Origin: a bacterium
GTDB taxonomy: Bacteria; Lindowbacteria; 2-12-FULL-62-27
NCBI GenBank assembly: GCA_016202645.1
Contig: JACQOF010000098.1
Span: forward strand, 1 to 62,297
Direction: 5' to 3'
DNA length: 62,297 bases
In this document: positions 1 through 62,297 of the stretch, in pieces
Numbering within the stretch: position 1 is the stretch's first letter
Layout: each line of letters begins with the position of its first letter
The notes under the pieces: generated by a model
What the model was told of the DNA's origin: nothing
The model's input: only the letters and a program-made list of their open reading frames with translations
The model's database searches: none
Made by a program: the position numbers and the translations under genes

Positions 1-397
1 CCGGAGCGGCCGTCAGCGTGGTCCAGGCGTTCGTCTTGGTGTTGTATCCCCAGAAGTCGGTTAAGTTGTTGCCTCGGAATGCGTAAATGGTATCGCCACT
101 GCCCGCCAGCGCGCCGCCGCTGTAAACGGCGGCCGGAGCGGCCGTCAGCGTGGTCCAGGCGTTCGTCTTGGTGTTGTAGCCCCAGAAGGTGGTGAAGGTG
201 TTGCCTCGGAATGCGTAAATGGTATCGCCACTGCCCGCCAGCGCGCCGCCGTTGTAAACGGCGCCCGGAGCGGCCGTCAGCGTGGTCCAGGTGTTTGCCG
301 CTTGCGCCTCCGACGGAGTGAAAAGTGGAAAGAGGAAAGTGGAAAGGGCCAAGATCAGGAGTGCGGGAGTCAGGCATACGTTTATTAGTTTATTCAA
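1..397 (-). CDS. Partial secreted kelch-like repeat protein (N-terminal part)
   Basis: The minus strand reads as a signal peptide followed by near-identical ~41-residue kelch-like repeats, each containing GDTIYAFRGN, FWGYNTKTNAW and a TTLTAAP linker. The gene runs off the window at base 1. I start it at a TTG (397-395) because a stop codon lies six bases upstream and there is no in-frame ATG. The first ~33 residues form a hydrophobic signal sequence ending near SEAQA, so the product is exported. The repeats are almost identical at DNA level (about 123 bp each), which implies recent duplication. Kelch repeats build beta-propellers used for binding; no ligand can be inferred. Part of the signal peptide is encoded by a GGAAAGTG-type word repeat (about 317-349). 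Confidence 0.7.
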   Translation of the reverse strand, partial: MNKLINVCLTPALLILALSTFLFPLFTPSEAQAANTWTTLTAAPGAVYNGGALAGSGDTIYAFRGNTFTTFWGYNTKTNAWTTLTAAPAAVYSGGALAGSGDTIYAFRGNNLTDFWGYNTKTNAWTTLTAAP

Positions 398-417
398 GGC
401 TCAAGTGAGTAGAATCA

Positions 418-444
418 GGGTCAGACCGTAAGTTGTTAAGTTAT
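418..444. repeat. Left terminal inverted repeat of the RAYT element
   Basis: This is a perfect inverted match to 1413-1439 over 27 bp, beginning with GGGTCAGACC. Confidence 0.85.
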
Positions 445-480
445 TGCGGGGGTGAGACGGTCGGCGGGGTATGCACTTCA

Positions 481-1389
481 TCATTTTGATTGGCCCGCCT
501 TTTCGAGACTGTCAGCCAATTGAACCACGGCCGGCCGGGTCCTTCGAATTTCACCCGCGATGGCGGTTGTGGCGATCCCTTCCCGGCGGGCCAAGGCGCA
601 GAAAAGCGCACGGGCTTCTGATATCCGGCGCGCCCGGCGGGGGCCGCAGATGTCTTGACGGCCAATACCAGTCCGGCGCACGACTTCCTCCCAAATTTCC
701 TCCAGCGACAATCCGGCTGGCCGACGCAGATGTTTTCTTCGATCAGACCGGCGCTCAACCATGCTTTCCAACCGGTCTCTAAACTTGGCGGACCCCACCG
801 CCCAAAGTTCCCGGACTTGTTCCGCCTCCGGCAGATGCTCGTCAGCCGCCGGCGGGAGAGCCCTCGATTCCTTCAAAAGCGAGGCATAGTTTTTTCGGCC
901 CCCACAGAGTTCCAGAATCAGATCGGTGGAGACCGAAAACTCGGATCGGCCATCCACATAGGCGCGGGCGCTGCTCCATCGATAGTCCAATGCATCATCG
1001 ACCAGCCCCGCCTCCACAGAATTGTTATGGATGTAGCAGGACCCACAAACCAGGTGAGACTCGGTTTCGACGGGCTCGGCGTGGTATCTGGCTCCAAAGA
1101 CATGCCCCGTTCTGCGGCATCTGCCGTTCCAAGCCTGCGCGTAGCCGCCCTGCAGTCTCTGCATGGCCGGAGGGAGTCCTCCTCCGCGCACATCCTGAAG
1201 CAGAAGGTGGACATGGTTGGTCATCAGGGTAAAGCTCAGCAATCGGATTTGGCAGGAGGGGAAAATATTTGTGATCCGATCCATATAGTCGGACTTGTCC
1301 TCGTCCGTTTGGAAAATGTCCTGTCGGTTGTTCCCTCGCGCCGTAACATGGAAAAAAAATCCCGGTGCTCGAATACGGTGAGGTCTCAT
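481..1389 (-). CDS. REP-associated tyrosine transposase (RAYT), Y1_Tnp family
   Basis: The product is a 302-residue HUH single-strand transposase. The HUH metal motif is NHVHLLL (near residue 60 from the chosen start), and the candidate nucleophilic tyrosine lies in CYIHNNSVEAG. The C-terminal third carries a DnaA-domain-IV-like helix-turn-helix (LSLEEIWEEVV through ARALFCALARREG), common in this transposase group. I chose the ATG at 1389 because GGAGAGG sits five bases upstream and the family usually starts just before the APG-F-HV-RGN segment. A longer start at 1404 is possible. The gene is intact and framed by 27-bp inverted repeats, so it may be active or recently active. Confidence 0.85.
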   Translation of the reverse strand: MRPHRIRAPGFFFHVTARGNNRQDIFQTDEDKSDYMDRITNIFPSCQIRLLSFTLMTNHVHLLLQDVRGGGLPPAMQRLQGGYAQAWNGRCRRTGHVFGARYHAEPVETESHLVCGSCYIHNNSVEAGLVDDALDYRWSSARAYVDGRSEFSVSTDLILELCGGRKNYASLLKESRALPPAADEHLPEAEQVRELWAVGSAKFRDRLESMVERRSDRRKHLRRPAGLSLEEIWEEVVRRTGIGRQDICGPRRARRISEARALFCALARREGIATTAIAGEIRRTRPAVVQLADSLEKAGQSK

Positions 1390-1412
1390 GAAGCCTCTCC
1401 CCACCCGACCGC

Positions 1413-1439
1413 ATAACTTAACAACTTACGGTCTGACCC
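1413..1439. repeat. Right terminal inverted repeat of the RAYT element
   Basis: This is a perfect inverted match to 418-444; the tip GTCTGACCC faces outward. Confidence 0.85.
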
Positions 1440-1744
1440 CCTACTATGATGAGCAACAATCAACCGATTAACTTGTTTGGAGCGATCCCCTTTGGATGTG
1501 CTGTGGAACACAGAACGGATTGAAGTTGACACGTCTAACCTTCGGACGGCAGACACTTGAGCGCGTCGTGGGAGCAGGCAAATCCGCGGAGCGAGGTGTC
1601 GAGCACGGGATGAAAGTCATTCATAAGTCCGTGTGCTTATAGGTGGCTGACCCCTCAGCTCCAACCTCGCAATTGTGCCCCCCAAGGACGTAAATGTCAA
1701 TGAAAATCTTTGTGATTTGGGTCACATTGCAGTTAAATCGCTCA
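1440..1744. other. Intergenic stretch with no recognised gene
   Basis: About 300 bases lie between the RAYT element and the AATAGC repeat. I see no plausible coding frame, RNA gene or clear promoter here. Confidence 0.6.
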
Positions 1745-1827
1745 TAGCTGTTTGCTATTTGCTAATAGCTAATAGCTAACAGCAAATAGCAAACAGCAAA
1801 TAGCAAACAGCAAATAGCAAACAGCGA
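1745..1827. repeat. AATAGC/AACAGC short-word repeat tract
   Basis: Tandem and inverted 7-8-base words (TTTGCTATTTGC, TAATAGC, AACAGCAAATAGC) form a tract whose halves can pair. It ends three bases short of the stop codon of the giant gene and may act as its transcription stop. Related tracts occur near 14286, 20606 and 26879. Confidence 0.8.
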
Positions 1828-1829
1828 CC

Positions 1830-4800
1830 TTACCGGACAATCGCCAATTTGTCGATGAGTTTGGTGCCGTTGGATTCTAGGATGTAGATGTAGGCGCCTG
1901 AGCCTAGCTTCTGGCCGGCCTTGTTGGTGCCGTCCCACGTGATCGTGTTCGAGCCCGCGATGCCGGACCCCTTCTGCTCCCGCACGAGTTTGCCGCCCAT
2001 GTCGAAGATCTTGAGGGAGATGTCGGCGGCCGTCTGGAGGTTGTATTTGAAGGACATGTTTCCCGCCGCGTCCGGGCCCGGGTTTGGATACACAAACGTG
2101 TTGTCCTTCGAGAGCGGCGCCGCCAGGAAGGGGGCTAGGTATTCCGGGAGGCCGACGGCCAAGGTCAGGGAGAGAGGGAGAGAGGGAGAAAGGGAGAGAG
2201 GCAGGGATTGAGTACCCCTTAAATCTACCGGGCCGGAGGGGCCGCCCAGCATGTAGGCGCCGTACTCCTGCGGGAGCGACGCGAGGTCCCACGAGAGCGT
2301 TGCGGCCGAGAGGCCCGGAGGGGCCGTCACCACCACGGGCCAGGCCGTCGCCTCCTTTATGGGCGCCGCGATGCTCGCCGCGTAGTATTTCCCCTCACCC
2401 CCCTGGGGAGAGGAGGCGGAGCGCGCCTCGCCCACCAACACCTGCAAATCCCCCAGCATCCCAGGAGCCTTCCACAGGTCGTTCATGTCTTCGCCGTCCG
2501 ACGCCGCCGGGGCCACGCCCACGAACGTGTACTCGTCCTTGATTCCGCTGTTTCCGCTGTGGGCCATCAGCCGGACGAGCCAGTTCGTGAGGTTGCCGGA
2601 CGAGACGGTGTATTTCGGCGCTTGCTGTTTCGCCGTCACCGACTGCGGGATTCTCTTGTTCGGATAATAGACGATCGAGCACGACGTGTTCGCTTTCACC
2701 CAGAACCCGACCCAGGGTTTCAGCTGCATCGAGTCGCTCGAGCTGATCGGGTTTACATACTGCTCCGCCGACTGGTCCCGCCACTGAAGGCGCGTGTCGA
2801 TATAGGTCAGATTCAGCGCCGATATACTCGCGATCGGGAGGGGATTGGGGGTGTCGTTCAAGTTCGTATCGATCGCGACGTCCTCCATCCAGTTGATGTA
2901 GTGCGTGAAAGGATTCCCGATCATGTTCATCCCGCTCGTCAGCTTGACGCTCCACGTGTCCGTCTGCGCCGACGGGCTTCCCGAAAGTCCCACGCTTGTC
3001 GCCGACGAGGACCGGAACCAGTAGCCCCGCCCGATCTCGAAAATGGATACGGTTCCGTTCGACGACACGTTGTGCGCTTCGTTCCCCGTCATCGAATAAT
3101 ACCCCTTGAAAGTCCCCGTGGCGTTCGTCAGGCTTGGTTCGTGCCAGTAGGCGTTCCCCGTTCCGCCGTACGACAGCTGTCCGAGGGCGGTCGACGCGCT
3201 GACCGGCTTCTTCATCGGCGCGATCATGACCCACTTGCTCTTCGGAGATTCCGTCGCATGCGCCGGGACCTTCCGCTTGTCCGTCATCACGACGAACGTC
3301 GCGTCGTCCGAGTCGCCGGACTTCGACGACGCCACGATTGCATAGACGCCGTCCCCGCTTGTCAGCGACAGGGACTGCCGCAGATAGCCTGTATCCGACG
3401 CCGTCCCGCTGGTGTTCAGCCCCGAGGCCGCCGCGCCGTCGTATTCGACGGAGAAACTCACCGTCACGCCGGGGACCGCCACGCCGGCGGAATCCTTGAC
3501 CTGCATCTCCAGCACGGCCGGACCCGAACCGCTGATCACGAAATGCTGTTCGCCGACGATCACGACGGTGTCCCCGCCGCTTCCGCCGGCCAGAATGTCC
3601 GCCACGTCCGTCAGGGACGGGCCGCTTGGAAGATCCGTATACGTAACCTTGATCTGGTCCCCCGCGCGGACGTAGAGAAGGCCGTTGTTCGGCGTGCCGT
3701 CTCCGGAGGTCACGGAAAGGGTCACGGTGCCGGAAAAGATCGTCGAATTGGCGGTGAGTTCCGTGCACGAGATGATTTCCGTGTCCGTTCCCAGCGTGAC
3801 GTTCACGATCGTGGCGTTCACGCCCTCCTTCACGCCCGTGTTCGCGTTCCCGTCCGAATCGTTTACCTCCACCACGACCGCCACCGAGGCTTTGGCCTTG
3901 TACTGGGTCGTGTCCAATCCCCCCGACGTCACAAACCGCACACTGCCGGACCCGCCGAAGATCGGCACGGCGCTCACGGTGTCGGCCATCCAGCCGTCGT
4001 TGCCGGCCGGGTCGAAGGCCAGGACGCGGTAGTAGTATGTGTTTCCGGCGGAGACGCTCGCGTCGATGATGAAGGTGTCGGTCGCGCTGGTGTCGGAAAG
4101 CTGTGTGAGGGCCTTCCAGTTCGTCGTGTCGGGCGAATTGACCTGCCGGTACACCCGGTATCCGGAAATCGTTCCCGCCGGGCCGCCGTCCTCCGATTCC
4201 GGCGGCGGCTGCCACCGCACCGTGACCTGGCCCGCGACGGTCGCGTCCGTCGTCACGGTGTCCGGCTCGGAAGGCGCGATCGTGTCCGATGCGGTCTTGG
4301 TGTCGATGACCGCGAAACGGAACGGCGCGAAATTGTCAAAGCCGCTGATGACGCTGTCCGAAATGGCCTGCATGTCTGTGGTCCCGAAGTAATTATGCGT
4401 GATGGTATTTCCCGACCCGACGACTTGGATAAGTTTGTGGACGGTACTCGTGATATTGTTCCAGCTGACTTCCATAGAGGACGCCGGTGATTCCAGGAGC
4501 ACGCCCGTATCGGCGTTGTGGATGTCGTTGGCGTTAATGAAGCTGCTGCCTGATCCCACGCGGACGCCGGCCCGCTCGACGTTTCGAACGGTATTTCGAA
4601 AGATCCGGTTCCCGCCGACTTCGACGTCGATTCCGTGGCCCCCGATATTTCGGATGATGTTATCGACGATGGTGGCGTTCCCGCCGCTGGCCTGGAAGAT
4701 GCCCGTGTCGGCGACGTTGTCGATGAGACAGTTCCGGATGATCCCGTCGTTGCCGTTGAATTCGACGGCTGATTTCGAGATCGCGGTGGCCGTACAGCTT

Positions 4801-7800
4801 TCGATGGTGAAATTGTCCCCGGCGGCGCCGACCCAGACCGCGTAATTGGCGTTCCGCACGGTGTTCTTGCGGAGGATGGCGGGCAGGCCGGAATTTGAGC
4901 CGTTGATCTCGACGACCTTGAGTCCCAGACTCGAATCCCTGCCGTCGATGACGAACCCCTCGACCCGCGCGCCGCTGTCGATGACGATCATCGATCCGGC
5001 GCCGCCGCCCCAGAAAACGGTCGGATACGTGTCTCCGCCGCCGCCGGTGTCGGACCCGAAGAGGGCCTTGCGCGAAATCAGGGTCAGGCCGGTATCGAGA
5101 ACCGCGCCCTTGCCGCCATTGTTGGCGATGGAGTAGCTGTCATTGCCGACGTTGTCGGCGGAACTGAAGACGACGATGGTGTCATACCCGTTCAAGGGAT
5201 TCAGCGCCGCGAGGGCGTCAATCAGGTCCCCGAAAGCCGTTCCGGGCGTGTCGACGGTCGGATTGGTGGAATCGCCATCGCCGCTGACGTAGACCGTCAT
5301 GGCGCCGAGATCGGAAAAGGCCGAGCCTGGAATCACCACGAGGCTGTCAGTGAAGTAACTTTCGTTCACGAACGCCGCGGCGTCGACCGCGGTGACGCGG
5401 TAGTAGTAAGTAACGCCGGACGTAACCGTCAAATCCAGAAATTCAGTGTCCGACGCCGACGCGGCGTTGGCGCGGAAAGCGTTCGTCTTCCAGTCCTTCT
5501 CGGACGGATTGGTCGTGCGGTATATTTTGAATCCCGTAAAGTCCGCCGTCGCCGCCCCTCCATCCTCATTCACAGTCGGCGCCGTCCACCGGATCCTGGC
5601 CGATCCCGCGCCGCTGTCGACGGCCGTGAGCGGCGACGGCCGTTCCGGCGCAAGGCTGTCGCCCGACAGGCTCGTATCAACCATCGCGAAGCGCGGCTGG
5701 GTGTCGGCGGCGAGCGCAAGTCCGGGGAGGTCGAACACGTCCCGAACCAGTCCGAAAAGACTGCGACTGGTCGTGATGACGTCGGTCAGACTGCCTTCAT
5801 TGGTCGTGTCCATGAAGTTCCGCCAGAAAAACGGCGTATCGGCCTGGGAGTTCGCCAGGTAAATGCCGTAGCTGTCGGGTTTCAGGATGTTGCCCCGCAC
5901 GAATTTGTTGTTCTGCGAATTATCCCCCCCGGCGGACGCCGAGATTTTGACGCCGTAGAGGTCCCGGCGGGACTCGTTCTGGATGAAAGTGTTGGTATCG
6001 GCGTTGGTCAGGTCGAAACCGGCGCCGCCGTTGTTGTCGGACAGGTTACGGAAAAACAAGTTGTTGTTCGAACCGGTATCCAGGGATATCCCCGCGCCGC
6101 CGTTCGTCAGAGACTGGTTGTCGCGAATGACGTTGTTGGTCGAGGCCGCGCCGGTAATCGACAATCCGGCCCCCGAATTGTTCTGACTGACGTTGTACGC
6201 CAGCGTGTTGTTGCTGGACGAACCCTCCAGCACAAAACCCTCGGTGGCATTGCTCGACGCCGTGTTCGAATCAATCGTGTTTTTGACGGCGCTTTGAAAT
6301 AAAATAATGCCCGCCGAATTGCCGACCGCGTAGTTCTGCCGGACCGTATTATTCGACGAAGCCGGCGTGCCGCCAAGCCCGATGCCCTGGTTGTCGTTCG
6401 TGCCGAATCCGTTGCCCTGCGCCATGTTCTTGGTGATCGTGTTGGTGTCGGATCCGTCCGCCACATTAATTCCGTTCTCGTAATTGTTGATCACGGTCAC
6501 GTCCTCAATCCGGGAATTGTCCACGTAAAGGAAATTGATGCCGCGGTACATATTTGCAACCCGCAGAGATTTAATCACGAGGTTCGACTGCGTATCGGCG
6601 AATATGCCGTATTTGTTGGCGACTCCGCTGTCCGTCGCCCCCGAATCGATCACCGTACCCGTCGCGCCCGAGTCAACGCCCTGAATCCAGATGTAGTCGG
6701 TGTCGATGACGACGGTTTCGGCGTAGGTGTTTTTGTCCAGCAGGATGGTATCGAACAGGTCGCTGTCGGCCGGAATGCCGGCGATCGCGCCCTGAATGGT
6801 CTTGAACGGAAAATTCGGATGCCCCGTGTACGTGTCGGCGCCGGTGTCCTTGTCGACGTACCAGACCGGGCCGGTCCAGGCCGGGACGGCGACGAGGGCG
6901 GTGAGGGTGTCGAGGAAAAAGCTCGCGTTGACACGCGACGCGGCGTCGAAAGACGAGAGCCGGTAGTAATAGGTATTGCCGACCGCGACGTTGGTGTCGG
7001 TCCAGGTGGTGTCGGCGGCGGCCGTGGTTTTGACGAGAAGCGAGGCGTTGCCCCAGTTTGACGTATCGGGAGAATTGGTCAGCCGGTATATTTTTGCGCC
7101 GGTAAATCCGAGCGTCCCGCCGCTTGTCTCCTCCTGCAGGGTCGGGACCGCCCACGTGAGGACGACGTTGACGCCGCTTGAGACGTCCGTCGCCGCGCCC
7201 GTGACATTCGACGGGGCGGTGGTGTCGGCGCCGGCGGCGGTGTCGATGAGGCCGAGGCGGTATGGACGGAACGCCGAAGCGGTGTCCTCGAAGTCGGCGT
7301 CGAGAGCAACTTCATCGGTTGTGCCGAACCAGTTGCGGCTCAGAGTCTGGGCGACGCCGGATTTGTTGAAGACACTGCTGACGATGTTTCCGGCGAGGTT
7401 GTTCTTCGTGATGATGTTCGCGAACGCCGCGCCGTCGATTCGCAGTCCCGTGTCATTCGCGGTGAGGTCGTTCAGCGCGACGACGTTGGTGTCGGAATTG
7501 TCGATGAAGATGCCCTGATTGACGGTGGATTTGACGAGGTTCCGGACGATCGTGTTCCGGCTGGAGTTGGCCTGGAGGATGATGCCGCTGGTGGTGTTTG
7601 AGAGGACCGTGTTGTCGATGATCTGGTTCAGATTCGACCCGTTCCAGAGGTAGATTCCGTTGTCATTCGAGCGTGAGCGGTTGCGGCTGATGGTGTTGTT
7701 GTTCGAGTTGATCTCCAGATAGATCCCGCACCCCGCCGTCTGGAATTCGGTGAAGTTTTCCGTGATGGTGTTTGTGTCCGACCCCTGGCTGAGGACGATG

Positions 7801-10800
7801 CCATTCGAGGCGTTGCCGGAGACGCTGTCGCCGGAAATCGTCGACTGGTCGACGTTCACGAATTTGATGCCGTTGGAGGCGCCCGTCACCGCGAGGTTTT
7901 TGATGGTCAGGCCGGTCTGGGTGTCGGCGTAGATGCCGTTCGCGCCTGAAGACGGCGAGTAGATCACGGTGGCGTTCGAGTCCTTGCCGATGATCGAGAA
8001 GTTGTCGGTGTCGATGACGATGGTTTCGGAATATGTCCCGGCGTCGACGAAAATCGTGTCGCCGGCGGAGGCGAAATTCACGGCGGTCTGGATCTTGCGC
8101 AGTGGCGCATTCGGTTTCACTCCGGAATTCGCGTCGGAGCCGACGGCCGACGTAAAGGAGTCGCCGGTCGTGGAGGTGTCGTTCACGTACCACGTGTTCG
8201 GCCCGGCCGTGTCAATCTGCGGCGCGGCGCTTTTGGTGTCGCTGAAAACGGATTTGTTGATATATCCGCCGGCGAGAGTTTCCGAGGCGGTCATGCGGTA
8301 GTAGTAGGTGACGCCGTCCGTGAGGTTGAGGTCGGTGAAGGAGGTGACGCCGGAAGCGACCTGCGCGATGAAGTTGTTTTTCCAGTCCTCGGTGTCGGGC
8401 GAGGTCGAGCGGTAAATGTTGTAGGCGCCGAATCCCCCGGGATTGGCGCTTCCCTCGTCGTCGAGGTCCGGCGTGTCCCACGTGACGATGATCTGGCCGC
8501 CGGTGGTTGAAAGACCGTTCAAGGTCACCGTGTCGGGCGGTTCGGGCGCGGCGGTATCGGCGGTGATCGTACGGGTATCAACGGCGGTGATGCGGATGGG
8601 GAAGAGTTTGACCGAAGTGTCGTTGACCATGCCGCCCAGGACGGTATTGATGTTGCTGGAACCCCACCAGTTCCGGCGTGCGTCGAAGTTCGGGGAGGCG
8701 CTGAAGTCGTCCAGCAGGGTCGGTTTCATGCCCGTCACGTTGTTCTTGACGAACGAATCGGCGCCCGCGGCGGAAAGCCAGAGGCCGGTGTCAGAATTTG
8801 AAATGTCGTTGTGATAGACGCGGTTCCCGCCGCCGGACGAGACGATCTCGACGGCGAAATTGGCCCGCCGCACGACGTTGTCGCGCACGACGTTGTTGGA
8901 TGTGTTGGTTTTCAATTTGATCCCGTGCCCGTGGCTGGTCGCTTCGCGCTGGTTCTCGACCGTGTTTTCGGCAATCACATTGTTCTGACTTCCGTTGTCG
9001 AAATGCACCGCGTCGCGGGCGATCTGGTGGATGTGGTTGTTCATCACGAAATCGAAGTTCGAGCTGTCGGCGGCGACGCCGAAGTAGAGGTTTTTGATGT
9101 CGTTATGCTGGACGCGAATGCCGGAGGATGCCGTCGTCAGGAACACGCCGTTGTGCTCGGCAGCGCTTACGACAAGCCCCTGCGCCGCCGAGGCGGTTGA
9201 GTCGATGCCGTCAATGAAAAATCCCTCGATGATGTTGTCGCTCGTCGCCTTGACGACCGTCCCCGTGTCAAACGCGATCTTCGCCCAAGTGTCCGGACCG
9301 CCGCCAGTGTCGGCGCCGAAGCGCTTCTTGTAGGAGACGAGGTGCAGGCCCGTGTCGAGGGTGAGGTCGATCTGTTGGAAATAGGAGTCGCTCGCGGATT
9401 TGTTGAAGACGATGATGGTGTCCCAGCCGTTCGAGGGGTTCAGTTTGGAAACCGCCTCGTTGATGTTCCGAAATGCCTTCGAGGTGTCGGCGGATTCCGG
9501 GTCGGATGAGTCGCCAAACTGGCTGACGTAGACAATGGAGACCCCGAGATCGGACCAGACGGGCTTGGCCGATTTTGTGTCGGTGAAAAAGCTTTCATTT
9601 TCGAAGGGCGTAATGCCGTCCGAGGCGGTCAGGCGGTAATAGTAGGTGACGTTGTTGGTCAGGCCCGTGTCGATGTAGCTGTTCGGGCCGGCGGCAACAT
9701 CCTTGATCAGAGCCGAGTCCCAGTGGGTCGAATCCTTGACCGTAAGCCGGAAAATCCCGACGCTTGCGAATCCGGTCAGCGCCTGCGAGTCCTCGTCCTG
9801 GGTCGGAGTGTCCCACCTGATCTGAACGGTCTCGTTCCCGGCGGTGAGGACGATCGATGTGTCGAACAAATACGGCGCGCTCGTGTCGGCGCCGGCGGTC
9901 GTGTCGACGGGGCCGAGGCGGTAGGGTTTGAAGGTCCACCCGGTATCGGTGAATTTCAGGGCGATCTGGTCCTCCTGGGTTGTGCCGTACCAGTTCCGGG
10001 CGACACGTTGGGATGTGGCCGCCTGATTGAGGAGATGGTTGACGATATTGTTGGTGATGTTATTTCGGGTGAAGAGGTTGCCGGAAGACGTGTTCTGGAT
10101 CGAGACGCCGGTATCGCTCAGGCTGATGTCATTTTGATAGACCACATTGTTGTCCGACGCGATGACGCTCAGTCCGGACTGGGCGTTGGAGGCGACGGTA
10201 TTGTTCCGGACGACGTTATCGTGCGAATTGATTTCGATGTATATCCCATTCGCGTTCTGCCGGGAAATGTTCCGGGTGAGGATGTTCCGGCGGGATGAGG
10301 AATTGAGGTGGAATCCCTGGGAATTTCCGACGGCGATGTTGTTGTCGATGGTGTTGTTGAAGCAGTTGGTGACGAGGTAGACACCCTGGTTCAAATTGAA
10401 GTAAAAGTTGCTGTTTCGAACCGTATTGCTGTCGGATCCGTCCTGAAAATAAATCCCGCGGCCGGCATTGTGGCTGAGGCTGTCGCCCTCGATGGTCGAG
10501 TTGGTAACCCGTACAAAATAAATGCCCTCGATCGCGCCCTTCACACCCAGATTTTTAATGAGCAGGCCGGACTGAGTGTCGGCGAAAATGCCGTTCCCGG
10601 ACGGCGGATCGATCACGGTGGCGTTGGAGTCCTTGCCGACGAGGCTGATCGAATCGGCGTCGATCACGACCGTTTCGGCGTAGAGCCCGGCGTCGATAAA
10701 GACGGTGTCGCCGGCCGTCGCCAGCGACAGGGCCTTGGTGATGGTTGCAAAGGGTTTCTGCGTTGTCCCATCGCCCGTCGTGTTTGATCCGACGGCGGAC

Positions 10801-13685
10801 GTGTACACGTCGCCGAGGACGGAGGCGTCATTGACGTACCAGTTCACACGGCTCGAAAAAGTCGCCGTGTCGCCAGGCTGTGAGTCGGAATAGAAACTCT
10901 CGTTGACGCGGGGGCTGGCGTTGTCGATGGCCGTGACGCGGTAGTAATAGGTTCGGCCGGGCTTGACGTCGGTGTCCTCGAAAAACTTGCCGGTGCTGGA
11001 GGGCTGGGCGATCAGGGTCCAGGACGACGTGTCCTTCGTTTCGCTCCGGTAGAGATTGTACCCGTTCAGCCCGAACGCCCCGGCGTCGGCGTCCTCGTTG
11101 GTGTCCGATGCGGCCCACCCGAGATGCACGGACGTGTCGGATGACCCGACCACGGCAACCGTGTCGGGCGCCTTGGGCGCGACGGTGTCGGCGCCGGCGG
11201 TGGTGTCGACTTCGCCGAGCCGGAAGGGTTGCCAGATGATGCGGTTCACGCCGCCGGTGTCGAAGAACAGTTTGTCGATGCGCGAGGAGTCAGTCGAGTT
11301 CCACCAGTTGCGGCTGAAATCGAAACTGTTGGCGGTGCTGTTGTAGACGCCGCTGTCGGGGTTTGCACCCGATGCAATGTTGTTCTTCCGCACCGTATTC
11401 GACGAAGACGATCCCTCGATGTAAATCTGGTACTGCGTGTTGTTCCTCACGTCATTTTGAACCACCGTGTTGTTCGAACTCGAAGACAGATAGATTCCGT
11501 AGTCCGAATTCGAATTGGCCGTGTTGTTGCTCACTGTGTTGTTCGAACTCAAACTGAGATAGATGCCGTAGATCGAATTCGAATTGGCCGTGTTGTTGCT
11601 CAGTGTGTTGTTGTTCGTATTCGAAACCAGATAGATGCCGTATGTATTCGAATTGGCCGTGTTGTTGCTCACTGTGTTGTTGCTCGAATTCGTATACAGA
11701 TAGATGCCGAATGTATTCGAATTCGCTGTATTGTTGCTCACCGTGTTGCTGTTCGAACTGGAATTCAGATAGATGCCGTTTGAACTTGAACTGACCGTGT
11801 TGTTGCTCACCGTGTTGTTCGAACTCGAAGTCAGATTGATGCCGTAGTTCGAATTCGAATTGGCCGTGTTGTTGCTCACTGTGTTGTTCGAACTCGAATT
11901 CAGAAAGATGCCGAGGCTCGTATTCGAACTGGCCGTGTTGTTTTTGACGGTGTTGGTGTCGGAATTGACGCGCAGGTATATGCCATAATTGCCGCAGGAA
12001 CTGGCGCTGTCGCTTTCGACTGTCGAGTTGTCCACATTGTAGAAATGCACCCCGTCATACGCCCCCGTCACGCCGATGTTTTTGATCGTGAGGCCAACCT
12101 GTGTGTCGGCATAGATGCCGTACAGCCCGCTGACCGTCTTCGGCCCCGGCGGGTCGATCACCGTCGCGCCGGAGTCCTTGCCGACCAGCGCGATCGAATC
12201 CTTGTCGATGTTGACGCCGGCGGTTTCGGAGCCGTTGACGATCGTGTAGGAGTCGTAGAGCCCGGCGTCGATGTTGATCGTCTCGCCCGAGGCGACTTCA
12301 ACCATGGCCTTGATGATCGTGCGGAACGGCGCGGAGGATTCGCCGGTGTTGGTGTCGGCGCCGACGGCGGAGGTGAGACCGTCCCCGGTGGTCGAAGCGT
12401 CGTTCACGTACCAGTTGGGGCCGTTGTAATGGCGGAGGATGAGAGCGGTGTCGGACGCGGTTTCGGACGCGCCCGTGACGTCGGTATAGGCGATGTGCAG
12501 AGTGTCGGAGCCTTCGGCGACAAGCTTTCCGTTTCCGATGCCGGGAGCCGCCCACGGCGCGACGATCATGGCCGAGGACCGGAAAATCCCGGTGGTCTCG
12601 GCCGACTCGGTGAGAACAACCGTTTCCGTGTCGAGTACCAGCCCGAGCGAGGCGGCGGTGCCGTCGCCCAGATAGACCGTCGCCGATACGGTGTCCTTCG
12701 ACTGGGGATTGCGGTTTTCGTCGGCATCTGTGACTTGGACGTAGATAGTGTCCTGCGACGTGTAAGTGTCGACGCCGTCGGTGAAGGCCGCGTCCTCGAA
12801 AAACGCGAGGGTGGCGGCCGAGGCGATCTCAAGGGCCAAGGCCGTGTCAAAGACGCTTTCGCCTGTTCCGGTAACATCCGTGTATACAACGTGGACGGTG
12901 TCGCCCGCGCCCCAGCTGACGATGCCGTCGTTCACGACCGGGACCTTCGTGTCCGTCACTTCGACGGCGGCGGTCTTGAACAGCCCGCTGACATTGGAGC
13001 TCTCCGTCAGGACGAGAGTTTCCGTGTCGATCACGAGGCCTGCCGCGTTGTCGCCCACATAGGCCGTGACCGTCAGAGTGTCGGTCGACTGGGGGTTCCG
13101 GTTTTCGTCGGTGTCGGTCACCCGAATGTACATCAGATCGCGTGTCAGAAGCGTGTCCACCTCGTCGGTATTGGCGGCGTCCTCAAAAATCTGTGCGAGC
13201 GCCGAACTTGCGATCTCCAGCGCCAGCGCCGTGTCGAAAGAATTGTCGGCGCCGTCGTCCTCGTCTGCGTAGGCGACGTGAAGGGTGTCGGACCGGCCCC
13301 AGCTGATTTGCCCGTCGCCGACGGACGGGGCCACCGTGTCGGTCACGCGCAGGGGAACGGCCGTGTCGAGAAACACGCCGCTATCTTCCATGTTTTCGGT
13401 GAGGTAGATGGTTTCCGTATCGAGAATCAGGCCGTTCGCATCGTCCGCGGTATAGACCGTGACCCACACGGTGTCGCGGGAGTTGGTGTCGACGTTTTCG
13501 TCGGTGTCGGTAACGCGGATGTAGATCACGTCCCGCGTCAAAAAGGTGTCGGAGATGTCGGTGTAGGCGGTGTCCTCAAAAAGTTCGACGACGGACGCGA
13601 AGCCGAATGCGGGCGAGGCGGCGAGGGCCAGGCTGAGGGCGGCGAGGGCGAGAAAACCGGTAATCGGTAATCGGTAACCGGTCAT
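1830..13685 (-). CDS. Giant secreted beta-helix/FN3 protein with FlgD/Por-like C-terminal sorting domain
   Basis: The 3951-residue product begins with a signal peptide (hydrophobic run about 11-28). Three ~127-residue Ig-like repeats follow, each with a VTD-DEN signature and a LTES...F end (about 33-420). Six parallel beta-helix blocks of NosD/PbH1 type then alternate with fibronectin-III domains (GYNLYR, TYYYRV signatures); four helix blocks open with a W-Y-V-N-D or W-Y-V-D segment. The C-terminus has Ig-like domains and a last ~90 residues of FlgD/type-A sorting form: YPNPGP, LKIFDMGGKLV, WDGTNKAG, SGAYIYIL. Such tails direct type IX-like export in FCB bacteria; no Por genes are in the window. 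Its start overlaps the stop of the coiled-coil gene by ATGA. The protein is very rich in D-T dipeptides. Likely an exposed or secreted adhesin-like or carbohydrate-active scaffold; function unproven. Confidence 0.85.
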   Translation of the reverse strand: MTGYRLPITGFLALAALSLALAASPAFGFASVVELFEDTAYTDISDTFLTRDVIYIRVTDTDENVDTNSRDTVWVTVYTADDANGLILDTETIYLTENMEDSGVFLDTAVPLRVTDTVAPSVGDGQISWGRSDTLHVAYADEDDGADNSFDTALALEIASSALAQIFEDAANTDEVDTLLTRDLMYIRVTDTDENRNPQSTDTLTVTAYVGDNAAGLVIDTETLVLTESSNVSGLFKTAAVEVTDTKVPVVNDGIVSWGAGDTVHVVYTDVTGTGESVFDTALALEIASAATLAFFEDAAFTDGVDTYTSQDTIYVQVTDADENRNPQSKDTVSATVYLGDGTAASLGLVLDTETVVLTESAETTGIFRSSAMIVAPWAAPGIGNGKLVAEGSDTLHIAYTDVTGASETASDTALILRHYNGPNWYVNDASTTGDGLTSAVGADTNTGESSAPFRTIIKAMVEVASGETINIDAGLYDSYTIVNGSETAGVNIDKDSIALVGKDSGATVIDPPGPKTVSGLYGIYADTQVGLTIKNIGVTGAYDGVHFYNVDNSTVESDSASSCGNYGIYLRVNSDTNTVKNNTASSNTSLGIFLNSSSNNTVSNNTANSNSNYGINLTSSSNNTVSNNTVSSSSNGIYLNSSSNSNTVSNNTANSNTFGIYLYTNSSNNTVSNNTANSNTYGIYLVSNTNNNTLSNNTANSNSIYGIYLSLSSNNTVSNNTANSNSDYGIYLSSSSNNTVVQNDVRNNTQYQIYIEGSSSSNTVRKNNIASGANPDSGVYNSTANSFDFSRNWWNSTDSSRIDKLFFDTGGVNRIIWQPFRLGEVDTTAGADTVAPKAPDTVAVVGSSDTSVHLGWAASDTNEDADAGAFGLNGYNLYRSETKDTSSWTLIAQPSSTGKFFEDTDVKPGRTYYYRVTAIDNASPRVNESFYSDSQPGDTATFSSRVNWYVNDASVLGDVYTSAVGSNTTGDGTTQKPFATITKALSLATAGDTVFIDAGLYAETVVIDADSISLVGKDSNATVIDPPSGNGIFADTQSGLLIKNLGVKGAIEGIYFVRVTNSTIEGDSLSHNAGRGIYFQDGSDSNTVRNSNFYFNLNQGVYLVTNCFNNTIDNNIAVGNSQGFHLNSSSRRNILTRNISRQNANGIYIEINSHDNVVRNNTVASNAQSGLSVIASDNNVVYQNDISLSDTGVSIQNTSSGNLFTRNNITNNIVNHLLNQAATSQRVARNWYGTTQEDQIALKFTDTGWTFKPYRLGPVDTTAGADTSAPYLFDTSIVLTAGNETVQIRWDTPTQDEDSQALTGFASVGIFRLTVKDSTHWDSALIKDVAAGPNSYIDTGLTNNVTYYYRLTASDGITPFENESFFTDTKSAKPVWSDLGVSIVYVSQFGDSSDPESADTSKAFRNINEAVSKLNPSNGWDTIIVFNKSASDSYFQQIDLTLDTGLHLVSYKKRFGADTGGGPDTWAKIAFDTGTVVKATSDNIIEGFFIDGIDSTASAAQGLVVSAAEHNGVFLTTASSGIRVQHNDIKNLYFGVAADSSNFDFVMNNHIHQIARDAVHFDNGSQNNVIAENTVENQREATSHGHGIKLKTNTSNNVVRDNVVRRANFAVEIVSSGGGNRVYHNDISNSDTGLWLSAAGADSFVKNNVTGMKPTLLDDFSASPNFDARRNWWGSSNINTVLGGMVNDTSVKLFPIRITAVDTRTITADTAAPEPPDTVTLNGLSTTGGQIIVTWDTPDLDDEGSANPGGFGAYNIYRSTSPDTEDWKNNFIAQVASGVTSFTDLNLTDGVTYYYRMTASETLAGGYINKSVFSDTKSAAPQIDTAGPNTWYVNDTSTTGDSFTSAVGSDANSGVKPNAPLRKIQTAVNFASAGDTIFVDAGTYSETIVIDTDNFSIIGKDSNATVIYSPSSGANGIYADTQTGLTIKNLAVTGASNGIKFVNVDQSTISGDSVSGNASNGIVLSQGSDTNTITENFTEFQTAGCGIYLEINSNNNTISRNRSRSNDNGIYLWNGSNLNQIIDNTVLSNTTSGIILQANSSRNTIVRNLVKSTVNQGIFIDNSDTNVVALNDLTANDTGLRIDGAAFANIITKNNLAGNIVSSVFNKSGVAQTLSRNWFGTTDEVALDADFEDTASAFRPYRLGLIDTAAGADTTAPSNVTGAATDVSSGVNVVLTWAVPTLQEETSGGTLGFTGAKIYRLTNSPDTSNWGNASLLVKTTAAADTTWTDTNVAVGNTYYYRLSSFDAASRVNASFFLDTLTALVAVPAWTGPVWYVDKDTGADTYTGHPNFPFKTIQGAIAGIPADSDLFDTILLDKNTYAETVVIDTDYIWIQGVDSGATGTVIDSGATDSGVANKYGIFADTQSNLVIKSLRVANMYRGINFLYVDNSRIEDVTVINNYENGINVADGSDTNTITKNMAQGNGFGTNDNQGIGLGGTPASSNNTVRQNYAVGNSAGIILFQSAVKNTIDSNTASSNATEGFVLEGSSSNNTLAYNVSQNNSGAGLSITGAASTNNVIRDNQSLTNGGAGISLDTGSNNNLFFRNLSDNNGGAGFDLTNADTNTFIQNESRRDLYGVKISASAGGDNSQNNKFVRGNILKPDSYGIYLANSQADTPFFWRNFMDTTNEGSLTDVITTSRSLFGLVRDVFDLPGLALAADTQPRFAMVDTSLSGDSLAPERPSPLTAVDSGAGSARIRWTAPTVNEDGGAATADFTGFKIYRTTNPSEKDWKTNAFRANAASASDTEFLDLTVTSGVTYYYRVTAVDAAAFVNESYFTDSLVVIPGSAFSDLGAMTVYVSGDGDSTNPTVDTPGTAFGDLIDALAALNPLNGYDTIVVFSSADNVGNDSYSIANNGGKGAVLDTGLTLISRKALFGSDTGGGGDTYPTVFWGGGAGSMIVIDSGARVEGFVIDGRDSSLGLKVVEINGSNSGLPAILRKNTVRNANYAVWVGAAGDNFTIESCTATAISKSAVEFNGNDGIIRNCLIDNVADTGIFQASGGNATIVDNIIRNIGGHGIDVEVGGNRIFRNTVRNVERAGVRVGSGSSFINANDIHNADTGVLLESPASSMEVSWNNITSTVHKLIQVVGSGNTITHNYFGTTDMQAISDSVISGFDNFAPFRFAVIDTKTASDTIAPSEPDTVTTDATVAGQVTVRWQPPPESEDGGPAGTISGYRVYRQVNSPDTTNWKALTQLSDTSATDTFIIDASVSAGNTYYYRVLAFDPAGNDGWMADTVSAVPIFGGSGSVRFVTSGGLDTTQYKAKASVAVVVEVNDSDGNANTGVKEGVNATIVNVTLGTDTEIISCTELTANSTIFSGTVTLSVTSGDGTPNNGLLYVRAGDQIKVTYTDLPSGPSLTDVADILAGGSGGDTVVIVGEQHFVISGSGPAVLEMQVKDSAGVAVPGVTVSFSVEYDGAAASGLNTSGTASDTGYLRQSLSLTSGDGVYAIVASSKSGDSDDATFVVMTDKRKVPAHATESPKSKWVMIAPMKKPVSASTALGQLSYGGTGNAYWHEPSLTNATGTFKGYYSMTGNEAHNVSSNGTVSIFEIGRGYWFRSSSATSVGLSGSPSAQTDTWSVKLTSGMNMIGNPFTHYINWMEDVAIDTNLNDTPNPLPIASISALNLTYIDTRLQWRDQSAEQYVNPISSSDSMQLKPWVGFWVKANTSCSIVYYPNKRIPQSVTAKQQAPKYTVSSGNLTNWLVRLMAHSGNSGIKDEYTFVGVAPAASDGEDMNDLWKAPGMLGDLQVLVGEARSASSPQGGEGKYYAASIAAPIKEATAWPVVVTAPPGLSAATLSWDLASLPQEYGAYMLGGPSGPVDLRGTQSLPLSLSPSLPLSLTLAVGLPEYLAPFLAAPLSKDNTFVYPNPGPDAAGNMSFKYNLQTAADISLKIFDMGGKLVREQKGSGIAGSNTITWDGTNKAGQKLGSGAYIYILESNGTKLIDKLAIVR
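2167..2208. repeat. GGGAGA word repeat inside the giant gene
   Basis: A run of GGGAGAGA/GGGAGAAA words lies in frame and encodes alternating Ser-Leu-Pro residues about 100 residues from the C-terminus. The same word family forms the end of MltG near 29411-29452. Confidence 0.75.
11450..11960 (-). repeat. 66-72-bp DNA tandem repeats encoding short beta-helix coils
   Basis: Seven to eight units of 22-24 codons, each with a SNNTVSNNTANSN core and a YGIYL turn, are nearly identical in DNA. One unit is one rung of a parallel beta-helix. The low divergence points to recent slippage or recombination, so copy number may vary between strains. Confidence 0.8.
13656..13684. repeat. GGTAATC word repeat overlapping the start of the giant gene
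   Basis: The words CCGGTAATCGGTAATCGG lie over the first ten codons, so the residues TGYRLPITG before the hydrophobic signal core are repeat-derived. This makes the exact native start uncertain. Confidence 0.7.
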
Positions 13686-14083
13686 CCCGCCCTCCCGGCG
13701 ACCTTTTTTTCGAGGGCGCCGATGCGGTTGTCGTGGTCGTCAAGCCGGTCGGAGTGATCCTGGGAGTGCTGGGCGATAAAGGCCTGTTCTTCCCGCATAA
13801 TCTTGAACTCCCCAAACACGGCATCCACATGATTGATGTATTCGCCGAATTTTTTGTCCATGTGTTCGATCACTTCCTGTTTGGCGTCCTTGATGCTGTC
13901 GTCGATCTTGAATTCGAGCTTCATGACGGCCCTGTCAACCTCGGACCGGAGGGCGCCCACGTCGGCTTTGACCGCGGCCACGTCGGCCTTCAATTCTGAC
14001 TTGACGGCGGCCACGTCGGCCCTGGTCGCCGACTCTTTTCCCAACTTGCCATTCGCGGAATGTCCGGCGGGTTTCTGTTTCAT
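13682..14083 (-). CDS. Small coiled-coil protein coupled to the giant gene
   Basis: The product is 133 residues. After a short basic start (MKQKPAGH) it shows heptad-like repeats, including two copies of A-D-V-A-A-V-K, followed by a long charged helix to the end (DRLDDHDNRIGALEKKV). There is no signal peptide or membrane segment. I chose the ATG at 14083; a longer frame extends upstream but is low in helix-like character and looks non-coding. The stop overlaps the giant gene's start by ATGA, so the two are probably co-translated. It resembles generic coiled-coil DUF1640-like proteins; a role as partner or chaperone of the giant protein is only a guess. Confidence 0.65.
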   Translation of the reverse strand: MKQKPAGHSANGKLGKESATRADVAAVKSELKADVAAVKADVGALRSEVDRAVMKLEFKIDDSIKDAKQEVIEHMDKKFGEYINHVDAVFGEFKIMREEQAFIAQHSQDHSDRLDDHDNRIGALEKKVAGRAG

Positions 14084-14494
14084 GGGATTGACACTACCAG
14101 AAGATTGGGCAAACACAACCGGAAATGGACGGAGGAACCGGGTCCGAGGGCCAGTGAGACCGACACCCCAAGCCCCAGAGCCGCGACGACCAGCCACCCT
14201 CCGAACCTCTTCGAAACACCGCCCCACCCCTTGACGAATTGCCTGCCTGCTACCCCTTCGAGCGTATCCATAAGTCCATAAAATCGCTTATAGCTAGTAG
14301 CTATTAGCTAATAGCCAACAGCAACCCAATAAGAATGCCCGTGATCCTGCCACCCCAAGGTACCCGGTAGCCAGCGGACGGGGACTACAATAATACTGTA
14401 TATATATGTGTCAAGTGCTTTTTTTGAAACGTAGAGTATCTCCAGCAGAAAGCCGCCGGCGCATCCGAAACCGACCTTCTTAAACCCTTTTAAC
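14084..14494. other. Intergenic region upstream of the coiled-coil gene
   Basis: It holds an AATAGC tract (14286-14327) and, on the minus strand, a TTGACA box at 14414-14409 with a weak TATTGT-like box 16 bases further on. This could be the promoter for the coiled-coil/giant gene pair. I see no gene here. Confidence 0.4.
14286..14327. repeat. AATAGC-type short-word repeat
   Basis: Words such as TATAGCTAGTAGC and TATTAGCTAATAGCC match the tracts near 1745, 20606 and 26879. Confidence 0.75.
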
Positions 14495-14546
14495 CTGGGG
14501 CGGCAGGATTCGAACCTGCGAATAACGGCTCCAAAGGCCGCCGCCT
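14495..14546 (-). repeat. Duplicated 3' end of tRNA-Gln (attachment-site remnant)
   Basis: Positions 14495-14541 are identical over 47 bp to 20523-20569, the 3' part of the intact tRNA-Gln: anticodon arm, variable loop, T arm and 3' acceptor strand. After one mismatch four more bases match, then identity ends and the 5' half is absent, so this is not a working tRNA. Such 3'-end copies are the usual footprint of integration at a tRNA. Confidence 0.85.
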
Positions 14547-14639
14547 GATTTTTGTTAGTCACTCATAAATGAATGGGTTACAAAAGCCCATTTTTGATTT
14601 GGTGCCCAAATCGTGCCCATTTCCCGCATCCAAAATTGT

Positions 14640-14661
14640 TGTAAGTTTTCTGTAAGTTTTT
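14640..14661 (+). promoter_or_regulatory. 11-bp direct repeat, candidate response-regulator site (distal)
   Basis: TGTAAGTTTTC is followed directly by TGTAAGTTTTT, an 11-bp tandem spacing typical of OmpR/PhoB-family sites. It lies 76 bp before eptA. Confidence 0.5.
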
Positions 14662-14691
14662 CGGACGTTCCATACATTAACGAAAATTAAT

Positions 14692-14713
14692 CTTCCGTTC
14701 ATCTCCCGTTCAT
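14692..14713 (+). promoter_or_regulatory. 11-bp direct repeat, candidate response-regulator site (proximal)
   Basis: CTTCCGTTCAT is followed directly by CTCCCGTTCAT, again in 11-bp register, 24 bp before the eptA start. An OmpR-family regulator is encoded two genes downstream. Confidence 0.5.
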
Positions 14714-14736
14714 CTTCGCGCGGTAGACTTGCCGCC

Positions 14737-16335
14737 ATGACAAGAACCAAACTGCTCGCCGCCGCATCCGTTTTTTTGACGGTTTTTTATAATCCGGCGT
14801 TTTTCAGGAACGTGTGGGTCGTTTATCTTCCCTCCGCCAAAAATATCCCGTTTTTGATATCGATTGCGGTCCTCCTGCCCACCGTTATCTTTTTTCTCCT
14901 GTCCATCGTCTGTTCCAAACATACGACCAAACCCGTCCTCATCCTGCTCTTTCTCCTGTCAGCCCCCGCCTGCTATTTCATGGACCACTACAACGTCGTC
15001 ATCGACCACCTGATGATTCAGAATATTCGGGAGACCAACGCGAGGGAAGCGGCCGAATGGCTCAGCTTCAAATTGTTTGTCCATTTCCTCCTGCTGGGGA
15101 TCCTTCCATCCATTTTTGTTTACCGCGCGAAGATGGAACACGGGAATTTCAAGCGCGAGGCATTGTCCAGGTTGACGGCCGTCGTCTCCGCCGCCCTGGT
15201 CATGTATGTGGTCGTCCTTTCAATGAACAAACACTACGCTTCGTTTTTCACGGCGCAAAAGAGTTTGCGGTTTTACACCAACCCGACCTACTACCTGTAC
15301 TCCGCGTATAAATACGCCCGACTGAATTTCCTGCGCCCCGGACCCGTTGAGGCCATCGGGATGGATGCGCAAGGCTCCCCCGCCGATGCCGGCAGGGATC
15401 TGGTCATCCTGGTCGTGGGTGAATCGGCCAGGGCCGATCGATTTTCCATCAATGGATATGCCCGGGAAACAAACCCGCTTCTCAAAAAGGAGGATTTCAT
15501 CAATTTCCCCGGCATGCATGCGTGCGGAACATCCACGAACATCGCGGTCCCGTGCATGTTTTCGATCCTCGGCAAAGACCATTTCAGTCGCCGTAAGGCG
15601 GAATCGACCCAAAATATTCTCGACGTTTTGAACACCGCCGGCGTCAGCGTGTTGTGGAGGGACAACAATTCCAGTTCGCAGGGCGTGGCCGCGCGCGTTC
15701 CCTACGAGGACTATTTGTCACCCAAAACAAATCCTGTTTGTGATGTGGAATGCCGGGACGTCGGGATGATGGCGGGGCTGGAAGACTACATCGAAAGCCG
15801 CCCGGCCGGTGACATTCTCATCGTGCTTCATCAAAGGGGAAGCCATGGCCCCGCTTATTACGAGAGGTACCCGAAGGAGTTCGAGAAATTCACGCCTGCG
15901 TGCAACACCCCGCAGATCGAGTATTGCACGTCGGAAGAGATCAACAACGCTTACGACAATTCCATATTATATACGGACTATTTCCTGTCGAACGTCATCC
16001 GGTTTTTGAAAGGATACTCGACCCGGTTTGAGACGGCGATGATTTACATGAGCGACCATGGCGAATCGCTCGGGGAGGGCGGAGTCTATTTCCACAGCAC
16101 GCCCTATTTTCTGGCGCCGGAGGCCCAACGGCGCATTCCGGCTCTGATCTGGTTCGGTGATGCCTTCAAGAAGAACCTGGATATGGAGAAATTGAAAATC
16201 AAGGCGAAAACCGTATCCACCCCGGACATTCTCTTTCACACCTTGCTGGGGCTGATGGACGTCAACACATCCGTCTACGTTCAGCAGCTGGATTTTGTGG
16301 ATGGAACCAGAATCAAGTCCCGGGGCAACGGATGA
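14737..16335 (+). CDS. eptA: Phosphoethanolamine-lipid A transferase, EptA/MCR family
   Basis: The 532-residue inner-membrane enzyme transfers phosphoethanolamine to lipid A, lowering its negative charge and, in known cases, polymyxin binding. Five N-terminal membrane helices (about 8-170) precede a periplasmic sulfatase-fold domain. Visible catalytic features are E229 in VVGESARADRF, the nucleophile T267 in CGTSTNIAVPCMFS, the HQRGSHGPAYYERYP segment and SDHGESLGEGG for zinc. Several cysteines match the disulfide pattern of the family (C263/C273 region and NPVCDVECRD). Length matches MCR/EptA (about 540). It is first in an operon with pap2 and a two-component system, and two 11-bp direct repeats precede it. 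I use eptA for family; whether it gives resistance is not shown. Confidence 0.9.
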   Translation: MTRTKLLAAASVFLTVFYNPAFFRNVWVVYLPSAKNIPFLISIAVLLPTVIFFLLSIVCSKHTTKPVLILLFLLSAPACYFMDHYNVVIDHLMIQNIRETNAREAAEWLSFKLFVHFLLLGILPSIFVYRAKMEHGNFKREALSRLTAVVSAALVMYVVVLSMNKHYASFFTAQKSLRFYTNPTYYLYSAYKYARLNFLRPGPVEAIGMDAQGSPADAGRDLVILVVGESARADRFSINGYARETNPLLKKEDFINFPGMHACGTSTNIAVPCMFSILGKDHFSRRKAESTQNILDVLNTAGVSVLWRDNNSSSQGVAARVPYEDYLSPKTNPVCDVECRDVGMMAGLEDYIESRPAGDILIVLHQRGSHGPAYYERYPKEFEKFTPACNTPQIEYCTSEEINNAYDNSILYTDYFLSNVIRFLKGYSTRFETAMIYMSDHGESLGEGGVYFHSTPYFLAPEAQRRIPALIWFGDAFKKNLDMEKLKIKAKTVSTPDILFHTLLGLMDVNTSVYVQQLDFVDGTRIKSRGNG

Positions 16336-16366
16336 CCGGGAAGACGAAGGGAATCCCGGGTCGGCG

Positions 16367-17116
16367 ATGAGACGATTTGGCGGTGATTGGCGATTCGACA
16401 CGATGGTCTTCCTTGGTCTGGGCGCCGTGATCACGATCCTGTTCGATTGCACACAAATTGATATGGCCGCGGCGGAGCTTTTTTACAGCCCGCAATCGCC
16501 GAACCCCTGGCCGCTGGGCTGGCATGGGCTGTTGTCCTTGCCGCATGGAATGGCGCCGTGGATCACCACGACGTTGGTGCTCGTCGGGCTTGCCGCGCTG
16601 GCGGTGGGAGTCCGGCGTCGGAACGACACATGGCGCCGCACTGCGATCTTCATTCTGCTGAGCGTCGCGATCGGACCCGGGCTGATCGTCAACAGCGTTT
16701 TCAAGGAACACTGGGGGCGGCCCCGGCCGAGGGACATCCTGGAGTTTGGCGGTCGGAAGCAGTTCGCCCCCGCGCCGTTCAGGGGTGAGGGCGGCAAATC
16801 GTTCCCCTGCGGCGACAGCTCGGTGGGATTTTTGTTCGCCCTGGGCTGGTGGGTATGGAGGCGCGATCGGCCGAGGAGGGCCGCGGCATCGTTGGCGATG
16901 GGGATCGCTACCGGCGCGGCGGTGGGTCTGGGCCGCATGGCGGCGGGTGGGCACTTCCTCTCCGATGTCGTCTGGTCGGCGTTCCTGTCGCTTGCCGTGG
17001 CGCATGTCCTGTACAGCTACGTGCTCCGCATCCCCGCTCGCGAAGCACCGCTCCTTTTCCGTCCCATCCCCAAAAACGAAGGGGAGTCGGACTGGTGGAT
17101 GCGCCGGACGATATAG
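16367..17116 (+). CDS. PAP2-family membrane phosphatase
   Basis: The product is 249 residues with about five membrane helices and the three PAP2 motifs: KEHWGRPRP (motif 1), FPCGDSSVGF (motif 2, normally PSGH) and GRMAAGGHFLSDV (motif 3). The general acid histidine of the canonical PSGH is replaced by Asp, so either this is a subfamily variant or catalysis differs. The ATG at 16367 is preferred; a frame extending into the end of eptA exists but lacks PAP2 features. It sits 31 bp after eptA, the same gene order as the mcr-pap2 pairs known from mobile polymyxin resistance. A role in lipid A dephosphorylation or undecaprenyl-phosphate recycling is likely but not determined. Confidence 0.8.
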   Translation: MRRFGGDWRFDTMVFLGLGAVITILFDCTQIDMAAAELFYSPQSPNPWPLGWHGLLSLPHGMAPWITTTLVLVGLAALAVGVRRRNDTWRRTAIFILLSVAIGPGLIVNSVFKEHWGRPRPRDILEFGGRKQFAPAPFRGEGGKSFPCGDSSVGFLFALGWWVWRRDRPRRAAASLAMGIATGAAVGLGRMAAGGHFLSDVVWSAFLSLAVAHVLYSYVLRIPAREAPLLFRPIPKNEGESDWWMRRTI

Positions 17117-17127
17117 TGTAGATTGAA

Positions 17128-17817
17128 ATGATGAGACTTCTCCTGATCGAAGATGAAAAGCGGCTGGTTGCGTTTCTCCGGAAGGGTCTGCGGGAAGAAT
17201 CTTATGCGGTGGACGTGGCGACGAACGGCAAAGAAGGGCTGGAGCTCGCGCGGGCGGGTCATTATGATCTGGTTATTCTGGACATATCCCTGCCGCTCCT
17301 GGACGGCCTGGAAGTCTGCCGGACGCTTCGTCTGGAGGGCAACCTCACGCCGATTCTCATGCTGACGGCGCGAGACCGCGTCGAGGACCGCGTGAAAGGC
17401 CTCGACACGGGAGCGGACGATTACCTCGTCAAACCGTTTTCGTTCGATGAACTCTTGGCGCGTATCCGGGCGCTCCTCCGGAGGGGCGTGGCGGCCACGG
17501 ACGAAATCTCCTGCGGACCGATCCGGTTGAATCTCAAAACACGCAGGGCCTCGCGCGACGGTCGGGCCGTGGAACTGACCACCCGGGAATTTTCGTTGCT
17601 TGAATTCCTGTTTCGCCATCCAGACGAGGTCATCAGCCGCAGCCGCATTGCCGATCACGTCTGGGATTTTCCTTACGATTCCGAATCCAACGTCATCGAT
17701 GTCTTCGTCAACCGGCTCCGGTCCAAGCTCGACCCGGATCATCACTATCTGACAACCGTCCGAGGCGAGGGATACCGGCTTTGCGACAGGTCGCAAGCAT
17801 CGGGGAATCACGGATGA
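17128..17817 (+). CDS. OmpR/PmrA-type response regulator
   Basis: The 229-residue regulator has a receiver domain (acidic residues in IEDE, phospho-acceptor D52 in LVILDISLP, T80, K102) and a C-terminal winged-helix domain (TTREFSLLEFLFRHP, then VDVFVNRLRSKL-like recognition region and TVRGEGYRL). It begins 11 bp after pap2 and its stop overlaps the kinase start by ATGA. Family knowledge predicts binding to two direct repeats in ~11-bp register, as seen twice upstream of eptA. It most likely controls this operon in response to the adjacent kinase, as PmrA does for eptA in enterics. Confidence 0.9.
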   Translation: MMRLLLIEDEKRLVAFLRKGLREESYAVDVATNGKEGLELARAGHYDLVILDISLPLLDGLEVCRTLRLEGNLTPILMLTARDRVEDRVKGLDTGADDYLVKPFSFDELLARIRALLRRGVAATDEISCGPIRLNLKTRRASRDGRAVELTTREFSLLEFLFRHPDEVISRSRIADHVWDFPYDSESNVIDVFVNRLRSKLDPDHHYLTTVRGEGYRLCDRSQASGNHG

Positions 17818-19226
17818 ATCTGAGACTCAAACTCTCCCTCTGGTATTCTCTGATCCTGTTCGTATCCCTGTTCGCGGCCGGCATGGCCGGTTACTGGAGA
17901 ATCAAACACGTCCTCCTCCAGCAATTCGACATCGAACTGACCGATGAGATGTTCCTTGTGAACGCCCTGTATCAGGATGAAAAACGGGAAAGCGATATTG
18001 AGCGGTTCAAGGAATTTGTATCTCAAAGTGATTTCCACCATGTGGTTTTTGGAAAGAACCGGGAATACCTCTTCGGCTCAAAGGATATGTCTCACACATT
18101 TCCTGAAATGCTCCCGGAAGATTTCCGGCGGCTGGAAGCGGGTGCCACCCTTTTTCTACAGAAAGATATTGGAGACATCCCGCACCGAATCATCCTGCAA
18201 AAGGCCGGCGATGGCTCGGGCGACATCATCATGCTGGAAGAGCCTTTGAAAAGAGTCGATTACGTCATGGTTCGGCTTCGGGCCGCCGCTCTTGTCCTGC
18301 TCACGCTTTTTCTGATCCTCGCCATGACAGGTGGCTGGTGGATGGCCGGTCAGGCGCTGTCGCCGATCGGCGATGTTGTTCGAACCGCGACGCAGATTCA
18401 GGAATCCAATATGTCTCTACGCATCCCCGTGCCGGCAGCCCGGGATGAAGTTGGCCGGTTGATCGTAACCCTCAATACGATGCTGGATCGGATTGAATCA
18501 GCGTTCGATCAGATCCGGCGGTTCACGCAGGACGCCGCGCATGAGCTCCGAACACCTCTTTCGTCCATTTTGAGCGCCGTGGACGTCACCCTGCGCCGCA
18601 AAGACAGGACAGCGGGCGAATACCGGGAGGCTTTGGAGGCGGTGAGAGACGAAACCGTTCGCCTGCAAAAATTGTCAGATGACCTGTTGACCCTGGCGCG
18701 CGCGGAAGAAGGAAATTCGAATGGGCGGACCGAAGTGGCGGGACTGTGCGAGAGCGTTCTGAAAGATATGTCAGCGCAGATATCGGCCAAAGACGTGATC
18801 TGCGAGCTTCGTGTCGAGAAAGCGTATGTGCCCATGAGCGAGGACGCGCTGGCGAGGGCCGTCCGGAATCTGCTGGACAATGCCGTGAAATTCTCGACGC
18901 AGTCCGGCCGCATCCAAATCATCGGCCGGATCAGCGTCTCCGACGCCCCAGGTGCCGATGTCTCCGACATCGGCCGGCCCGTGGATCAATCCTATGATCT
19001 TGACGTGTCGGACGAAGGGCAGGGCATCCCGCCGGAAGATATTCCGCACATCTTCGAGCGCTTCTATCGCGGCGCCAACGCGCGAAGCGCCGATATTCCG
19101 GGAAGCGGAATCGGTTTGTCGATCGCCCGCGCGCTCGCCCGCCAGGCCGGAGGCGATCTGACCGCTGAAACCGCAGCGCCGCGCGGCTCGCGATTTCGTC
19201 TTCATCTGCCGTTGGCCGACGGCTGA
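17814..19226 (+). CDS. Membrane sensor histidine kinase (PmrB/QseC-like)
   Basis: The 470-residue kinase has a first membrane helix at about 9-29, a periplasmic domain of ~125 residues, a second helix (LVLLTLFLILAMTGGWWMAG), a HAMP linker, a HisKA box with the phospho-histidine in DAAHELRTPLS, and a HATPase domain with N box RNLLDNAVKFS, G1 DEGQGIPPEDI and G2 GSGIGLSIA. I chose the ATG at 17814, which overlaps the regulator's stop by ATGA, over an in-frame ATG 33 bp upstream. It is the partner of the preceding regulator. The periplasmic domain has no clear Fe-binding ExxE motif of PmrB, so the signal is unknown. Confidence 0.88.
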   Translation: MNLRLKLSLWYSLILFVSLFAAGMAGYWRIKHVLLQQFDIELTDEMFLVNALYQDEKRESDIERFKEFVSQSDFHHVVFGKNREYLFGSKDMSHTFPEMLPEDFRRLEAGATLFLQKDIGDIPHRIILQKAGDGSGDIIMLEEPLKRVDYVMVRLRAAALVLLTLFLILAMTGGWWMAGQALSPIGDVVRTATQIQESNMSLRIPVPAARDEVGRLIVTLNTMLDRIESAFDQIRRFTQDAAHELRTPLSSILSAVDVTLRRKDRTAGEYREALEAVRDETVRLQKLSDDLLTLARAEEGNSNGRTEVAGLCESVLKDMSAQISAKDVICELRVEKAYVPMSEDALARAVRNLLDNAVKFSTQSGRIQIIGRISVSDAPGADVSDIGRPVDQSYDLDVSDEGQGIPPEDIPHIFERFYRGANARSADIPGSGIGLSIARALARQAGGDLTAETAAPRGSRFRLHLPLADG

Positions 19227-19250
19227 GCGGACATATCTCGACAGGGCGAG

Positions 19251-20447
19251 CTAAATATTGAAAAGGGTCATCGGGTCGGCGCTGAAGTAGTCTTCCAAAG
19301 AAATTCCTTTCGGACCGATCAAGTAAATTTTGGCGGCAGGGAATCGTTTTCTGAATGCGCCCAGTCCCTCCATGCCGCCCAGACGGCCGCTTTTAACCTC
19401 GATGCCGATCCTCTTATTCCCGGCCGTGACGACGTAATCAACCTCCGAGTTTCGTTCCCGCCAGTATCCGGTGACGTATCTGGGCGGCGGCAGATGATTC
19501 AGCAGATGCGCTCCTGCCGCATTTTCGACAAGCCGGCCCCAGAAGGACGGATTGTCCCGGGCCTCTCGGAATGTATATCCGGAAAGAGCGCTGACCAGCG
19601 CGTTGTTCCAGACAACGATCTTGGGGCTGGTTCCGCGTTTTCTGGATTTGCCGGAGGCCTGCTCCAAGCCAGATACGAGGAAAGAGCTTTCCAAAAGCCG
19701 AAGGTAGTGGGCCAGCGTAACGGTATTCCCCGCATCTTGCAGAGAATTCAGCATCTTGTTGAATGAAATAATCTGCGCCGGATACTGGCAGGCAAGGCCA
19801 AACAGATGTCGAAGAAGCGCGGGTTTGGCGATCCGTTCAAGCGCCAGAACGTCCCGCGCGATGGCCGTTTCGATCAGCGAATCGGCGATATACTGTCGCC
19901 ACGTTGGCTCGTCCCGAATCAATCGGGCGGCCCCGGGATATCCGCCATAAAAAATCCATTGGTTCAGATCCCACCCGAACGCCGACCTGCATTCCGGATA
20001 CGACCAGTGCGGACACCGGTGCAGGAAGAACCGACCGGCGAGACTTTCCGTGAGGCCCTTTTGAACCAGCAGGGCCGAGGAACCGAGGAGCAGAAGCCGG
20101 ACGCTGCGGCGCCGGCGGTCTTCATCCCAAAGGGCTTTGACCATCTCGCTCCATCCCCGCACCTTCTGGATTTCATCCAAAATGAGCAGGGCCGATTTCT
20201 GTGGAGATTCCCGAGAGCGCTCCAAGGCCCGGTTCCAATGGACTTCTACCCATTCCGGTCCGGGCGGCACGGGCGAATCCGCCGTTGCGCGCACGACCGG
20301 ACCTTTCCATCGCGCCGCCAATTGTTCCGCGGCCGTGGTTTTGCCCGTCTGTCTCGCGCCGGCCACAATATGGATGAGAGACGGAGCGCGCCGTATGGAG
20401 GACTCGAGTTCCGAAACCAGCGATCGGGTATAATGTGCCTTGGACAT
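19251..20447 (-). CDS. AAA_14/DUF4143 ATPase
   Basis: The 398-residue protein has a Walker A motif GARQTGKTT (about 30-38), Walker B LLILDEIQKV, a sensor LLLLGSSALL, and a C-terminal DUF4143 region ending in a nuclease-like E-V-K (NSEVDYVVTAGNKRIGIEVKSG), which resembles the PD-(D/E)XK fold. Proteins of this family are widespread and uncharacterised in most genomes. It converges on the kinase gene (24 bp apart) and lies next to tRNA-Gln at the island edge. Upstream is a perfect palindrome with TACTCA half-sites that could be an operator. Confidence 0.85.
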   Translation of the reverse strand: MSKAHYTRSLVSELESSIRRAPSLIHIVAGARQTGKTTAAEQLAARWKGPVVRATADSPVPPGPEWVEVHWNRALERSRESPQKSALLILDEIQKVRGWSEMVKALWDEDRRRRSVRLLLLGSSALLVQKGLTESLAGRFFLHRCPHWSYPECRSAFGWDLNQWIFYGGYPGAARLIRDEPTWRQYIADSLIETAIARDVLALERIAKPALLRHLFGLACQYPAQIISFNKMLNSLQDAGNTVTLAHYLRLLESSFLVSGLEQASGKSRKRGTSPKIVVWNNALVSALSGYTFREARDNPSFWGRLVENAAGAHLLNHLPPPRYVTGYWRERNSEVDYVVTAGNKRIGIEVKSGRLGGMEGLGAFRKRFPAAKIYLIGPKGISLEDYFSADPMTLFNI

Positions 20448-20487
20448 GTTCAGAGGATAACCGAGGTCGACGCCGATGTCAACAAAA

Positions 20488-20516
20488 TACTCAGTGAATG
20501 AGTAAAAATACTCATT
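20488..20516. promoter_or_regulatory. Palindromic operator-like site before the ATPase gene
   Basis: A perfect 8-bp inverted repeat, AATGAGTA and TACTCATT, with a 4-base A spacer (20497-20516) is joined by a third TACTCA half-site at 20488-20493. The half-sites are 10-11 bp apart, i.e. on one face of the helix. Confidence 0.45.
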
Positions 20517-20522
20517 GACTAT

Positions 20523-20594
20523 CTGGGGCGGCAGGATTCGAACCTGCGAATAACGGCTCCAAAGGCCGCTGCCTTACCGCTTGGCGACGCCCCA
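20523..20594 (-). tRNA. tRNA-Gln (anticodon TTG)
   Basis: The minus strand folds as a complete 72-nt cloverleaf: acceptor TGGGGCG paired with CGCCCCA, D arm CGCCAAGCGGTAAGGC, anticodon loop CTTTGGA (TTG), and T arm with GGTTCGAATCC. No CCA is encoded. Its 3' 47 bp are duplicated at 14495-14541. Confidence 0.93.
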
Positions 20595-20605
20595 ATTCGG
20601 CTTTT

Positions 20606-20658
20606 GGCTGTCAGCTATTGGCTATTGGCTATTAGCTATTAGCCAACAGCGAATAGCT
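20606..20658. repeat. AATAGC-type short-word repeat
   Basis: GGCTATTGGCTATTAGC words between tRNA-Gln and the HNH gene; the outer words are inverted and can pair, so it may act as a terminator for the HNH gene. Confidence 0.75.
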
Positions 20659-21327
20659 TTAGGATTGTTGCGCGGCGCGCGAGATTGGCGGGAGGGCGAT
20701 AATTTTGACGGCGGACGGAAAAATCGGGCGGCCTTTGGGGTTGAGGAGATAATCGAGCCAGCCCAGTTTCCGGGCGCGGTCGAAGGAGACGATCATGGAC
20801 GGGACATATTCGGGTTCGTAGGGATCCCAGAGGAGTTTCAGGCCGAGTTCCCAGTGGTAGCGGTTGCCTTTTTTGGCGTTGCAGGGACGGCAGGACGCGA
20901 CTGTGTTCTCCCAGGAGTTCCAAGGGGCATGGACATTCTGGAGCTTGCCCGAGGGGGCCTCGTATTTTTTTCTAAGAGGCGCCGGGCAGGCATGCCACCG
21001 GGAGCGGGGGATGATGTGATCGCAGTCGAGGTCGTCGATCTTGCGGCGGACCCCGCACCACGCGCAGGTCTGGTCGTCGCGGTAGATGACCTTGAGCCTC
21101 GACCACGACGGGTTGGTCGGCATGCCGGAAAAATTCAGGAGCCGGACGACGCGGGGCAGGGGAAAACTGAGAAACTGAGACCGGATCAGCTCCGCCTCAT
21201 CGCCCTCCAGCAAGTCCGCTTTCTCGGTCACCACGAGGCACAAGGCCTCGAAAGCCCGGACGATCGAGACCGGCAGAAAGGCGCTGTTCAGAACCAGCGA
21301 CGGCTGTAAAAGCACGCTCGGCATCAT
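20659..21327 (-). CDS. HNH endonuclease family protein
   Basis: The 222-residue protein carries an HNH fold with two zinc-binding CxxC pairs: CAWC, then CDHIIPRSR with the catalytic His, W-N-S-W-E-N, and SCRPCNAKKGNR. The N-terminal part begins VLLQPSLVLNSAFLPV, a conserved start in this stand-alone HNH group, so the real start is one of the two tandem ATGs at 21327/21324. The C-terminal ~50 residues are not recognised. Family members are often called 5-methylcytosine-restriction-like but are also common as isolated genes with no known role. It is not clearly linked to its neighbours. Confidence 0.85.
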   Translation of the reverse strand: MMPSVLLQPSLVLNSAFLPVSIVRAFEALCLVVTEKADLLEGDEAELIRSQFLSFPLPRVVRLLNFSGMPTNPSWSRLKVIYRDDQTCAWCGVRRKIDDLDCDHIIPRSRWHACPAPLRKKYEAPSGKLQNVHAPWNSWENTVASCRPCNAKKGNRYHWELGLKLLWDPYEPEYVPSMIVSFDRARKLGWLDYLLNPKGRPIFPSAVKIIALPPISRAAQQS

Positions 21328-21406
21328 AATTGTGTGAGTTTACTAGAGGACGATGAGCAATGCAACAATGAGCAATACGCAATGAAATTCCGAATCCGTT
21401 GTTCAT

Positions 21407-21435
21407 TTGACACGACGGCCGACGGCCTGTATATT
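21407..21435 (+). promoter_or_regulatory. Near-consensus sigma-70 promoter
   Basis: TTGACA (21407-21412), a 17-base spacer and TATATT (21430-21435) match the consensus with ideal spacing. Transcription should start near 21442. Confidence 0.7.
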
Positions 21436-21439
21436 TAGG

Positions 21440-21458
21440 GGGTCCCAGGGAGGGACCC
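21440..21458 (+). promoter_or_regulatory. 5' leader hairpin
   Basis: GGGTCCC and GGGACCC form a perfect 7-bp stem with an AGGGA loop right at the predicted transcript start, followed by a GGGAGGG ribosome site before the ATG at 21484. It could stabilise the mRNA 5' end. Confidence 0.5.
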
Positions 21459-21483
21459 AGATGAAGGACCAGGGAGGGTACAC

Positions 21484-21897
21484 ATGGCCGAGTTTGCCGT
21501 CAGCGCCGCGGACGGGTTTTACAATGCGGTGCCGAAGAATTCCGGGAAACCCTTTTTACTGACCTACAGCAACAAATCCACCACGACCGACATCGCCGAC
21601 GACGCGTTCAAGTTTTCGGAGCAGATCGTGGAGCAGATCAATCTGTCCAAGGGGACCGACTCGAAGAGCACCACGCTCAACATTGACGAATTCACGCGGT
21701 TTGCGAGCAACGACCAGTTCAAGACGTTCGCCGCCGTCGATGATGCCGCCCAGAGGGCCGTGATTCAGGAGACATTCAAGGAAATTTCCGGGAACCGCTC
21801 GGAGGCGACCATCCAGGACCTCGCCGACTATCTGCGCGTGCGGGACAGCCGGGACGGCGATACGAACGGGCAGGCGATGGTGAATTTTCTGATCTAG
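21484..21897 (+). CDS. Small unknown acidic protein with a strong promoter
   Basis: I do not recognise this 137-residue protein. It is acidic, alpha-helical in appearance, with no signal peptide or membrane segment. Two stretches faintly resemble EF-hand loops: TTLNIDEFTRFASN and VRDSRDGDTNGQAMVNF, the latter with spaced D-x-x-D-G-D-x-N-G oxygens, but neither fits the full pattern. Coding is supported by a near-consensus promoter, a leader hairpin, a GGGAGGG ribosome site six bases before the ATG, and a sensible stop. Its stop overlaps the stop of the convergent phosphatase gene within the palindrome CTAG. The promoter suggests high expression. Confidence 0.75.
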   Translation: MAEFAVSAADGFYNAVPKNSGKPFLLTYSNKSTTTDIADDAFKFSEQIVEQINLSKGTDSKSTTLNIDEFTRFASNDQFKTFAAVDDAAQRAVIQETFKEISGNRSEATIQDLADYLRVRDSRDGDTNGQAMVNFLI

Positions 21898-22736
21898 GAA
21901 TGATTTCTCAGGGCATGCCGAAAAATCGTGTTGTGCGCGTCACCCTTGAAGAGTCCCACGATGCCGCTTGTGATGTCGTAGGTGTGATAGAGACTCTGCT
22001 CGTACCAGTTTGACCGGATGCCCTTGCCCATCACCGCGAACGGGACCTGCATGATGATCTTGTCGGTCCACTTCCCGATTGAGTGCCGGCCCTCGTCGGA
22101 CATACCATGGTCGGCGACGATCATGACGACATAGTCATTCGGCGCGGTGCGGTCGAGGGTCTGGAGGAGTTTCCCGAGGAGCCGGTCGCAGTTTTTGATG
22201 GCGTGCACGTAGGGCGACCCGTGGTGGTAAATGTGTTTTTTCTGGTCCCGGCAATCGTGCGCGGCGGAATCGGGGCCGGGGAAGTAGACGAAGGTGAAAT
22301 CGTATTTGGGAATCATCCTCCGCGCGACTTTCATCCGGAACTCGTCGGGATAACACATGCGGTGCTTGTTCATCTTCTTCCGCCCCTCCGGCGTGCTCTT
22401 CAGGTACGCCTCGAGTTTCCGCTTGTACAGCACATCCAACAACTCGCAGTGGGGAATTTTCCGGAGGTATCCCCGCACGGAGTCTTCCGGATAGCCGACG
22501 AAACAACTGCGCTTATGCATCTTCTCCCAGAGCGACTGGCTGATCCACTTGCCGCGGCGGTTGCACATGATCCGCGCGACGCACTGGGGCGTGAGGGCGG
22601 GTTCCTCGGTGTAGATGTTCGTGTACAGCACCCCGTTTTTGATGACCCGGAAGAGATTCGGCAGGCCCATCCAGTCGTTGACCTTGAAAATGGCGTCGAA
22701 TCGGACGCCGTCCCACAGATTCAGAACGACCTTCAT
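21894..22736 (-). CDS. Alkaline-phosphatase-superfamily hydrolase
   Basis: The 280-residue protein has the metal-site pattern of the type I phosphodiesterase/sulfatase superfamily: an N-terminal D (LWDGVRFD), a candidate nucleophile Thr in EPALTPQCVARI, the GPDSAAHD metal motif, and VADHGMSDEGRHS near residue 220. There is no signal peptide, so it is probably cytoplasmic. At 280 residues it is short for the family (usually 400+), with only a small cap region. It lies directly downstream of the microcompartment operon on the same strand, separated by a large hairpin repeat, so a functional link is possible but weak. Substrate unknown. Confidence 0.8.
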   Translation of the reverse strand: MKVVLNLWDGVRFDAIFKVNDWMGLPNLFRVIKNGVLYTNIYTEEPALTPQCVARIMCNRRGKWISQSLWEKMHKRSCFVGYPEDSVRGYLRKIPHCELLDVLYKRKLEAYLKSTPEGRKKMNKHRMCYPDEFRMKVARRMIPKYDFTFVYFPGPDSAAHDCRDQKKHIYHHGSPYVHAIKNCDRLLGKLLQTLDRTAPNDYVVMIVADHGMSDEGRHSIGKWTDKIIMQVPFAVMGKGIRSNWYEQSLYHTYDITSGIVGLFKGDAHNTIFRHALRNHS

Positions 22737-22772
22737 CGTCGTTTCTCAGCGTGAGGCCGGAACGCGCCGGTG

Positions 22773-22848
22773 AGTATCGGGGTATCGGAGTATCGGTGTA
22801 TCGGTGAGGGCTGTCTCCGATACTCCGACACTCCGATACTCCGATACA
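22773..22848. repeat. TATCGGAG word repeat forming a long hairpin
   Basis: Five GTATCGG words (22773-22807) face the inverted words CCGATACTCCGACACTCCG (from about 22817 on) across a short loop, giving an imperfect stem of about 30 bp just after the deoC stop. It may terminate the microcompartment operon. A sister copy lies at 30987-31084. Confidence 0.8.
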
Positions 22849-22849
22849 T

Positions 22850-23749
22850 TCAGTACCCCGAGCCCGAGGGCGCGTCGCCCTTGACGATGGCGATGCCGGC
22901 CGAGGCGCCGATGCGGGTGGCGCCCATTTCGATCATCTGTTTGGCGGTTTTGGTGTCGCGCACGCCGCCCGAGGCTTTGACGCCCATGCCGGGGCCGACG
23001 ACGCGGCGCATCATGGCGATATCGGCGAGGGTGGCACCGCCGGGACCGAATCCGGTGGAGGTTTTGACGAAATCGGCGCCGGCTTCCTTGCAGAGCTGAC
23101 AAGCGATCATTTTTTCCTCATCGGTGAGAAGGCCCGTCTCCAGGATCACTTTGAGGGTGCGTGAACCCGCGGCTTTTTTGACTTCCGCAACGTCCCTCCG
23201 AACCGTGTCGTGGTCCCCGGCCTTGAGCGCTCCGACGTTGATGACCATGTCGACCTCCTCAGCCCCGTTCGCGATCGCGTCCCGGGTCTCGGCGGCCTTG
23301 GCGGCTGTGCTCGTCGCCCCGAGGGGAAACCCGATCACGGTGCAGACTTTGACGCCGGACCCCTTGAGCAGCTGAGCGCAGAGCGGCACCCAGAATGGAT
23401 TCACGCAAACCGACGCGAAATGATACTCACGAGCCTCCTTGCAAAGCTGTTCGATTTCAGCGCGGGTGGTCTGGGGTTTCAGGAGCGTGTGGTCGATGTA
23501 TCCCGCGAGGTTCGGCGCCGTGACGGGTTCGCCGAGGCGCGTTCCGAATCGCGTGGCGCCCATGTCGATGAATTCCTGAACGCCTTCGGGGTTCTGGACC
23601 CAGCAGGCGCAGCAGATTTCGCCCTCTTCCCGGTCGTGCGCGGAACAGGCCACGGACACGGCCCCGGCGTCCGGGGGAATCTGCCCGGTTTGCTCAAGTT
23701 CGCGGATGACGGCGGCGGCGATGCGTTCGATGGCCTCTTCGGAAATCAT
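22850..23749 (-). CDS. deoC: Deoxyribose-phosphate aldolase with microcompartment targeting extension
   Basis: This class I aldolase splits 2-deoxyribose-5-phosphate into glyceraldehyde-3-phosphate and acetaldehyde. The catalytic core spans about 75-299: Schiff-base K229 in DFVKTSTGF, relay K258 in VKASGGV and D168 in VDMVINVG. The C-terminus ends in Gly-Tyr, like the catalytic tail tyrosine of the E. coli enzyme. Ahead of the core are 75 extra residues. Residues 2-20 form an amphipathic helix ([19 protein letters not shown]) typical of encapsulation peptides, and residues 35-50 hold four cysteines (C35, C47, C48, C50) and H38. The start overlaps the pentamer gene's stop by ATGA. Acetaldehyde made here would fit a shell-enclosed pathway with PduL. 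Confidence 0.92.
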
Positions 23750-24135
23750 TTGGTCTTTCCCCGTTGATCATTCTTTTTCGGCCGGCCTCGCGGGCGGGCA
23801 TTGGGTGTTTTCACAGTCTCATCAGGCGAGGACGCGGCCGCGCCGGAGTTTCTGTAATCCGTGATCTCGTCGATGATCCCGACGATCACGGCGTTCGCCG
23901 GCGCGTACTCATCCGATTTCCGGATCGCCATCATCGCCGCGCGGGCGGCCGCGCCATGACGGGCGACCAGCGCCGTGTCGCCGACGCCGGCCTGGGCCGC
24001 ATCCACAGACAGAAACGGCTCGCCCTGCGGCTCGCCGCCCATCCCGACCTGCTGACAGATGAGCAGTTTCCACGAATCGAGACGCGGGTCCTTGCGGGTG
24101 GCGACGACGTTGCCTTTGACGCGGCAGATCAACAT
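23746..24135 (-). CDS. BMC shell pentamer (EutN/CcmL) with AT-hook-like tail
   Basis: The 129-residue BMC-P protein caps shell vertices. It starts [15 protein letters not shown], the usual EutN opening, and holds the fold through VIVGIIDEI (about residue 90). I chose the ATG at 24135 because the frame further upstream is only the GATCGCGG repeat. The C-terminal ~35 residues are extra, basic and disordered-looking, with the AT-hook-like core RPRGRPKKN. No ribosome site is visible, since the repeat abuts the start. The stop overlaps deoC by ATGA. Confidence 0.88.
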
Positions 24136-24136
24136 G

Positions 24137-24207
24137 AGATCGCGGATCGCGGATCGCGGATCGCGGATTTCAAAATCCGCAATTCGCAATCCCAAATCCA
24201 AAATCCC
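24137..24207. repeat. GATCGCGG word repeat inside the microcompartment operon
   Basis: Four GATCGCGG words, then AAAATCCGCAATTCGCAATC and CCCAAATCCAAAATCCC words, fill the gap between two pentamer genes and replace the expected ribosome site. The halves are partly inverted (GGATTT/AAATCC). Confidence 0.8.
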
Positions 24208-24210
24208 ATC

Positions 24211-24492
24211 TCAGGCGTTTTCATCGTAGTAGACATCATCCACCACCCCGACGCAACATTTGTCGACGGGCGGGGCGGCCGGTTCCAGGCCGAAGGGAAA
24301 GGTTGCCTCGCGGCCGCGCGCGAGGAGGACGATTTCGTCCGCGCCGGCGTCGACGCTTTCGACGGCGATGAAAGGCTTGCCGCGGTCCTTGAGATGAAAA
24401 TCGACCGGCTGAACGAGCAGGAGTTTCGTCTGTCGAAGTTTTGGATCCTTGCTGGTGGCCCAGACCCTGCCGAACACGCGCGCCAACTCCAT
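24211..24492 (-). CDS. BMC shell pentamer (EutN/CcmL)
   Basis: The 93-residue BMC-P protein opens MELARVFGRVWATSKDP and ends in the conserved VGVVDDVYYDE strand. Length is normal for EutN (about 90-100). It lies one base after the RpiB-like stop, so translation is likely coupled. It is one of three divergent pentamers in the operon, a number typical of some loci and thought to allow mixed vertices. The short KDRGKPFIAVESVDAGADEIVL segment matches the family's central region. Confidence 0.9.
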   Translation of the reverse strand: MELARVFGRVWATSKDPKLRQTKLLLVQPVDFHLKDRGKPFIAVESVDAGADEIVLLARGREATFPFGLEPAAPPVDKCCVGVVDDVYYDENA

Positions 24493-24493
24493 A

Positions 24494-24967
24494 TTAACGG
24501 ACGCAGTGGAGGCCGTCGTGTTTCATGGTCATCTCCTCCACCTGACATATTTTTTCGACGCGGCGGGCATGCCGGCCGCCGGCAAAGGGGGTGGCAAGCC
24601 ACAGCGAAAGGATCTCGCGGGCTTTTTCCGATGAAACGACTGCGGCGCCAAGACAGAGGACGTTGGCGTCGTTGTGCTCCCGCGAGGACTTGGCGGTGAC
24701 GGCATCGACGCAGGGTGTGGCGCGGATCCCGGGGACCTTATTCGCCACGATGGCGGATGCGATGCCCGTTGTGTCGACAAGAATCCCGCGTTCGTATTCG
24801 CAGCGCGCGACGCCCTGCGCCACGAGAAACGCGATGTCGGGATAGTCGACGGCGTCCTTCGTGAAAGTCCCGAAATCCTTGATCGAGTGTCCGAGGGCGG
24901 CCAATTGCGCTTTGAGGTCATTTTTGAGCGCCAAGCCACCGTGGTCACAGCCCATCACAAGAAGCAT
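24494..24967 (-). CDS. RpiB/LacAB-like sugar-phosphate isomerase, altered active site
   Basis: The 157-residue protein has the RpiB fold: start MLLVMGCDHGGLALK, then ANKVPGIRA, SREHNDANVL and GGRHARRVEKI. It would interconvert ribose-5-phosphate and ribulose-5-phosphate, or related sugar phosphates. The catalytic cysteine of E. coli RpiB (C66 in ICGTG) is Asp65 here (VDTTG), and the alternative Glu of the M. tuberculosis enzyme is also absent (Ser at that place). The histidines in CDH and REHND are kept. So substrate or chemistry has probably shifted. It sits between two pentamer genes with 1-2 base gaps, a placement seen in sugar-phosphate-type microcompartment loci. Confidence 0.88.
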   Translation of the reverse strand: MLLVMGCDHGGLALKNDLKAQLAALGHSIKDFGTFTKDAVDYPDIAFLVAQGVARCEYERGILVDTTGIASAIVANKVPGIRATPCVDAVTAKSSREHNDANVLCLGAAVVSSEKAREILSLWLATPFAGGRHARRVEKICQVEEMTMKHDGLHCVR

Positions 24968-24969
24968 GG

Positions 24970-25281
24970 TCAGACGGCCGCGAATTCCTGGTCGGATTTT
25001 TTGAAGACGATGGTGCCGTCGCGTTCGATCGAATCGATGATGGCGATGATGGCGGTATCGATCGGCACGTCCTTTTCCGGGACGGCCATCCGCGCGGAAC
25101 TGCCTTCGACGATGAACACAATCTCGCCGGGCCCGGCCTGGACGGCGTCGATCGCCACCAGATGCTTGCCGGAGGGTTTTCCCGCGAGGTCGACCGGCTC
25201 GACGACCAGGAGTTTATACCGCATGATTTTGTCGACCTTGCGCGTCGCCACGACGTTCCCGATCACCCGCGCGATTTGCAT
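24970..25281 (-). CDS. BMC shell pentamer (EutN/CcmL)
   Basis: The 103-residue BMC-P protein opens [18 protein letters not shown] and contains the family core GKHLVAIDAVQAGPGEIVFIV, ending AIIAIIDSIE. It follows PduL by nine bases and precedes the RpiB-like gene by two. GAGGATGTC just before the start provides a ribosome site. It is the first of the three pentamers in the operon and the most canonical. Confidence 0.92.
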   Translation of the reverse strand: MQIARVIGNVVATRKVDKIMRYKLLVVEPVDLAGKPSGKHLVAIDAVQAGPGEIVFIVEGSSARMAVPEKDVPIDTAIIAIIDSIERDGTIVFKKSDQEFAAV

Positions 25282-25290
25282 GACATCCTC

Positions 25291-25974
25291 CTAGAGAATT
25301 TCGGCCAGGTCGCCGTTTGTCACGCCGGCGGCGTTGCCTTCGTCCGTGTCCAGATGAAACTCCATCCGGTAATCCCCGCCCGCCCGGACGATGACGTCCT
25401 CGAAAACGACCGGGCGGTTCCCCCGGGTCCTGATCCGGAGGCGGTCGCCGGTCTTGACGCCGTACCGGGCGGCCTCATCGGAACTGATGTGCAGGTGCCG
25501 CTGGGCGATGATGAGGCCTTCCGTGATCTGGACCAGCCCGCACGGCCCGCGAATTTTGAGCGGCGCGGATCCGGCGAGGTCGCCCGACAGGCGGAGCGGC
25601 GCCATGACGCCGAGCGCCCGGAGATCCGTGACGGCGGCTTCGATCTGGGTCTGCTTGCGCTCCGGACCGAGCACCCGAACATTCATGATCCTACCTTTCG
25701 GGCCGATCAACGTCACGATTTCTTTTGCGGCGAACTGCCCGGGCTGCATGAGGTCGCGGTATCGCGTGAGTTTGTGTCCGCGGCCAAAGAGGGCCTCGAC
25801 GTGGTCCGGCTGAAGATGGAGGTGGCGGCTTGAAATGCCGATCGGCACCACGCGTTTCAAGGTCGATGCTGGCGTTGATTTCTGCGCCGGCGCGGTCAAA
25901 GACGATCGGGCCAAAACGCGGCGGACGACCTGCTCGACGGTCGCGCTGACGGACGGTTCGTCAAGAGCGATCAT
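25291..25974 (-). CDS. pduL: PduL-type phosphate propanoyl/acetyltransferase
   Basis: The 227-residue enzyme moves an acyl group between CoA and phosphate inside microcompartments, regenerating CoA. The two metal-binding segments are clear: GISSRHLHL (H51, H53) and AQRHLHIS (H160, H162), with E85 in AAKEIVTL. Residues 7-23 (PSVSATVEQVVRRVLAR) form an amphipathic helix of encapsulation-peptide type. The start overlaps the EutJ-like stop by ATGA. Together with an acetaldehyde-producing DeoC it implies an acetyl-CoA to acetyl-phosphate branch; the aldehyde dehydrogenase that should link them is not in the window. Confidence 0.93.
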   Translation of the reverse strand: MIALDEPSVSATVEQVVRRVLARSSLTAPAQKSTPASTLKRVVPIGISSRHLHLQPDHVEALFGRGHKLTRYRDLMQPGQFAAKEIVTLIGPKGRIMNVRVLGPERKQTQIEAAVTDLRALGVMAPLRLSGDLAGSAPLKIRGPCGLVQITEGLIIAQRHLHISSDEAARYGVKTGDRLRIRTRGNRPVVFEDVIVRAGGDYRMEFHLDTDEGNAAGVTNGDLAEIL

Positions 25975-26831
25975 CGAGACAATGCCGGAACGGCGGCGCC
26001 ATTGGGATTGGAGGGCGTCTTGATCCCAGCCAGAGCAATTCCAAGCGGCGTAGCGAACAGAGATTCAGATGGAATGGAGACTTTGCGGCCAAGGGATTCT
26101 TCGAAAATTTCCCCGAATCCGGCCAATTGCGGCGTGCCGCCGACCAGGATGATCGGAAGGGACGTATCGATTCCGCGAATGTGAGCCTCGACAATCGACG
26201 CCATTTTTTCGATGACCGGCCGGACGACATTCAAAAACTCGGCGCCGCCCGGAGCGCGCTTGCGCCGCTCGGCCTCATCGTAGGATATCTTGTTCGCTCC
26301 GGCGATCACGAGCGACAGATGCCGGCCGCCGGTCGCTTCGTCGGCCGAGTATTGGACCTTCCCGCCCTGGAGAACGGAAATGCCGGTGGTGCCGCCGCCG
26401 ATGTCGACGACAATGCCATCGGAGAGGCCCAGCGCGAGCGCCGCGGCTGTGGGCTCGTCGATGACGGCGTCGATTTTCAGATCGGCATCCCGGACCACGT
26501 TCACGCTCAGGTCCGGATCGGTGCCGGGCGGATAGCCGGTCGAACAGGTCCGGATTTTCCGGCCCAGCGACTGCTCGGCCTGATCGACCATGCGGCGGAG
26601 AATGCGGCGCGCGCCGACGAAATCGACAACGACGCCGTCCCGGACGACCTCGGCCCATTCGAGATACCCAAGGACGGGTTCGCCCGAATGATTCAACACC
26701 AGAAGGACGACATCGGCGGTCCCAAGATCCACGCCCACGACCGGATCGCCGGAGAAAGACGCGGCGGAATGATCGGGCCGGCGCACGACCTCGGCGACGC
26801 GGGAAAGTCTATCATCGGCACGCTCTGTCAT
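25971..26831 (-). CDS. EutJ-like actin/Hsp70-fold ATPase of the microcompartment operon
   Basis: The 286-residue protein has the ASKHA fold: phosphate-1 loop VVGVDLGTADVVLL (about 30-43), IDEPTAAALALGL, phosphate-2 loop VVDIGGGTTGISV and adenosine loop ILVGGTPQLAGF. It matches EutJ, a putative chaperone in ethanolamine-type loci, and lacks the Hsp70 substrate-binding domain. I chose the ATG at 26831; a longer frame upstream is low-complexity and crosses an AATAGC repeat. It is the first gene of the operon, coupled to pduL. Its exact role is unknown in any system. Confidence 0.85.
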   Translation of the reverse strand: MTERADDRLSRVAEVVRRPDHSAASFSGDPVVGVDLGTADVVLLVLNHSGEPVLGYLEWAEVVRDGVVVDFVGARRILRRMVDQAEQSLGRKIRTCSTGYPPGTDPDLSVNVVRDADLKIDAVIDEPTAAALALGLSDGIVVDIGGGTTGISVLQGGKVQYSADEATGGRHLSLVIAGANKISYDEAERRKRAPGGAEFLNVVRPVIEKMASIVEAHIRGIDTSLPIILVGGTPQLAGFGEIFEESLGRKVSIPSESLFATPLGIALAGIKTPSNPNGAAVPALSR

Positions 26832-26878
26832 GGTTTCTTGTAGCATAGGGTGATTTGGGCGATCAAGATGCCCGGGCG

Positions 26879-26938
26879 CTGTTGGCTGTTTGCTGTTCGC
26901 TATTGGGCTAATAGCTATTAGCAAACAGCCAATAGCGA
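26879..26938. repeat. AATAGC-type short-word repeat
   Basis: GCTGTTGGCTGTTTGC and TTAGCAAACAGCC words form an imperfect hairpin between the transglycosylase stop and the EutJ-like gene. It may separate the two transcription units. Confidence 0.8.
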
Positions 26939-26941
26939 AGT

Positions 26942-27589
26942 TCAGTAATTCGTGAGGAGAAAGCGGCCGGAGGAAAGTTCGACGATGTAGACGGAGCCGG
27001 TCTGGAAGCGGCTGGTGATGTCCATCACGCTGTTGACATAGGCTTTGGTCTCGGGGAAATCGGGGATGGCGCCGCCTGCGCGGACGACAGCCTCCGGGCC
27101 GGCGTTGTAGCCGGCCAGGGCGAGATCGACGCGGCCCTTGAAGCGGCTCATCATCATCGCGAGGTACCGGCATCCGGCTTCGATGTTGACTTCCGGCTCC
27201 GTCAAATCCCCGAGAATGCCGATGTCCTGGGCGGTTGCGGGCATCACCTGCATCAGTCCGACGGCGCCTTTGTGGGAAACGGCTTTCGGATTAAAGGCGG
27301 ATTCGACCTGGATCACAGCCTTGACGAGATGTTCCGGCAGATTATAGGTGCGGGCGAACTTGCGGATGAGACCGATGTAAAGCGCCACCCGTTCGCGGTC
27401 AGCGACGAACCCGCCGATGCCCTCCTCGGCCGTGGGATCGCCGATCAGGCGCTTGGCGGATGCGTTCGCCGGCACGTCCGAAAGGACCACGCGGCCTTCC
27501 TTGTCCCGAAACAGATAGACGCCGGCCTGAGCGTTGACGCACGTCGAAAGTACGACGCACATCGCCGAAAGAGCGACCCCCCACCGCAT
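26942..27589 (-). CDS. Soluble lytic murein transglycosylase (SLT domain)
   Basis: The 215-residue exported protein cleaves peptidoglycan glycan strands. A signal peptide (1-21) is followed by a DUF4124-like segment (VYLFRDKEGRVVLSDVP) and the SLT domain with catalytic E96 in IQVESAFNP, GLMQVMPATA, NIEAGCRYLA and ALAGYNAGPEAV. There is no lipobox, so it is periplasmic or secreted. It lies four bases after the barrel-TPR gene and is probably co-transcribed with it. Confidence 0.9.
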   Translation of the reverse strand: MRWGVALSAMCVVLSTCVNAQAGVYLFRDKEGRVVLSDVPANASAKRLIGDPTAEEGIGGFVADRERVALYIGLIRKFARTYNLPEHLVKAVIQVESAFNPKAVSHKGAVGLMQVMPATAQDIGILGDLTEPEVNIEAGCRYLAMMMSRFKGRVDLALAGYNAGPEAVVRAGGAIPDFPETKAYVNSVMDITSRFQTGSVYIVELSSGRFLLTNY

Positions 27590-27593
27590 GAGG

Positions 27594-29018
27594 TTATTCC
27601 GCGCCGAGGGCCTTGAGGTTGTCCCGGGCGAGCGTGTTGGACGGATCGATCTGGAGGACTTTCTGCCACTCGCCGATCGCCGAGGCCTGGTCGCCGAGGT
27701 AATAGTAGGTGTAGCCGAGATAGAGGTGGCTGTCGGGGTCCGACGCGTTCAGCCGCACGGCTTCCTTGTAGGAAGACTTGGCGTCGGCGTATTTCTTCAT
27801 TTGAAAGTAGGTCGTGGCGAGATTGTAGTGAAGGGTCGGGTCGGTGCTCTTGAGCTTGACCGCGCCCTCGTAATGCGCGGCGGCGGAGACGAAATCCCCG
27901 CGGCCAAACGACGCCTGGGCGTCCGCCACGCGCGTCGCGACCTGTTCGTCGACCGAAGGTTTCGCCGGCTCCGGCGGCTTGTAGGGCTGGGGCGTTTCAT
28001 ACTTGGCCGGCGGCTCGTAGTAAGGCTCATCTTTTTTCTGCGGAGCTTTAGTCGTCGAAGGCGTCGTCGCGCCCGTCGGCGCCGGCGTGGTCGTCTTGCC
28101 CGCCGTCTCCGTCGGTTTCCAGCGCGTCGAGGACGCCTCGGTCGTGGACGTATATTGTTCGAACGTCCCCCACATCCAGTCCATGCCGACCTTCAGGAGA
28201 AAATCGGGACTGCCGCCGCCGAGACCAATGCCGAGGCCGCCGTCGAGATAGAACCGGTCGGTGAAACCATATCGGGCGCCCACATTGAAAGCGAAGGGAC
28301 CCTTGGTCGAGACGCCGCCGGAATTTTTGTAAGTCGCTGTCGCGCCGGCCAATTCAAAAATGCCGACGAAGTTGTCGGAATAGGGATAGACGTAGCCGAT
28401 GCCGTAGTCGAAAATGGTATTATATTTTACGCTCGAGGCGAGCGTGCCGCCGAGGTCCGGGTCGCCGCCCTTGATGAGAAGGCCCAGATTGAGATTGAGA
28501 GTGCCGGCGCCGAGCTGGGGGCTGTAGGCGAATTTAAGACCGAAATCAAAACTGTCCAGGCTGTAGTAGAGCTGGTTGTCTCCGGCGAAGGCCAGAGTGG
28601 CGATGCCGGCGGCGTCCTGCCAGAAGTTCCATTTGCCAAGCAGGCGGAGGCGCTGGAGGCCCGAGCCGTCGAGGTGGCGTGTCGTGACGCCTGCAACGGT
28701 GACCTGGGTGCCGTCGTCGGACTCAAAGCCGAGATCTCCGCCGACTTCCCAGTTGTCGGCCAGGCCGTAGCGGATTTCAACCGGAAGACGGATGGAATCG
28801 ACCTGAAGTTTAACGGAAGTGCCGCCGGCGCCCACGGAAGCGGTGACCGGTTCGGCGCCGCTGCCGAATTCGAGGTAAGACTTGACGTTCCAAGCGCCGC
28901 GGCTCAGCGTGGACGCCGATTCGAGGAACATGCCATCCAAGGTCTTGGACAGCGTTTCCGCAGGATAGCAGAACATCAAAACGGCCCCCAAAACCCCCCG
29001 GCCCGCCAAGCGCATCAT
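27594..29018 (-). CDS. Outer-membrane-barrel-like protein with C-terminal TPRs
   Basis: The 474-residue protein has a signal peptide (hydrophobic about 5-24), then ~270 residues of alternating beta strands typical of a transporter-like outer-membrane barrel (KSYLEFGSGAEPV, EIRYGLADNWEVGGDLGFES, NVGARYGFTDRFYLDGG). A Pro/Thr-rich linker and about three TPR units follow (LHYNLATTYFQMKKYADAKS, SHLYLGYTYYYLGDQASAI). I start at the ATG at 29018, where two ATGs follow GAGGAGAGG, rather than further upstream. A barrel with periplasmic TPRs could organise envelope partners. It leads an operon with the transglycosylase and has its own promoter at 29081-29110. Confidence 0.8.
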   Translation of the reverse strand: MMRLAGRGVLGAVLMFCYPAETLSKTLDGMFLESASTLSRGAWNVKSYLEFGSGAEPVTASVGAGGTSVKLQVDSIRLPVEIRYGLADNWEVGGDLGFESDDGTQVTVAGVTTRHLDGSGLQRLRLLGKWNFWQDAAGIATLAFAGDNQLYYSLDSFDFGLKFAYSPQLGAGTLNLNLGLLIKGGDPDLGGTLASSVKYNTIFDYGIGYVYPYSDNFVGIFELAGATATYKNSGGVSTKGPFAFNVGARYGFTDRFYLDGGLGIGLGGGSPDFLLKVGMDWMWGTFEQYTSTTEASSTRWKPTETAGKTTTPAPTGATTPSTTKAPQKKDEPYYEPPAKYETPQPYKPPEPAKPSVDEQVATRVADAQASFGRGDFVSAAAHYEGAVKLKSTDPTLHYNLATTYFQMKKYADAKSSYKEAVRLNASDPDSHLYLGYTYYYLGDQASAIGEWQKVLQIDPSNTLARDNLKALGAE

Positions 29019-29080
29019 CTGGTTCCTCTCCTCTTCACCGGTCAAAGCGCCGCACCCGCGGCGCGGATGGGTAATTGCGC

Positions 29081-29110
29081 ATCGTAGTCTACAGTTCGGC
29101 ACAAAGTCAA
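29081..29110 (-). promoter_or_regulatory. Sigma-70-like promoter of the barrel-TPR gene
   Basis: On the minus strand TTGACT (29110-29105), 18 bases, then TACGAT (29086-29081); the leader would be about 56 nt. Confidence 0.5.
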
Positions 29111-29274
29111 GTTTCCATGAGACCTGAACAGAACTTCCCCACACCCTGAATAAACGGTGCAGGCAAACTCCCCCTCCCGATTGAAACCGAAAAAATCGAA
29201 AAATATTTGAAAAAAGTTGGAAGACCCGGAGAATAAGACCGGGGCGAAGGGGCGAAGGGGGGCGAAGTACGAAG

Positions 29275-29364
29275 GGGGTCAGACTTAGGTTTATAGGTTT
29301 ATTTACAAGGTGGGAAATCATTGTCATGCGTTAAAAATAAACCTATAAACCTAAGTCTGACCCC
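29275..29364. mobile_element. 90-bp hairpin element with GGGGTCAGAC tips (non-autonomous RAYT-type)
   Basis: A perfect 30-bp inverted repeat (29275-29304 and 29335-29364) encloses a 30-base loop. The tips read GGGGTCAGAC, the same ten bases as the tips of the RAYT element at 418-1439, while the inner arms differ. No coding capacity. Confidence 0.8.
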
Positions 29365-29410
29365 GGCAGCCCCGGCAGCCCCCGGCGGTCCCCAGCCGGC
29401 AGCCAGTTGA

Positions 29411-29452
29411 CTTTCTCCCTATCTCCCTATCTCCCTTTCTCCCTTTCTCCCT
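29411..29452. repeat. CTCCCTAT/CTCCCTTT word repeat at the end of mltG
   Basis: Five to six CTCCC words overlap the last dozen codons of mltG and supply its stop codon. Same family as 2167-2208. Confidence 0.8.
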
Positions 29453-30402
29453 GACATTTTCCGGACCTGCGCCTTCGCCCGGTTATGCGCCGCGAGGGTT
29501 TCCGAAAAAATGTGCCGGCCATCGCCCCGGGCGACGAAAAAAAGGGCGCGGGTTTCGGCCGGCGCGAGGACCGAGCGGATCGCCGCAAGGCCCGGGTTGG
29601 CGACCGGACCCGGCGGGAGACCGGCGCGGCGGTAGGTGTTGTAGGGGGAATCAACGGCGATATCTTTCTGGGACAGCGCCATTTTTTTCCGGCCGAGCGC
29701 GTACTCGACCGTGGGGCAGGATTCGAGGGGCATGCGGCGTTTGAGGCGGTTCAAGAAAACGCCGGCGATGAGGGCGCGTTCCTCGTCCATCCGCGCTTCG
29801 CGTTCAACCAGGGACGCCAGCGTCACCACGGCGTGCGCGGTGTCGGATTCGAGAAGGCCGCCGGTTTTTTCACGGAAGCGGCGGACGAACACCCGCAAAA
29901 TCTCATCCTCCTTCATGCCTTTTGAAAAAAAGTAGGTTTCCGGAAAAAGGTAGCCTTCCAGTCCCGGCGCGTCGAACCCGAGAAGTTCCCGTGCAAAGGC
30001 GGGGTCGTGGATGAGATCCAGCAGACGGTCACGGTCGGCCAGTCCCGATTCGGCCAGAAGCGTCACGATGTCCGTCGCCCAGATGCCTTCCGCCACCGTC
30101 AGCCGGTACAGATGGACTTTGCCGGAAAGCAATTTTTGGGTGAGACTGCGGATCGAGTCCTTCGAAAGCTGGTACTCGCCGGCCTGAAGGCGGCGGCTGG
30201 CGCCGGTGAGGACGACATGAGCCTTGAACAACATCCCCGAGCCCGCCTGCCCGCCGAAGAACCGTCCTGTGATGACGGACAGCCCCGCGCCCGGCGGGAT
30301 CTCGACCAGCCCGTCGTGCAGCACCGCCAGAGGCCTGCTGATCGCATAAAAGAATGCGGCAATAAGGGCAGCGACAATTCCGAGAACGGTGGCGGTTCTC
30401 AT
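29419..30402 (-). CDS. mltG: Endolytic murein transglycosylase MltG (YceG)
   Basis: The 327-residue inner-membrane enzyme cuts nascent glycan strands and sets their length. It has one N-terminal membrane helix (about 5-22), a LysM-like segment and the YceG domain with GLEGYLFPETYFF, the catalytic-Glu segment LASLVEREAR, and the end motif DSPYNTYRRAGLPPGPVANPG. The last residues after VRKMSG (RKGEREIGR) and the TAG stop come from the CTCCC word repeat, so the native C-terminus has been replaced. It follows ruvX, the usual neighbour, with a palindromic repeat filling the 152-bp gap. Confidence 0.93.
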   Translation of the reverse strand: MRTATVLGIVAALIAAFFYAISRPLAVLHDGLVEIPPGAGLSVITGRFFGGQAGSGMLFKAHVVLTGASRRLQAGEYQLSKDSIRSLTQKLLSGKVHLYRLTVAEGIWATDIVTLLAESGLADRDRLLDLIHDPAFARELLGFDAPGLEGYLFPETYFFSKGMKEDEILRVFVRRFREKTGGLLESDTAHAVVTLASLVEREARMDEERALIAGVFLNRLKRRMPLESCPTVEYALGRKKMALSQKDIAVDSPYNTYRRAGLPPGPVANPGLAAIRSVLAPAETRALFFVARGDGRHIFSETLAAHNRAKAQVRKMSGRKGEREIGR

Positions 30403-30404
30403 TC

Positions 30405-30557
30405 TAGTGTACTGTGTCCAACGATTCCTGCCTTATGCGCCGCCCGTCACCCCCGCGAAAGCGGGGGTCCAGGCACATGCTTCCGGCTCGGCAACCGCCT
30501 GGATTCCCGCTTTCGCGGGAATGACGAATGTAGAGCAACTTCCGGGAGAGTACACTA
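30405..30557. repeat. Compound palindromic element between ruvX and mltG
   Basis: Inner hairpins CCCCCGCGAAAGCGGGGG (30450-30467) and TTCCCGCTTTCGCGGGAA (30503-30520) lie in inverted orientation with GTCC(A)GG flanks. An outer 9-bp inverted pair, TAGTGTACT (30405-30413) and AGTACACTA (30549-30557), bounds the unit. Its right end supplies the stop codon of ruvX. Confidence 0.75.
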
Positions 30558-30977
30558 TCCATCTGAGGAATGACGGCTGTCCAAGACCGCCCGGAGGAGC
30601 AGGGTTGCGGCGCCGGCATCGACCCGGCCGCGCCGTTTTTTGGCCGACATCCCCGCCTCCATCATCGGGGCTTCGGCCAGTTTGGTTGTATAGCTCTCAT
30701 CGGAAAACGTCACCGGCACGGACACGGCGGCGCGAAGCTTCTCCGCGAACGCGCGGACGACTTCGCTCATGCGGGAATCGTCCCCGTGCCGTCCCAGCGG
30801 AAGTCCCAGAACGATCTCGCGGACCTCCCGCTCGGCGGCGATCCGCGCGATTTTGTCGACGCCATCCGCCTCGGACCGCACGGCAAGCGACGCCAGGGGC
30901 AGGGCAATTTTCTCGGCGCGGTCGGTCACGGCGACGCCGATTCGTTTGGTGCCGAAGTCAACGGCCATGAGGGTCAT
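30555..30977 (-). CDS. ruvX: Putative Holliday-junction resolvase RuvX (YqgF)
   Basis: The 140-residue RNase H-fold protein has the YqgF signature: MAVDFGTKRIGVAVTD at the start, VREIVLGLPLGRHGD in the middle and DESYTTKLAE, then KKRRGRVDAGAATLLL near the end with the last catalytic Asp. It acts in resolving recombination intermediates or rRNA processing. I chose the ATG at 30977; an ATG nine bases later is possible, and the longer frame upstream is only TATCGGAG repeat. The final stop comes from the palindromic element between it and mltG. Confidence 0.92.
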   Translation of the reverse strand: MTLMAVDFGTKRIGVAVTDRAEKIALPLASLAVRSEADGVDKIARIAAEREVREIVLGLPLGRHGDDSRMSEVVRAFAEKLRAAVSVPVTFSDESYTTKLAEAPMMEAGMSAKKRRGRVDAGAATLLLRAVLDSRHSSDG

Positions 30978-30986
30978 TGTCTGGAA

Positions 30987-31084
30987 GTATCGGAGTATCG
31001 GTGTATCGGAGTATCGGAGATACAGCCGCTCTGAATCGTCATATTTTTTTCTCCGACACACCCACACTCCGATCCGCCGATACT
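30987..31084. repeat. TATCGGAG word repeat forming a hairpin
   Basis: GTATCGGAGTATCGG words (30987-31022) face CTCCGACACACCCACACTCC and following words (31050-31084) across ~28 bases. Sister of 22773-22848; it separates tRNA-Tyr from ruvX. Confidence 0.8.
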
Positions 31085-31091
31085 TTCAAAC

Positions 31092-31174
31092 TGGGGAGGG
31101 GAGGATTCGAACCTCCGTAGCCGTGAGGCGGCAGATTTACAGTCTGCTCTCGTTGTCCACTGGAGCACCTCCCC
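31092..31174 (-). tRNA. tRNA-Tyr (anticodon GTA)
   Basis: The minus strand gives an 83-nt class II tRNA: acceptor GGGGAGG with CCTCCCC, anticodon arm GCAGACTGTAAATCTGC (GTA), a long variable arm (CGCCTCACGGCTAC region) and T arm GGTTCGAATCC. Discriminator A, no encoded CCA. Confidence 0.93.
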
Positions 31175-31220
31175 GAGAAGACCGACAGGACAATAACCCA
31201 GAGGCGGGGGACTTTCAAGT

Positions 31221-32816
31221 TTAACCCAGCGGTATTGCCTTGATCCGCCGTTTTTCAGGGTCGTATCGGAATCTCACCCAGGACATGGCCTCCTGGACCT
31301 GGTAGGTCGAGTGGCCGATCAGGATTTTGACGCCGGGGTGGACTTTGCCGCGCACGTCGAGTTCGCCGTTGGTTTTGGTTTTCATCGATTCGAGAAATGC
31401 GGTTTCCTCGTCCTGGACTTTCCGGCAGCGGTGCTGGAGGACGATCAATGTTTTGGTGAGCTTCAATAAATTGCGGCCTTCGTCCGTGAGACTCTTGGAT
31501 TGGAGCGCTTCCGCCGACAGACCCAGCCGGGAGATCGCCTGCTCGGCGTCGGCCGACGCTTTTTGCGTGACCTGTTTGCGAAGTTTCAGTTTGGCCAGGG
31601 CCGTCAGGTTCTCCGGCGTCATGCCGAGCTGAACGACCGTCGGCTCGCCGGAACCGGCGCCCAGTTCGCGGACTTCCACGCGGCGGCCGGCGTAGATTCT
31701 TCCGCCGATCACAACGCCTTTGCCCTCGCAGACCAGCACGGCTTCGCCGCCCGCCAATTCCGAGCGGATGGCATTCTGCGTTTTGACGACGCCGCCGGCC
31801 ATGACTGTCGCCTGCTCGATGAATTTGGCGTTCACGTCCCAGGCGGCTTCGATCATCGCGATTTGCGAGCCCTGCACGCCCTTGCTGATGAAAATACTGC
31901 CGTCGGTGGATTTCACGCCCGCCGCCTCGACGCCGCCCTCGATGACGATGTCCTTTTCGGCCTCGACATTCATCCCGGCCCTGACCCATCCGCGAATGAC
32001 GAGTTCTCCCGGAAAGGTCACGTGCCCGACGGAGATGTCGATGTCCTGTTTGATCTCCAGCAATTTTTCGATGTCAATAAAATTTTTGAGAATCACGACC
32101 CGGCCGGATTCTTTTGCGTAGAAAATGCCGGCGTTGGCGTCGAACGACACGCGCTCGCCCAGGTCGGCCACAACCGGCATGCCCGCCATGACGGGAATTT
32201 CCCGGCCGAGCACATCCTGACCGGGGGTTCCGGGCGACGGCGGAACCAAACGGGCGATGGCCTGATCCTTGATCACGGCGGAGATATCCAGTGAAGCGGC
32301 GGCGGTCAAATTCCGCTCCCCCTCACGGGGTGTGGAGATGAGTTCGATCCACCCGTCTTTGGAAGAAACCGCGGGGGTTCCTCTGGCGATGATCACTCCG
32401 CGCGCCGGCTCGGTCCGGCCTTGTTCGACCGCCTTCTCGATTGCGTCCTGATCGATTCCGGCGACAACGCCTTTTTCCCCGATCAGCCGCCGGACGTCCT
32501 CAACCGCGGCCGGTTTTCCGTCTCCGGCCGGAGGATCGACATCCAGCTCGGCCTGAAGACCGTCCTCCAGGATCCGCAGGCGGCAGGTTCCGTTCGCGGG
32601 CGGGAAGCCCAGAAGCTGCATGAGGCGCGGGCCAAAGCGGCGGGTCATGGCCCGGATATCGTCGACCGCGACATCGGGCGTTTCGTTTTTTGAAAACATC
32701 AGCTCCTCAAATTCCGAGTCGACGTCGAATTTTCCCCCGGCTTCCTTCATATCCTCCAGAACTTTCGCCAGTTTTTCCTCGATCTGCTCAATTTGTTTTT
32801 CCGGAATGGGCTTCAC
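31221..32816 (-). CDS. FapA (DUF342) family protein
   Basis: The 531-residue protein matches the FapA/DUF342 architecture: an N-terminal charged coiled region (1-50), an alpha-beta part, a right-handed beta-helix with hydrophobic rungs (GHVTFPGELVIRGWVRAG, ADLGERVSF, FIEQATVMAGGVVKTQNAI) and a C-terminal coiled coil plus VHPGVKILIGHSTYQV. Its start is GTG at 32816, overlapping the double-receiver stop as GTGA, so it belongs to the chemosensory operon. FapA proteins are poorly understood and are linked to flagellar placement or polymer export in some species; no flagellar gene is visible here. Confidence 0.85.
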   Translation of the reverse strand: MKPIPEKQIEQIEEKLAKVLEDMKEAGGKFDVDSEFEELMFSKNETPDVAVDDIRAMTRRFGPRLMQLLGFPPANGTCRLRILEDGLQAELDVDPPAGDGKPAAVEDVRRLIGEKGVVAGIDQDAIEKAVEQGRTEPARGVIIARGTPAVSSKDGWIELISTPREGERNLTAAASLDISAVIKDQAIARLVPPSPGTPGQDVLGREIPVMAGMPVVADLGERVSFDANAGIFYAKESGRVVILKNFIDIEKLLEIKQDIDISVGHVTFPGELVIRGWVRAGMNVEAEKDIVIEGGVEAAGVKSTDGSIFISKGVQGSQIAMIEAAWDVNAKFIEQATVMAGGVVKTQNAIRSELAGGEAVLVCEGKGVVIGGRIYAGRRVEVRELGAGSGEPTVVQLGMTPENLTALAKLKLRKQVTQKASADAEQAISRLGLSAEALQSKSLTDEGRNLLKLTKTLIVLQHRCRKVQDEETAFLESMKTKTNGELDVRGKVHPGVKILIGHSTYQVQEAMSWVRFRYDPEKRRIKAIPLG

Positions 32817-33733
32817 GGCGACGGCTCCTCTTCGACAGCGGCGCGGGCGCTCGCAAGGCCGCTACCCCGGCGCCTGCTGGGCGGCGGTTCGTCCTCCGCC
32901 GCATCGGCGGCCGCGGCATCCACGACTTCATCTTCGGGATCAACCGGAATGGCCAAAGCGGCGTCAGCGCCCAACAAGTGCCGGGCGAGTTTTCGGAGGA
33001 GATGGGGCGTTTTGAACGGTTTGACCAGATAGTCGACGGCGCCGGCGTCCATCGCCTTTTGAACGATGGCCTTGTCCGAAACGCCGGTCATCATGATCAC
33101 TTTGGGCGATTTCGACGACCCGGACTCCTTCAACCTCCGGCAAATTTCGATCCCATCGAGGCTGTGCGGCAGGTTGATGTCCAACAGCACCAGATGCGGA
33201 TCAAACTCCCGAATGATCTTGAGCGTCTGCCGGGCGTTCGCCGCGGATTCCGTTTGGTATCCCATGCTGGAGAGGATCTGGGTCATCGATTTTTGAATTT
33301 CAACCTCGTCGTCCACCACGAGGATCCGGAATGTCTGCGGAGGTTTGGTGGATGGCGTCGATCCACTCATCGCCAGCCTCACCAATTTCTGCACCAGCAC
33401 CGACATTTTGAACGGCTTGACGATGTAATCCCCCGCGCCCGCCGCCAGCGCCGCCTGCACGCTCCGCCGGTCGGCGGCCGCCGTCAGCATCAGCACGTAT
33501 GGATTTTTCGCCGCCGGATCGGCCTTGATTCTCCGGCAAAGCTCGATCCCGTCGATTTCGTCGTTCAGATGAATGTCGAGCAGAACGACATCCGGCGAAA
33601 ATTCTGCCGCGTGTCTCATGGCGTCGGCGCTTCCGGCCGCCGAGATCGCCGGATAACCGATGGTGCTCAAAATGTTTGTCAGGGACGAGCGGATTTCCTC
33701 CTCGTCGTCCACGATGAGGACGGAGAGGCTCAT
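32813..33733 (-). CDS. Double receiver-domain response regulator
   Basis: The 306-residue protein has two CheY-like receivers: residues 1-120 (VDDEEE, phospho-acceptor in VVLLDIHLND, K in DYIVKPF) and about 135-255 (VDDEVE, VLLDINLPHSLDG, DYLVKPF). An acidic, Pro/Arg-containing tail without a known domain follows. There is no DNA-binding or enzymatic output. It overlaps the hybrid kinase upstream by ATGA and FapA downstream by GTGA, so it is likely a phosphate relay or sink, or a protein-interaction output of this chemosensory cluster. Confidence 0.88.
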   Translation of the reverse strand: MSLSVLIVDDEEEIRSSLTNILSTIGYPAISAAGSADAMRHAAEFSPDVVLLDIHLNDEIDGIELCRRIKADPAAKNPYVLMLTAAADRRSVQAALAAGAGDYIVKPFKMSVLVQKLVRLAMSGSTPSTKPPQTFRILVVDDEVEIQKSMTQILSSMGYQTESAANARQTLKIIREFDPHLVLLDINLPHSLDGIEICRRLKESGSSKSPKVIMMTGVSDKAIVQKAMDAGAVDYLVKPFKTPHLLRKLARHLLGADAALAIPVDPEDEVVDAAAADAAEDEPPPSRRRGSGLASARAAVEEEPSP

Positions 33734-35283
33734 GTATCCAGCGCCTCGCGTATTTTTTTAGCCAGTGTTTCCATCCGAACGGGTTTTTGAAGGAAGTTGA
33801 CGTTTTTGGCCAGAAGTCCCCGGTCGTCGATGGCGCCTTCCGTATATCCGGACATGAAGACAACCCGGGCACCGGGCGAGACGGCCGACAGCCGTTCGGA
33901 AAGTTCCCTGCCGCCCATTTGCGGCATGATGACGTCGGTGAGGAGAAGATCGATTTCCTCCCCGGCCTCCAGGCGCTTTCGAGCTTCCAGGAGCGCCTCT
34001 TCTCCATTCATCGCCTCAAACACCCGATACCCCAGCGACCGCAAAATGCCGGTGATGCTGGCGCGGACGAACGGCTCGTCTTCGGCCACAAGTATGGTTT
34101 CGGTTCCCCGCAAAACCGTTTCGGATTTTGCGGGCTTCGCCGCCTCTTCCGCAGCGCCTTCCGTCCGCGGAAAATATATTTTGAACGTGGTGCCCGACCC
34201 CGGTTCGCTGTACACTTCTATGCTTCCGTTGTTTTGTTTCACGATGCCGTAGCAGGTCGACAATCCCAACCCGGTGCCCCGGCCTTTTTCCTTGGTGGTA
34301 AAAAACGGTTCAAAGATGCGCGCCTGAATTTCCCGGGTCATGCCCATCCCGGTGTCGCTGACGGAGAGGCGCACGTGGGAGCCGGTCACAGAATAGGGAT
34401 GGTCCTGCTGATATTCCCCGTCCAGTTCCACATTGGCCGTTTCGATCGTCAGCCGGCCGCCTGTCGGCATGGCGTCGCCGGCGTTGACCACGAGATTGAC
34501 GATGACCTGTTCGAGCTGGCCCGGGTCGAGGAAAACGGGTCCAAGCGGTTCGGCGAGGCGGCATCGAAGTTCGATGTGTTCACCGATCACGCGTCGGAGC
34601 ATTTTTTCAAGTTCCCGGATTTGCCGGTTCAAATCCAGGACCCGGGGTTCGGCGATCTGCCGTTTGGAGAACGCGAGGAGCTGGCGGTTGAGGGCCGCGG
34701 CGCGCTCGGCCACCGTCTGGATATCGTCCAAGTGCGGCCGGATGGGATGGTTGTTCGGCAGTTCAAGCAACGCCAAATCCGAAAAGGACATGATGGCCAT
34801 CAGGAGATTGTTGAAATCGTGGGCGACGCCGCCGGCCAGCCTCCCGAGCGCGTCCATTTTCTGCGCGGCGAGAAACTGCCGTTCGAGCTGTCTTCGGCTC
34901 TCGAGATTTTTTCGCTCCTCGATCGCGCGGGCGATCGCCGGCGCCAGCCGGTGCATGCGGTCCTTGAGGACGTAGTCGGTCGCGCCCTGTTTGAGGGTCT
35001 CCACCGCGTCCTCTTCTCCGAGCGTTCCCGTGACGAAAATGAAAGGCGTCTCCGGGCATTTTTCGTTTCGAAAGGCCAATGCCGCCGGGCCGTCGAATTC
35101 CGGCACATGATAGTCCGACAGAATCAAATCCGGTTTGTGCGTGTCGAGCGCGTCAATATAATCTTCCGCCGTTTTGACGAATTTCACGGCGAAGGCAAAT
35201 CCGTTGCGCCGAAGCTCCAACCGCACGAGGGCGGCCGCGGCGTCATCGTCCTCCAGATGCAAAATCCGAATCGGTTCAGGCAT
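33730..35283 (-). CDS. Hybrid histidine kinase (REC-HisKA-HATPase-REC)
   Basis: The 517-residue cytoplasmic kinase begins with a receiver (LEDDDAAAALV, LILSDYHVPEFDG) and continues with a HisKA of the VAHDFNNLL type (phospho-His about 160), HATPase (VIVNLVVNAGDAM, SDTGMGM, GRGTGLGLSTCYGIV) and a C-terminal receiver (VAEDEPFVRA, LLLTDVIMPQMGG). No sensor or membrane part, so it should take its signal from other proteins of the operon. AAGGAGGA lies six bases before the ATG. It ends overlapping the double-receiver gene. Confidence 0.9.
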   Translation of the reverse strand: MPEPIRILHLEDDDAAAALVRLELRRNGFAFAVKFVKTAEDYIDALDTHKPDLILSDYHVPEFDGPAALAFRNEKCPETPFIFVTGTLGEEDAVETLKQGATDYVLKDRMHRLAPAIARAIEERKNLESRRQLERQFLAAQKMDALGRLAGGVAHDFNNLLMAIMSFSDLALLELPNNHPIRPHLDDIQTVAERAAALNRQLLAFSKRQIAEPRVLDLNRQIRELEKMLRRVIGEHIELRCRLAEPLGPVFLDPGQLEQVIVNLVVNAGDAMPTGGRLTIETANVELDGEYQQDHPYSVTGSHVRLSVSDTGMGMTREIQARIFEPFFTTKEKGRGTGLGLSTCYGIVKQNNGSIEVYSEPGSGTTFKIYFPRTEGAAEEAAKPAKSETVLRGTETILVAEDEPFVRASITGILRSLGYRVFEAMNGEEALLEARKRLEAGEEIDLLLTDVIMPQMGGRELSERLSAVSPGARVVFMSGYTEGAIDDRGLLAKNVNFLQKPVRMETLAKKIREALDT

Positions 35284-35303
35284 GGGGTATTCCTCCTTTG
35301 GAA

Positions 35304-37682
35304 TTATCCAACCGCAACCTTCCGCACATACGATTCAATCGCCTGTTTCATTTGCCGCGCGGCGGATTTGAGTTCAACCACCAATCTCTCCGCGCGGTCG
35401 AGGTGTTTCTCACGGGCGCATCGTTCGAGTTCCACCGCCAGTTCGTAGGGCCGTTTTTGGGTGAAATAGGAAAGCGTTCCCTTGATTTTGTGCGCCGCGC
35501 TTTCGATGGCCCCGGCGTCTCCCGTCCGGAACGCCGCCTCCAGTTCGGAGACATGGCCCGGCACGTACTTCAGAAAAATCTCGGCGGCTTCCTTGAATAT
35601 TTGCGGATCGTCACCCATTTGCCGGAAGGCCTCCTCAAGTTCGTCCTCCCAGCGGACAACGGACATCCGTTCGATTTTCGCCAGAAACTCCGCCGCCCGG
35701 ATCGGCTTGGACATGTAGTCGTCCATTCCGGCGGCCAGACAGCGTTCGCGGTCGCCTTTCATGGCCTGCGCGGTCAACGCCACGATGGGAACATGAACGC
35801 CTGTTGTTTTTTCAATTTGCCGGATGGCGGCGGCGGTCTGATAGCCGTCCATGCCGGGCATCTGAACGTCCATCAAGACGAGATCGCAGGGCTCTTTTGA
35901 ATAGATCTCGACCGCCTCCATGCCGGTCGATACGACCTGCGCGGTGTGGCCGCGTTTGGTCAGAATTTTAATGACCAACTGCTGGTTCACCGGATTGTCC
36001 TCCGCGACCAGGATTCGAAGCGGCCGGGGAGCGGGGCCGAGGGCCGCCGGCGCGGAGAGATCTACCGGCATGGAAGATTCCGGCGCCGCCGCGGTCGATT
36101 TCTTAAACCGCGCGGTAAACCGGAACGTGCTCCCCCGGCCCGGCTCGCTCTCGACGCCGAGACTGCCGCCCATGAGCCCGACCAGCCGCGTGCAGATGGC
36201 CAGGCCCAGGCCCGTGCCTTCATAGCCGCGGCCGGGAGCATGGATCTGGGTGAACGCGTCGAAAATGACTTTCTGTTTGTCGGGCGGAATGCCGACGCCG
36301 GTGTCCCTGACCTCAAAGCGAAGGACTATTTCCCGTTCCGATTCCGTGTCGATCCCGGCGTCCAGAAACACTTCGCCGCGCCCGGTGAATTTGACGGCGT
36401 TGCCGACGAGGTTCGTGACGATCTGGCGAAGCCTCGATGGATCGCCCGCGAGCCGGGGCGGAATTTCCGGCGCGACGCGGCTCCGGAGGTCAATGTTTTT
36501 TGACCTTGCCCGCACGGACAGAGTCTTGAGGGTCGCCCCCACCAGTTCGCGCGGATCAAACTCCAGCTCGTCCAGCTCGAGCTTGCCGGCCTCGATCTTG
36601 GAAAAATCGAGAATGTCGTTGATGAGATGAAGAAGGGACTCTGCCGAGCCTTTGACCGTGCGGGCGTAATCCTCCTGCTCGGGCGAGAGCGGCGTATCGA
36701 GGAGGAGGTCGGTCATCCCGATGACGGCGTTCATGGGCGTGCGAATTTCATGGCTCATGTTGGCCAGAAACCCGCTCTTGGCGCGGTCCGCCTGCTCGGC
36801 CGCGTCTTTTTCCGACTTGGATCGGATGGCCTCGAGTTCCTTGCCGCGGAGTTCCTCGAGGATGCGGCGGTTTTCGTCCTGATAGAATTTCCGGCGAAGA
36901 AGCGCCCGGATGCGGCCCTTGAGGACGGCCAGGTCGTTTGACTTGCCGACGAAATCGTCCGCGCCGGCATCCAGGGCGCGGGTCAGATCCTCTTTGGATT
37001 CGTGGGCGGTGAGCATCAGCATGACGAATGGATTGGTCATGGTCCGGCGGATTTCGGAAAGTTGCCGGCAAACTTCAATGCCGTCCACATCCGGCATCAT
37101 GAGATCGACGATCACGCAGTCGAAGGAGTCTTTCACAAACCGTTCCAGCCCGTCCCGGCCGCCGCCGGCTTTCTCCACAGCGAATCCCTCCCCCTCCAGC
37201 TCCGCGGCCAGGTATTCGAGATAGGTGCGGCTGTCGTCAATGGCCAGGATTTTGGCCTTGCGAAACGGCGACTCGGCCGTCCCCGGAATGGCCGGATGCG
37301 TCCGGGATTTTCGCAGGAGGTTTCGGACGCGGATCAGCAGAATCTCCTCGTCCGCCGACTTGGAAATATAATCATCCGCGCCGCTTTCCAGCCCGTGCAG
37401 TTCGGCGGCGCCGCTTTCCTCGGCGGTCAGCATCAAAATCGGAATATTGCGCGTGTTGATGTTCATCTTGATCCGCCGGCAGAGTTCGTCCCCGCGCATG
37501 CCGGGCAGAAAATAATCGAGGAGAATCAAATTGGGCGCGAGGCGCGTCAATTCTTCCAGCGCCTTTTCCGACGTCGGCGCCCACACCGGCTCCCAGCCCT
37601 CCTGCTCCAGGATCGCGCTCATTTTGAAAGCCTGGGTTTTGGAATCCTCGACGACAAGGATTCGCGGACGCGGGTCGGTCAT
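35304..37682 (-). CDS. Hybrid histidine kinase (REC-REC-HisKA-HATPase-REC-HPt)
   Basis: The 792-residue cytoplasmic phosphorelay protein has two N-terminal receivers (VVEDSKTQAF with LLDYFLPGMRG; AIDDSRTYL with VIVDLMMPDVDG), HisKA (NMSHEIRTPMNAVIG), HATPase (IVTNLVGNAVKFTG, DTGVGIPPDKQ, GTGLGLAICTRLV), a third receiver (VAEDNPVNQQL, LVLMDVQMPGMDG) and a C-terminal HPt with the phospho-His in ESAAHKIKGTLSYF. I start at the ATG at 37682, which overlaps the cheB stop by ATGA. The HPt lets it feed phosphate to the receivers of neighbouring proteins. Confidence 0.9.
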   Translation of the reverse strand: MTDPRPRILVVEDSKTQAFKMSAILEQEGWEPVWAPTSEKALEELTRLAPNLILLDYFLPGMRGDELCRRIKMNINTRNIPILMLTAEESGAAELHGLESGADDYISKSADEEILLIRVRNLLRKSRTHPAIPGTAESPFRKAKILAIDDSRTYLEYLAAELEGEGFAVEKAGGGRDGLERFVKDSFDCVIVDLMMPDVDGIEVCRQLSEIRRTMTNPFVMLMLTAHESKEDLTRALDAGADDFVGKSNDLAVLKGRIRALLRRKFYQDENRRILEELRGKELEAIRSKSEKDAAEQADRAKSGFLANMSHEIRTPMNAVIGMTDLLLDTPLSPEQEDYARTVKGSAESLLHLINDILDFSKIEAGKLELDELEFDPRELVGATLKTLSVRARSKNIDLRSRVAPEIPPRLAGDPSRLRQIVTNLVGNAVKFTGRGEVFLDAGIDTESEREIVLRFEVRDTGVGIPPDKQKVIFDAFTQIHAPGRGYEGTGLGLAICTRLVGLMGGSLGVESEPGRGSTFRFTARFKKSTAAAPESSMPVDLSAPAALGPAPRPLRILVAEDNPVNQQLVIKILTKRGHTAQVVSTGMEAVEIYSKEPCDLVLMDVQMPGMDGYQTAAAIRQIEKTTGVHVPIVALTAQAMKGDRERCLAAGMDDYMSKPIRAAEFLAKIERMSVVRWEDELEEAFRQMGDDPQIFKEAAEIFLKYVPGHVSELEAAFRTGDAGAIESAAHKIKGTLSYFTQKRPYELAVELERCAREKHLDRAERLVVELKSAARQMKQAIESYVRKVAVG

Positions 37683-38749
37683 GATTTCGGCATGGCCTGC
37701 GCCGCCAGGGACCCCAGCCACGCGGCGATCTGCGCGGGGTCCATCCGCATCTGCGCCGCGCCGCGCTTGACGGCCTCGCCCGGCATTCCCCAGATCAGGG
37801 ACGAGGCCTCATCCTGCGCGGCGGTCCGGGCGCCTTTTTGGAACATGAGTTTCAGTCCCTCGGCGCCGTCGTCTCCCATGCCGGTGAGGACGACGCCGGC
37901 GGCGCGATTGCCGCAGGATTCGGCCAGCGACGACAGCAGGCGGTTGCCCGACGGCACATGCAGATCCCGGGGGTCCGGCGGTTCCAGGGAGATGCGGCCC
38001 TTCCGGCCCAGCGTCAGGTGCCGGCCGTTCGGCCCAAAAAATATTCCCGGGCCGATGGATGTTCCATTCGCGACCAGCGAAACCGGCAGGGCCGTTTTCT
38101 GGGACAGCCAGTTCACAAAGCCTTCCTCGAATCCCGCCGAAATATGCTGAACGACCAGGATGGGAATCGAATAATCCGCGGGCAGGGCCGATAGAATTTC
38201 CGTCAGGACCGGCGGGCCGCCGGTGGACGCGACCATGCCGACCACGTCGACCTGACCCGGAACGGCCGGGGACGACGGCAGGCGCGGCGGCGGAGCGGAC
38301 GCCTCTCGAACGGAACCCGGCGCGGGAAGACGGCGCCGGAGAATTTTCATGGTCGAATAGGCTCGGATGGTCCGCCGAAGTTCCCCGCCCATTTTTTTGA
38401 GATGGATCAGGGTCGCCCCGTCGGGTTTTTCGATGGCGGTCACCGCGCCGGCTTCGAGGCATTCGAACGCCAGATCGATCTGATTTTTTTGCAGAGTCGC
38501 CGAAACGACGATGATCGGCACGCCCACTTCCTTCAAAATCGCCCGGATCATCCTCAGGCCGTTCAGTTCCGGCATCCAGACGTCGGTCACCACCACGTCG
38601 GGCTGGAGCGCGAGGGTTTTTTCAAGTCCCTCGCGGCCGTTCCGGCCTTCGGCCACAACCTGGATGTCGCCGTCCTCCTCCATCACCCGCCGCAGCACCT
38701 CGCGCTGGGTGACGGAATCCTCGACGAGAACGACGCGAATCGCCGTCAT
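37679..38749 (-). CDS. cheB: Chemotaxis methylesterase CheB
   Basis: The 356-residue protein removes methyl groups from the chemoreceptor. A receiver domain (VLVEDS, D56 in VVVTDVWMPEL, K in IEKPDG) is joined by a Pro-rich linker to the esterase with its triad: Ser in VASTGGPP, His in VVQHISAGF and Asp in TGMGDDGAEG. It overlaps cheA (upstream) and the hybrid kinase (downstream) by four bases each. It corresponds to WspF in Wsp-type systems, where it resets the receptor. Confidence 0.93.
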   Translation of the reverse strand: MTAIRVVLVEDSVTQREVLRRVMEEDGDIQVVAEGRNGREGLEKTLALQPDVVVTDVWMPELNGLRMIRAILKEVGVPIIVVSATLQKNQIDLAFECLEAGAVTAIEKPDGATLIHLKKMGGELRRTIRAYSTMKILRRRLPAPGSVREASAPPPRLPSSPAVPGQVDVVGMVASTGGPPVLTEILSALPADYSIPILVVQHISAGFEEGFVNWLSQKTALPVSLVANGTSIGPGIFFGPNGRHLTLGRKGRISLEPPDPRDLHVPSGNRLLSSLAESCGNRAAGVVLTGMGDDGAEGLKLMFQKGARTAAQDEASSLIWGMPGEAVKRGAAQMRMDPAQIAAWLGSLAAQAMPKS

Positions 38750-40839
38750 AGGAATCTTCGGACGGTTTCGATCAAGTCCGATTCCTCGAATGTGCTTTTG
38801 ACCACGTAGGCGTCCGCGCCGGCCTCCAATCCGGCGCGCCGGTCGGCTTCGCTTTCCCGGCCGGTCACGAGGACCACCGGCACGCGGCCGCCGCTTTCCG
38901 ATTTAACGGCGCGCGTGAACGCAAAGCCGTCCATCCGCGGCATCTGGATGTCGGTCACCACGACGTCGGCGCCCTGCTGAACATACCGGGCGCGGCCCTC
39001 GACGCCGTCCGAGGCCAGGACGACGTCAAATCCGGCGGCGGAAAAGAGGCCTCGCAGAACCGACCGCGTGGTCGGCGAATCGTCGACGACGAGAATTCTC
39101 GGGCGGACGGAAACTTTGGCCGGCTCCGCGGCGGGCGTGAATTTTTTTCCCAGCGCGCTCTCGCCAAGTTCCGCGGGATTCAAGATGAGCAGGATCGACC
39201 CGTCCGGGCGGACGGCCGCGCCGGCGATGTTCGGCACATGACCCATCGGAAACCCCAGATCCCGGATCAGCATTTCCGTCTCTTCGATGACTTCGTCCGC
39301 CAAAATACCCGCGCGGTGCGCGCCGACTTCCAAAATTACGCACACCCCGGCCGACGTCCTGGACCGTTCAGGAATTCCCAGCGCCGAATCCAAAGCCACC
39401 AGCGGAATCGGGCCGCGAGGCGCCGCAAACACCGGGCGGCCCGCGAGCAGGCGGACGTCGCCGGTTCGGACGCGTTCCGTGTGAAGGACGGACGCGGTCG
39501 GCAGGCCGTAGAAACCCGACGCGCCGCGGACGATCATGATCCGCATGATTTGAAGATGGACCGGCAGGGTCAACTCAAAGACGGTTCCGGCGGGCCCGCT
39601 CTCAATCACGCGGACATCTCCCTGCACCGCCCGCAGGCGCGTGCGGACAATCTCCAATCCGGCGCCGCGGCCCGACAACGCGTCCGTGTTTTTCGCGGTG
39701 GTGATCCCGCCCTGAAAGAGACACTCCATCAAACTTTCGTCGGACATCGCCCGCGTCTCATCCGGCGTTTGGCGCAGGCGGGCGGTCACGATCGGCCGGA
39801 GGCGCGCCAGGTCGACGCCGGCGCCGTCGTCCTTGACGCGAATCCGAACCCGATTCCCAAGCCGGCGCGCGTCGATCGTCACGGATCCCTCCGGCGGTTT
39901 TCCGGCGGCGGCGCGGCCCGGCGGAGGTTCAATCCCGTGTGCCGCGGCGTTTCGGAGCAGATGCAGGAGCGGTTCCTGAACGGCGTCGATCACGGCGCGA
40001 TCCAGCGTCACCTCCCCGCCCGACATCGTGAACCCGATTTTTTTCCCGGTTTCATTGGCGGCGTCCCGGCACGCGCGTTCCAAAAACAGGGACAAGGTCG
40101 AAAGCGGCACCAGCCGGGCGCGGCGGACTTCATCGTCCAGTTGATCCAACAGGAGTTCCTCTTCCGAATACCTCGACCCGGCGGTCGACCGCATCATGCT
40201 CAAACTTTCCGCGGCGGCCCGAATGGCAAGCCGCGCTTCCTGAACGGACGGCAGGACCTCGCCGGGCGGCGCCTGATTTTTCTGCCGCAGTCGGGTTTCC
40301 AGCCGCCCCAGATCTCCGTGGGCGTGCCCCAGCACATCCAGAACGCGCCGGACCTCCTCGCCAACCTTTTCGCCCGCCTTGTGCGATATCTCAACGCTTC
40401 CGAGAAGCCCGATCATCCGATCCAGCCGGCCGGAATCGATGCGAAGCCCCGCAATGGGAGCCTCCGACCGGGGACCGGCCGGAGACGGAACACCGCCGGG
40501 GATGTCGGATGCGTCTTTCGGCCGGGTCAACTCTGAAACCTCCCGGCGGATTCCGTCGAGCCTGGCAAGCGCGTCCTGAACGACCTGGGAGGAAAGCGGC
40601 CGGGCGCCGCCGCGAAAAGGATTGAGCAACTCTTCCAAATCGTGCGCGGTTCGCTGAATCTCCGTTGACCCCACCGCCCGCGCCGCGCCTTTCAAGGTGT
40701 GCGCCCTGCGGAAACACTCGTCAATCGATGTTGCCGGATCCTCGTGCCCGGCCTCGATGGCCAGCAAGAGCCGCTCGAGCGCGTCGAGATGTTCCGCCGC
40801 TTCTTCGCGGAAAATGGCGGCAAGCCTGGGATCGTTCAC
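38746..40839 (-). CDS. cheA: Chemotaxis histidine kinase CheA with C-terminal receiver
   Basis: The 697-residue kinase starts with an HPt domain (H47 in [14 protein letters not shown]), followed by a dimerisation helix pair, the ATPase domain ([42 protein letters not shown]), a CheW-like domain and a C-terminal receiver ([24 protein letters not shown]). The CheA-REC fusion matches WspE and FrzE. It overlaps the receptor gene upstream and cheB downstream by ATGA. The fused receiver may act as the phosphate sink or as relay to the hybrid kinases. Confidence 0.93.
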
Positions 40840-42284
40840 GATCCGGCGCCGCCCGCGCCGAGCGTTTTGATCTGCCCGGCGATCTGCTGGATGGATTTCA
40901 GAGTTTGCTGGGCGGACGCCAGGCTCTGCTTCATGCCGGCGTCGATCTGGGTCATGGCCGCCGTGATCTGGTTGATCCCGCTTTCCTGCTGGCGCGCGCC
41001 GGTCGCCACCTGGACCACCTGCTGGGAAACCTCCTCGATCGTGGCAGCGATTTCCTGAAAACTCGCGCCGAGGTTGTTCATGGCGTCAGTCATTTCCGAG
41101 ACGACCTTCGTGCCCTCCTGGGCGTCGCGAACGGATTCCCGGGAGGCTTTCTGAATGTCGGTAATGACGGCGTTGATCCGCCCGCCGGCGTCCTTGGCCT
41201 GATTGGCCAGGTCCCGGATCTGGGTCGCGACGACCGCAAAGCCTTTGCCCTCCTCGCCGGCTTTGGCCGCTTCGATCGACGCGTTCAGCGCGAGGATTTT
41301 GGTCTGCTCCGAAATTTCGTTGACCGACACGACAATATCGCCGATCCGCTGGACCTGGTCCGACAGCGTCAGGATGCTCTCCGCCATGCGCTCGATTTTT
41401 TCCCGCATGACCTGCGTTTTGCCGGTGACGTCGCCGGCCAGATTCCGCCCGGCCTGCGCGTTCTTGGCCGCCTGAACGCCCGCGTCGCCCACCGATTTGG
41501 CCCGGTCCGACGCTTCCCGGCTGGTTTCTCTGATTTCCGAAAGAGACGCGGTATTTTCACCAAGCGCGGCCGCCTGCTCCTGGGCGGATGTGACCTGTTG
41601 TTGGGCGGCGGTATTGATCTCGGCAATTGAATTGCGGACTTCGGAAACGGTCGACGTGATCGTGCGGTTGATGACGAAGCCGCTGACGACGCCGACGATC
41701 AACGCAAAAGCGGCAATCAAGATCAAAAGCCAGTAGGCCCGCTGGGAGGCGGCCAGCATCAACTGAACGGCATCGGCCGTCCGGCGGACGCTCGTTTTGA
41801 CAATATCATCGGAGAACTCATCCACTTCGGCCTGTTCCTTGTCGCCCTCCGTCAACCGCAGACGGACGGCCGCATCCAACTCCCCGCGGCGTCCCAACTC
41901 CAGGATTCGATCCGCCAGTTCCCGGCGGTCCCGAAGGGCCTGCCGAAATTTTTGCACGGCTTCGGGCCGCAGAGAGATGCCTTCATACTTGTCCACGTTC
42001 TCGTTCGTTTCAGTCCTCAATCGCTCTATTTCCCGGGACGCATTCTCCAGCCCGACTTTGTCCTGGATCCGCATCAGATGAAGCGCGTCGCCGAGCAGGG
42101 AATGGACCCGCGAGGTGTTCCTTTGAATCACCCCGGCCAGCCTGATTCTCTCCAGCACGTTTCCGCTCAGTTCGAGCATGTCCCGCCGGGTCTCATCGAC
42201 GGCGTTGATGCCGATCACCGACACCACGGCGGTCAACACCACCAGAATCGAAAAAATCAAAATCACACGGTTTCGCATGGTCAT
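40836..42284 (-). CDS. Methyl-accepting chemotaxis protein without HAMP
   Basis: The 482-residue receptor has a first membrane helix (7-26), a ~155-residue periplasmic four-helix-type domain, a second helix (184-205) and then goes straight into the coiled-coil signalling domain. No HAMP sequence is visible between helix and coil. The hairpin tip is standard ([35 protein letters not shown]). The C-terminus lacks a CheR-tethering pentapeptide. GGGAGGA precedes the ATG. The receptor presumably senses an envelope or surface cue, as WspA does. Confidence 0.9.
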
Positions 42285-42326
42285 GAAATAATCCTCCCGA
42301 TCAAGTTTATGTGTCGTCCGGAAATG

Positions 42327-42914
42327 TCATCCGGACCCAGCCTGTTCCAAAATATCCCCGGCGGACAGGAGCAGACGGTCGCCGCCGATCACGCCTTCGA
42401 CGCACGCGCCCCGCGGCCGGCCGGCCTGATCCGGCGCGGAGGAGACGCTTTCCTCGGAGACGCTGAAGATGTCCTCAACCTCGCCGGCCAGCACCGCAAG
42501 CCGCATCGGCGGGCCGCCGATCACGACAACCCGGCGCAAATCCGCAAGGCCTTTTCGTTCCATTCCCAGGAACAATCCGATATCCAGGAGCGAGAGAAAG
42601 TCCCCGTGAAGATGCGCGACGCCCCGAAGATACGGCGGCACGCCCGGCACCGGCGTGAAATGAGTCAGGGCGTGAACGGCCTGAATGTCCCGCAGTCGAA
42701 GCGCATACAGTTCGGACCCGATCTTGAAAAACAGCGCGTCGATCCGCCGCGCCGGCGCCTCCGTTCGGGCCGCGCCCCGGAGCGCCTTCGCGCGCGACTC
42801 GAGCCGCTTGCGCAGCGCCTCCAGATCCATCTCCGGCCTGTCCTGTTTCTCCGACAGCGCCTGAAAATGCGATTCGAGGCGGTCCCAGATGGTCGATGGC
42901 CGGCCGGTTTTCAC
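42327..42914 (-). CDS. CheW scaffold protein with N-terminal helical extension (WspD-like)
   Basis: The 195-residue protein couples receptor to kinase. A helical, charged N-terminus (WDRLESHFQALSEK, LEALRKRLESRAKAL) precedes the CheW fold (FKIGSELYALRLRDIQAVHAL, TPVPGVPPYLRGVAHLHGD, LSLLDIGLFLG, LAVLAGEVEDIFSV). I chose the GTG at 42914, whose GTGA overlaps the cheR stop, instead of an ATG 39 bp upstream lying inside cheR. Length and extension match WspD. Confidence 0.88.
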   Translation of the reverse strand: MKTGRPSTIWDRLESHFQALSEKQDRPEMDLEALRKRLESRAKALRGAARTEAPARRIDALFFKIGSELYALRLRDIQAVHALTHFTPVPGVPPYLRGVAHLHGDFLSLLDIGLFLGMERKGLADLRRVVVIGGPPMRLAVLAGEVEDIFSVSEESVSSAPDQAGRPRGACVEGVIGGDRLLLSAGDILEQAGSG

Positions 42915-44308
42915 GACATCTGCTCCAAAATCTGAATGAATCGCCCGGCACACATGCCGTCGCTGTAGGGAATCAATTCGGCCGGCTTCATCGATCGGGC
43001 AATGGCCAGCGCATTGCGGAATATCCGGGCCGATTCCGGAGTCCCGCCGCCGCGCAGGACCATGCCGAGCAACAGATGCGCCATCAGGCAGTCGCGGTCG
43101 AGATAGAGCGCCCGGCGAAGCGACTCCGCAGCCGATTTCAAATCGCCCGCCTCATCGGCGAGGGCGGCTGAAAGCAGATGGGCCTCGATGGCAAGCGGTT
43201 CGGCGGAGGCGGCCCGGTCGATCAATTGCTGAGCGAGTTGAACCTGGCCGTCCGCCAAAAAACTCCGGGCCTGTTGCAGAGCCTGAATCTCTTCCCCCCT
43301 TGAGGGGGAAGCCGGATGGGGGGTAACTGCCGGTGCATCCCTTCCCCCCCTCCCAGCCTCCCCCTCGAGGGGGGAGGAGGAAGTCCAGTGAGAAACTCGC
43401 CATAACGGCACGATGGGCGCCGGCGCGTACGTCATCGGAATTTCCGTGTCCCGGCGTCTCAACAAAATCGTCTCCCCGTCACGGATTTTCTCGAAATCAT
43501 CCTCGGAAAAAAGCCGGTGGCTGATCTCCACTTCGCCGATGAGCAACCACCCACCGGGTCGCAGGCACCGCGCAAAGCGCCGGACGATCGACTGGGAAAC
43601 CTCTTCCTTCAAATAAATCGCCACGTTCCGAAAGAAGATGATATCCAGTCCGACCGTTTGCATGAGTAAAGAGGGATAAGCGTCGTAGACGAGGTTGAGA
43701 TGATGAAACCGGACCCTGTCCCGAATCCGCTCGTTCAGAATGAACTCGTCTTTTTCCTGTTTGAAGTATCTTGGATCGTTCCCGATGTCCGTCTGCCGGA
43801 ATGACCACGCCCGATACCGCGCCGCGCGGCCCTTCTCCAGAAATGTTTTGGAAATGTCCGTCGCCAGAATGCGAACGTCCCAGGCCGCCAGCGCCGGAAA
43901 GTCCCTCTCGATCAGAATCGCGATGGAATAAGGTTCCTCTCCCGTCGCGCATCCGCCCGACCAGACGCGCAGGGTCCGGTCGCGGCGGCGATCCCCGATG
44001 ATGGCCGGAATCACCGTCTCCCGGAGCGCCCGGAAATGGTCCGCGTTCCGGAAAAAAAAGGTTTCGCCGACGGTCAGATGGGACACGAACTCTTCAATCG
44101 CCGCCCCGCGGCGCGCGGGATCGGTGAGCCGCTCCCGGATGTCTGTCAGGGATACCAAGCGGTTGTCATGAACAAATTGCCGGAACGCCTCCGCCAGCCG
44201 TTCCTGCCGTTCGTCATGGAGATTCATCCCGGTATCGGTTTCAAGCGTGTCCCGGATTTCCTCCCAGAGACCGGCCAGTTCGGCGACGGATGGGGGGGCG
44301 GCCGTCAT
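42911..44308 (-). CDS. cheR: CheR methyltransferase with TPR tail, carrying an in-frame repeat insert
   Basis: The 465-residue protein methylates the receptor using S-adenosylmethionine. The N-terminal CheR domain (about 1-290) shows GETFFFRNADHF, VWSGGCATGEEPYS, ILATDIS and PGGWLLIGEVE; the usual CRN of CRNVLIYF is FRN here. C-terminal TPR-like helices (341-465) match the WspC type. Residues 310-340 between the domains are the translation of the CTTGAGGGGG palindrome (SSPLEGEAGRGG ... PHPASPSRGEE), inserted without breaking the frame. Both ends overlap CheW genes by four bases. Confidence 0.92.
   Translation of the reverse strand: MTAAPPSVAELAGLWEEIRDTLETDTGMNLHDERQERLAEAFRQFVHDNRLVSLTDIRERLTDPARRGAAIEEFVSHLTVGETFFFRNADHFRALRETVIPAIIGDRRRDRTLRVWSGGCATGEEPYSIAILIERDFPALAAWDVRILATDISKTFLEKGRAARYRAWSFRQTDIGNDPRYFKQEKDEFILNERIRDRVRFHHLNLVYDAYPSLLMQTVGLDIIFFRNVAIYLKEEVSQSIVRRFARCLRPGGWLLIGEVEISHRLFSEDDFEKIRDGETILLRRRDTEIPMTYAPAPIVPLWRVSHWTSSSPLEGEAGRGGRDAPAVTPHPASPSRGEEIQALQQARSFLADGQVQLAQQLIDRAASAEPLAIEAHLLSAALADEAGDLKSAAESLRRALYLDRDCLMAHLLLGMVLRGGGTPESARIFRNALAIARSMKPAELIPYSDGMCAGRFIQILEQMS
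43289..43383. repeat. CTTGAGGGGG palindromic repeat inserted in cheR
   Basis: Arms CTTCCCCCCTTGAGGGGGAA (43291-43310) and CTCCCCCTCGAGGGGGGAGG (from 43358) with GGATGGGGGG inside; a multiple of three bases, so the reading frame is kept. Confidence 0.85.
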
Positions 44309-44727
44309 GGCAGAAAAATCCGGGCGGGATTGATCAGCCGGTATAACGCTCCGCCGGATTCCACCATGCCGTCAAAGAAACTGGATTCCGCCTGAAAATC
44401 GGCGGCCAGCATCCGGCCATCCACCGGAAGCTCCACCAAGTCGAGCGCTTCATCGACAATCAGCCCCGTCAGACGTTGATTCGCGTGAAAGGCGATGATG
44501 TGAGGGTCGGCCGGCGGCGGGTCCGTCCTCTGAATTCCCAGACGGACCGCGCCGTCCAGGACCGGCATCAGATGTCCCCGCACAAATGCCACGCCCCTGA
44601 AAAAATCGGGAGCGCCCGGCACCGGTTCAAGCGGCAAAAAGGGCAGGACTTCCTCGACCGAATCGATCGCGGCGGCATAGACATCCCTGGACAGCCGGAA
44701 TGCGAGGTGGGTCGTTTTTGTTGGCAT
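44305..44727 (-). CDS. CheW scaffold protein, first gene of the chemosensory operon (WspB-like)
   Basis: The 140-residue single-domain CheW has LAFRLSRDVYAAAIDSVEEV, PGAPDFFRGVAFVRGHLMPVLD and LTGLIVDEALDLVELP. Its stop overlaps cheR by ATGA. A TTGACA/TATAAC promoter ends only five bases before the ATG, so the transcript would be essentially leaderless; no ribosome site is present. Confidence 0.9.
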   Translation of the reverse strand: MPTKTTHLAFRLSRDVYAAAIDSVEEVLPFLPLEPVPGAPDFFRGVAFVRGHLMPVLDGAVRLGIQRTDPPPADPHIIAFHANQRLTGLIVDEALDLVELPVDGRMLAADFQAESSFFDGMVESGGALYRLINPARIFLP

Positions 44728-44732
44728 GAGGT

Positions 44733-44762
44733 GTTATATCGTGATACAATCAGTTTTGTCAA
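44733..44762 (-). promoter_or_regulatory. Sigma-70 promoter of the chemosensory operon
   Basis: Minus strand: TTGACA (44762-44757), 18 bases, TATAAC (44738-44733). The start point would fall in the ATG at 44727. The spacer holds an imperfect palindrome around TTGTATCACGATATAA, a possible operator. Confidence 0.55.
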
Positions 44763-44820
44763 GATATATGTGTAGCGGCCGATAAATGGATTATTGGCAG
44801 CAGGGTATTCAAAGTACCCC

Positions 44821-44913
44821 CTTCCCCCCTTGAGGGGGAAGTTGGATGGGGGGTTTCAGTACGGCACCCGTGTGGCACCCCCCTCCCGACCTCCCCCTCA
44901 AGGGGGGAGGAGT
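44821..44913. repeat. CTTGAGGGGG palindromic repeat
   Basis: Arms CTTCCCCCCTTGAGGGGGAA and CCTCCCCCTCAAGGGGGGAG with ~50 bases between them, in the gap between the divergent chemosensory operon and the first PadR gene. Confidence 0.85.
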
Positions 44914-44990
44914 TTTTGGAAAACCGGCGTTGACACATTACCACTTCTTAAATTTTACAATGGGATATGCTACTTATAGTCTGTATACGA

Positions 44991-45242
44991 ATGGACATCA
45001 GAACGCCGATTTTGCACGTTTTTCGAAAGCGAGCGCTGAGCGGATATGAGATTGTCCGTCTTCTCAGGGACACGGCCCCGAAGATTCTGGCGGCGGGGGA
45101 GGGGATGATCTACCCGGCGCTGAGACGGCTGGAACATCAGAAGCTGGTTCGCGCGGAGTGGCGGCTCTCCGCGAAGGGCAAAAAGCGCCGGTATTATTCT
45201 CTCACGCCAAAGGGGAGGCGGTGCGGCGGTTTGGCCGATTGA
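44991..45242 (+). CDS. PadR-family transcriptional regulator (short)
   Basis: The 83-residue protein is a minimal PadR winged helix: ILHVFRKRALSGYEIVRLL, then EGMIYPALRRLEHQKLVRAEW and KRRYYSLTPKGRR. The C-terminal dimerisation helix of usual PadR proteins (about 105-110 residues) is cut short, so dimer formation may differ. I start at the ATG at 44991; a longer frame 24 bases upstream adds only promoter-like sequence. No ribosome site is visible and GTATAC lies just before the start. Diverges from the chemosensory operon across a palindromic repeat. Confidence 0.8.
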   Translation: MDIRTPILHVFRKRALSGYEIVRLLRDTAPKILAAGEGMIYPALRRLEHQKLVRAEWRLSAKGKKRRYYSLTPKGRRCGGLAD

Positions 45243-45273
45243 AAACCCGGCCGATTTGGCGTATGGTGGCGCG

Positions 45274-45933
45274 GTGAAATCCATCTCACGAATGTCGAAA
45301 TCAGACCGCCCGAGGGAGAAGCTGCTCCAAAAAGGGCCGGAGTCCCTGACGGACGCCGAGCTGATCGCGGTGCTTCTTGGAACGGGGACCGAGGAAAGAG
45401 ATGTTTTGAAAGTGGCGTCCGCGGTCACGCGCCATCTCGCCCGGACCCGGCGATCACCGACCGTCAGCGAACTCAGGGAAATTCACGGCCTCGGCGCGGC
45501 CAAAGCCTGCCAGATCGCCGCCGCCTATGAAATCGGACGGCGCGGCGCCGCGCGGGACGGCAAACCCCTGACCGGGCCCGAATCCATTCTCCCCCACATT
45601 TCATTTATCGCGAACAAACAACAGGAATATTTGGTCTGTGTTTCCCTGAACGGCGCCGGCGAAGTGCTGGCATGCCGGGTCGTGACGATCGGGCTTCTTG
45701 ACTCGACGTCTGTGCATCCGCGCGAAGTTTTCGCCGACCCGCTCACCGACCGGGCCGCAGCCGTGGTCCTGGCGCACAACCACCCGTCCGGGACGGCCCG
45801 GCCAAGCCGCCGGGATATCCGCGTGCACCGCCGCCTGACGGACGCGGGCCGTCTGCTCGGAATCACGGTGCTGGACCATGTGATTCTGACGGCGAAGGAG
45901 TTTTTCAGCTTTAAAAAGCACGGCCTTCTGTAA
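45274..45933 (+). CDS. radC: RadC family (JAMM/MPN) protein
   Basis: The product is about 219 residues. An N-terminal helix-hairpin-helix part (DRPREKLLQKGPESLTDAEL, IHGLGAAKACQI) precedes the JAMM domain with VHPREVFADPL and the metal motif HNHPSGTARPSRRD, then LLGITVLDHVIL. The start is uncertain: GTG at 45274 fits, ATG at 45292 or 45256 are alternatives; family members begin shortly before DRPREKL. Despite its name RadC is not proven in repair and is often found on mobile or defence islands, which suits this accessory stretch. Confidence 0.9.
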   Translation: MKSISRMSKSDRPREKLLQKGPESLTDAELIAVLLGTGTEERDVLKVASAVTRHLARTRRSPTVSELREIHGLGAAKACQIAAAYEIGRRGAARDGKPLTGPESILPHISFIANKQQEYLVCVSLNGAGEVLACRVVTIGLLDSTSVHPREVFADPLTDRAAAVVLAHNHPSGTARPSRRDIRVHRRLTDAGRLLGITVLDHVILTAKEFFSFKKHGLL

Positions 45934-45972
45934 AATTTGACAAATAGCTTGCCTGTAAGCTACTATCAGGAC

Positions 45973-46371
45973 ATGGATAAAGATTCGTGGATGGCTCTGG
46001 CCCATCGAAGATTGGCGCAAAAGGGGGGGCGGGCGCGGGCGAAATCTCTGACCGGCGAGGAGCGGGTGAACATCGCCCGGATGGGGGGACGCACCGGGGG
46101 TCGCGGCCGCCGGAAGGAGGACCGCCTTCCTCCGGAGGTGGCCGAAAAAATCCGGAAATTGATTGATCGGACCGCCGGCGCCGCCCTCTGGTACATGAGT
46201 GATTCCATGAAACGTCCCCGGTTTCGCGGGCCGGCCCGGCAGGTCCTTCGGGCCATCGCGTGTGAAGGCTCTCTGGACGACTACAAATCCGCGCATCAAC
46301 TTCTCAAATGTCTATCGACCGGTTTCACGACACCGAAACGGAAATCCGGGCCGCGTTCTCAAGGGACCTGA
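45973..46371 (+). CDS. Small basic protein of unknown function, possible antitoxin partner
   Basis: The 132-residue protein opens with a motif seen in many small proteins: ALAHRRLAQKGGRARAKSLT then EERVNIARMGG. A Gly/Arg-rich stretch follows, then two helices (PEVAEKIRKLIDRTAGAALW, GPARQVLRAIACEG). I start at the ATG at 45973. The gene overlaps the next one by 64 bases, which suggests a tightly linked pair. The partner looks like an AbiEii-type nucleotidyltransferase, so this could be its antitoxin, but it has no AbiEi sequence features. Function unknown. Confidence 0.55.
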   Translation: MDKDSWMALAHRRLAQKGGRARAKSLTGEERVNIARMGGRTGGRGRRKEDRLPPEVAEKIRKLIDRTAGAALWYMSDSMKRPRFRGPARQVLRAIACEGSLDDYKSAHQLLKCLSTGFTTPKRKSGPRSQGT

Positions 46372-47036
46372 AGGTCCTCCGCGCCGCGGGGTTCCAGGTT
46401 CGAATTCTGATTCGGCAGACGACATTCGTCCGCGCGGTCGTTTCAAACAGGAGCGGAGATCAAATCAGGATCGAATGGGCCTGCGATTCGGCTTTCCGCT
46501 TCTTTCCCCTGGAGGTAAAACCGGCATTGGGCCGCGTGCTTTCGCCATTCGATCTGGCCACGAACAAGACCCTGGCCATGGCCGGCCGTCTCAAGATCCG
46601 CGACTGGCTGGACATGATCCTGTGCCACAAACGTCTTCAACCCCTGGGCCTTCTGGCCTACGCCGCCTGCGGAAAAGACCCGGGATTTTCGCCCGAAGGC
46701 ATCGTCGAGTACGCCGCGCGGTGTTCCCGATACACCGCCGTTGAACTGGCCACCCTCCGGTTTCGTTCCACGCCGCCGCGTCTCGACGCGCTCCACAAAC
46801 AATGGCGCGCCGCGGTCGAGCAGGCTCGCGACTTTCTTGAAATTCTACCTCCCGACCATGCGGGACAATGCGTCATGGAGGGCGCCCGGCTCTTTCGAGG
46901 AACGCCCCGGGAATGCCGCAAGGCGTTGGCCGCCGGCCGGCTGATGTTTCGACCCGGCCGGCTCGACGCCATCGTGGGCGTGCCCCAGCCGGCCCACGTT
47001 TATCCCGATCCCCTGGACATCGATACTCCGTCGTAA
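46308..47036 (+). CDS. Putative AbiEii-like nucleotidyltransferase
   Basis: The 242-residue protein has the middle segment LSPFDLATNKTLAMAGRLKI-RDWLDMI, which resembles the conserved D-L...K...R-x-K-x-R-D-x-x-D region of AbiEii/DUF1814 type IV toxins. The N-terminal part (DRFHDTETEIRAAF... and IRIEWACDSAF) could form the nucleotidyltransferase sheet, but I do not see the GSxxxD motif. So assignment is by the C-terminal region only. It overlaps the preceding small basic protein, as toxin genes often overlap their antitoxin. Confidence 0.5.
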   Translation: MSIDRFHDTETEIRAAFSRDLKVLRAAGFQVRILIRQTTFVRAVVSNRSGDQIRIEWACDSAFRFFPLEVKPALGRVLSPFDLATNKTLAMAGRLKIRDWLDMILCHKRLQPLGLLAYAACGKDPGFSPEGIVEYAARCSRYTAVELATLRFRSTPPRLDALHKQWRAAVEQARDFLEILPPDHAGQCVMEGARLFRGTPRECRKALAAGRLMFRPGRLDAIVGVPQPAHVYPDPLDIDTPS

Positions 47037-47087
47037 ACCACAAGCGCGTCCGGCAATCCGGCAACGTCCGTCTCCTATTCCACTACG

Positions 47088-47321
47088 CTATATTTCCTCG
47101 AACAATTTTCGGGCGCTGACGCCGAGGCTGTCGGCGAGTTTTTTGATGTTGACGAGACTGACGTTCCGTTCTCCCCGCTCGATCCCGCCGATGTAGGTTC
47201 GGTGCAGGTCGCATTCCTCGGCCAGTTTCTCCTGCGACCAGCCTTTCGACCGCCGCCATTTCCTGACCGTCGATCCGAACGACGCCTGAACGGTATTTTT
47301 CCCCGGATATTTCCTCTTCAT
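47088..47321 (-). CDS. XRE-family helix-turn-helix regulator
   Basis: The 77-residue protein is a complete Cro/C1-type HTH: FGSTVRKWRRSKGWSQEKLA, then TYIGGIERGERNVSLVNIKKLADSLGV. It resembles stand-alone controller proteins of restriction-modification systems (C proteins), but no methylase or nuclease lies beside it. Convergent with the AbiEii-like gene, 51 bp apart. The short basic N-terminus is variable in the family. Confidence 0.85.
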   Translation of the reverse strand: MKRKYPGKNTVQASFGSTVRKWRRSKGWSQEKLAEECDLHRTYIGGIERGERNVSLVNIKKLADSLGVSARKLFEEI

Positions 47322-47401
47322 GAGAAACAGGCTTAATTGCGGGGATGACTAAAGGTCTACAGACCATGAGTAGCATTTTGTGTAAAAGGAATCATGCAAA
47401 C

Positions 47402-47551
47402 TCTTCCCCCCTTGAGGGGGAAGCCGGATGGGGGGTATCCGCAGGGCGACTTTGTGGCACCCCCCTCCCAGCCTCCCCGACCCGCCCTCCGGTCGGGTGC
47501 CCCGGGGATTCCTTTCAGTCATCCCCCTCAAGGGGGGAGGAGCTTTTTAAA
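47402..47551. repeat. CTTGAGGGGG palindromic repeat with an internal insertion
   Basis: Same arms as 44821-44913, but the right arm is split by about 45 bases containing CCCGCCCTCCGGTCGGG, itself a small palindrome. A nested insertion in a repeat. Confidence 0.8.
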
Positions 47552-47701
47552 ACCGCCGTTCACCCACTGATGATTCAATAGAATAGATTGGAACTCATCC
47601 CGTAATTATGCTATAGAATTCCCGCGGATGTGGGCGCGGCTCGCGCCGTCGGCCGCTCCTGTTTTTGGGGGGCGATACGCAAGAACAAGGGAGGGTCTAC
47701 C

Positions 47702-48031
47702 ATGGCACGCAGAGAATTTCTGAAAGGGACCATTGAGATGGTCATCTTGAGCCTGCTCAAGAAAGAGGACATGTACGGGTACCAGATTCTTCGGAGACTC
47801 AAAGAGGAGTCGCCGGACATGCTCGGGATCAAGGAAGGGACGCTCTATCCCCTCCTTCTGAGGATGATGGACCACGGCTGGATAGCCGGGAAGTGGATCA
47901 AGGCCGGCGAGAGGCGAAAGCGCCATTACTACAGCATCACGTCCCGGGGCGTCGCCCAGCTCAAGGAAACGCGGGCGTTCTGGAAAGATTTGACGGCCGC
48001 CGTCGGGAAGGTCATCCGCGCCACGGCGTGA
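47702..48031 (+). CDS. PadR-family transcriptional regulator
   Basis: The 109-residue regulator has full PadR form: FLKGTIEMVILSLLKKEDMY, GYQILRRLKEES, EGTLYPLLLRMMDHGWIAG, RKRHYYSITSRG and a C-terminal dimer helix (FWKDLTAAVGKVI). GGGAGGG lies six bases before the ATG. Its stop overlaps the GTG of the next gene (GTGA). That neighbour carries a HAAS domain, the well-known genetic partner of PadR regulators, so they form a signalling pair. Confidence 0.9.
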   Translation: MARREFLKGTIEMVILSLLKKEDMYGYQILRRLKEESPDMLGIKEGTLYPLLLRMMDHGWIAGKWIKAGERRKRHYYSITSRGVAQLKETRAFWKDLTAAVGKVIRATA

Positions 48032-48873
48032 TCCCAGCCGAAGGCGACCGGCCCGAGATCGGCGCCGCCTTACAGTCCTACTCCGACCGCGTCTTTTCCC
48101 GGGTTCCGCTCCGGGAGAGGCACAAGCGTCTCCTGCGCTACGAATTCGAGACCCATCTCGAAGACTTCGCGGAGGAACTCCTGGACCTCGACTATAAACC
48201 CTACGCCGCCGAGGCCGAAATCGTCCGCCGGGTCGGCGCGCCCGAAGAGATCGCCGACCAGTTCAACCGCACGGAATCCCTCCGGAGCTGGCTCCGCGAC
48301 CACCTCTGCACCCGCGCCGTCGGGGTTGTGGCCCTCGGGTACGGCGCATTGAGCGTCGCGATCGAAATTTTTATTTTAGTGCTGGGCCTCTCCGGGATCG
48401 ACCCTCAGATCGCCTACGACTTGGACGCCCACATGGTCACCACGCGTCAAATTCTGGCTCTCTTGTCCGGCCCGCTGGCCTTTTGGCTGTATTACCGTTG
48501 GTCCGGCAATACCCACCGCCTCACCCCCTTCGCCACCCTATCGATCGGCCTGTTCATCGTTGTAAACATCGTGGGATGCAACCTGAATTTCATTTCGCCC
48601 TTTCCGAATCCGGAATGTAGAATCTTTTTTCTACTGGTAGATTTGCCTTCGCCATTTTCGCTCACTCCATTTGTGGATCGATCGTTTATCGTTTACGAAA
48701 TCGAACTATCCGCTATTTCCGCCGAATACCTTCAAGACAGATTGCATGTCTTGTCAATCCCTTATTCATCCTGGGGCCCAGGCACATTGCTCGGTTACTG
48801 CACAGGGCTTATGGTGGGCGCCTCTTTCCTGCTCGAATGGATCAAACAACACAGATCCTTCCAACCCGCCTAA
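48028..48873 (+). CDS. HAAS-domain multi-pass membrane protein
   Basis: The 281-residue protein starts at GTG 48028, overlapping the PadR stop. The N-terminal ~75 residues form the HAAS domain (RHKRLLRYEFETHLEDFAEE, then EIVRRVGAPEEIADQFN), known to occur with PadR regulators. About five membrane helices follow (AVGVVALGYGALSVAIEIFI, LALLSGPLAFWLYY, LSIGLFIVVNIVGC, and a C-terminal GYCTGLMVGASFLLEWI). It is presumably the membrane sensor or target controlled by the PadR protein. Confidence 0.85.
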   Translation: MIPAEGDRPEIGAALQSYSDRVFSRVPLRERHKRLLRYEFETHLEDFAEELLDLDYKPYAAEAEIVRRVGAPEEIADQFNRTESLRSWLRDHLCTRAVGVVALGYGALSVAIEIFILVLGLSGIDPQIAYDLDAHMVTTRQILALLSGPLAFWLYYRWSGNTHRLTPFATLSIGLFIVVNIVGCNLNFISPFPNPECRIFFLLVDLPSPFSLTPFVDRSFIVYEIELSAISAEYLQDRLHVLSIPYSSWGPGTLLGYCTGLMVGASFLLEWIKQHRSFQPA

Positions 48874-49328
48874 TCACCCTTCTGTCAGCGGCCGTTTTCA
48901 CATGGGCAACCATGTCCGCCTGCTCCAAACCCCCGGAGCCGCCAATTGCGTCACAAAAGGAGGACGCCGAAACCTTATTTCGAAAAATGGTCAGCAAGCG
49001 CAGTCTCACGGGCAGGGACCCGATCTTCCGGAAGCTTATCCGAATGGGCCCCGCCATCGCGCCGGATTTGCGGCGAATCGCCAGGAACACGGGGATCCAG
49101 TGGCATTACATTGCCTATGTCATTCTTGGAAAGATGAAAGACCGGGATTCCATCCCGTTTCTTTTTGAAGCGCTGGACTCTGAAGACAAAGAGATCCAAA
49201 AGCACGCCGTCTGGGGATTGGATTGCCTGATTGGACTTGGCCGATACAATGACGGCGACGCCGATGCGGCGGAAATCAAATCCCGATACAGGCGCTGGTG
49301 GGAGAAACACAAACACGAGTTTCCGTAG
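48837..49328 (+). CDS. Putative lipoprotein with HEAT-like repeats
   Basis: The 163-residue protein overlaps the HAAS gene by 37 bases. A signal peptide with a lipobox-like TMSAC (Cys29) suggests lipid attachment. The rest has one to two HEAT-type helical pairs (IAYVILGKMKDRDSIPFLFE, EDKEIQKHAVWGLDCLIG) and a charged C-terminus. Probably part of the PadR-HAAS operon. Function unknown. Confidence 0.7.
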   Translation: MDQTTQILPTRLITLLSAAVFTWATMSACSKPPEPPIASQKEDAETLFRKMVSKRSLTGRDPIFRKLIRMGPAIAPDLRRIARNTGIQWHYIAYVILGKMKDRDSIPFLFEALDSEDKEIQKHAVWGLDCLIGLGRYNDGDADAAEIKSRYRRWWEKHKHEFP

Positions 49329-49340
49329 TTTCGCAAGTTT

Positions 49341-49447
49341 CCTCCTCCCCCCTTGAGGGGGAGGTGGGGAGGAGGGTTACAACTCCGAAATATACTGCTT
49401 TCCTTCAGAACCCCCCCCATCCGGCTTCCCCCTCAAGGGGGGAAGGG
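49341..49447. repeat. CTTGAGGGGG palindromic repeat (reverse orientation)
   Basis: Arms CTCCCCCCTTGAGGGGGAGG and GGCTTCCCCCTCAAGGGG, with the CCCCCCCATCC part on the right side, i.e. opposite to the copies at 44821 and 47402. Confidence 0.85.
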
Positions 49448-49518
49448 TTGATCGTGCAAAAGTCCAATTCCGATTCTTACACAAATCCAAGGGGTTGCGT
49501 TTAATCTCTCTAAGCGGC

Positions 49519-49548
49519 TTGACAATACATCGAAGCTCAATGTATATG
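49519..49548 (+). promoter_or_regulatory. Promoter with PadR-type operator
   Basis: TTGACA (49519-49524) is followed 16-18 bases on by TGTATATG. The palindrome ATACAT-N9-ATGTAT (49525-49545) lies in the spacer, close to the ATGT...ACAT half-sites known for PadR proteins, suggesting autoregulation. Confidence 0.5.
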
Positions 49549-49554
49549 GACGGC

Positions 49555-49899
49555 ATGAATCAATCCTCGCGGAGATTTGCCCGAGGCCACGGCGAGTTGG
49601 TCATCCTGGGGCTTTTGGCCAAAACGCCGATGCACGGCTATCAGATCCACCGGATCCTCTGCGAGCCCGGAAGCCGGGCCGTCTACATCCTGTGCATGGG
49701 CGAGGGAACGCTCTACCCGCTCCTTCACCGGCTCGAGAAAAGGGGCCTTGTAAAGAGTCAATGGATCAACGTCGGCGCGAAGCGAAAACAGCGCCGATAC
49801 CTCATAACCAAAAAAGGCGGGGCCGAATACAAACGCCTGCGCGGATGTTGGACGCGGCTTGCGCAGGCCGTCCAGAAGATATGCGCGGTGAAACTATAG
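49555..49899 (+). CDS. PadR-family transcriptional regulator
   Basis: The 114-residue regulator shows GHGELVILGLLAKTPMHGYQ, EGTLYPLLHRLEKRGLVKSQ, KQRRYLITKKG and a short dimer helix. I start at the ATG at 49555; ATGs at 49540 or 49546 are alternatives but lie inside the promoter. The predicted transcript start falls at or near this ATG, so the mRNA may be leaderless. It is the third PadR in 5 kb and precedes the lamin-tail surface protein, which it may control. Confidence 0.85.
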   Translation: MNQSSRRFARGHGELVILGLLAKTPMHGYQIHRILCEPGSRAVYILCMGEGTLYPLLHRLEKRGLVKSQWINVGAKRKQRRYLITKKGGAEYKRLRGCWTRLAQAVQKICAVKL

Positions 49900-49963
49900 C
49901 CGGATCGCGCACGAACCCACACAGAGTGCGGGTTCGATTCACTTAAATAAAGGAGGCTTTGTC

Positions 49964-52900
49964 GTGAATATGAATGACACCCCCCTCCCAACCTCCCCCT
50001 TCCGCCAAAGGACGGATCCGCCTCAGGCGGACAAGGGGAAGGATGAGGCTGGAAACATTGGATTCAATAGTCCAAGCCATATCGTGTTATTAAACCTGGC
50101 CATCTGGATTCTGTTCATCGTTTGCACTGCGCCGATCGCCTCCTCCGACGGCGGTTGCGCCGGAGGCGGGGCTTCCTGGAGTTCCTCGTGCGATGAGTAT
50201 GGCTGGACGTGTGAGGGTGCGTTCTGCGGCATTGAAGCCGGCGAGAAGCGGCTGGGGATGGGAGTGCTGACACCCACGGACAGCGGGATGATGGTGTTTG
50301 ACGTTCGGGTAACCATCGAGTCCAACGAGGTCGTCCTGAAGCGGGACACGGTGGTCACGTCCTATTTCCAAACAGAACCCTTCTATAGAGACCAGCTCAG
50401 ATCGAACGACACTTGGACGGGATTTTCATCTCCGGGGCCAGTCTACGTGTCTCATCCTCTTCTGGTCAATTTTTATACGGTTTCCATTTATGAAGGCATG
50501 GTGGACCCGGAAACCTCGTCCATGGTGTTCGCGTTTGTGCCCCACACCTATTCGGACTCCGCGGACATTCGTGACAGCATGCAGTCGAATTTCCACATGC
50601 GGGACGCGCCCGGCTATCCCTACCGTAAAATCGTGCAAAACGATCTTCTGGCGACCAGCGCCGGCCATCACGTTTCCCCGCCGCCGTTCATCATTCCCAG
50701 CGATCCGCCCGGCGAAACTTTTCCGCAAATTCTCTATCCGGCGCCCGGCGACCTCATCATCACCGAGATCATGAAGGATCCGAATAATGGCGTGTCGGAC
50801 GCCACGGGGGAATGGTTCGAAGTCCTGAACGCCACCGATTCGTGGCTCGATATGGGCCAGCTCGTCATTCGAGACCAAGGCTCGGATTTCTTTGCGGCCT
50901 TCACCTATAATAATAGAGAGGACGCCCTGCTTGTGGCGCCGCGCGGGACGTTTGTTTTCGGCAAAACCCGGGACGCCCGCCTGAACGGCGGCGCGAAAGT
51001 CGACGCGGCCTACGGCGACGCGATTACGCTGTCCAACACGTCCGACGAGATCATTCTCGAAGTCAGCGGTGTCGGAGAAATCGACCGCGTCGAATACAAC
51101 ACGACCGCGTGGCCGAATCCCTCCGGCAAAAGCATGATGCTGACCGACACGGCCGCCGACAACAACGACGGCTCGAACTGGACGGCCAGTACGCTGGTTT
51201 ACGGAAACAAGAACCAAAAAGGCACGCCCAATTCGCCGAACACCGTCCCCTCCGACACGCCGGTCATTCCGGAGCCCGGAACCGGCGCGGCGGCCGGAAG
51301 CCTCGTCATCACGGAATTTTTGGCGAACGCTATCGGCCTGGACCAAAACGGCGAGTGGTTCGAAATATTCAACCGGACCGACAGCCCGGTGACGTTGACG
51401 GACCTGACGTTTGAACTTGAAGACAGCACGGGCATCACATCGTCCTTTACGGTGAACACCGAGACGGTGCTTGACCCCAACACGTATTTTGTTTTCGCGC
51501 GGGACGCCGCGACGAGCCCATCCGGATTTTCGTTCGATTATGACTATCCGAACAATATCTCCCTGTCCAATGACAAGGGCGTGATCCGGATCAAGGACGA
51601 CACAGGCACGGTCATCGACGAAGTTTCGTACGATGGCAATCTGTTCCAGGGATCGCCGGACTACGGCAACGGCATCGACGGCGGCTGGCCGGTCGCCAGC
51701 GAATTCGACGGCCGCTCGGCGGCGCTTCAGGGGTCCTTGTCGGATCTGCGCAATCCGAATTACGACAACACCGATAAAAACAACTGGGCTTTCGCCTCGA
51801 ATCTCGAACGCTACGGCTCGGGCGGAACCTTCAAAGGCCGCGGCGCGTTCGGCACGGCCGGCCGGCCCAATGTTTTCGATTTGAGTTTGACCGTGTCCAT
51901 GCCGGCGAGCATCGACGCCAACACCACCGCCGAGACATTTTCGGTGACGATCACGCCGCCCGCCGGATTCGGCGTCGACGACATCGACACCCAGTCGATC
52001 CGCATTTTCCGGATCCAGCGCCCGATTTTTCTGAAAATCAACGCAACGACCCTCCGCGCCGATTTTCGAAGTTTTGAGGCGCCGCCGACCGTCGACCGAA
52101 ACAAGTCCGTCACCGCGGAAGTCACGGCTCTTCGAAACTCCGACACCCCGCAGGCATTTCTCGGTTCGGCGACGATGACGGTCAACGACAATCGGGTCCC
52201 GACGCCCGGCGACATCGGAGCCGCCGCCGCGGGAGACCTTCTGATCACGGAAGTCATGGTCAACGGCCCGGGCGACGAGAACCTGACCGAGTATTTCGAG
52301 GTCCTCAACCAATCCAATAAGACGATCGACCTTGCCGCGCTCGGCATTCAGGACGGCGGGGGCACGACCGGAGACGCGACGCCGGAGGCCCAGAGCCGGA
52401 TTTACAATCCGAACGGCCCCTATCCGCTCCGAATCGAACCCGGCCAGTACAAGGTCATCGGCCGCGCCGGAAACAGGATTCAGGTCGGCGGATATGATCT
52501 CGACGGCATCTACATGAACCAGGATTTAAATTTCAGCAATTCGGGAGACGAAGTTGTCGTCTTTCGTCTAAGCGACAACGTCGTGATCGCCCAGATGGAA
52601 TTTTCAACCGCGCTTGGATTCCCCGCGCAGGACGCGGTTGCGGCCGAAGGCCGGTCGCTTTCGCTGGTGGACACCACGGCGGACGCCACCCATGGCGAAA
52701 ACTGGGTCAACGCTGCCATTCCCTACGGCGATTCCGGCTACGGAACTCCCGGGGATCCCAACCGGATCGCCTACAAATCGGGGCATGTCCTGGTTTCCGA
52801 AGTCTACGCAAATCCCCCGCCGGGCGGCGAACCGAACGCCGAATTTTTCGAGGTCGTCAATCCCGACACGGCAAACCCGATTGATCTATCGGGCCTGATC

Positions 52901-53287
52901 GTCTCCGACGACAACGGCAACACCTTTGCGATCGACGACTATCCCGGTAAAATCGTCAGCGGCGGCAAACAAAAAGTCCACATTCCCGCCGGCGCCGCCT
53001 TCGTCTTCGGCAACAGCCGGGGCGCCGCCGACGGCGTGGACAACACCTTCGACGACACCTTCGGCGCCGGCGTCACCAGCTACGACTATCCGAACAGCTG
53101 GACCTTGCTCAACACCTCTCCGGGGGACGCCGTCCGGCTCATCCGGCATTTTTCCGGCGGCGACTCCGCCGAAATCCACGGCATGACCTACTCCAGCGCC
53201 CCGGAAGGCAACTCCTGGGAACTCGACACCCTATCCGACTCGCTGACGTACAGCCTGAAAACTCCCTCGCCCACCATCAAGCCATAG
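49964..53287 (+). CDS. Secreted protein with four lamin-tail (LTD) domains
   Basis: The 1107-residue protein starts at GTG 49964 with GGAGG seven bases upstream. A hydrophobic signal stretch at 40-58 (LLNLAIWILFIVCTAPIAS) is unusually far from the start, because residues 5-27 are repeat-derived. Four LTD domains follow, each opening alike: DLIITEIMKDPNNG, SLVITEFLANAIG, DLLITEVMVNGPG and HVLVSEVYANPPPG, then a G/N-E-W/Y/F-F-E motif. LTDs are immunoglobulin-like folds often on secreted or surface proteins. No clear sorting tail is seen at the C-terminus. Cysteines are confined to the mature N-terminus (65-90). Likely surface or secreted; function unknown. Confidence 0.85.
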   Translation: MNMNDTPLPTSPFRQRTDPPQADKGKDEAGNIGFNSPSHIVLLNLAIWILFIVCTAPIASSDGGCAGGGASWSSSCDEYGWTCEGAFCGIEAGEKRLGMGVLTPTDSGMMVFDVRVTIESNEVVLKRDTVVTSYFQTEPFYRDQLRSNDTWTGFSSPGPVYVSHPLLVNFYTVSIYEGMVDPETSSMVFAFVPHTYSDSADIRDSMQSNFHMRDAPGYPYRKIVQNDLLATSAGHHVSPPPFIIPSDPPGETFPQILYPAPGDLIITEIMKDPNNGVSDATGEWFEVLNATDSWLDMGQLVIRDQGSDFFAAFTYNNREDALLVAPRGTFVFGKTRDARLNGGAKVDAAYGDAITLSNTSDEIILEVSGVGEIDRVEYNTTAWPNPSGKSMMLTDTAADNNDGSNWTASTLVYGNKNQKGTPNSPNTVPSDTPVIPEPGTGAAAGSLVITEFLANAIGLDQNGEWFEIFNRTDSPVTLTDLTFELEDSTGITSSFTVNTETVLDPNTYFVFARDAATSPSGFSFDYDYPNNISLSNDKGVIRIKDDTGTVIDEVSYDGNLFQGSPDYGNGIDGGWPVASEFDGRSAALQGSLSDLRNPNYDNTDKNNWAFASNLERYGSGGTFKGRGAFGTAGRPNVFDLSLTVSMPASIDANTTAETFSVTITPPAGFGVDDIDTQSIRIFRIQRPIFLKINATTLRADFRSFEAPPTVDRNKSVTAEVTALRNSDTPQAFLGSATMTVNDNRVPTPGDIGAAAAGDLLITEVMVNGPGDENLTEYFEVLNQSNKTIDLAALGIQDGGGTTGDATPEAQSRIYNPNGPYPLRIEPGQYKVIGRAGNRIQVGGYDLDGIYMNQDLNFSNSGDEVVVFRLSDNVVIAQMEFSTALGFPAQDAVAAEGRSLSLVDTTADATHGENWVNAAIPYGDSGYGTPGDPNRIAYKSGHVLVSEVYANPPPGGEPNAEFFEVVNPDTANPIDLSGLIVSDDNGNTFAIDDYPGKIVSGGKQKVHIPAGAAFVFGNSRGAADGVDNTFDDTFGAGVTSYDYPNSWTLLNTSPGDAVRLIRHFSGGDSAEIHGMTYSSAPEGNSWELDTLSDSLTYSLKTPSPTIKP
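49979..50043. repeat. CTTGAGGGGG-family repeat (degenerate) after a start codon
   Basis: CACCCCCCTCCCAACCTCCC matches the right half of the family; it continues with an inner palindrome around GGATCCGCCTCAGGCGGA and ends AAGGGGAAGG. In frame with the lamin-tail gene. Confidence 0.7.
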
Positions 53288-54347
53288 GGAGACAAAAATC
53301 GGCATGACGCCGGCCCGGCTCATCTGTCCCGGGCAGGCGGACCGTAAACACCGCGCCGGCGCCCTCCGCGCGGTTGGCGGCCTGGATCGACCCGCCATGG
53401 GCCCGCAGGATGGCGGAGGTGACCGAAAGCCCCAGTCCCGTCCCCTTGCCGCGTTCTTTGGTGGTGAAGAACGGATCAAAAAGCCGGGGAAGGTGCTCCG
53501 GGTCTATGCCGGCGCCGGCATCGGCGACCTCGACGCGCACGCCGCCGTTCTCGGCGAAGAGGCGGATGTCCACACGGCCCCCGCCGGGCATGGCGTCCCG
53601 GGCGTTTATGAGGAGATTGAGGAACACCTGGTGGATCTGGGATTCATCTGCGTGAACGGGCGGTGTCTCGCCGTTCGGGTGAAACACGGCGTCGATGCCC
53701 CGAATTTTGAAATCGCTCGCCGTGATTTTCAGGACGTACCGGATCAGATCCGGCAATGACGTCTTCCGCCGCTCCGGCGGGGCCGGCCGGGAGAATGTCA
53801 GCAGGTCCCGGACGATCTTGCCGGCCCGGCGGCCTTCCTGAAGGATGACATCGATCTCGTCTCCCTGGGCGCGGCCCATCCGGATGAGTTCAGCCATGCC
53901 CAGGAGCGCGGCGAGGGCGTTGTTGACTTCATGGGCGACGCCGCCCGCAAGCCGTCCCATGGATGCCATTCGTTCTATCTCGGCGGTACGCCGCAGGTAT
54001 TCCATGGCGTTGTTCTGCTCGACGCGGAGATCCCGCTCCGCCGCCTTGAGATTGTCCCGGCTGATTTGCAGGTCCCGGATGATCCGCACGAGGGGGAGAT
54101 AAGCGAAGATATAGAGGACGGGAAAAATGATCGCGCTGAGTATCAGCGCGCTGAGGACGCCCTCCGTCCGCTCGGCCTCGCCCAGCATCGGCCGTCCGTG
54201 GACGATCTCCATCATGAAGGGAACTTTGTGGATGAGAAGCATGACAAGTCCCTCGCCGAGGAACACCGCCGCGGTGGTGAGAAAGAGAAGATGGAACGGC
54301 GGAATGGTTGATATTCTTTCTCCAATCTCGTCAAATCCCTGCCTCAT
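53277..54347 (-). CDS. Orphan membrane histidine kinase (NtrB-like)
   Basis: The 356-residue kinase has two membrane helices (about 18-38 and 66-87), a short coiled linker, HisKA with the phospho-His in GGVAHEVNNALAALLG, and HATPase (VFLNLLINARDAM, VADAGAGIDPEHL, GKGTGLGLSVTSAIL). The periplasmic loop is only ~27 residues, so it may sense within the membrane or cytoplasm. GGAGGTG lies eight bases before the ATG. No response regulator is adjacent. Its 3' end overlaps the lamin-tail gene by 11 bases, tail to tail. Confidence 0.88.
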   Translation of the reverse strand: MRQGFDEIGERISTIPPFHLLFLTTAAVFLGEGLVMLLIHKVPFMMEIVHGRPMLGEAERTEGVLSALILSAIIFPVLYIFAYLPLVRIIRDLQISRDNLKAAERDLRVEQNNAMEYLRRTAEIERMASMGRLAGGVAHEVNNALAALLGMAELIRMGRAQGDEIDVILQEGRRAGKIVRDLLTFSRPAPPERRKTSLPDLIRYVLKITASDFKIRGIDAVFHPNGETPPVHADESQIHQVFLNLLINARDAMPGGGRVDIRLFAENGGVRVEVADAGAGIDPEHLPRLFDPFFTTKERGKGTGLGLSVTSAILRAHGGSIQAANRAEGAGAVFTVRLPGTDEPGRRHADFCLPMA

Positions 54348-54690
54348 GCCTGCACACCTCCGATGGTCGCGGTCCGCTAAATTTTCAAAACTCCAGTAAT
54401 AATATGTCTGTCTATATAACGTGGAGCAATATCCATGCCGCTCCGACGCCGCCCCGGGGAAACTTCATATTCGCCGGATGCTGATATGATTAAAATTATT
54501 CGGGCCCGATGGCGGAATACAGATTGGGTGGGATTTCGTACACACATGTGTCCTGAAACCAAACAATCCTCTCCCTCGCAGGGGGAGAGGGGGGACTTGA
54601 ATATATTTTTCTTGCAAACACCAACCCCTCGATTTAGGATGGCTCTTCTCTCAGGATCGGACGGGGTCCGAGGACAAGGAGGAGTGTTTG
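54348..54690. other. Intergenic region before the malic enzyme gene
   Basis: It contains a short CTCTCCCTCGCAGGGGGAGA palindrome (54568-54596) of the CTTGAGGGGG type and AAGGAGGA as ribosome site for the next gene. No gene or clear promoter recognised. Confidence 0.5.
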
Positions 54691-56172
54691 ATGAGGCCCG
54701 TTCGACATACGAAACCCGCCGGGGCGCGCCAATCCCGGCGCGGCCATCCCAGTGCTTCCTATTCCTTTACCATGCGAGTCGAACTTCCCACGATTCCCGG
54801 CACCTTCGCCCGGCTCGCCGCCACGATTGGCCGGGCCGGGGGAGATCTCGGCGCGATTGACCTGGTTTCCGCGGGGCAGAACAAAACCATCCGGGACGTG
54901 ACGGTGCTGGCGGCGGATGAGGCCCACGCGCGCCGGATCATGGAAGCGGTGCGGCGCCGTCCGGCGTTCGATGTCCGGGCCGTGTCGGACCGGACGTTTC
55001 TCATGCATCTGGGCGGCAAGATCTCCGTGGAAAACCGGAAACCGCTGAAAACGCGGGACGACCTCTCGATGGCCTATACTCCCGGCGTCGCGCGGGTCTG
55101 CGAAGCCATCCATCGGGAACCGAAATCGGCGTGGACGCTGACCATCAAGGGAACCACGGTCGCCGTGGTGTCGGACGGCACGGCCGTTCTGGGCCTGGGC
55201 GACATCGGCCCTGCGGCGGCGATGCCGGTGATGGAGGGGAAGGCGATGCTCTTTAAGGAATTCGGCGGCATCAACGCCTTTCCGATCTGCCTGGCGACCC
55301 GGGACGTCGACGAGATCGTCCGGGTCGTCTCGGCCCTCGCGCCGACGTTCGGCGGCATCAATCTGGAGGACATCTCCGCGCCGCGGTGTTTTGAGATCGA
55401 GGAGCGGCTGAAGCGGCGGCTCGACATTCCGGTGTTCCACGACGATCAGCACGGCACGGCCGTCGTCGTTTTGGCGGCGGTCTACAACGCGTGCAAGCTC
55501 ATCCGCCGGACCATCGGGAGCCTCAAGGTAGTCGTCAGCGGTGTGGGGGCGGCGGGGGTAGCCTGCACGAAAATTCTGATGAAGGCAGGCGTCCGGCAGG
55601 TCATCGGGTTCGACACGGCCGGCGCGATCCACCGCGGGCGGCGGGAAAACATGAACCCCGCGAAGGACGCCTACGCGCTGGCCACCAATCCCGCCAATTA
55701 CGCCGGCGGCCTGGCCGGCGCGCTGAAAGGCGCCGACCTCTTTTTGGGGCTTTCCGGGCCCGGCACCGTCCGGCCCGCGTGGCTGAAACGGATGTCGCGG
55801 GACGCGATGGTGTTCGCCATGGCCAACCCGGTGCCGGAAATCATGCCGGAGGATATGCCGGGGAACGTGAAAATCATCGCGACCGGCCGAAGCGACTATC
55901 CGAACCAGATCAACAATGTTCTCTGTTTTCCCGGGCTGTTCAAAGGCGCCCTGTCGGTCCACGCATCGGCTGTCAATGAGCGGATGAAACTCGCCGCCGC
56001 CCGCGCCATCGCGGACCTTCTGAAACGGGATGAGCTGTCGCCCGAATACATCATCCCGAGCGTCTTCGACCGCCGGGTCGCCGTGAAAGTTTCCGAGGCG
56101 GTCGCCCGCGCGGCTGTGGCCACGGGCGTGGCCCGGCGGATTCCCCGGTCCGCCGGCGGCGCCGTCAAGTAG
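54691..56172 (+). CDS. NAD(P)-dependent malic enzyme with N-terminal ACT domain
   Basis: The 493-residue enzyme decarboxylates malate to pyruvate. An ACT-type regulatory domain (about 27-105: RVELPTIPGTFARLAATIGR) precedes the malic core: SMAYTPGVARVCEAI, the lysine segment MPVMEGKAMLFKEFG, the metal and substrate residues around NLEDISAPRCFEIEERL, FHDDQHGTAVV, and the nucleotide loop VVSGVGAAGVACTK. The ATG at 54691 is preceded by AAGGAGGA; the TTG just before it is unlikely. The extra ACT domain suggests amino-acid control. It opens a run with a LuxR regulator, an aminotransferase and a transketolase-like enzyme. Confidence 0.92.
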   Translation: MRPVRHTKPAGARQSRRGHPSASYSFTMRVELPTIPGTFARLAATIGRAGGDLGAIDLVSAGQNKTIRDVTVLAADEAHARRIMEAVRRRPAFDVRAVSDRTFLMHLGGKISVENRKPLKTRDDLSMAYTPGVARVCEAIHREPKSAWTLTIKGTTVAVVSDGTAVLGLGDIGPAAAMPVMEGKAMLFKEFGGINAFPICLATRDVDEIVRVVSALAPTFGGINLEDISAPRCFEIEERLKRRLDIPVFHDDQHGTAVVVLAAVYNACKLIRRTIGSLKVVVSGVGAAGVACTKILMKAGVRQVIGFDTAGAIHRGRRENMNPAKDAYALATNPANYAGGLAGALKGADLFLGLSGPGTVRPAWLKRMSRDAMVFAMANPVPEIMPEDMPGNVKIIATGRSDYPNQINNVLCFPGLFKGALSVHASAVNERMKLAAARAIADLLKRDELSPEYIIPSVFDRRVAVKVSEAVARAAVATGVARRIPRSAGGAVK

Positions 56173-56179
56173 ACCCGCC

Positions 56180-56776
56180 ATGCCGCTTCCCTTGACGCCC
56201 GCACCCTTCAGCCAATGGTTCCGCACCGCCGACGGGGCGGTCGCGGTTGATGTGCGGACGCAGAAGGTAGTGTGGTGGAACCGGGAGGCCCTGCGGATTC
56301 TCGGATCGTCCTCCCGGCGACTCCGCGGCGCGGCCTGTTACCGCGTCTTTTGCGGCAAGAACCGGACCGGCCGCGCGCTGTGCCGGCGGAATTGCGCGGT
56401 GGTCCGGGCGGCGCGAGCGGGCCGAACGGTCCGGGATTTCGACATGATCGTCGGGTCGAAATCGGGCCGGGACGCCTGGGTGAACATGAGCCTCCTCCTC
56501 GTTCCCAAACAATCTCCCCGCGGCGGCGTGATCCTTCACCTCTTCCGCAAAATCCAATCCCGCGAGCCCGGCGCCGGCGCCGAGAGTTTCCTCACCGCGC
56601 GGGAAAACGAAATCCTGTCAAAACTGGCCGAAGGCATTCCCAGCAGGGAAATCGCCGTCCGGTTCGGCATCCGATACGCGACGATCCGCACCCACATCCA
56701 ACACATCCTGTCCAAACTCGGCGTCCGGTCCATTCTCCAAGCCATCCTGCATTTGCAGTATTGCGCCCGCGCCTGA
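56180..56776 (+). CDS. PAS-LuxR transcriptional regulator with a Cys cluster
   Basis: The 198-residue regulator has a PAS-like N-terminal domain (20-130) and a C-terminal LuxR helix-turn-helix (LTARENEILSKLAEGIPSRE, RFGIRYATIRTHIQHILSKL). Four cysteines, C53, C58, C68 and C72, cluster in the PAS part (CYRVFCGK, LCRRNC), a pattern suited to metal or redox sensing. It starts seven bases after the malic enzyme and ends 20 bases before the aminotransferase, so it probably governs this operon. Confidence 0.85.
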   Translation: MPLPLTPAPFSQWFRTADGAVAVDVRTQKVVWWNREALRILGSSSRRLRGAACYRVFCGKNRTGRALCRRNCAVVRAARAGRTVRDFDMIVGSKSGRDAWVNMSLLLVPKQSPRGGVILHLFRKIQSREPGAGAESFLTARENEILSKLAEGIPSREIAVRFGIRYATIRTHIQHILSKLGVRSILQAILHLQYCARA

Positions 56777-56796
56777 CCGGCGGCTAGGATCGGCCC

Positions 56797-58467
56797 ATGA
56801 CCTTTCTGGGCCGGACGCTCGACAAGATACCGTTCCATCTGCTCAACAAGGCCGCGACACAACTCGCGGGACAAAACGCAGGGCGCCTCCGCTCGCACCT
56901 CATCCGCAATATGCTTGCGATGCACCACGAAATCTCCGCCAGCCTCCGGCGCGGCGTTCCCTCCTACCCCTGCTGCCGGCCGCTCTATATGCGGAATCTC
57001 TCCTGCGGCGATCCCCGGGCCGGCGTCAACAACGCCGTCGAGACGTGGCTCAGCGAATCGGCCTTTGGATTCGGCGCCATCATCGGCGCCATGGAGGAGA
57101 CGGACAAATCGTCCCCCGATTCGCCCGGGACCCTGGACATTCTGCGCGAGGCCGACGCCGCCGCGGCCCCGCGTAAACCGGACGCGTCCCAGATCGCCGC
57201 TCCGATCGCGAAACTTTCGATCGGAGCGCCGGGCAGTCTGCCGCCCCGGGCTCTGGTGGAAAAGGAGATCGCTCTGCTCTCGACGAAAGACCCCGCCGAA
57301 CTTCGCTCCCTCTATGCCTATCTTCCCGGCCCCGGCAGTTCCCGGACGCTCGACGCGGTATCCGCCCGGTACGGCGAGCAGTTCGGCGTGAAGATTTCGC
57401 GAAGCGAAGTGATGATGCTGGCAAGCTGTAAAAGCGCGATCTTCACGTTCCTCATGGCGGTCCTGAACCCGGGCGAGGAGGTCGGTGGGATGACGCCCGA
57501 ATTTCCGATGCACCGGTCCGTTCCCGAAATCCTAGGGCATCGGTACATCGCCTGGGAGCCGAGGATCGACCGCGGCCGATTCTCCTACTCAATCGCCGAT
57601 CTCGAGCGGCTCCTCGACGATCACCCGCGGCTCCGGGTCCTCATCCTCTCCTATCCGGGCAATCCCGCTCCGTTCATGTTTTCCGAGGAGAACCTGCGGG
57701 ACATCGTGGACCTCTGTCTGCGCCGGAGCGTCCGCATTTACGTCGACGCGCCCTATCACGAAATCATCTACCCCCAGATTCCCGGCAACCGGTATCCGAA
57801 CATTTTGAAAGCCCACCCGGCGGCCCGCGACATCTGCGTGATTTCCCTGTCGGAATCCAAACGCCTCGCCATCCCCGGCCGGCGCATCGGATATCTCATC
57901 GCGCCCGAAGGCATCATCCGCGCGGTCACGCGCCTGGCGATCAATTTCTGGAGCTGTCCAAACGCCATGAACGACCGGCTGATGCACTGGGCCTACACGG
58001 AAGGCTACGCCGGGATCGAGGAATGGGTGAGAAACGAGGCCCATCACTATGGAGAAAAGGCCGCGCATACCTTCGGGCGGTTGAAGGAACTCGAGGCGGA
58101 AGGGTTTCTGCACATCGAACAGCCGCGCGGCGGATTTTACGCGTTTCCGATTTTGACCGGGGAAACTCTCCAGTCGCCCGGCATGCGGGCGCTCGCGGAG
58201 CGGGGCCTGGAGGGCGTGCGGGGCCTGGCGATCTATCTTCTGCTGGCCTACAAAACCGCCGCGATTCCGGGCACCAGTTTCGCCGACCCGGATTCTTTTG
58301 TCGGCCGGCATGGCATCCGGATCTCGTTCGCCGGGCGGCCGGTGGAGGACGTGGCGGTCGGGCTGGAGAGGTTCTGCCGCGCGCTCCGCGCTTTGCGGAA
58401 CGGGTCCGTTCTTCCGTTTCCGGACAAATACATCCGTCACGTCGACGAGCTTCTGGCCGTCCTCTAA
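56797..58467 (+). CDS. PLP-dependent class I/II aminotransferase with unusual N-terminal extension
   Basis: The 556-residue enzyme has a fold-type I core from about residue 135: N289 in YPGNPAP, D317 in IYVDAPYHE, the PLP lysine K355 in SLSESKRLAIPGRRIGY, and a C-terminal R in HGIRISFAG. The first ~130 residues are not part of the usual aminotransferase and I do not recognise them; they include four cysteines (C59, C60, C70 and nearby) and a Pro-rich section. Normal family length is about 390-430. Substrate unknown. It is followed 21 bases later by the transketolase-like gene. Confidence 0.85.
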   Translation: MTFLGRTLDKIPFHLLNKAATQLAGQNAGRLRSHLIRNMLAMHHEISASLRRGVPSYPCCRPLYMRNLSCGDPRAGVNNAVETWLSESAFGFGAIIGAMEETDKSSPDSPGTLDILREADAAAAPRKPDASQIAAPIAKLSIGAPGSLPPRALVEKEIALLSTKDPAELRSLYAYLPGPGSSRTLDAVSARYGEQFGVKISRSEVMMLASCKSAIFTFLMAVLNPGEEVGGMTPEFPMHRSVPEILGHRYIAWEPRIDRGRFSYSIADLERLLDDHPRLRVLILSYPGNPAPFMFSEENLRDIVDLCLRRSVRIYVDAPYHEIIYPQIPGNRYPNILKAHPAARDICVISLSESKRLAIPGRRIGYLIAPEGIIRAVTRLAINFWSCPNAMNDRLMHWAYTEGYAGIEEWVRNEAHHYGEKAAHTFGRLKELEAEGFLHIEQPRGGFYAFPILTGETLQSPGMRALAERGLEGVRGLAIYLLLAYKTAAIPGTSFADPDSFVGRHGIRISFAGRPVEDVAVGLERFCRALRALRNGSVLPFPDKYIRHVDELLAVL

Positions 58468-58488
58468 ATCGGGCAAGGAGGAATTCAC

Positions 58489-60957
58489 ATGACCTGCGCA
58501 ACGTATGGGGGCCTTGGGGCTTTCAAGTTGGAAGGCGCCAACCACGTCCATCCGGTGGTGAACCGGCCGGACGCCGAATACGCCGACATCGGCAAATTGC
58601 TGGCCGGCCGGCCCTACCTCAAGAATCCGGACCGGGATATTCTTGAAAGAATTTTTATTCTGCACCGAGCGACTCTCTCCATGCTTTTCAATTTCGCCCA
58701 GTCCGGCCATCCGGGCGGGTCCATCTCCGTCAGCCGCGCGCTCATCGTCCTCTTTCTGACCGACCGAACGGCCTACGACATCGCCGATCCGTGGCGGCGG
58801 GACGCCGACATCGTCTCTCTGGCGGCCGGGCACAAGGCGATGGGATGGTACGCGTTCAACGCGATCCTCAACGAGGCGGTCCGGCAGGCGCGGCCCGATC
58901 TTTTGTCCCAGGACCCGAAACGCTCGCTCTTCCTCGAGGACCTCCTGGGATTTCGAAAAAACGAATCAGTCGTCACCCCGCTCCGGAAAAAATTCGGCTC
59001 GAAATGCCTCGATGGCCACCCGACCCCCGCGACGCCCTTCACCCATCTGGCGACGGGCGCATCGGGCGTGGGCGCAGCGGCGACGGTGGGCCTGGCGATC
59101 GCGGCGCGGGACGTCCACCGGCTCCTGACGCCGAGAGTGTACTGCATCGAGGGCGAAGGCGGTATGACGCCGGGCCGCGTCGAGGAGTCCCTTCAGATCG
59201 CCGAGCGCGCACAGCTCGGGAATTTCATTCTGGTGGTCGATCACAACGACGCCTCCATCGACGTCCCCGGGGTCTGCGCGGGGGACTACACCTTCGTCAA
59301 GCCCGAGGAACGGGGGCTCCTCCACGGATTCAACACGGCGGTTGCCGACGGGAAAAACTTCGACGAGGTGGTCGCGGCGTTTGATTACGCCTGCCAGTAC
59401 TTCGAGCACGTCCGCCCGGCCATGATCGTGCTTCGGACGGAAAAGGGCGAAGGCTACGGGCTGGGCACGAACAAAAGCCACGGAGCCGGGCACAAGATGA
59501 ATTCGGACGGATATGCCGCCGCGCAGAAAATCTACCGGGAAACCTTTGGCGTGGAACTTCCCAAGCCGCCCGCGGGCGGCGGCGCCGATTCGGTGGAGGC
59601 GGATTTCTGGAACAACCTGCTGACCATCCGCCGCGTTCTGCAAAAGGACGCCGAGATGCGGGAGTTCATCGCGGAGAGAATCAACGTGGCCCAAAAACGG
59701 CTGGGCGAGATAGCAGCCCAGCGGAAGCGGTTCGCCGCGACCGCGGAGGTCAGCGCCAAGGGAAATGGCGCCGGCGCCGCCGCGGACCTCTCCGCGATCG
59801 AAACCCTCGACCCGGAGCGGCCCCCGGCGGGGATCCTTCCCAAGCCCGGCGACAAAATGGCCCTGCGCGAATCCCTGGCCCGGACCCTGGGCGAAATCAA
59901 CCGTGTTTCCAAGGGCGGCGTTTTCATCGCGGCCGCCGATCTGTACGGGTCCCTCGATTTTCCAAAAGGCATTGACTACGTGCCCGTCGACGCGGACCAT
60001 CTCGACGGCCGGGTCGTCGCGACCGGCATCACGGAGGACGCCTTCTCCGGCGTGCTCGCCGGCATATCCGCCTACGGGCGGCACATCGGCGCGGGCGGTT
60101 CCTACGCCGCGTTCATGACGCCGATGGGATTCACGGCCGCGCGCCTCCTGGCGATCGGCCACGAAGTCGGCGGGCGAACCGGCAATCCCCTCATCCTCGT
60201 CGGCGGACACGCCGGGCCCAAGACCGGAGAGGACGGGCCGACGCATGCCGACCCGCAGGCGCTTTCCGCGTGGGCGTCATTTCCGAAACATTCGGCCGTC
60301 ACTCTGACGCCGTGGGACAGCCGGGAACTTTGGCCCCTCGTGATCGCCGCCCTCCGGAGCCGGCCCAAGCCCGCCGTGATTGTGCCGTTCGTCACCCGCC
60401 CGCAGGAAACCGTGATCGACCGGGCGACGCTCGGACTCGCCCCCGCCGAGGAGGCGGTGAAGGGCGTCTATCCGCTGTTTTCGCCCCGGGAGGGCAAAGT
60501 CGACGCGTATGTGGTGATGCAGGGATCGGCTGTAGTCCACGAACTCGTCGCGAACGAGGGCGAGGTACTGCTCGACATCCTGGCGTCCGGCCTGAACATA
60601 GGGTTTATCTATGTCGCAAGCCCCGAACTATTCGACGCGATGCCCGAACCCCGGCGCGCCGCCCTCTGGAACGAGGATATGTCGCGCCTGGCGATGGGCG
60701 TAACCGATTTCACGCTCGACACCCTCATGCGCTGGATCCCAACCGACGCGGGCCGCATGGCCTCGCTCCATCCCTTCAAGGCCGGCCGATTCCTCGGCAG
60801 CGGCGTCGGCCCGCACGTGCTCAAGCAGGGAGGACTGGCGGGCGAGGACATCCGGGCCGCGGTGATCGCGTTCGCGAAACGAAAAAAGCCGGCGAGACCG
60901 TCCGCCGGATCGACCCGGCGCGGGGCGAATCAAAACACATTCTGTATTGGGACATAA
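58489..60957 (+). CDS. Divergent transketolase-like thiamine enzyme
   Basis: The 822-residue protein follows transketolase order: a TPP-binding half with SGHPGGSIS (H74), AAGHKAMGWYAFN, and the diphosphate motif at 220-254, a pyrimidine half (GSYAAFMTPMGFTAARLLA, GHAGPKTGEDGPTHADPQAL) and a C-terminal domain (GVGPHVLKQGGLAGEDIRAA). It is about 160 residues longer than usual. The metal-binding GDG is GEG here (E223) with N253 downstream, so cofactor binding may be altered. AAGGAGGA lies six bases before the ATG. It could act in the pentose route but the substrate is not clear. Confidence 0.85.
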   Translation: MTCATYGGLGAFKLEGANHVHPVVNRPDAEYADIGKLLAGRPYLKNPDRDILERIFILHRATLSMLFNFAQSGHPGGSISVSRALIVLFLTDRTAYDIADPWRRDADIVSLAAGHKAMGWYAFNAILNEAVRQARPDLLSQDPKRSLFLEDLLGFRKNESVVTPLRKKFGSKCLDGHPTPATPFTHLATGASGVGAAATVGLAIAARDVHRLLTPRVYCIEGEGGMTPGRVEESLQIAERAQLGNFILVVDHNDASIDVPGVCAGDYTFVKPEERGLLHGFNTAVADGKNFDEVVAAFDYACQYFEHVRPAMIVLRTEKGEGYGLGTNKSHGAGHKMNSDGYAAAQKIYRETFGVELPKPPAGGGADSVEADFWNNLLTIRRVLQKDAEMREFIAERINVAQKRLGEIAAQRKRFAATAEVSAKGNGAGAAADLSAIETLDPERPPAGILPKPGDKMALRESLARTLGEINRVSKGGVFIAAADLYGSLDFPKGIDYVPVDADHLDGRVVATGITEDAFSGVLAGISAYGRHIGAGGSYAAFMTPMGFTAARLLAIGHEVGGRTGNPLILVGGHAGPKTGEDGPTHADPQALSAWASFPKHSAVTLTPWDSRELWPLVIAALRSRPKPAVIVPFVTRPQETVIDRATLGLAPAEEAVKGVYPLFSPREGKVDAYVVMQGSAVVHELVANEGEVLLDILASGLNIGFIYVASPELFDAMPEPRRAALWNEDMSRLAMGVTDFTLDTLMRWIPTDAGRMASLHPFKAGRFLGSGVGPHVLKQGGLAGEDIRAAVIAFAKRKKPARPSAGSTRRGANQNTFCIGT

Positions 60958-60977
60958 CAACTCCGTTCCAGTCTTAG

Positions 60978-62111
60978 ATGATGCGCGCGTTCTCGTTGTT
61001 TTCTCTGATCGTGTTCCTTGTCATTCCCAAGGCCGATGCGCAAATCACCATTCAACAAATGCACAAGATCGCCGACAATGGCGGCCGGTGCGCATGGAGT
61101 CCGGCGGGAGACGATCGGATCGCATTTGATCGAAAAAATCCCAGGGATGGGTACTACGATCTGTGGGTGATGAATGCCGACGGGTCGAACCCAATCTGTC
61201 TCACGGATCCGTCTCCGGCGGGCTTTCCTCTGCGGCATGCCGGCAACCCCTCCTGGCATCCATCCGGAAAATACATCCTGGTCAACGCCGAAAAACAGGC
61301 CAATCCCGCGGTTGGAAAGAGGGCGATTGAACCCTACTGCGAACCCGGCATCGGCCGGAACAACGATCTCTGGCTCATTGCCGCCGACGGAAGCCGCGCG
61401 TGGCTTTTGTGGGAGAACCCCACGCCCAAATCCATATTCGCGCCGCAACCCGCGCTCTACAACGCCCGCTTCAATCACGACGGAACCCAAATTGCGTGGA
61501 CGCACTCGCCGAAGGGATCCAGAGGCACATGGGGCGACTATGAGATTCGCGTGGCGGATTTTTCGCTCGAGCCAACTCCCCACATCAATAGAAAGAGCGT
61601 GAAGACGTATCGACCCGCGCCGGCAGGAAATTTCCATGAAGTTCATGGCTGGTCGCCGGACGATCGGACTTTGGATGTCTCGGGAAACTGGCGAGGCCAG
61701 CCCGAGTATGACCAGGACATCGGCGTTTTGGATCTCTCCACCGGCGACATCGTCAACTTGACGCCGACGCCCGTCCACACCTGGACCGAGGCCGTCCACT
61801 CGCGTCCCGGAGGAAAATCCCGGATTTACATGTCCAGTGAGGAATACACGCTCCAGTACGATAAGGACAAATGGTGGGAGTGGCTCAAGACCGATTACTG
61901 GGTGATCCGCCCGGATGGGACAGGCAGGCGGCGGCTCACTTACTTCAACGATCCCGCGCACGCCGAGTACACCGGCGACATCGTCAATGTCGCGCAGTTT
62001 TCCTGGAATCCGGACGGCGCCAAATTTTGCGGCGTTCTAAATCGCACGCGGCCCGGCCAAAGAGGCGCTCTGGAAATCTGGGTATTCGAGCTGGCCGGCC
62101 GGGAGAAATAA
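60978..62111 (+). CDS. Secreted TolB-like (PD40) beta-propeller protein
   Basis: The 377-residue protein has a signal peptide (1-21, ending KADAQ) and repeated propeller blades of the PD40 type: DLWVMNADGSNPICLTDPS, PSWHPSGKYILVNAEK, DLWLIAADGSRAWLLWENP, IAWTHSPKGSRG, DYWVIRPDGTGRRRLTYF. Such blades bind proteins or peptides. No dedicated enzyme domain is present. The first ATG at 60978 or the second at 60981 can serve. It lies 20 bases after the transketolase-like gene, but its function has no visible link. Confidence 0.85.
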   Translation: MMRAFSLFSLIVFLVIPKADAQITIQQMHKIADNGGRCAWSPAGDDRIAFDRKNPRDGYYDLWVMNADGSNPICLTDPSPAGFPLRHAGNPSWHPSGKYILVNAEKQANPAVGKRAIEPYCEPGIGRNNDLWLIAADGSRAWLLWENPTPKSIFAPQPALYNARFNHDGTQIAWTHSPKGSRGTWGDYEIRVADFSLEPTPHINRKSVKTYRPAPAGNFHEVHGWSPDDRTLDVSGNWRGQPEYDQDIGVLDLSTGDIVNLTPTPVHTWTEAVHSRPGGKSRIYMSSEEYTLQYDKDKWWEWLKTDYWVIRPDGTGRRRLTYFNDPAHAEYTGDIVNVAQFSWNPDGAKFCGVLNRTRPGQRGALEIWVFELAGREK

Positions 62112-62297
62112 ACATGAAGGCTTTCTGCGTCATCCGCCGCAGCGGCTGGTGCTCGCGGCGATCCTCAAGGAGGTCAACCCCAAGGGCGAGGTCGGTGTGC
62201 AGACCATCGCGGGCGGTAAACCCTGATCCGCGCGTAACATAAGCTCCAAGCTGAGATTTTCAGTCATCCTCCTCCCCCCTTGGGGGGAGGTTGGGAG
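62112..62297. other. Window end: possible gene remnant and palindromic repeat
   Basis: A start-less frame from about 62115 to 62226 reads like a C-terminal fragment (LVLAAILKEVNPKGEVGVQT then a stop). I cannot name its family. From 62266 the CTTGAGGGGG palindrome begins (CTCCTCCCCCCTTGGGGGGA) and is cut by the window end. Confidence 0.35.

Follow-up and report, generated by a model that had tools for sequence, protein, structure and literature searches.

Chromosomal eptA genes typically occur with a two-component system, whereas mcr-1 and mcr-2 occur with pap2, and mixed eptA contexts are also on record (PMC10285318). In Xanthomonas, lpxE and eptA lie beside a ColRS-like system, and in Pseudomonas excess zinc leads ColRS to activate eptA (PMC8306577). 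The lpxE-eptA genes of C. canimorsus raise the MIC of polymyxin B (PMC4730577), and in E. coli the pap2 or dgkA gene linked to mcr adds slightly to colistin resistance (PMC7559476). Here, we describe a segment of about 6 kb, very probably an insertion at a tRNA-Gln gene, that joins eptA to a PAP2 phosphatase gene and a two-component system.

The window, i.e., the whole stretch of 62,297 nucleotides that was analysed, is contig C74 of a 2.9-Mb genome that is 82% complete. Two relatives from the same family, G001 (a sister genus) and G002 (a third genus), were compared with it; all further genomes searched are related to the window's genome at the domain level only.

A segment framed by tRNA-Gln and its partial copy

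The preliminary description placed the segment between an intact tRNA-Gln gene and a 47-bp exact copy of its 3' end. Both the gene and the repeat are there, but the copy is slightly longer, at 52 bp with one mismatch. It lies in the same orientation as the intact gene (E=1.6e-19 in a search of the window's whole genome), and the same search returned no third strong match. The features at the two boundaries are:

14495-14546, minus strand: distal attachment core, a 52-bp copy of the 3' part of tRNA-Gln (98% direct repeat)
14547-14661, no strand: attachment arm region, with a GGCAC pair at 14601-14618 and two AACTTAC-type repeats at about 14640-14661
20498-20517, no strand: palindrome AATGAGTAAAAATACTCATT, between tRNA-Gln and the DUF4143 gene, read from the sequence
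20522-20595, minus strand: intact tRNA-Gln (anticodon TTG; ARAGORN), the insertion target, 74/74 identical to the G001 gene

An HNH-endonuclease gene adjoins tRNA-Gln in the window, G001 and G002 alike. Between the intact gene and its copy lie eptA and the genes for a PAP2 phosphatase, an OmpR-type regulator, a sensor kinase and a DUF4143 ATPase; Pfam confirms in full the gene content first assigned to the segment. The reported lack of an integrase also holds: neither the open reading frames nor the Pfam matches of the segment include one between the two repeats, and the integrases of this genome occur elsewhere, outside the tRNA-Gln island. The tRNA-proximal end of the island is without arm sites, and the DUF4143 gene and the palindrome stand there.

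Two further sequence observations concern the ends. The TGAGTA palindrome occupies the position expected for tRNA-proximal arm sites. Separately, TAGC-type repeats lie outside both ends (14286-14322 and 20600-20664). The idea that they mark the ends of a duplication was discarded, because they are short dispersed repeats that recur near 1761, near 26907 and on other contigs.

A predicted lipid A cargo with its own regulators

The genes of the segment, with a candidate regulatory box upstream of them, are:

14695-14715, plus strand: CCGTTCATCT, a direct repeat with an 11-bp period, inferred as a candidate response-regulator box
14737-16335, plus strand: eptA, lipid A phosphoethanolamine transferase, 532 aa (PF08019 and PF00884; NF028537)
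16367-17116, plus strand: PAP2 phosphatase, LpxF-like, 249 aa (PF01569; best NCBIfam match LpxF)
17128-17817, plus strand: OmpR-type response regulator, heavy-metal-like (Pfam; TIGR01387, 251.8 bits, cut-off 279.2)
17814-19226, plus strand: sensor histidine kinase with HAMP, HisKA and HATPase domains (Pfam; TIGR01386, 233.6 bits, cut-off 292.55)
19251-20447, minus strand: AAA_14/DUF4143 ATPase, PADLOC candidate PDC-S01 (Pfam; PADLOC, 495.7 bits)

The first product appears to be a phosphoethanolamine-lipid A transferase, both by family model and by its active-site residues. It passes the NCBIfam model of that name (NF028537; 585.9 bits against a cut-off of 500), and E229, T267, H370, D440, H441 and H453 align with E246, T285, H395, D465, H466 and H478 of MCR-1, the zinc and nucleophile residues. 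The position of MCR-1 K333 holds Gln. The CGTST, WRDNNS, ECRDVGM and HGPAY segments pointed out earlier are all present in the translation. LpxC is present in the genome; lipid A synthesis is therefore plausible.

Judged by its model matches, the PAP2 protein is nearest to LpxF and not to the pap2 of mcr-1, although at 98.4 bits it stays under the LpxF cut-off of 400 and does not pass that model. It passes the Pfam model and retains motifs 1 and 3 (KX6RP and RX5HX3D), and its motif 2 reads PCGD. The corresponding motif is PSGH or PCGH in all 14 homologues compared; because Asp here replaces the motif-2 His, the enzyme may be weak or inactive. In 14 other genomes, no eptA was found within 1.5 kb on either side of relatives of this PAP2 gene. 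Likewise, this PAP2 type was not found beside eptA in the Desulfobacterota and Campylobacterota loci.

For the regulator and the kinase, the best of all models are those for heavy-metal CztR/SilR/CopR regulators and kinases, with each match under its cut-off. Identity with PmrAB was rejected, since the PmrA/BasR model gave 192.5 bits against a cut-off of 330. From these matches, the two proteins look heavy-metal-like and not like PmrAB. The kinase has two membrane helices predicted from hydropathy.

The four genes from eptA to the kinase are close-packed on the plus strand, with gaps of 31 and 11 bp followed by an overlap, and we read them as one co-directional unit. OmpR-family regulators usually target direct repeats with a period of about 11 bp. 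The CCGTTCATCT repeat is one of two exact runs of at least 10 at period 11 in the 62-kb window, the other being the arm repeat.

The fifth gene faces the other way. Its product matches PDC-S01 along its full length (residues 6-396), and that family is itself only a candidate for phage defence. The protein has many relatives in the window's genome, and for this reason the gene is not specific to the island. No relatives of EptA or of the DUF4143 protein were confirmed in viral contigs.

Attachment-arm DNA shared with related genomes

In G001, the same tRNA-Gln is followed by about 19 kb of different DNA, closed by a 53-bp tRNA-Gln copy; an additional tRNA-Gln copy lies 0.8 kb past this one. The cargo of the G001 island includes a Cas12b CRISPR locus and AbiEii, and no integrase was recognised in it. 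The arm region of the window matches the DNA that adjoins the G001 copy on its island side with 87% identity over 115 bp (E=3e-36 with the tRNA part excluded). Since the same site holds a Cas12b island in the sister genus, tRNA-Gln can be regarded as a site of variable cargo.

The arm motifs extend the comparison to G002. The exact pattern TTGGCAC-gap-TTGGCAC has four occurrences in the three genomes; it marks either end of the G001 island and also occurs close to two tyrosine integrases of G002. One of these integrases is encoded by an open frame of 405 aa and contains a complete Phage_integrase domain, and the order from integrase to AACTTAC, GGCAC pair and tRNA-Arg gives the same arm layout as in the window. 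Because its arms are shared with G001 and stand beside an integrase in G002, the tRNA-Gln copy of the window is interpreted as the attachment site of a tyrosine-integrase element. Arm DNA common to other elements was found for the distal end of the window's island only.

It had been anticipated that relatives lacking the island would carry one tRNA-Gln and no repeat. This is borne out in part: a search of the G002 genome found no second strong tRNA-Gln copy, G001 carries other cargo, and neither has eptA, but the distal flanks are not alike across the three genomes, and comparison with the two relatives therefore yielded no base-exact empty site. Nor does the gene to the left of tRNA-Gln in G002 match anything in G000 or G001.

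Overall, three marks of a tRNA island are present, namely a direct repeat with an intact tRNA gene, arm DNA shared with other elements (at the distal end) and absence from relatives at the same tRNA. Insertion at tRNA-Gln, as first suggested, is strongly supported by the arm DNA in G001, by the arm motif and integrase in G002, and by the absence of eptA from both relatives.

Origin of the segment

Composition was compared with a sample of about 160 kb of the window's genome. The preliminary description had raised codon use of the 14.5-20.5 kb region as a check on its origin, and no deviation was found: among 95 ORFs compared, none of the island genes has foreign codon use, the five ranking from the 2nd to the 44th percentile of distance. 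For eptA, total GC is low, at 53% (6th percentile). Genomic islands commonly, though not necessarily, show a foreign composition or codon use. Horizontal acquisition is the reading that we prefer, though we do not see it as a recent event with a compositionally foreign donor.

The ordinary codon use also agrees with a history in which an element did insert at tRNA-Gln, but the four genes from eptA to the kinase are older residents or arrived separately and were trapped by rearrangement. The missing tRNA-proximal arm sites and the dissimilar left flanks of the three genomes point the same way. However, the start of eptA lies within the repeat pair, at a distance of 75 bp from the arm region; neither EptA nor a relative of the window's PAP2 was found in either of the two family relatives searched; and the nearest EptA relatives belong to other phyla. 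We therefore consider this history unlikely.

Those relatives, at 46-57% identity the best found, come from Desulfobacterota, Campylobacterota and a few other MAGs, and in the phylum of the best match only 16 of the 395 genomes sampled have a strong EptA match. They also bear on the earlier proposal that mobile mcr (polymyxin-resistance) cassettes may have an ancestor or relative in this environmental locus, for which one may cite the order of eptA and PAP2 genes, as in mcr-1-pap2, the shared motifs and an identity of about 40% to MCR-1. The proposed order and the accompanying regulators are indeed as described, but the PAP2 gene is not of the mcr-1 type (22.3 bits with the PAP2_near_MCR1 model against a cut-off of 475). 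All MCR family models fall far under cut-off for EptA, the best being MCR-6 with 398.1 bits against 1235. In a maximum-likelihood tree, the enzyme lies inside a 17-row clade of Desulfobacterota/Campylobacterota-type enzymes (support 97/95), and MCR-1, MCR-3, MCR-8, MCR-9 and the EptA of E. coli fall outside this clade. Within it, the closest sister of the window's enzyme is uncertain (88/74). Chromosomal eptA, moreover, is typically linked to a two-component system (PMC10285318). On the models and the tree, we reject MCR ancestry of this cassette and regard even a close relationship as very improbable.

Finally, partial tRNA copies can arise by duplication, but it is very improbable that 14495-14546 is a stray fragment left when a tRNA gene was duplicated without any integration. 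This reading is contradicted by the adjoining arm DNA, which recurs at the same position in G001, where other DNA parts copy from tRNA, and whose motifs adjoin an integrase in G002.

Proposed history and function

An integrase-type insertion at tRNA-Gln, with a regulated cargo that changes the charge of lipid A, is the explanation that we favour and consider probable. Segment 14495-20574 would be the cargo of an integrative element that a tyrosine integrase recombined into tRNA-Gln(TTG) at its 3' end. The integrase and the tRNA-proximal arm sites would since have been lost, with the DUF4143/PDC-S01 gene now in that place, or else the integrase would have been supplied in trans.

As for function, we infer a signal, a mode of regulation, a PAP2 substrate and a resistance. 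The kinase would respond to a signal in the periplasm, possibly metal or envelope stress, and activate the regulator; this in turn would occupy the repeat box ahead of eptA and turn on the whole unit, the regulatory genes included (feedback). EptA would take phosphoethanolamine from phosphatidylethanolamine and attach it to the phosphates of lipid A, and the LpxF-like PAP2 would either strip a phosphate off lipid A or process the lipids left as by-products. The combined effect would be a less negative cell surface and tolerance to cationic peptides or metals.

More tentatively, tRNA-Gln in this sparsely sampled lineage might be a hotspot of elements that lack an integrase, are mobilised in trans by one that recognises GGCAC/AACTTAC arms and bring survival cargo in turn: lipid A remodelling and PDC-S01 here, a Cas12b CRISPR locus and AbiEii in G001. 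We hold this to be possible but doubtful. If true, the eptA-PAP2-two-component unit would act as a portable module for envelope charge, complete with its own regulation.

Comparison with known systems

In content, the locus can be set beside the raxRH-arnT-lpxE-eptA cluster of Xanthomonas and the ColRS regulon of Pseudomonas, where EptA and a lipid A phosphatase likewise stand beside a metal-tied two-component system (PMC8306577). The Xanthomonas cluster differs in having LpxE, arnT and divergent regulators and is not described as a tRNA island (PMC8306577), whereas the window has an LpxF-like PAP2, a single direction of transcription and an island location. The E. coli eptA-basR-basS genes (pmrCAB) share the order of eptA, regulator and kinase, which there follow one another directly; pmrCAB has no PAP2 gene, and the regulators of the window are not PmrAB by model. 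Similarly, the lpxE-eptA operons of H. pylori and C. canimorsus pair EptA with a phosphatase that acts in turn with it on lipid A (PMC4730577), but their LpxE acts at position 1 and the PAP2 of the window is nearer to LpxF (4').

Among mobile loci, the mcr-1-pap2 cassette likewise has a PAP2 gene after one of eptA type; MCR-1 and its pap2 fall in other branches, and that cassette is without a two-component system. A Pseudoalteromonas plasmid carries eptA-CDF-PAP2-dgkA beside CusA/CzcA and thus combines mobile eptA and PAP2 with a metal context. Its EptA is 43.8% identical, it has dgkA and CDF genes, and there is no two-component system in the stretch read. In architecture, the segment resembles tRNA-integrated islands, including integrase-less (CIME-like) ones, with an intact tRNA at one end, a 3' copy with arm sites at the other and variable cargo between them; it differs from them in that it has no integrase and one arm region is missing.

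In summary, a tRNA island of a poorly sampled lineage carries eptA together with a phosphatase gene and its own two-component system. The island fits the view that eptA genes are repeatedly mobilised (PMC10285318), and it shows that eptA can be linked to a two-component system and to PAP2 at the same time. The joining of both to eptA on one tRNA island looks uncommon, but mixed contexts have been described (PMC10285318), and so has the Pseudoalteromonas plasmid. As a mobile island, the segment is fairly ordinary; more unusual is the site, which in a sister genus holds a Cas12b CRISPR locus.

Surroundings of the island in the window

Outside the island, the window carries the following features:
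484-1404, IS200-like (Y1) transposase-type protein, near the left contig end
1830-13685, repeat-built protein of 3951 aa in a single open frame
14286-14322, 20600-20664, ~1761 and ~26907, intergenic patches of the short repeats GCTATTAGC/GCTAATAGC
22850-27173, microcompartment-type cluster

The transposase-type protein bears a DnaA C-terminal-like helix-turn-helix. The distal attachment site adjoins the 3951-aa frame, whose C-terminal segment looks like a secretion or anchoring tail. The microcompartment-type cluster comprises DeoC, RpiB, two EutN/CcmL shell proteins, a PduL-type phosphotransacylase and an actin-like ATPase. The short repeat patches also occur on two other contigs of the window's genome (G000); none was present in the stretches of G001 (sister genus) and G002 (third genus of the family) that were read.

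The DUF4143/AAA_14 ATPases, including that of the island (19251-20447, minus strand), are a large family in G000, with 15 matches there, nine in G001 and eight in G002.

Integrase candidate and the tRNA-Gln site of the sister genus

On a 4160-base contig of G002 (C2; L050), an intact tyrosine integrase adjoins tRNA-Arg(TCT) and the arm motif, the GGCAC pair and AACTTAC-type repeats that flank the window's distal tRNA-Gln copy. This integrase is a candidate for the type that moves the tRNA-Gln islands of the window and G001.

In G001, the same tRNA-Gln site comprises:
G001:C6:44812-63826 (L099:3379-8004, L037, L038), island
G001:C6:63826-64676 (L038:7826-8676), region of a second partial tRNA-Gln copy

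The second partial copy lies 0.8 kb beyond the first, and the DNA between them holds a toxin-like gene of the PIN-domain type together with a small partner. The two successive copies resemble the product of stepwise accretion at the site. Cargo of the G001 island includes a HerA helicase, a DNA methylase, AbiEii and a fragment of a TOTE-type primase. The island also encodes a Cas12b-like effector, accompanied by a Cas4-Cas1 fusion, a Cas2-like frame and a CRISPR array of nine repeats with a period of ~73 bp. The effector matches its PADLOC model at 970 bits, and its open frame, at 1541 codons, is longer than the 1009 positions of that model.
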